Positions 1-19,994 of a stretch of 19,994 nucleotides of DNA are shown piece after piece; within the stretch, counting starts at the first letter, position 1, and each line of letters begins with the position of its first letter. The stretch lies in contig CAMJNN010000015.1 of NCBI GenBank assembly GCA_946407325.1, positions 1 through 19,994 on the forward strand, written 5' to 3'. A model generated the notes under the pieces. That model saw only the letters and a program-made list of their open reading frames with translations. It had not been told where the DNA came from and did no database searches. The position numbers and the translations under genes were made by a program. This DNA comes from an uncultured Prevotellaceae bacterium. GTDB taxonomy: Bacteria > Bacteroidota > Bacteroidia > Bacteroidales > Bacteroidaceae.

Positions 1-834
1 CATCATATCATTCACCTGTGAGGCGTTAAACCCCAGTGGTGCCACTGCTTCGTAGAGCAGACATTGGGGCGAAGGCTCCTGCATCAAAAGATCAATATTG
101 ATGTCTTGGTTGTCTTTCACCCTTGCCAACCCTTCTGTAATGCTCTTATTATAGATATGGAGTACCTCGTTCAGGTGACTGGCCGTCTGCAGCAAGCCCT
201 CGTTGATAGAGGGGTTGATGCTGGATAATAGCGGAAGCAGTTCGAGACGAATCTTGTTGCGGGTATAGTCGGTCTGCAGATTGGTACTGTCGGTCACATA
301 GGCTTGTCCCAAGTGTTGCAGATAGTCAAGAATTTCTTGGCGGTTCACACATAACAACGGACGGACAATGGCTCCGTTCTTCGGACGGATGCCTTGCAAA
401 CCCTTGATGCCAGTGCCCCTGATAAGATTCAGAAGGAAGGTCTCCACACTGTCGTCTTGGTGATGGGCCACAGCTATGGTGGAGCATCCCGTTGCTTGGC
501 GCAATTGCTCGAACCAATCATAGCGCAACTCACGAGCTGCCATTTCAATAGAGATACCTTTACTTTCGGACGTTGCCTGTGTGTCGAAATGCTGTACATG
601 CAACGCTACTTGCCATTCTTCGCACAAAGTCCTGACAAATGCCTCATCACGATTGGACTCCTCACCACGCAGGTGGAAATTGCAATGAGCCGCTTCGCAC
701 GGATAACCCAGTTGCAGCAACACACGCAACAATGCCACCGAGTCGGCTCCACCACTCAGTGCTACCAGCGTCTTGTTGCCTTTCTCCAGCAATTCTTCCC
801 GCTCGATAAACTGTCTGACTTTACGCTTCAACAT
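1..834 (-). CDS. tilS: tRNA(Ile)-lysidine synthase TilS, partial (3' end outside window)
   Basis: TilS uses ATP to attach lysine to C34 of the tRNA-Ile with anticodon CAU, so that it reads AUA codons. Reading leftwards from 834 there are 278 open codons with no stop before the window edge. The N-type ATP-pyrophosphatase P-loop SGGADS is at residues 27-32, followed by [10 protein letters not shown] and a [11 protein letters not shown] segment, all typical of TilS. The usual C-terminal substrate-binding domain would lie beyond the left edge. The start at 834 is preferred because the P-loop then sits about 25 residues in, as is usual, and a promoter lies immediately upstream. The gene is divergent from feoAB. 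Family assignment is very secure; only the C-terminal part is unseen. Confidence 0.96.
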
Positions 835-844
835 ATTCTGAAGA

Positions 845-852
845 CAAAAGTA
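845..852 (-). promoter_or_regulatory. tilS promoter, -7 element TACTTTTG
   Basis: On the minus strand TACTTTTG matches the Bacteroidota -7 consensus TAnnTTTG. It ends 10 bases before the tilS ATG, so the predicted mRNA leader is only a few nucleotides. No convincing -33 TTTG is seen at the expected distance. Confidence 0.5.
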
Positions 853-924
853 CAACTTTTTTTCTATACCACTACTTATTAATGGGTATATTGTTTTCGT
901 TTTCTTTAAAATCGTTCTAAATAG

Positions 925-956
925 TTTGGGTATTGGATGTCAAAACACTATCTTTG
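925..956 (+). promoter_or_regulatory. feoAB promoter
   Basis: A -33 element TTTG (925-928) is separated by 20 bases from the -7 element TATCTTTG (949-956), an excellent match to the Bacteroidota consensus. The feoAB ATG follows 20 bases after the -7 element. I could not find a convincing Fur box around it. Confidence 0.75.
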
Positions 957-976
957 CAGCGTAAAACAAGAATAGT

Positions 977-3502
977 ATGAAATTGTCCGAGCTGAAGACT
1001 GGTGAGAAGGGCATCATCGTGAAGGTGTTAGGTCACGGTGGTTTCCGTAAACGTGTGATTGAGATGGGTTTCATCAAGGGTAAGGAGGTGGAGGTGTTGC
1101 TCAATGCTCCCCTGCAAGACCCTGTTAAATATAAGTTGATGGGCTATGAGGTGTCGCTTAGGCATGATGAGGCTGAACTGATAGAAATCATCTCTGAGGC
1201 AGAGGCAGAGCGTGAAAGACTGAATGACACTTTGGGTTTGAATGATTCCCCCTCTGGCAACCTTTTTACGGATTACAAGCTGAAACTGGCCAAGCAAAAG
1301 CGTCGCATCATCAATGTGGCACTGATTGGCAATCCCAATTGTGGGAAAACATCTCTCTTCAACTTCGCCAGTGGGGCGCATGGTAGGGTAGGCAACTATG
1401 CCGGTGTGACGGTAGATGCCACAGAGGCTCGTGCTTCGTTCGAGGGTTATGAGTTCATCCTTACCGACCTTCCCGGTACTTATTCGTTGTCTTGCTACAG
1501 TCCTGAAGAACTTTACGTTCGCAAGCACTTGTTCGATAAACGTCCTGATATTGTCATCAACATCATTGATGCCAGTAACCTGGAGCGCAACCTTTATCTC
1601 ACTACCCAGTTGGTGGATATGAACCTCCGCATGGTATGTGCCTTGAATATGTACGACGAATTTGAACGTCGTGGCGACAAGGTGGATATCGAGACCTTGA
1701 GTTCGCTCTTTGGTGTGCCTATGATTCCCACTTCTTTCAAGACGGGCATGAATGTCGATCTGCTCTTTCACATTATTATTAATATGTACGAGGGTGCCGA
1801 CTTTATTGACGAGAAGGGTAATGTCGATCCTGAGGTGGCGAAGGAAATCAGGGAATGGCATGACACGTATGCTACCAAATCGCCTCAGCATCATATCGAG
1901 GACTTTGCCGAGGGTAATCGTCCGTTGAAGAACTACTATCGTCATATCCACGTCAACCATGGTCAGTATGTGGAGCGAGGTATCAATACGGTTCAGGTAC
2001 CTTTGAAGGAGAACGAACACATACGTCAGCTCTATTCCACTCGTTATTTGGCAATTAAGTTACTGGAACATGATAAGTCGGTAGAACAAATCATCGCAGA
2101 ACAACCCAATGCCGATGACATCATGGAAGCTTGTAAGCAAGCAGCCATCCAGATAGAACAAGATACCCAACAAGATGCCGAGACAGCCATCATGGATGCC
2201 AAATACGGCTTCATCCACGGAGCTTTGGCCGAGGCAGGCTATGTGGAGGGTAAGGTAGTGGATACTTACAAGACCACACACCTTATCGACAGCATATTGT
2301 CTAACAAGTGGATGGGCTTCCCTATTTTCTTCCTGATGTTGTTCCTGATGTTCGAGGTCACCTTCGAACTGGGTCAGTATCCCATGGATTGGATAGAGGC
2401 TGGGGTAGCCTGGATAGGCGAAGCGATTAGCAACACCATGCCAGAAGGTTCTTTGCGCTCGTTGTTGGTCGATGGCGTGATAGGTGGTGTGGGTTCCGTC
2501 ATTGTGTTCCTGCCCCAAATTTTGATACTCTATTTCTTCATCTCCCTGATGGAAGATTCTGGCTATATGGCCCGTGCCGCTTTCATCATGGATAAACTCA
2601 TGCATAAGATGGGCCTGCATGGCAAGTCGTTCATTCCACTCATCATGGGCTTTGGATGCAACGTGCCAGCTGTGATGGCCACACGTACCATCGAGAGTCG
2701 TCGTTCGCGCATCATTACCATGATGATCTTGCCGTTTATGTCGTGTTCAGCCAGGTTGCCAATCTATATCATGATCACAGGCACTTTCTTCTCATTGCAA
2801 TACCGTTCACTGGCCATGATTTCGCTCTATGCCATCGGCATCTTGGTAGCTGTGGTGATGAGTAATATCTTCTCCCGTCTGGTAATCAAGGGCGAGGATA
2901 CGCCTTTTGTGATGGAACTGCCTCCTTATCGCATGCCTACGGCTAAGGCCATCGGCCGACATACATGGGAGAAGGGCAAGGAGTACCTGAAGAAGATGGG
3001 TGGCATCATTCTGGTAGCATCTATCATCGTGTGGACATTGCAATATTTCCCCCACAATGAAAACCTTACTACCCAGCAACAACAAGAGCAGTCGTATATC
3101 GGTCGCTTGGGCAAGGCCATCGAACCTGTGTTCAAGCCACAGGGTTTTAACTGGAAGCTCGATGTATCGCTCATTGCTGGTGTGGGTGCCAAGGAGATTG
3201 TGGCTTCTAGTTTGGGTGTTATCTATTCTGACGACGACTCGTTTGCCGATGATGATTCTTTCAGTCAGGAAAATGAGAAGTATTCCCGTCTTCGTCAGGC
3301 TATGCTCAACGATGGCCTCACCCCTTTGACGGGTTACTGCTATCTGTTGTTCGTGTTGCTCTACTTCCCTTGCATTGCCACCATTGTGGCCATCAAAAAT
3401 GAAACGGGCAGTTGGCGTTGGGCTTCTTTTGCCGCCATCTATACTACTTGTGTGGCCTGGGTAGTATCAGCTTTGGTTTATCAGATAGGCATGTTGTTAT
3501 GA
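977..3502 (+). CDS. feoAB: FeoA-FeoB fusion, ferrous iron transporter
   Basis: This 841-residue inner membrane protein imports Fe2+. Residues 1 to about 72 are a FeoA SH3-like domain, joined by a charged linker to the FeoB G-protein domain: G1 GNPNCGKTS at 118-126, G2 threonine in GVTVD (143-147), G3 DLPG at 164-167, G4 NMYD at 224-227 and G5-like SFKTG at 253-257. A long helical spacer (about 265-440) precedes the membrane region, which begins near residue 444 and holds the conserved GFGCNVPA and SCSARLPI gate segments. An acidic stretch rich in D and S lies in the late cytoplasmic loop. FeoA-FeoB fusions of this length are normal in Bacteroidales. The stop overlaps the start of the downstream Cys-rich gene (ATGA), indicating translational coupling. 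Identity is very secure. Confidence 0.97.
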   Translation: MKLSELKTGEKGIIVKVLGHGGFRKRVIEMGFIKGKEVEVLLNAPLQDPVKYKLMGYEVSLRHDEAELIEIISEAEAERERLNDTLGLNDSPSGNLFTDYKLKLAKQKRRIINVALIGNPNCGKTSLFNFASGAHGRVGNYAGVTVDATEARASFEGYEFILTDLPGTYSLSCYSPEELYVRKHLFDKRPDIVINIIDASNLERNLYLTTQLVDMNLRMVCALNMYDEFERRGDKVDIETLSSLFGVPMIPTSFKTGMNVDLLFHIIINMYEGADFIDEKGNVDPEVAKEIREWHDTYATKSPQHHIEDFAEGNRPLKNYYRHIHVNHGQYVERGINTVQVPLKENEHIRQLYSTRYLAIKLLEHDKSVEQIIAEQPNADDIMEACKQAAIQIEQDTQQDAETAIMDAKYGFIHGALAEAGYVEGKVVDTYKTTHLIDSILSNKWMGFPIFFLMLFLMFEVTFELGQYPMDWIEAGVAWIGEAISNTMPEGSLRSLLVDGVIGGVGSVIVFLPQILILYFFISLMEDSGYMARAAFIMDKLMHKMGLHGKSFIPLIMGFGCNVPAVMATRTIESRRSRIITMMILPFMSCSARLPIYIMITGTFFSLQYRSLAMISLYAIGILVAVVMSNIFSRLVIKGEDTPFVMELPPYRMPTAKAIGRHTWEKGKEYLKKMGGIILVASIIVWTLQYFPHNENLTTQQQQEQSYIGRLGKAIEPVFKPQGFNWKLDVSLIAGVGAKEIVASSLGVIYSDDDSFADDDSFSQENEKYSRLRQAMLNDGLTPLTGYCYLLFVLLYFPCIATIVAIKNETGSWRWASFAAIYTTCVAWVVSALVYQIGMLL

Positions 3503-3717
3503 TGCTGGGTTGGCAAGACTGGATAGTGGCACTCATCGTGGTGCTTTGTGTGGGCAGGGTAGGACTGAGCCTCTGGCGGCTGTATCAGAAAACACGACGT
3601 GGTGATGATCCTTGTGCCCATTGCACACAACCTTGCGACATCAAGCATCAACACCAGCTTAAAATGGATAATCATTGTCCTTGTGATAAAAAAACTAAGA
3701 AATCTTGCTGCGAATAG
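3499..3717 (+). CDS. FeoB-associated Cys-rich membrane protein
   Basis: A 72-residue protein starting MMLGWQDW, with one N-terminal transmembrane helix (about residues 8-25) and a short cytoplasmic tail containing seven cysteines, in CAHC, C, CPC and CC patterns, plus histidines. This is the FeoB-associated Cys-rich family found next to feoB in Bacteroidota and Firmicutes; a role in metal binding or transporter assembly is inferred, not proven. The ATG at 3499 overlaps the feoAB TGA by two bases; an in-frame extension to 3412 lies wholly inside feoAB and is unlikely to be used. An ATG at 3502 is an equally plausible start, one codon shorter. Confidence 0.88.
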   Translation: MMLGWQDWIVALIVVLCVGRVGLSLWRLYQKTRRGDDPCAHCTQPCDIKHQHQLKMDNHCPCDKKTKKSCCE

Positions 3718-3747
3718 TTGGCAATTCAAAAAAATGTTGTACATTTG
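3718..3747 (+). promoter_or_regulatory. tRNA-Cys promoter
   Basis: TTG (3718-3720) is followed after 19 bases by TACATTTG (3740-3747), a full TAnnTTTG match. It starts immediately after the stop codon of the Cys-rich gene, so the tRNA is probably transcribed independently of the feo operon. Confidence 0.7.
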
Positions 3748-3768
3748 CATCCGCATTCAACAAAACTC

Positions 3769-3840
3769 GGTGCCTTGGATGAGTGGTTGAGTCACTGGTC
3801 TGCAAAACCATGCACGGCGGTTCGAATCCGCCAGGCACCT
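3769..3840 (+). tRNA. tRNA-Cys (anticodon GCA)
   Basis: The full cloverleaf can be drawn. The acceptor stem GGTGCCT (3769-3775) pairs with AGGCACC (3833-3839), the discriminator base is U (3840) as expected for tRNA-Cys, and a genome-encoded CCA follows at 3841-3843. The T arm is GGCGG-TTCGAAT-CCGCC (3816-3832). The anticodon loop CT-GCA-AA (3800-3806) has GCA at 3802-3804. The top pair of the anticodon stem (C3795 with T3811, positions 27 and 43) is a mismatch; the other four pairs are canonical. Confidence 0.96.
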
Positions 3841-3844
3841 CCAA

Positions 3845-3880
3845 AGGAGTCTGATATTGTCAGGCTCCTTTTCTTTTTTC
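3845..3880 (+). terminator. Rho-independent terminator after tRNA-Cys
   Basis: A 10-bp stem (3845-3854 with 3860-3869, one G-T wobble) with a 5-base loop is followed by a T-rich run (TTTTCTTTTTT). It begins two bases after the tRNA CCA. Confidence 0.85.
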
Positions 3881-3978
3881 TCATTTATAAGTTACTGCTT
3901 TGTGTACAGTTTTTCCTTGTTATCTTTATCAAACTAGTATGTAAAAATACGTCTTTAACTATTATTAACGTCTAATTA

Positions 3979-4009
3979 TTTGTATAAATACGAAAAGTTC
4001 GTACGTTTG
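3979..4009 (+). promoter_or_regulatory. Promoter of the M56/BlaI operon with embedded palindrome
   Basis: The -33 TTTG (3979-3982) and -7 TACGTTTG (4002-4009) are 19 bases apart. Between them, touching the first two bases of the -7 box, is the perfect inverted repeat TACGAA-AAG-TTCGTA (3989-4003). Its position is that of a repressor operator. Binding by the BlaI-type protein encoded two genes on is an inference from context. Confidence 0.7.
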
Positions 4010-4037
4010 CATCGTAGGTTATAATTGGAGATGCTTT

Positions 4038-5312
4038 ATGGTTGCAATCGTTACATTATTAATAAAGGTGAATGTGCTCTTGGCAGTGCTCTACCTGGTG
4101 TATATGTCTTTGTTCCGCAACGACACCTTTTTCGTTTGGCGCAGAATAGCCTTGCTATCATTCTATGCCATCGCCGCCTTGTTTTTCGTTGCATCGCAAG
4201 TACATTGGCAAGTGCCTACTCCAATGGCAGGAACGATAGATGCAGGCATCGGTACCGTTTGGATGCAAGCTATTGAAGTAGCTGCTTCTAATGAGGTTGT
4301 CATGCCAGACATCAGAACAAATATGCTACTGATTTGGCTTGGCGTAGCTGCCTTGTTGGCATTGCGTTTCCTTTGGCAGTTGGCATCCATCTGTTGGCTT
4401 GCCTGGAAATCAGAAGTTGGCTATGCCGATGGTGTGAAAGTCAAATTGACTACCATTGAAGGCAGTCCGTTCTCCTTCTTCAGTTGGATATTCATTCATA
4501 GGAAATTGCTGAACGAACCCAGCTTGCATGAGGTGTTGTTGCATGAGCAAACGCATGTAAGGCAATGTCACTCGCTGGACGTTATTCTTAGTGAACTGAC
4601 ATGTATGGTGTTTTGGTTCAATCCCTTTGTATGGCTCTTGAAGCGTGAAGTACGTGTCAACCTCGAATACCTCGCCGATCAAGCTGTGCTGCAACATGGC
4701 AACGATTCACGCAGCTATCAGTATCACCTGTTATCATTAACTTTCCCAAGAAGTGTAGCTACTCTTTCCAATAATTTCAATGTTTTACCTCTTAAAAAAC
4801 GTATCAAGATGATGAACAAAAAGAGAACTAAAGAAATAGGCAGACTCAAATACTTGTTGCTCTTGCCTGTAAGCGTATTGCTATTTATGTTGAGTAGTGC
4901 TCCTGTGAATGCACAATTGAAAACCACCACCCATCCCGATGGTTCTGTTACCATTAAATATGGAGGCAAAGATATGGTCATTAAGGAAGCCGGTGAAGAT
5001 ACCTATATGGTGGTGGATGAAATGCCTGTGTTCCCAGGCGGCATGAAGGCATTGATGAATTATATCAGTGCGAATGTGAAATATCCAGAGTCAGCCAAAC
5101 AAGCTAAGACAGAAGGTCGTGTCACCGTTCAATTCGTAGTAGGTTCCGATGGTACTTGCCGTGATTTTAAGGTACTTAGGGACGTATCGCCTGATTTGGA
5201 TGCTGAGGCTGTTCGTGTATTGAGTTCTATGCCCAAGTGGACTCCTGGCAAATTTGAGGGCAAGCCCGTGCCTGTAAGATACACCGTGCCGATTAATTTT
5301 AAAGCGCAATGA
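4038..5312 (+). CDS. M56 (BlaR1/MecR1-type) membrane metallopeptidase fused to TonB C-terminal domain
   Basis: A 424-residue polytopic protein. Transmembrane segments lie at about 3-25, 37-55 and 95-120. The zinc site HEQTH is at residues 169-173, with a likely third ligand in NLEYLADQA (E210), as in BlaR1/MecR1 proteases. A further membrane helix (about 271-291) ends in a VNA sequence and is followed by a C-terminal domain (about 326-424) with the VFPGGMKALM...YP signature of TonB. In place of the penicillin-binding sensor domain of BlaR1, this protein thus carries a TonB-like periplasmic domain, a common arrangement in Bacteroidota whose signal is unknown. BlaR1-like proteins inactivate a BlaI-type repressor by proteolysis, and such a repressor gene follows. 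The start at 4038 is preceded by GGAG seven bases upstream. Family is secure, ligand unknown. Confidence 0.9.
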   Translation: MVAIVTLLIKVNVLLAVLYLVYMSLFRNDTFFVWRRIALLSFYAIAALFFVASQVHWQVPTPMAGTIDAGIGTVWMQAIEVAASNEVVMPDIRTNMLLIWLGVAALLALRFLWQLASICWLAWKSEVGYADGVKVKLTTIEGSPFSFFSWIFIHRKLLNEPSLHEVLLHEQTHVRQCHSLDVILSELTCMVFWFNPFVWLLKREVRVNLEYLADQAVLQHGNDSRSYQYHLLSLTFPRSVATLSNNFNVLPLKKRIKMMNKKRTKEIGRLKYLLLLPVSVLLFMLSSAPVNAQLKTTTHPDGSVTIKYGGKDMVIKEAGEDTYMVVDEMPVFPGGMKALMNYISANVKYPESAKQAKTEGRVTVQFVVGSDGTCRDFKVLRDVSPDLDAEAVRVLSSMPKWTPGKFEGKPVPVRYTVPINFKAQ

Positions 5313-5323
5313 CTTTCATGAAC

Positions 5324-5347
5324 ATGGAGGGCTTTTGGGCCCTCCAT
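5324..5347 (+). promoter_or_regulatory. Intergenic hairpin between M56 and BlaI genes
   Basis: A perfect 9-bp stem ATGGAGGGC / GCCCTCCAT (5324-5332 with 5339-5347) with a 6-base loop lies in the 54-base gap. It is followed by only a weak pyrimidine stretch (CTTTTC), so it is probably a partial terminator or an mRNA-processing/stability element rather than a full stop. No separate promoter for the repressor gene is evident. Confidence 0.6.
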
Positions 5348-5366
5348 ATCTAAACTTTTCTATCGT

Positions 5367-5729
5367 ATGGAGAAACTAACAAGACAGGAAGAAGAAGTGA
5401 TGATGCTCATCTGGCAGTTGGGCAAAGCGTGTTACATCCGTGAGGTAATGGACATTTATCCTGAGCCCAAGCCACCCTATACCTCTGTGGCATCCACCGT
5501 GAAGAACCTGAAACGCAAGGGTTACTTGCAATCCACGGCCAAGGGCGTTTCCTACCTTTATAGCGTCAAGATCTCGAAAGACAAATACAAAAGCCGCTTC
5601 ATGCAAGACTGGGTGAAGGACTATTTCCACGACTCCTATCGCCAAATGGTTTCCTTCTTTGCCAAGGAGCAATCCATCTCTGCCGATGACCTCCGTGAAA
5701 TCTTGCAGGAGATAGAGAAGGGGAGATAA
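5367..5729 (+). CDS. BlaI/MecI/CopY-family winged-helix repressor
   Basis: A 120-residue protein beginning MEKLTRQEEEVM, with the N-terminal winged helix of BlaI/MecI (about 5-75: the E-x-E-V-M-x-L-IW opening helix, recognition helix around PPYTSVASTVKNLKRKGYL and a wing ending in YLYSV) and a C-terminal helical dimerisation region ending ILQEIEKGR. Family members bind operator palindromes as dimers and are cleaved when the partner M56 protease is activated. Here the sensor precedes the repressor, the opposite of the commoner blaI-blaR1 order. Likely targets are its own promoter (palindrome at 3989-4003) and perhaps neighbours. Nothing in the window indicates a beta-lactamase or other resistance gene, so a role in envelope or stress signalling is as likely as drug sensing. 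Confidence 0.9.
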   Translation: MEKLTRQEEEVMMLIWQLGKACYIREVMDIYPEPKPPYTSVASTVKNLKRKGYLQSTAKGVSYLYSVKISKDKYKSRFMQDWVKDYFHDSYRQMVSFFAKEQSISADDLREILQEIEKGR

Positions 5730-5781
5730 TAAACGTAGGACGTATCTCCATCAAAAATTCCCTAGAGAATTTAATGCTTTG

Positions 5782-5820
5782 CTAGTAGTAAGCGATGGGT
5801 TTACTACTAGTTAGTTTTTT
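5782..5820 (+). terminator. Terminator after the BlaI-type gene
   Basis: A perfect 10-bp inverted repeat CTAGTAGTAA / TTACTACTAG (5782-5791 with 5801-5810) with a 9-base loop is followed by TTAGTTTTTT. The stem is AT-rich, so termination may be incomplete; because it is a clean palindrome it could alternatively be a protein-binding site. Confidence 0.6.
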
Positions 5821-5840
5821 AGTTAAAACTCCGCCTTTCT

Positions 5841-5871
5841 TTTGCTTTAACCACATTTATTTATATCTTTA
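5841..5871 (+). promoter_or_regulatory. Promoter of the surface lipoprotein operon
   Basis: TTTG (5841-5844), 19-base spacer, TATCTTTA (5864-5871; one mismatch to TAnnTTTG). The ATG of the BIG2 gene follows about 30 bases downstream. A TACGAA half-site identical to half of the M56 promoter palindrome occurs at 5892-5897 in the leader; it may be chance. Confidence 0.55.
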
Positions 5872-5900
5872 TCCCCAAATAATAACTAAACTACGAATCT

Positions 5901-6887
5901 ATGAAAAAAACATTAGCATCTCTATTTACGATGTTGCTTTGTTTTGCCTTCGTTTCGTGTGGAGGAGAATCGGGACCTAGCGGTGAACCAAGTCCAGCTC
6001 CAACTCCTACACCTACTACGGTGAAGGTGTTAGGGGTGTCGCTTGATATGGCTGCATGCGAACTGGAGGTGGGCACTAAAGTAACACTCGTAGTTTCCAT
6101 TACGCCTAATAATGCTACTAATAAGACAGTTAGTTGGTCAACCAGTAACGCTAGTGTGGCTACCGTAAGCAACGGAACCATTACGGCTGTAGCACCTGGC
6201 AAGGCCACCATTACCGTAACAACTTCTGATGGTAACAAAACCGCTACTTGTGAAGTAACCGTTGTGGCTGCAAAACCAACTACTGTGGCTGTAACAGGTG
6301 TTTCACTCGATAAATCCTCTTTGGCATTAGAGGTAGGAGGCACAGCTACACTGACGCCTACCGTAACTCCATCTGATGCTACCGAAAAGGGTGTAACTTG
6401 GAGTAGTGATAAAACCAGTGTGGCTACAGTTGATGCCAATGGCAAGGTGACTGCTGTGGCTGCTGGTACTGCTACCATCACTGTAAAAACCAAAGATGGA
6501 GAGAAAACGGCTACTTGTACAGTAACCGTTACAACTCCTGCTCCCGAACCAACTCCGCCACCAACGCCTTCAGTTGAAGGAACCAGTGTGGCGCTGAGTC
6601 AGGCAACGATGAGTCTGGCTGTGGGTGATGTGGCTCAGCTCACGGCTACAGTGAATACATCTTCTACTGACAAGTCGGTGACTTGGGCCAGTGACAACAC
6701 AACCGTAGCAACAGTGGATGCTGGTAAGGTGACGGCTAAGGCTGCTGGCACAGCTAACATCACGGCTACGGCCAACGATGGAAGCGGCAAGAAGGCTACC
6801 TGTAAAGTGACAGTGGTATCGGCTGGTAACTCAGGAAATACTTCTGGTGATATTTCTTCTGAAGGACAGGATTGGGAAAACCCTTAA
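5901..6887 (+). CDS. Lipoprotein with three BIG2 (Ig-like) domains
   Basis: A 328-residue lipoprotein: signal peptide with lipobox FVSC, acylated at Cys20, then a Pro/Ser/Thr-rich stalk, three bacterial Ig-like type 2 domains (about 41-122, 128-211 and 226-306; repeated GVSLD, WS/WAS, VATV and AGTA-I signatures, each ending in a TxxC-VTV strand) separated by a second Pro-rich spacer (about 212-225), and an acidic tail. BIG2 domains are typical of adhesins and of surface or S-layer proteins; no catalytic domain is present. It lies 12 bases upstream of the M64 lipoprotein gene and clearly shares its transcript. A cell-surface adhesive or scaffolding role is inferred. The lengths and repeats are intact; no frameshift is seen. 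Confidence 0.85.
   Translation: MKKTLASLFTMLLCFAFVSCGGESGPSGEPSPAPTPTPTTVKVLGVSLDMAACELEVGTKVTLVVSITPNNATNKTVSWSTSNASVATVSNGTITAVAPGKATITVTTSDGNKTATCEVTVVAAKPTTVAVTGVSLDKSSLALEVGGTATLTPTVTPSDATEKGVTWSSDKTSVATVDANGKVTAVAAGTATITVKTKDGEKTATCTVTVTTPAPEPTPPPTPSVEGTSVALSQATMSLAVGDVAQLTATVNTSSTDKSVTWASDNTTVATVDAGKVTAKAAGTANITATANDGSGKKATCKVTVVSAGNSGNTSGDISSEGQDWENP
6021..6818 (+). repeat. Three tandem BIG2-coding repeats
   Basis: Repeat units at about 6021-6266, 6282-6533 and 6576-6818. Units 1 and 2 are also similar at DNA level near their ends (for example GCTACTTGT followed by GTAACCGTT in both), suggesting duplication; unit 3 is more diverged and uses other codons. Confidence 0.7.
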
Positions 6888-6899
6888 AAGTGAATTGTT

Positions 6900-9164
6900 A
6901 TGAAAACATCTAAATATATATGGACCATAGGTTTGCTGGGCGTACTGGCAAGTTGTAGTGACGATATGTCTGAAATGGTATCGCCAGTAGAACAGGGGAT
7001 TACCCGTATCTATGCTACCATCGGCGATGATATGGCTGATACGCGAACTATGTTGGTAAATGACAAGAAGATTTTCTGGGAGGTGGGAGATAAGATAGGT
7101 GTCATACCAACAGGTGATTTTTCTGAGGGTTGGTACAATTTTACATACCAGAATGATGGTTATTTTAATGGTGGTGATGCTACTGGCGTTGGCACAGCTG
7201 GTACTTATTTTGCCGCTTATCCAAGTATTCTACATGCTAAGGATGATACCAAGCAATTATTGATGAAGTTGGATAAAGAAGTGAAGTATAAAGAGAATAG
7301 TTTCTCTCAGCCCATGCCAATGTTTGCTGGCTCTACTAACCTTCCTTCTGGCCAGCTGACATTCTATCCAGCTGCTGGCGTTATAAAGGTGGCTTTAGCA
7401 GGTTCGTTTAAGGTGACTAAGATTACGCTGGAAGGCAATAATCATGAACAAATTACTGGCGTAGGATTGTTAAATACAGCCGATGCTAAGCCATCACTCG
7501 AAATGAGTCCACTTATTTGGACCATAATTTCTGATAAGGGATCTACAGAATATGTGCCAGGTTACCAGCAGGTGATGACTATGGATGATGGCGTACAGCT
7601 GACAGAGTCGCCCACCAGCTTCTACTTCGTGGTGGCTCCAACCGACTTTACTAAGGGTATTACTATTACAGTGGAAGGGGATGGCCTAAGTCATCCTATT
7701 GTGAAAACAACGGCCAGCGATGTGAAAGTAGAGCGTGGTGCGATGAAGGCGTTTACGTCTGTAGATATTAGTGCTATTATGCAGGAAGAAGCTGCGACAC
7801 AACTGGATGCCCTGAAGGCGATGTATTATAGTTTGGATGGTGCTAACTGGACCAAGAAATGGGACTTGAGCAAACCGTTGAGCGAAGTGGCTGCATGGCC
7901 AGGTGTTACGGCTGATGCCAACGGCTTGGTGACGAAAATTGACCTGAGCAACAACGGCTTGAAGGGTACCTTGCCTGCAGAAATAGGTAATCTGACTCTC
8001 TTGCAGGATATCAATCTGTCAGGCAACAACATCACGGGTGGCATTCCAAAAGAGGTGAAAGGTCTTGATTTACTGCAAAAATTCTATATCGACGGTAACC
8101 AGATGAATGACAGTGTGCCTTATGTGGTTTATACATCTGATGTGTGGGGCTATGCTGATAAAAAGCTGACACAGCAGAGTGGCTATGCACTGAAAACCAA
8201 GTATGTTTCGAACGACTATAGCAAAGATGGTTACAATGAACGGATTTACACACACACGGTTGGTCCTGGCATTCCTGTTGTGATTACCTGTGAGGCTTTC
8301 ACTGATGATATGGTGGAGGAGTTCAATACCCAGGCTACAAAGGCCATGAACTATTTCTTCTCAATAGCGCCTTACAAAGACTTTCAGGAATATTTTGATG
8401 TGTATAAGATGATGTCGGTATCGCCCAACAATGAGGTGGGATTGAACTTACCATACGGTATGAAATATGATGGTGAAACCTATCACATTGAATTTAATAA
8501 TGTGAGGCAGAAGATTGAAGATATGACGGAACTGAACTCTCAATATTTGCTATCGATTGTGCTGCTGAATGAAATTAATGAACCAAAGCGTGCCAGGTGC
8601 TTTATGTTTTCTGATGGCTTTAGCGTTGCAATTGTGCCGGTAGATGAGGATATGGAGTGTATAATCCACCATGAGGCGGGCGGTCACGGCTTTGCTTTCC
8701 TGGCAGATGAATACTCTTCAGATGGTGATAAAACCTATGGCGCAACAGAGAGGGCTGAGTTGGATCAGTGTCACGAAATTGGATGGTATTTGAACTTGTC
8801 ATATTATAACACCGAAACGACTGTGCCTTGGAAGGATTTCTGGATAGATGCAGCTTACGCTCCTGAAGCAGTAGGTGCTTATGAAGGTGGTGATGCTGCT
8901 TATAAGCATGGTGTTTACCGTAGTACGGAAAAGAGTACGATGAACAATCAGTATGAGTTTGACAAGTTTAATCCGCAGAGTCGTTGGCTAATCTACCAGC
9001 AAATCTGCAAAAGGGCTGGATTGGCTTGTACCCTTGAGGCATTCAAGACGTATGATGCAGCTAACATCACTTCTTTGCCTCCTGCAGTATCGGTAGTTAC
9101 CCGTAACTATGTGGAGAAGAAGGAGCATAAGTTGGGTGCACCACCTGTGATTGAATGGAAGTGA
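6900..9164 (+). CDS. Surface lipoprotein: fimbrillin-like domain, LRR segment and M64-type metallopeptidase
   Basis: A 754-residue composite protein. Lipobox LASC (Cys19) is followed by SDD, resembling a Bacteroidota lipoprotein surface-export signal. Residues about 30-295 resemble Mfa/FimB-type fimbrillin-like domains (opening ITRIYATI, then W-x-VGDKIGVI). Residues about 300-400 form a short plant-type leucine-rich repeat unit (LDGANW, WPGVTAD, LSNNGLKGTLPAEIGNL, LSGNNITGGIP). The rest (about 420-754) resembles M64 (IgA-peptidase family): HHEAGGHGFAFLADEY at 590-605, and near the end a STMNN...FNPQSRW segment. The metal motif reads HExxxH instead of HExxH. M64 includes an immunoglobulin A protease, but the substrate here cannot be read from sequence. 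It is co-transcribed with the BIG2 lipoprotein and ends before a strong terminator. Domain calls for the fimbrillin part are less certain than LRR and M64. Confidence 0.82.
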   Translation: MKTSKYIWTIGLLGVLASCSDDMSEMVSPVEQGITRIYATIGDDMADTRTMLVNDKKIFWEVGDKIGVIPTGDFSEGWYNFTYQNDGYFNGGDATGVGTAGTYFAAYPSILHAKDDTKQLLMKLDKEVKYKENSFSQPMPMFAGSTNLPSGQLTFYPAAGVIKVALAGSFKVTKITLEGNNHEQITGVGLLNTADAKPSLEMSPLIWTIISDKGSTEYVPGYQQVMTMDDGVQLTESPTSFYFVVAPTDFTKGITITVEGDGLSHPIVKTTASDVKVERGAMKAFTSVDISAIMQEEAATQLDALKAMYYSLDGANWTKKWDLSKPLSEVAAWPGVTADANGLVTKIDLSNNGLKGTLPAEIGNLTLLQDINLSGNNITGGIPKEVKGLDLLQKFYIDGNQMNDSVPYVVYTSDVWGYADKKLTQQSGYALKTKYVSNDYSKDGYNERIYTHTVGPGIPVVITCEAFTDDMVEEFNTQATKAMNYFFSIAPYKDFQEYFDVYKMMSVSPNNEVGLNLPYGMKYDGETYHIEFNNVRQKIEDMTELNSQYLLSIVLLNEINEPKRARCFMFSDGFSVAIVPVDEDMECIIHHEAGGHGFAFLADEYSSDGDKTYGATERAELDQCHEIGWYLNLSYYNTETTVPWKDFWIDAAYAPEAVGAYEGGDAAYKHGVYRSTEKSTMNNQYEFDKFNPQSRWLIYQQICKRAGLACTLEAFKTYDAANITSLPPAVSVVTRNYVEKKEHKLGAPPVIEWK

Positions 9165-9177
9165 TTAAATAAATAAT

Positions 9178-9210
9178 ATCCCCGTCCGGTTGGGCGGGGA
9201 TTGTTGTTTA
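9178..9210. terminator. Bidirectional terminator between convergent genes
   Basis: A strong 10-bp GC-rich stem (9178-9187 with 9192-9201, one G-T pair, loop GGTT) is followed on the plus strand by TTGTTGTTTATTG and on the minus strand by ATTATTTATTTAA. It can end both the M64 operon and the minus-strand unit from 10692. Confidence 0.85.
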
Positions 9211-9414
9211 TTGTCCTTTCCGTTGCGATGGCCTGTTGGCACGACGCTTGCGGATATCAGCCTTCATCTTGGCAGAGGCCGACTTGTGTGCTCCCGTGAT
9301 GTAGGTTTTCTTCTTCGCCTTGGTCTTTATTTTGTTGGTATGCTGGGGCTTGTCGCTCTTGCCCCTAAACACTACGCCTTGCATGATTATTTTTTCGATG
9401 TCTTCTCCTGCCAT
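9208..9414 (-). CDS. Small basic protein of unknown function
   Basis: A 68-residue reading frame starting MAGEDIEKIIMQGVVFRGKS and continuing into a Lys/Arg-rich second half (TKAKKKTY, KADIRKRRANRPSQRKGQ). No signal peptide or membrane segment. It lies 12 bases downstream of the DUF4468 gene on the same strand and ends just before the shared terminator, which supports it as the second gene of that unit. I do not recognise the family; the composition would suit nucleic-acid or ribosome binding, but that is only a composition argument. Confidence 0.55.
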   Translation of the reverse strand: MAGEDIEKIIMQGVVFRGKSDKPQHTNKIKTKAKKKTYITGAHKSASAKMKADIRKRRANRPSQRKGQ

Positions 9415-9426
9415 AGCTGTTGACTA

Positions 9427-10692
9427 TTAATGCGTTTCTACATTAGTGATCTCACCCACGAAGATGTTGGCACGGCCATGACCAGGTTTTTCTTTCGTGG
9501 CATTGATGCACTTCATCACCACTGATGGCTGGTTGGCTCCATTAGGATAGAAGGCTACCGTGTATTCCTTGGCCTGTTCCAGTGCTTGGTAGCTCTGTTC
9601 GGGTGTCAAGATGGTGTTAATGTACTTCTTGCCGTTGTTGGATGACAGATAGCCTCCTGCATTGGCCGTCATGGTGGTACGGTTGAACTCATCGTCACCA
9701 ATGATGATTACCAACTTACCATTGCTGGCCTGTACTTTGTCGGCCGTTAACTCAGGGAAGGCTTCAGCTGGCTTAGCTTCTACTGGCTCTGCAACCTTGG
9801 TTTCGACGGGCTTGGCAACTGGGGCAACAACGGGCTCAGCAGGCTTAACAGGTTCGACTGCTACCACAGGCTTGACTTCTTCCGCTACCGCGGTAGTTTC
9901 CACCACGGGTTGTACAGCGGGCTTTACCACCTCGGCTGCACCATTAACCACTGCTACAGGAATAGTAGAGGTGATGGTTGGAGCTGATGCTGTGGCTACA
10001 GGTTTCTCTGGTTCAGCTTCTTTGGTGGTGACTTGCGAGCTAACAACGGCCACAGCATCCGATTTGCGGGTTTCTTCTGGCTTACCGTCATTTTGTACAA
10101 TTTCGAAGCCACTCAGCGCCTTCTGCAGGCTTTCGTTCATATCGTCCACGAAATCTACCGTCTTTCTACGCCACTTGGCAAAACCACGTGCCAGTCGGCT
10201 TTGGTCCTTCGTCAGCGCCATCTTGTCAGTAATCCAGTCTTCGGCTACAAATATCTCTTTTTCGTTTGGATAGTCATATCGGATGTTCCTGATCTGCAAC
10301 ACACACTTGCCTTCGTCGCAGTTGGCTATCATCTGGTAGATCACCTTGGTGCGGTCGAGCGACAAAGCAGAGCTAGAGAACACAATATATTCTTCGCCAT
10401 TGGCAGCAACTTGTCCTCGTTCCTCGTTTTCGTAAGCCACATTGCTCTTGTTGGCGTTTTGCTGCATGCGGGCTTTCATCCATTCACGTACCTTGGCGTA
10501 CACCTCTCCCTTGCTCATACCAGTGATGTTGAACTCCTTGGAAAATACCACTTTGCCGTTTACCTCAGGTACGGCACCTTTTAGGTAATAAGAGTCCTCA
10601 TGATGGGCATTTTCATTCTTCTGTGCAGATGTTTGCTGTGGCAACGCCAAAGCCATAAAGGCTATACAAAGGGTAATGATGGTAGTTCTCAT
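9427..10692 (-). CDS. DUF4468 domain protein with long Pro/Val/Ala/Glu/Lys-rich linker
   Basis: A 421-residue secreted protein with signal peptide MRTTIITLCIAFMALALPQQ ending near TSAQ. Residues about 35-140 resemble DUF4468 (a TBP-like fold common in Bacteroidales periplasmic proteins): KVVFSKEFNITGMSKGEVYAKV, the GQVAANGEEYIVFS strand and the CVLQIRNIRYDYPNE strand. A charged helical stretch follows, then about 100 residues dominated by P, V, A, E, K and T (PVVAPVAKPVE-type degenerate repeats), and a C-terminal globular part (about 310-421) starting FPELTADKV. The start is set at 10692, not at the in-frame ATG at 10722, because the -7 promoter box (10720-10727) covers the latter. Function unknown. 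It is divergent from the FadL-type gene and upstream of the small basic gene. Confidence 0.8.
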   Translation of the reverse strand: MRTTIITLCIAFMALALPQQTSAQKNENAHHEDSYYLKGAVPEVNGKVVFSKEFNITGMSKGEVYAKVREWMKARMQQNANKSNVAYENEERGQVAANGEEYIVFSSSALSLDRTKVIYQMIANCDEGKCVLQIRNIRYDYPNEKEIFVAEDWITDKMALTKDQSRLARGFAKWRRKTVDFVDDMNESLQKALSGFEIVQNDGKPEETRKSDAVAVVSSQVTTKEAEPEKPVATASAPTITSTIPVAVVNGAAEVVKPAVQPVVETTAVAEEVKPVVAVEPVKPAEPVVAPVAKPVETKVAEPVEAKPAEAFPELTADKVQASNGKLVIIIGDDEFNRTTMTANAGGYLSSNNGKKYINTILTPEQSYQALEQAKEYTVAFYPNGANQPSVVMKCINATKEKPGHGRANIFVGEITNVETH

Positions 10693-10719
10693 ATCAACCA
10701 GTTTAAATATTTTACTTTG

Positions 10720-10727
10720 CAAAGATA
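10720..10727 (-). promoter_or_regulatory. Promoter of the DUF4468 unit, -7 element TATCTTTG
   Basis: TATCTTTG on the minus strand matches TAnnTTTG exactly and lies 27 bases before the ATG at 10692. The -33 region (around 10747-10750) shows only a weak AATG. Confidence 0.6.
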
Positions 10728-10774
10728 AAGATTTCCATGTAATGTAGCATTCCCTTACCCTTGAAACTTAATGC

Positions 10775-10805
10775 TTTTGCACAAATTATCACGTCTTGTG
10801 CAAAA
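10775..10805. promoter_or_regulatory. Perfect inverted repeat between divergent promoters, candidate operator
   Basis: TTTTGCACAA (10775-10784) and TTGTGCAAAA (10796-10805) are exact reverse complements separated by 11 bases, so the half-sites are two helical turns apart. The site is centred about 65 bases upstream of the likely FadL-type start of transcription and further upstream of the DUF4468 promoter. No T-run follows on either strand, which argues against a terminator. Confidence 0.55.
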
Positions 10806-10819
10806 AGTGTTCAAAAAAG

Positions 10820-10850
10820 TTGCGAGTTTTGGAAAATTAATATACCTTTG
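10820..10850 (+). promoter_or_regulatory. Promoter of the FadL-type gene
   Basis: TTG (10820-10822), 20-base spacer, TACCTTTG (10843-10850). The predicted leader to the ATG at 10920 is about 60 bases, longer than for most genes in this window. Confidence 0.6.
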
Positions 10851-10919
10851 CCGCCGTTTATTGGAAAATGCTCCAAAAAATGCGTTAAATTAACCACTTT
10901 ATTAAATAGGTAAAAAAAG

Positions 10920-12308
10920 ATGAGAAAGACATTAATTGGCTTGGCTATGCTGAGCATTTCGTCCACTGCTTTTGCTGGTGGCGTACTGACCAACACAAAT
11001 CAATCGGTAGCCTTTATCAGAATGTTGACACGTGGCGCTATGATAGATTCTGATAGTCCTTATTCCAACCCTGCTGGTTTGGGCTTCCTGCAAAGAGAGG
11101 GCTTGTATATCTCGTTCAACTGGCAAAATGCTTATCAGGAACGTAATATTGACGCCACTTTCCCCTTGTTCCCCGAAGCTAACCATCACAGTTTCTATAA
11201 AGGTACCGCTTCGGCACCTGTTATCCCTTCGCTGTTTCTTACTTATCGTAAAGGCGATTGGGCCATTTCTGCCTACGGAGGCGTGATAGGTGGTGGAGGC
11301 GAGGCTTCCTATAGTACAGGTTTGCCGATGTTCGACTCGGGTGTAATGGCTAAGATAGCTGCCAATCCTACCATACAGACGGTGATGAAGGCCACTGGAG
11401 CACAAGCGGCATCAGATTTATATGACATGAACTCAGCTATGAAGGGCCATCAGTTTATTTATGCCTTTCAGGCTGGTGTGACCTATCGTGCCACCGATTG
11501 GCTGTCGATTTATGCAGGTGCCCGTATGAACTATTTCGTGGGTGGCTACAAAGGTTATGTAACGGCTACTGCCAAACCAGAACTGTTGCAAAATCCAGTT
11601 ATCCAGCAAGCTGCTGCTGCCAATCCTGCTTTAGCAGCCTTGGCTAACCAGCCGTTGGTGGACCTAAGATTGGATGTTGACCAGAAAGGATGGGGTGTAG
11701 CTCCTATCATTGGTGCCCATGTAAAGTTGAACAAATGGAACATTGGTTTGAAATATGAATTTAAGGCTAATCTCAACATTGAAAACAACACCAAGGAGAA
11801 TTCTGATCCCAATGGTGCTTTGGCTGCGTATAGAGACGGCGTGAACACACCGAGTGATGTGCCTGCTCTGTTCAGCGGTGCTGTGATGTATGAGATTTTG
11901 CCTACCTTGCGTGCCAGTGTGGAGTATCATCACTTCTTCGACAAGAACGCTGAGATGGCCAACGATAAGCAGAACGCTCTGACTCGTGGTACCAATGAAT
12001 ACTTAGTTGGCGTGGAATGGGATGCACATAAGTATGTCACCCTCAGTGCAGGTTTTCAACGTACCGACTATGGCTTGAGTGATGACTTCCAGTACGACAC
12101 CTCTTTCTACTGTGATTCTTATTCTATCGGTTTGGGTGGTGTGATTCACCTCTCAAAACGTATGAAGGTAAATATTGGCTATTTCTGGACACATTATACC
12201 GATTATACCAAGCAGAGCAGCAACTATAACAATACTACCTTGCCAGGTACGAATGTGTATAGTCGTCATAACAAGGTGTTTGGTGCAAGCATCGACTATA
12301 TCTTCTGA
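10920..12308 (+). CDS. OmpP1/FadL-family outer membrane transporter
   Basis: A 462-residue outer membrane beta-barrel with signal peptide ending in STAFA, an N-terminal hatch-like segment leading to the family signature SNPAGLGFL, alternating amphipathic strands, and a C-terminal strand ending in phenylalanine (ASIDYIF), as expected for BAM-assembled barrels. FadL/TodX relatives move hydrophobic molecules such as fatty acids across the outer membrane; the substrate here is not known. An alanine-rich extracellular loop (PVIQQAAAANPALAALANQP region, about residues 222-243) is a local peculiarity. It is single-gene in context, with its own promoter, and its transcription may be controlled by the inverted repeat upstream. 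No clear terminator is visible after it. Confidence 0.88.
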   Translation: MRKTLIGLAMLSISSTAFAGGVLTNTNQSVAFIRMLTRGAMIDSDSPYSNPAGLGFLQREGLYISFNWQNAYQERNIDATFPLFPEANHHSFYKGTASAPVIPSLFLTYRKGDWAISAYGGVIGGGGEASYSTGLPMFDSGVMAKIAANPTIQTVMKATGAQAASDLYDMNSAMKGHQFIYAFQAGVTYRATDWLSIYAGARMNYFVGGYKGYVTATAKPELLQNPVIQQAAAANPALAALANQPLVDLRLDVDQKGWGVAPIIGAHVKLNKWNIGLKYEFKANLNIENNTKENSDPNGALAAYRDGVNTPSDVPALFSGAVMYEILPTLRASVEYHHFFDKNAEMANDKQNALTRGTNEYLVGVEWDAHKYVTLSAGFQRTDYGLSDDFQYDTSFYCDSYSIGLGGVIHLSKRMKVNIGYFWTHYTDYTKQSSNYNNTTLPGTNVYSRHNKVFGASIDYIF

Positions 12309-12344
12309 AACTCTTTCTAAAACACAAACTAATACTCTTTTCGG

Positions 12345-12384
12345 TGCAAAAGTTTGCATAGTTCGCTGATTATGCCTACTTTTG
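12345..12384 (+). promoter_or_regulatory. Promoter of the queuosine operon with small palindrome
   Basis: TTTG (12353-12356), 20-base spacer, TACTTTTG (12377-12384), a full consensus match. The -33 box lies in the palindrome TGCAAA-AG-TTTGCA (12345-12358). The predicted transcript start near 12390 leaves a leader of about 65 bases. Confidence 0.7.
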
Positions 12385-12405
12385 CGCCGATTTTTATTGT
12401 ATGAT

Positions 12406-12456
12406 GCTGCGAATAGCAGTCGTGTATTCCAGAACACCACGTAAAAAACAGGAAAT
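12406..12456 (+). ncRNA. Candidate preQ1-I-like riboswitch in the leader of the queuosine operon
   Basis: A 5-bp hairpin (12406-12410 with 12416-12420) is followed directly by a possible aptamer. P1 is CGTG (12421-12424) with CACG (12438-12441). The 13-base loop ends ACAC, as in the Bacillus preQ1-I aptamer. The tail is TAAAAAAC. Pseudoknot P2 can form: G12432-C12449, an A-A mismatch, C12430-G12451, C12429-G12452, T12428-A12453, T12427-A12454. C12437 occupies the position of the ligand-pairing cytosine and A12448 that of the conserved tail adenine. P2 would sequester GGAA just before the ATG, so ligand binding should repress translation of the precursor transporter. Folding and alignment were done by eye; the two G residues usual before TTC are absent here. 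Confidence 0.55.
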
Positions 12457-13137
12457 ATGAAACAACAAGTATCAGTTACTTTCATGTTGCTCGGCATACT
12501 GTTCAATGTGTGCCTCGTAGCTTCTAATCTCTTAGGAACCAAGCTTATCAATGTTTTTGGCATCAGCGTCACTGGCGGACTGATGATCTTTCCCATATCG
12601 TATATCATCAACGACTGTGTAGCGGAAGTATGGGGATATCGAAAGGCTCGACTCCTTATCTGGAGCGGCTTTGCCAGTAATTTCTTCACCGTAGCGGTGG
12701 GCTTGATAGCCGTTGCTATTCCTGCTGCTCCTTTCTGGGAGGGGGAAGAGCATTTCAATTTTGTGTTTGGTATGGCTCCACGCATTGCCTTTGCTTCATT
12801 GATGGCTTATCTGGTGGGTTCATTCCTTAATGCCTGGGTGATGAGTAAGATGAAGATTGCCAGTAAGGGGGCTCACTTCTCTTGGCGTGCTATTTTATCA
12901 ACCGTGGTGGGAGAAACGGGTGATTCGCTGATATTCTTCCCTATTGCTTTTGGATGGTTGATTGGTTGGACAGAACTATTTACCATGATGGTTACCCAAA
13001 TTATCCTTAAGACCCTGTATGAGATTATTGTATTGCCAGTAACCATTCGGGTGGTGAAGGCCGTAAAGAAGATGGAAGACACGGATGTGTTTGATGATAA
13101 TGTGTCGTATAATGTATTGAACGTAAAAGATATCTGA
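12457..13137 (+). CDS. yhhQ: Queuosine precursor transporter, YhhQ/VUT family (COG1738)
   Basis: A 226-residue inner membrane protein with about six transmembrane helices (starting near residues 7, 37, 68, 110, 150 and 185). It carries the family hallmarks [11 protein letters not shown] near the N-terminus, [21 protein letters not shown] after helix 2, and the [14 protein letters not shown] segment in helix 5. Family members take up queuosine precursors (preQ0/preQ1). It is immediately followed, two bases after its stop, by queC, which confirms the pathway assignment. A long structured leader precedes it, probably a preQ1-sensing element. The charged C-terminal tail after [14 protein letters not shown] is cytoplasmic. 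Confidence 0.92.
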
Positions 13138-13139
13138 TT

Positions 13140-13814
13140 ATGATTGACGATAAAGTATTGGTGGTGTTCAGTGGTGGACAAGACTCAACCACTTGTCTGT
13201 TTTGGGCAAAACGTGAGTTTAAGGAAGTGTATGCTGTGAGTTATCGTTATGGCCAGAAGCATGAGATAGAGGTGGTTCTGGCTCAAAAGATTGCCGAAAA
13301 GGCTGGGGTGCCTTTTGAGGTGATGGATATCCCTCTGGTGGGACAATTGGGTCACAACTCACTGACGGATTCGTCTATGGTAATGGATCAAGAGGTGCCA
13401 GAGAAAGGCTTACCTAATACCTTCGTGCCAGGACGTAACATGTTCTTCTTGAGCATAGCAGCTGTATATGCCCGTGAGCGTGGTATCCGTCATCTGGTGA
13501 CGGGTGTTTCACAAACTGATTATAGCGGTTATCCTGATTGTCGTGACGCCTTTATTAAATCGCTGAACGTGACACTGAACTTAGCTATGGATTACCAGTT
13601 TGTGTTGCATACGCCATTGATGTGGATAGATAAGGCACAGACTTGGGAGCTGGCTGACCAACTGGGTGTGCTCGACCTTGTGCGCAACGACACGCTGACT
13701 TGTTACAACGGTATCCAAGGCGATGGGTGTGGTCATTGTCCATCGTGCAAGTTGCGTAATCAGGGTTTACAGAAATACTTGGCACAAAAAGCCGCACGTG
13801 AAAAACTTGTCTGA
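13140..13814 (+). CDS. queC: 7-cyano-7-deazaguanine synthase QueC
   Basis: QueC converts 7-carboxy-7-deazaguanine to preQ0 using ATP and ammonia, a step in queuosine biosynthesis. The 224-residue protein has the ATP-pyrophosphatase P-loop SGGQDST at 11-17, the conserved YRYGQKHE region (35-42), FVPGRN (95-100), [14 protein letters not shown] (122-135) and the zinc-binding cysteines C188, C197, C200 and C203 ([11 protein letters not shown]). Length and motifs are standard and complete. It is translationally close to the transporter gene (ATG two bases after its TGA). No queD, queE or queF is visible in the window; those steps must be encoded elsewhere or bypassed by uptake. Confidence 0.97.
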
Positions 13815-13818
13815 TTCT

Positions 13819-13848
13819 TTTGTTTTCCCCTTTTTATTTGTACTTTTA
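13819..13848 (+). promoter_or_regulatory. Possible promoter of the plug/TlpA operon
   Basis: TTTG (13819-13822), 18-base spacer, TACTTTTA (13841-13848), one mismatch to TAnnTTTG. Weaker than the others here; the alternative -7 box TACTTTCG at 13847-13854 is also one base off. Confidence 0.35.
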
Positions 13849-13874
13849 CTTTCGAATAAGGAATTTATACGACA

Positions 13875-14537
13875 ATGAAAGAGAAGTTATTAGGTTTATT
13901 TTTGGTTTCTTTCTTCTTTCTACCGTCAATGGCGGAAGATATTACTGGCATAGTATTAAAGAATGGCAAGCCCAAGAAAGGTATCAACGTATGGTTGAAG
14001 AAGGCTGATAGGGCGGTGGATACAGATAAGGATGGAAAGTTTTACTTCTTTGATGTTGCTGAAGATGACACATTGTTAGTTACAGCAGGACCAAGGGCTG
14101 ATGCTGAGTTCCCTGTGGGTGACATGAAAGACATCACAGTAAATTTAGAAAAAAAAGACTTTGTGGTGAGTGACGGGACAAGTGAACAGCGTCTTCCTTA
14201 TATTATGGCCCCACTTCCAAAACCCAGTGATGGAGTGACCCACGAAATGATTATGCGCTCAGGGCTGCGTTCCGTCGCAGAAATACTGAAAAGTTACATG
14301 ACTGGTGTGATTGTCTCTACAGAAGGAGGCACTACCAAGGTGATGGTGCGTGGTATCAATTCCATCAATTCGAGTACCGAACCATTGGTGGTGCTTGATG
14401 GTATGGCTCTTCAGGGAGTGGACATCGAGAACTTGGTGCCAGTGGAAGAAATTGCGCTTATCAAAGTTAACAAAGACGGCTCAGGCTATGGTGTTCGTGG
14501 TGCCAATGGTGTGATTGAAATAACAACCCGTAAATAA
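13875..14537 (+). CDS. Stand-alone TonB-receptor plug protein with carboxypeptidase-like N-domain
   Basis: A 220-residue exported protein. A signal peptide (about 1-20, ending PSMA) is followed by a CarboxypepD_reg-like beta domain (about 22-95: ITGIVLKNGKPKKGINVWL, DTDKDGKFYF) and a TonB-dependent-receptor plug domain (about 123-219) resembling SusC: SVAEILKSYMTGVIV, VMVRGINSINSSTEPLVVLDG, and the ending GYGVRGANGVIEITTRK. In SusC-type receptors this ending leads straight into the barrel, but here the frame stops and the next ATG overlaps the stop codon, so this is not a recent frameshift. A plug without barrel cannot itself be a channel. Acting as a partner for the adjacent thioredoxin or as an interaction module is inference. 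Confidence 0.85.
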   Translation: MKEKLLGLFLVSFFFLPSMAEDITGIVLKNGKPKKGINVWLKKADRAVDTDKDGKFYFFDVAEDDTLLVTAGPRADAEFPVGDMKDITVNLEKKDFVVSDGTSEQRLPYIMAPLPKPSDGVTHEMIMRSGLRSVAEILKSYMTGVIVSTEGGTTKVMVRGINSINSSTEPLVVLDGMALQGVDIENLVPVEEIALIKVNKDGSGYGVRGANGVIEITTRK

Positions 14538-15613
14538 TGAATCGCTGGTTTTGGCTCATAGGTGCTTTGCTGCTTAGTCTGAGGACTATGGCACAAGACG
14601 AGGTGGTAAACTATTCCATCAGTGGCACTGTGCCAGCGGGTGTAACCTCGGTTTTTCTGCATACCTTACGCAATGAACCAATAGATACAGCTCAAGTGGA
14701 AAACGGTAGGTTCCAGTTTTCAGGAGCTTTGCGATTGAATACCTTTGTCACTTTGGTGGATAATGGTACTGACCTGCCTGTTAACATGATTATTGATGGT
14801 ACTCCTGTTGAGGTGAATATGGAACGTAGTGTGATGAAAGGCTCCAAACTCAATGAGCGATTGAATAAAGCCGATCGTCAGATTACTGACCTCACCATTG
14901 ACTATATGCAGGATCAGATGGAATATGCGCAGGTGGGACAAGGACAGGTTGAGTTGCGCGATTCTCTACGCAGGGTGATGAATGCCTCCTATAATAAAGT
15001 GGTGGTGGAGATGAAGAATGTGATTCGTGCCAATTCTGATAATGTGATTCCTGCTCTTTACCTCTCTCAGATCTATAATACTCTCACTATTGATGAACTG
15101 AAAGAGTATCTCAATGAAGATCATGCCTATGCTGCTCATCCGCTTTGTGTGGGTGCTTGGCGTATGCTGAACCATCATGAGAAAACGAATATCGGTACCC
15201 GCTTTACTGATTTGATAGAGGCTGATACAGCTGGTGTGAGTCACCGGCTCAGCGAATATGTGGGCAAGGGCAATTATGTGCTGATTGACTTTTGGGCAAG
15301 TTGGTGTGCCCCTTGTATGTTGGAGATGGACAATGTAAAGGCCGTTTATCAGAAGTACCATGAGAAGGGTTTCGAGATTGTGGGCCTTTCGTTCGACCGT
15401 GGTCGTCAGTCGTGGATCAATGCTATCATTAACCATAAGCTCAACTGGATTCATCTGAGTGACCTCAAATACTGGAACAGCGAAGCTTCTATTGTCTATG
15501 GCATCAGCTCGATTCCCGCCAACATCCTGTTGGATGGCAATGGCATCATTATAGCCACCGATTTACGTGGGGAAGAGCTTAGCAGGAAATTGCGACAAAT
15601 TTATAGATATTGA
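14537..15613 (+). CDS. TlpA-like periplasmic thioredoxin with DUF4369-type N-domain
   Basis: A 358-residue exported protein with a signal peptide ending TMAQ (about residue 20). Residues about 25-110 resemble DUF4369 (beta-rich: YSISGTVPAG, PIDTAQVENGRFQFSG), then an all-helical middle, then a thioredoxin domain (about 225-358) with the active site WCAPC (CAPC at 257-260) and a cis-proline at SSIP (P327). In Bacteroidota such AhpC/TSA-TlpA proteins act as periplasmic disulfide reductases or isomerases; the client is unknown. The ATG overlaps the last base of the upstream stop (TAATG), so it is coupled to the plug-domain protein, pointing to joint function. No strong hairpin follows, only a T-run just after the stop. 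Confidence 0.9.
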   Translation: MNRWFWLIGALLLSLRTMAQDEVVNYSISGTVPAGVTSVFLHTLRNEPIDTAQVENGRFQFSGALRLNTFVTLVDNGTDLPVNMIIDGTPVEVNMERSVMKGSKLNERLNKADRQITDLTIDYMQDQMEYAQVGQGQVELRDSLRRVMNASYNKVVVEMKNVIRANSDNVIPALYLSQIYNTLTIDELKEYLNEDHAYAAHPLCVGAWRMLNHHEKTNIGTRFTDLIEADTAGVSHRLSEYVGKGNYVLIDFWASWCAPCMLEMDNVKAVYQKYHEKGFEIVGLSFDRGRQSWINAIINHKLNWIHLSDLKYWNSEASIVYGISSIPANILLDGNGIIIATDLRGEELSRKLRQIYRY

Positions 15614-15633
15614 TTTTTTTTCTTCAAAAAAGG

Positions 15634-15664
15634 TTTGATAAATAAATATTATTGTCTAACTTTG
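15634..15664 (+). promoter_or_regulatory. Promoter of the DUF2582 gene
   Basis: TTTG (15634-15637), 19-base spacer, TAACTTTG (15657-15664), matching the consensus in every defined position. The ATG is 41 bases downstream of the box. Confidence 0.75.
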
Positions 15665-15704
15665 AGGTGTAACTATAAACATTACACTTAAAACAAATAC
15701 TGCT

Positions 15705-15923
15705 ATGAAGAAGGATGATATAGGTACAAATGCGGGATTGGTTTGGCGCACACTCTTCTACAAAGGGAATAAGGCCACATTTAATGAGTTGTTACAAGAC
15801 ACTGGACTAAATGCCATTGATCTTTCATCGGCCATAGGATGGTTGGCTCGAGAAGACAAAGTTGAGTTCTTCTACGAAAATGACGAAGAGTTTATTGACG
15901 TTTACAGGGATAGCTACTTTTAG
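15705..15923 (+). CDS. Winged-helix protein, DUF2582 family
   Basis: A 72-residue protein starting MKKDDIGTNAGLVWRTL. It matches the small winged-helix DUF2582 proteins common in Bacteroidales: NAGLVWRTL opening helix, then LLQDTGLNAIDLSSAIGWLAREDKVEF as the helix-turn-helix, and an acidic C-terminal wing (ENDEEFIDVY). It may bind DNA, but no target or function is established. It is transcribed alone: own promoter, and a terminator hairpin that includes its last codons and stop. Confidence 0.88.
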   Translation: MKKDDIGTNAGLVWRTLFYKGNKATFNELLQDTGLNAIDLSSAIGWLAREDKVEFFYENDEEFIDVYRDSYF

Positions 15924-15938
15924 CTATCCTTTTTTTTG
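15907..15938 (+). terminator. Terminator overlapping the end of the DUF2582 gene
   Basis: A 9-bp perfect stem GGATAGCTA / TAGCTATCC (15908-15916 with 15921-15929; extended by a G-T pair), loop CTTT, and eight T's. The stop codon TAG (15921-15923) is the first part of the 3' arm. Confidence 0.92.
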
Positions 15939-15961
15939 TTTAGAATAATTGTTTTTCTAAA
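15939..15961. repeat. Inverted repeat upstream of the porin promoter
   Basis: TTTAGAA (15939-15945) and TTCTAAA (15955-15961) are exact reverse complements, 9 bases apart. AT-rich and short; a regulatory role is possible but unproven. Confidence 0.35.
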
Positions 15962-15988
15962 TAAAAGATAAGTTTTTTGCCGATTGTT

Positions 15989-16020
15989 TTTGTCTATCTG
16001 ATAGATTTGTACTATTTTTG
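15989..16020 (+). promoter_or_regulatory. Promoter of the porin/symporter operon with palindrome in the spacer
   Basis: TTTG (15989-15992), 20-base spacer, TATTTTTG (16013-16020). The palindrome TCTATC-T-GATAGA (15993-16005) fills the spacer directly after the -33 box, where a bound protein would block RNA polymerase. Confidence 0.65.
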
Positions 16021-16060
16021 CTGCCGCTAAGGAATAAGATAGTATAAATATTATGACAAA

Positions 16061-17146
16061 ATGAAAGGCAAGATTAGTAAGTTTAGACTGCTGGCAGTGG
16101 CGATGATGTTGACCACAAGTATTTTTGCCATGGCTCAACAGTCATCAGGTGAAACCGACTGGATGAAGGATTTTACCTCTCGAATCACTCTAAATGGCTA
16201 TGCACAGGCTGGATGGAGTTATCAAAACCCCAACGGCAAAGGCCAGAATTCCTTTAATTTGAAACGTACCCTGCTTTGGGCAAAGGCAAGGATTACTGAT
16301 AGATGGTCGTTCTTGTTTATGCACGACTTCTCAAGTGTGGTGCAGGAGTTCTATACAGACTTCCGTGTGACAAAGGGTAACGAGATAACCATTCGATTGG
16401 GACAGTTTAAGCATTCTTTTTCGATGGAGAACCCGATGTCTCCTACGCAGTTGGAGCTAATAGATGTTTATTCGCAGGCGGTACTCTATCTTGCTGGTGA
16501 GGGCCCTGACCCTTTGAATGGTGTGAATTATGGTCGTGATATGGGTATTGAGGTGTATGGAGATCTGCTCGAAGGTAAGTTGCATTACGAACTTGCTCTG
16601 ATGAGCGGACAGGGTATCAACCGCAAGGACTTAAATAAACAAAAGGATTTTATCGCTAAACTGGAAGTGCGCCCTGTTGAAGGACTAAGACTGGTGGCAT
16701 CTGGTTATATTGGCAAAGGTCATGCAGTGGGTACTGCTGCTTGGAACCCAGATATCCAAATAGGTGACAACTACAAGCGCAACCGCTATAGCGTAGGCGC
16801 TGAATATAAGAGCAAAGCCTATACAGGTAGTAAATATAAGGAAGCACGACCTGCTTCGATCCGTGCAGAATGGTTGGGCGGCGAAGACGGTGAGGTGGGC
16901 TCACGTGGTGGATATATCACCACCAGCATCCCCGTGGTGGATGCTCTTGATGTGGTGGCAAGCGCCGAGACCTACGACCGTAATACCAAAGTGGACGGAT
17001 GGGATCAAACTAATTTCACCATCGGACTGCAATACTGGTTCTATAAGAAGTGCCGTTTGCAGTTGCAGTACACCCGTTGTCTATTGGGTAAACAATTAGG
17101 TAAAGATTATAATTGGCTTCAAGCACAAGTGCAAGTAGCATTCTAA
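16061..17146 (+). CDS. OprO/P-type porin
   Basis: A 361-residue outer membrane barrel protein. A signal peptide (about 1-25, ending AMAQ) is followed by beta strands typical of the phosphate-selective porin O/P family: ITLNGYAQAGW, RTLLWAKARITDRWSFLFMHDF, RLGQFKHSFSMENPMSP, GRDMGIEVYGDL, and a C-terminal strand ending QVQVAF. The family name comes from Pseudomonas OprP/OprO; in Bacteroidota the substrate is often not phosphate, so specificity should not be assumed. Four bases separate it from a sodium-driven symporter, suggesting outer and inner membrane steps for one solute. It has its own promoter with an operator-like palindrome. Confidence 0.87.
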   Translation: MKGKISKFRLLAVAMMLTTSIFAMAQQSSGETDWMKDFTSRITLNGYAQAGWSYQNPNGKGQNSFNLKRTLLWAKARITDRWSFLFMHDFSSVVQEFYTDFRVTKGNEITIRLGQFKHSFSMENPMSPTQLELIDVYSQAVLYLAGEGPDPLNGVNYGRDMGIEVYGDLLEGKLHYELALMSGQGINRKDLNKQKDFIAKLEVRPVEGLRLVASGYIGKGHAVGTAAWNPDIQIGDNYKRNRYSVGAEYKSKAYTGSKYKEARPASIRAEWLGGEDGEVGSRGGYITTSIPVVDALDVVASAETYDRNTKVDGWDQTNFTIGLQYWFYKKCRLQLQYTRCLLGKQLGKDYNWLQAQVQVAF

Positions 17147-17150
17147 AGTT

Positions 17151-18671
17151 ATGGTTATAAAAGTTTTATTGACGATTATTTTTCTGGCTGTGATGATTGG
17201 TGTGGGTCTATATACCCGCAAGCAAGCCAGTAGTGTAGAAGGTTTCGTATTGGGCGGTCGTGCTGTAGGTCCGTGGCTGACGGCATTCGCTTTTGGTACA
17301 AGTTATTTCTCAGCCGTAGTGTTTGTAGGCTACGCAGGTCAGTTCGGATGGAAATACGGACTTTCGTCGGCATGGATAGGTGTTGGTAACGCCGTGATTG
17401 GCTCTTTGTTGGCGTGGCTCCTATTAGGTAGAAAAACCAAACTGATGACACAGCATATCGAGAGTCGCACAATGCCCGATTTCTTTGGTACCCGTTTTGC
17501 CGACCAAGGTTTGCGCGTAGCTGCCTCCATTATTGCTTTTGTGTTTCTGATTCCCTATACCGCAGGTGTGTATAAAGGTATCTCCACATTGTTTGAGATG
17601 GGTTTCGGTATCCCTTATGAGTATTGTGTGATTATTATGGCTATCCTCACAGCTGTCTATGTGATATTGGGTGGATACAAAGCAACGGCAATGAACGATT
17701 TTATCCAAGGCATCATCATGCTTTTTGGTATCGTGGCAGTGATTGTTGCTGTGATTGTTGCTCAGGGTGGATTATCTGAAGCAGTATCCAAACTTTCTGT
17801 GCTCCCTGCTGATGGCAGTACCGAACCTGGTTCCGGTGGATTTACCTCGCTGTTCGGTCCTGATCCTTGGGGATTGCTTGGAGTGGTAGTACTTACTTCA
17901 TTGGGTACGATGGGTTTACCACAGATGGTAGGTAAATTCTATTCCATCACCGACGAGAGTGCTATTAAGCGTGGCACTGTTATTTCAACCATCTTTGCCT
18001 TTATCGTGGCTGGTGGCTGCTATTTCTTAGGCGGTTTCGGACGTCTTTACGAACCTGTGGTGGAGAACGGCAAGATAGCTTTCGACTCGATTGTGCCTGC
18101 TATGTTGGTGACCTTGCCCGATGTACTGATTGCCCTCGTGGTACTTTTAGTGCTCTCAGCTTCAATGTCAACACTTGCATCATTGGTACTTACCTCTTCT
18201 AGTACAATGACGCTCGATCTGATTTATCGTGACAAGAAATCACTTCCAGGTGAGGTGGAAGAGGGTGCTATCGATGATATCGTGTCTGAAAAGATAGAAC
18301 GTCGCAAGGTGGTGGTGATGCGTGTGTTGATTATGTTCTTTATTGCCATTTCTTTGTTGATAGCCCTTAATCCTCCTACATTCATCGCTCAGCTGATGGG
18401 TATCTCTTGGGGTGCTTTGGCGGGTGCCTTCTTGGCTCCTTTCATGCTAGGTCTCTACTCTCGTAGTGTTACTACCGCTTCTGTATGGGCTTGTTTCATC
18501 TGGGGCGTAGGCCTTACGGTAGTCAATATGCTGATGGGTAATCCTATCAATCCAATCAACTGTGGTGCTATCGCTATGGTGGGCGGCTTCCCTGTGGTAT
18601 GGATAGTAAGTCTCTTTACCAAGAAGTTGCCGAAGAACGTAGTAGATACTATTTTCGAGTGCTATAAGTAA
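17151..18671 (+). CDS. Sodium:solute symporter (SSS family)
   Basis: A 506-residue inner membrane protein with about 13 transmembrane helices and the SSS family features: VGLYTRKQASSVEGFVLGGR after the first helix, PWLTAFAFGTSYFSAVVFVGYAGQFGWKYG, the GGYKATAMNDFIQGIIM segment, GTMGLPQMVGKFYS, and the SASMSTLASLVLTSSSTMTLDLI helix that carries Na+-site serines and threonines. The substrate cannot be named from sequence; proline/PutP-like and other organic acid or sugar transporters share these features. It is placed four bases after the porin stop, so it is translated from the same mRNA. The length is normal for the family. Confidence 0.92.
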   Translation: MVIKVLLTIIFLAVMIGVGLYTRKQASSVEGFVLGGRAVGPWLTAFAFGTSYFSAVVFVGYAGQFGWKYGLSSAWIGVGNAVIGSLLAWLLLGRKTKLMTQHIESRTMPDFFGTRFADQGLRVAASIIAFVFLIPYTAGVYKGISTLFEMGFGIPYEYCVIIMAILTAVYVILGGYKATAMNDFIQGIIMLFGIVAVIVAVIVAQGGLSEAVSKLSVLPADGSTEPGSGGFTSLFGPDPWGLLGVVVLTSLGTMGLPQMVGKFYSITDESAIKRGTVISTIFAFIVAGGCYFLGGFGRLYEPVVENGKIAFDSIVPAMLVTLPDVLIALVVLLVLSASMSTLASLVLTSSSTMTLDLIYRDKKSLPGEVEEGAIDDIVSEKIERRKVVVMRVLIMFFIAISLLIALNPPTFIAQLMGISWGALAGAFLAPFMLGLYSRSVTTASVWACFIWGVGLTVVNMLMGNPINPINCGAIAMVGGFPVVWIVSLFTKKLPKNVVDTIFECYK

Positions 18672-18709
18672 GGCTTCATCATATAAACATAGATTTCGTG
18701 TTATTGCTT

Positions 18710-19393
18710 ATGACAATACAAGAAGCTATAGAAGCAAGACATAGTGTAAGGGCTTATAAAGAACAACCGCTGGCAGAAGAGATTGTAAAAGAACTTCAAG
18801 AGAAGATTGCCGACCTGAATGAGAAGGGCCAGTTGCACATGCAATTGATTCTGAACGAACCACGTGCTTTCAAGGGTGTGTTTGCTTATGGAAAGTTCTT
18901 TGGAGTTAACAACTATATTGTGGTGGCTGGTCAGAAGAGTGATGACTTGGACGAGCGTGTTGGTTATTTCGGGGAACAGCTGGTGTTGTTTGCCCAAACC
19001 CTTGGGTTGAATACATGTTGGGTAGGACTTAGTTATACTAAGATCCCAGGAACCTATGTGCTTGGCGATGGAGAGAAGATTGCATGCTATATTGCCATAG
19101 GTTATGGTGAGACACAAGGCGTTTGTCATAAGATTAAGACAGTAGAACAAGTAAGTAATATAAATGACACTACTCCTATATGGTTTAAGAAGGGAGTGGA
19201 GGCGGCTTTATTGGCTCCTACAGCCGTGAACCAACAAAAATTTTCGTTTGAATACAAAGGTATGAAGGATGGACGCCATCAAGTGTTGGCCAAGAAAGGA
19301 TTCTCTATGATTGGCTATACACAGATGGATGTAGGCATTGCCAAGTGTCATTTTGAAATCGGGGCAGGAAAGGAAAATTTTGAGTGGGTGTGA
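18710..19393 (+). CDS. Nitroreductase family protein
   Basis: A 227-residue flavoprotein-like protein starting MTIQEAIEARHSVRAYKEQPL; the R-x-S-x-R pattern (R10, S12, R14) is the N-terminal FMN-phosphate contact of nitroreductases. Later segments GYFGEQLVLFAQTLGLNTCWVG, ACYIAIGYGE and LAPTAVNQQKFSFEY fit the larger putative nitroreductase group (about 220 residues) of Bacteroidota and Clostridia. An in-frame GTG at 18698 would add four hydrophobic residues, but the ATG at 18710 fits the family start. It lies 38 bases after the symporter with no strong promoter, so it probably reads through from that operon. The physiological substrate is unknown. Confidence 0.88.
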   Translation: MTIQEAIEARHSVRAYKEQPLAEEIVKELQEKIADLNEKGQLHMQLILNEPRAFKGVFAYGKFFGVNNYIVVAGQKSDDLDERVGYFGEQLVLFAQTLGLNTCWVGLSYTKIPGTYVLGDGEKIACYIAIGYGETQGVCHKIKTVEQVSNINDTTPIWFKKGVEAALLAPTAVNQQKFSFEYKGMKDGRHQVLAKKGFSMIGYTQMDVGIAKCHFEIGAGKENFEWV

Positions 19394-19423
19394 TGCTCCG
19401 CAGCCTATTTGCCCACGCAGAAT

Positions 19424-19994
19424 CTACTTTCCGACGCAGAAGTGACTGAAAATGAATTGTAAGGTGTCATCAGTGGTTACCTCGCCAACAATGTCGCTGA
19501 GGTGATGGATGCACTCACGAATATCTTGTGCGAGAAAATCTCCACTAAGGTTGACTTCCATACCTTGCTGTACTCGGCGAATAGCTCCGAGGGCAAGGGT
19601 CAGTGCCTCGTAATGACGGGCGTTGGTGACAATAACATCTCCCTGTGAGATCTCAGGCAAATGGGCACTCTCAACCAACAGGGCTCGCAATTCATCCAAA
19701 TGGGTTCCTTTTTTAGCTGAGATGGCAATATGTTGACAACTTGATGGTGGGGTAGGTTGGTCAACCGACAAATCTTCTTTATTATAAACCAAAATTAGTT
19801 GCTTGTCTTTGCAATGGGGCAGAATCTGAGCCTGAAGATTAGCAAACTGACGTTCAGCACAAGTGGCATCCAGCATCCATAACACTATGCTGGCTTGGTC
19901 AATCTTCTGGAAAGTACGCTCGATGCCCATGTTTTCAATGGTATCAGTAGTCTGACGAATACCTGCTGTGTCGATGAAGCGGAAAGTAATACCT
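19424..19994 (-). CDS. mnmE: MnmE (TrmE) tRNA modification GTPase, partial (5' end outside window)
   Basis: MnmE, with MnmG, installs the carboxymethylaminomethyl or aminomethyl group on U34 of certain tRNAs. The frame enters from the right edge and is open to a TAG at 19424-19426. It includes the second half of the G domain: G3 DTAG (19961-19972) in FRFIDTAGIRQTTDTIENMGIERT, G4 NKED in LVYNKEDL, a likely G5 SAKKG, and the C-terminal helical domain ending HFCVGK, the invariant CxGK tail with its catalytic cysteine. The internal ATG at 19930 is not the start, because the family sequence continues upstream of it. It converges on the nitroreductase gene, 30 bases apart, with no terminator that I can see between them. 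Confidence 0.97.
   Translation of the reverse strand, partial: GITFRFIDTAGIRQTTDTIENMGIERTFQKIDQASIVLWMLDATCAERQFANLQAQILPHCKDKQLILVYNKEDLSVDQPTPPSSCQHIAISAKKGTHLDELRALLVESAHLPEISQGDVIVTNARHYEALTLALGAIRRVQQGMEVNLSGDFLAQDIRECIHHLSDIVGEVTTDDTLQFIFSHFCVGK

Follow-up and report, generated by a model that had tools for sequence, protein, structure and literature searches.

The yhhQ-queC locus and its leader

The window, by which we mean the whole stretch of 19,994 nucleotides analysed here (contig CAMJNN010000015.1), contains yhhQ and queC on the forward strand. The family models (PF02592 and TIGR00697 for YhhQ, PF06508 and TIGR00364 for QueC, both TIGR models above cut-off) agree with the initial annotation, which had placed genes of the preQ1-controlled pathway here. 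The label Prevotellaceae holds only loosely: the closest relatives with a name are genomes from the rumen, which variously carry the labels Bacteroidaceae, Bacteroidales or Prevotellaceae. Elsewhere in the window, positions 3769-3843 are an ordinary tRNA-Cys gene.

At 12406-12456, a hairpin and a preQ1-I-like pseudoknot that includes the translation start region had been drawn by eye. The sequence and coordinates of this fold were confirmed, as was every pair of P1 CGTG/CACG and of a five-pair P2 with one A-A mismatch (T12427-A12454, T12428-A12453, C12429-G12452, C12430-G12451 and G12432-C12449, with A12431 opposite A12450), together with the ACAC loop end (12434-12437) and the A6 tail (12443-12448). 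The P2 3' strand stops 2 nt short of the yhhQ ATG at 12457, placing the start region in the pseudoknot as proposed. The features are as follows.

12353..12356, + strand: TTTG, candidate -33 promoter element, 20 nt 5' of the -7 box
12377..12384, + strand: TACTTTTG, candidate -7 box (TAnnTTTG), a box found 5' of P1 in 147/168 leaders
12406..12420, + strand: P0 hairpin GCTGC-GAATA-GCAGT, stem 12406-12410/12416-12420, 0 nt from P1
12421..12424, + strand: P1 5' strand CGTG, in which G12424 is the pocket-floor G; P1 covaries
12425..12425, + strand: U equivalent to class I U6 (role per PMC11625349)
12427..12432, + strand: P2 5' strand UUCCAG, with A12431 mismatched; P2 covaries
12437..12437, + strand: specificity cytosine, adjoining the P1 3' strand and following an A, the type II arrangement
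12438..12441, + strand: P1 3' strand CACG
12442..12448, + strand: L3 UAAAAAA, positions -15 to -9 of yhhQ
12449..12454, + strand: P2 3' strand CAGGAA, ending 2 nt 5' of the start codon
12457..13137, + strand: yhhQ, queuosine precursor transporter
13140..13814, + strand: queC, 7-cyano-7-deazaguanine synthase

Plain folding, with a program that cannot model pseudoknots, did not single out the window leader (z -0.78) and suggested a hairpin in which CGUGU pairs with the start-codon region.

The TTTG at 12353-12356 and the TAnnTTTG box at 12377-12384 form a candidate promoter of the Bacteroidetes type, the position of which makes a yhhQ leader of about 65 nt plausible. The TAnnTTTG box was found in 147/168 leaders, as compared with 241/3400 shuffles of the 170-leader set. 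Both candidate boxes lie within an inverted repeat, long but imperfect, TCGGTGCAAAAGTTTGCATAGT...ATTATGCCTACTTTTGCGCCGA (12341-12390), most of which is also present in close relatives from the rumen (L031-L040); the repeat is possibly an operator, or a terminator overlapping the promoter. Directly 5' of P0, ATGATGCCG recurs in 24 leaders. A 19-codon frame at 12401-12460 covers P0, P1 and P2 and ends in a stop codon that shares bases with the start codon of yhhQ.

Conservation of the element in yhhQ leaders

We assembled 188 leaders, defined as the regions 5' of yhhQ from 107 loci, 80 further places and the window, and scanned them with a strict descriptor comprising a 4-pair P1, a U after P1, a C before the P1 3' strand, an A-rich L3 ending in A, and P2. 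The descriptor passed 170/188 leaders and 9/3760 dinucleotide shuffles. Two of the passing leaders, from the distant paralogues L186 and L187, were rejected as members, being chance matches inside coding sequence, which leaves 168/188 genuine. Counts given below cover these 168 leaders with 174 units, the first unit of L014 being left out for its overlapping parse; with only 86 distinct cores, and many leaders near-identical within Bacteroides, the leaders are not independent. Named strains whose loci carry the element include Bacteroides xylanisolvens XB1A (L047) and Bacteroides finegoldii DSM 17565 (L042). The 20 leaders lacking a genuine strict match comprise the two chance hits and 18 misses. 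In eight of these misses (L141, L144, L145, L146, L148, L149, L150, L152) the motif can still be seen by eye, P1 being shifted or reduced to 3 pairs or the spacing being shorter, in four it looks degenerate by eye (L012, L030, L096, L151), and in six (L115, L157, L158, L163, L179, L185) the motif is absent by eye.

Spacing within the element, and from it to the gene, is narrow. L3 measures 7 nt in 149/174 units, and in 152/168 leaders the first ATG follows the first base of P2 (C) at a distance of 7-9 nt. A frame starting up to 45 nt 5' of P1 and running through the element occurs in just 38/168 leaders, 63 others having only short frames and 67 no ATG in that interval. A leader peptide was thus rejected as a general explanation; in some lineages the through-running frame possibly serves coupled translation.

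Covariation of P1 and P2

Whether P1 and P2 covary across related yhhQ/queC leaders was a test named in the initial annotation, and its outcome was positive. Pairing in P1 was counted on the model-fitted alignment A3 (94 distinct rows), which leans towards P1 by construction; the MAFFT alignment of the mixed set, A1, shifts the P1 5' strand by two columns in A-type rows and was therefore used for P2 only. P1 takes the forms CGUG/CACG, CGAG/CUCG, AGUG/CACU, AGAG/CUCU, GGGG/CCCC and others, with 99.2% of the cells paired and 52 cells showing a two-sided change. Its covariation score was 0.393, as compared with at most 0.100 for slid partners. On these three measures (paired cells, two-sided cells and score) none of 500 shuffles was as high; the remaining two of the five measures separated P1 poorly, 482/500 shuffles being as high in the number of pairs with a two-sided change and 22/500 in pair types.

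P2 occurs in two forms, an A-type UUCYAG/CAGGAA that includes the A.A mismatch, and a B-type with CUUG/CAAG, CCUG/CAGG or GUUG/CAAU. In A1, the second pair from the outside is U-A in 57 rows, C-G in 17, U.G in 8 and other in 2, and the third is U-A in 61 and mismatched in 23 (A-type). The P2 score in A1, 0.193 against at most 0.104 for slid partners, was reached by 0/500 shuffles. Within the A-type alone, two-sided changes affect four of the five P2 pairs, each in one sequence: two of these pairs are changed in L211, one in L009 and one in L201, where a P1 pair changes likewise. This number of changed pairs was reached by 0/500 shuffles, and the other four measures for A-type P2 by 2, 19, 17 and 4 of 500. 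The H-type pseudoknot of P1 and P2, a feature of class I, is present, as judged by covariation in both helices.

The candidate ligand pocket

Class I aptamers bind preQ1 through a specificity C located 5' of the P1 3' strand, a U of L1, an A of L3 and a G-C floor, and type II is distinguished by having AC at that site (PMC11625349). The pocket-floor G-C pair was found in 94/94 distinct rows of A3 and in 35/35 sites recovered at the level of the order. The U equivalent to U6 is present in 61/61 sequences of A2, 33/33 of A5 and 35/35 order-level sites, and an A precedes P2 in all 35 of the latter. The specificity C is constant in A5, and AC occupies the site in 34/35 order-level sites found by the models, the odd one (L230) being mis-parsed. 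Our parsers required the specificity C, and the strict descriptor also the U and the L3 A, so the counts obtained with them are not independent evidence for these bases; the model searches behind the 35 order-level sites did not require the specificity C. Among the 174 units, the two bases before the P1 3' strand are AC in 170 and CC in 4, and those after P1 are TA in 94, TG in 72, TC in 4 and TT in 4, which is the type II pattern of AC and no UU. The initial annotation had noted that the usual GG before TTC is missing; this proved no obstacle, given that the type II mark, AC before the P1 3' strand, is present. Judging from these alignments, the element has retained the preQ1-contacting bases known from solved structures of class I.

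Genome searches and gene linkage

Covariance models R1 (B-type) and R2 (A-type) were run over whole genomes, blind to genes. Over 151 family genomes, R1 yielded 87 matches, spread across 78 of the genomes; 84 of the matches lie no more than 97 nt 5' of yhhQ (upstream tandem units included). In genome G028, which has no yhhQ match, the R1 match precedes queC-queF-queD-queE, and in G006 one R1 match precedes queD-queE; QueE was assigned by best match in both, at a score below the NCBIfam cut-off. The best 20 of the 43 R2 matches were not listed by R1 and all lie 5' of yhhQ, the other 23 being R1 places. The two models together matched 98/151 family genomes; in 11/108 family genomes with a good yhhQ match, neither R1 nor R2 found a match.

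Across 198 genomes of the order, R1 matched 26 and R2 18, for a total of 33, and 165 had no match to either model. Outside the genus of the window, 27 of the 36 places found in the order lie before yhhQ, 8 before queC and one (L196, E 0.007) before neither. One of the 8 genes counted as queC (L230) is only 28% identical to QueC of the window, but queD and queE follow it. Five genomes (G454, G462, G499, G515, G559) each carry two separate copies, before yhhQ and before queC, as in a regulon. In a sample of the phylum, searched under a strict filter that loses weak matches, R1 matched 1/247 genomes, which belongs to the genus of the window. RF00522, under the same kind of filter, was above cut-off in 1/198 Bacteroidota genomes, and this sole match (L188, family f5) adjoins yhhQ. 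These gene-blind searches support that the element is tied to queuosine genes.

In genome G118, which also holds L165, a copy of the yhhQ leader with its flanks lies before a lipoprotein nucleoside hydrolase gene (L191, 2440-2640) and accounts for the one remaining R1 match of the family. We considered the hydrolase as a controlled salvage gene and gave it no weight, the leader being copied and the hydrolase having its own ATG.

The initial annotation had allowed for a diverged or lineage-specific preQ1-I-like riboswitch. This reading is supported, because covariation was positive and the element is tied genome-wide to queuosine genes, including the G028 operon with no yhhQ match.

Relation to Rfam families and known preQ1-I types

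An Rfam covariance search of the window, which the initial annotation had suggested, did place an RF00522 match at 12416-12457 (E 0.93 over 4227 families), but its 15.6 bits fall below the cut-off of 39. None of 20 loci reached the 39-bit gathering score of RF00522 (Rfam 15), and a permissive scan of 20 other loci (E up to 5) matched three and left 17 unmatched. The best relative was L139, with 29.6 bits (E 0.0092 over 4227 families), followed by L137 (26.1) and L164 (20.2). All three have P1 GGGG/CCCC and tails close to that of the Thermoanaerobacter tengcongensis aptamer. By its score, L139 appears to be a bridge to the known preQ1-I family. The RF00522 shortfall is a detection limit and not a structural feature, and we do not file the element in RF00522.

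With type II (Bacillus subtilis, T. tengcongensis; RF00522) the element shares the H-type pseudoknot, AC before the P1 3' strand, the floor G-C, the U after P1, the specificity C, an A-rich L3, an imperfect P2 and queuosine target genes; of the four P2 steps in the T. tengcongensis aptamer, only two are canonical pairs (PMC11625349). Unlike type II, the element has a 4-pair P1 abutted by P0, UA or UG following P1 in most units, a P2 of two forms (UUCYAG/CAGGAA and CUUG/CAAG), scores below the RF00522 cut-off, hosts that dispense with Shine-Dalgarno sequences and, in one genus, tandem copies. Type III, known from Escherichia coli yhhQ, has the target gene, the pocket bases and a P2 just 5' of the start codon in common with the element, but differs in having UU after P1, a short pyrimidine-rich loop and an AAGG Shine-Dalgarno tail, and is almost confined to Pseudomonadota (PMC11625349).

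The DUF805 RNA (RF03081) gives a weak match at the same place and resembles the element in its short stem, its A-rich strand and its G-rich tail; the window scored 13.9 bits against a gathering score of 51.1, and this candidate was dropped. DUF805 RNA is multi-copy in some Bacteroidales genomes, with 17 matches in G407 and 13 in G434 (L231-L238), and may also be a small pseudoknot.

The P0 hairpin and tandem copies

In A-type leaders, a hairpin abuts P1 with no gap in 70 of 74 distinct upstream stretches, with varying stem sequences; controls gave a mean of 18.3/74 for shuffled stretches and 26/222 for anchors slid upstream. In B-type leaders, a hairpin 0 or 1 nt from P1 was found in 40/76 stretches, as compared with 16.2 in shuffles and 40/227 for slid anchors; the 76 include three wrongly anchored rows (L186, L187 and the first unit of L014), none of them scored as a hairpin. 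With a hairpin in just 40/76, P0 is optional in B-type leaders, at least as judged by this scoring.

In genus g14, R1 matched 27/41 genomes at E up to 0.1. With a loose descriptor, 14 of these 27 have three units, seven have two, five have one and one has none, so that 21/27 carry two or three pseudoknots before yhhQ (L169, L170, L171, L175-L177, L239-L268). The next P1 mostly begins directly after P2, with no linker, the exceptions being G043, G620 and G616. All 14 triples have P1 CGAG, CGTG and CGAG, in this order, and the double of G619 has CGAG twice. A 2022 survey of tandem riboswitches puts preQ1-I among the classes not found in tandem (PMC9481103). The g14 tandems contradict this list and would permit linker-free stacked aptamers to be tested directly.

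Proposed mechanism and alternative explanations

Very probably, this leader acts as a preQ1 riboswitch of class I, similar to type II, that represses translation. The comparison shows its conservation, covariation, spacing and gene linkage, from which we infer its ligand, the sign of control, the translational level and the role of P0. When preQ1 (or preQ0) is scarce, the pseudoknot would be open, leaving the A-rich strand (-15 to -9) and the bases down to -3 free, and yhhQ-queC would be translated. When preQ1 is plentiful, it would pair with C12437 on the G12424-C12438 floor, its minor-groove edge being read by U12425 and an L3 adenine, and P2 would lock. With the locked P2 ending 2 nt 5' of the AUG, the ribosome could not load, and precursor uptake and synthesis would fall. 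P0 would stack on the short P1 and stabilise it.

The mRNAs of Flavobacterium johnsoniae, which belongs to the same phylum, have no Shine-Dalgarno sequences; their initiation correlates with adenines at -3, -6, -12 and -13 and with an unstructured stretch between -20 and +20 (PMC6847099). Locking of the pseudoknot would bury much of the A-rich start stretch, so preQ1 would stop translation in the absence of a Shine-Dalgarno sequence. No terminator-like site was found at 12250-12480, and translational control is what we infer from this, from the fixed spacing to the AUG and, by analogy, from the initiation features of F. johnsoniae. In three queC leaders the element lies farther from the gene, at 90 nt (L205 and L200) and more than 100 nt (L221); these misfit direct blocking of the start site and may use another expression platform.

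The alternative that survives best, although we think it unlikely, is that this pseudoknot is a specificity variant and recognizes, instead of preQ1, a different 7-deazaguanine (preQ0, queuine or a base related to them). The element would control a transporter family together with queC, whose product is preQ0; E. coli YhhQ takes up both preQ0 and preQ1, and the T. tengcongensis type II aptamer binds preQ0 with a KD of 35 nM, 17-fold more weakly than preQ1 (PMC10622847). The existence of two P2 forms would also fit such a variant, but none of the contact bases named for the preQ1 alpha site has changed.

Still less probable, in our view, is another kind of leader control (protein binding, an RNA thermometer or a leader peptide) that came to resemble preQ1-I by convergence. 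It would agree with the lack of an Rfam call and with the 19-codon frame of the window, which crosses the whole element and ends on the start codon of yhhQ; it is at odds with the residue-level match of the pocket, the confinement of the element to queuosine genes and the score that L139 reaches with RF00522. A further alternative is a common conserved start region, rich in A, in which the pairing arises by chance. Upstream stretches of this composition are usual in F. johnsoniae (PMC6847099) and the plain fold is not special, but covariation, with two-sided changes in P1 and P2, already contradicts this alternative, as does the 168/188 leaders against 9/3760 shuffles, and its probability is negligible.

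Beyond the assignment to preQ1-I, we lean, by a modest margin of confidence, towards a Bacteroidales-specific subtype in which P0 would support a minimal P1, L3 would be the A-rich substitute for a Shine-Dalgarno sequence, and one genus would hold the first natural tandems, with orthogonal P1 in neighbouring units (CGAG/CGTG/CGAG) and probably steeper control.

Significance

Bacteroidota are among the phyla in which type I of class I is found, and type II is similarly distributed (PMC11625349). A 2013 survey gives two RNA regulogs in Bacteroidaceae and describes queuosine riboswitches as mostly limited to Firmicutes, and the main text of the Rfam-based transcriptome map of Bacteroides thetaiotaomicron reports three TPP riboswitches, with preQ1 and queuosine going unmentioned. 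Among the openly licensed papers listed for preQ1 in Bacteroidota or Bacteroidales, no title or opening of an abstract names the element.

The element looks like a real switch common to many gut and rumen Bacteroidales and missed by Rfam 15. Bacteroidales are major bacteria of the gut and rumen. McCown 2014, probably one of the earlier surveys behind the known distribution of types I and II, may already list some Bacteroidota members; if it lists yhhQ/queC leaders of Bacteroidales, only P0, the mechanism without Shine-Dalgarno sequences and the tandems would remain new. A 2024 review predicts riboswitches in bacteria that lack Shine-Dalgarno sequences and names finding them as a challenge (PMC11625349). 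If our reading is true, the element would be a testable family of riboswitches in such bacteria.
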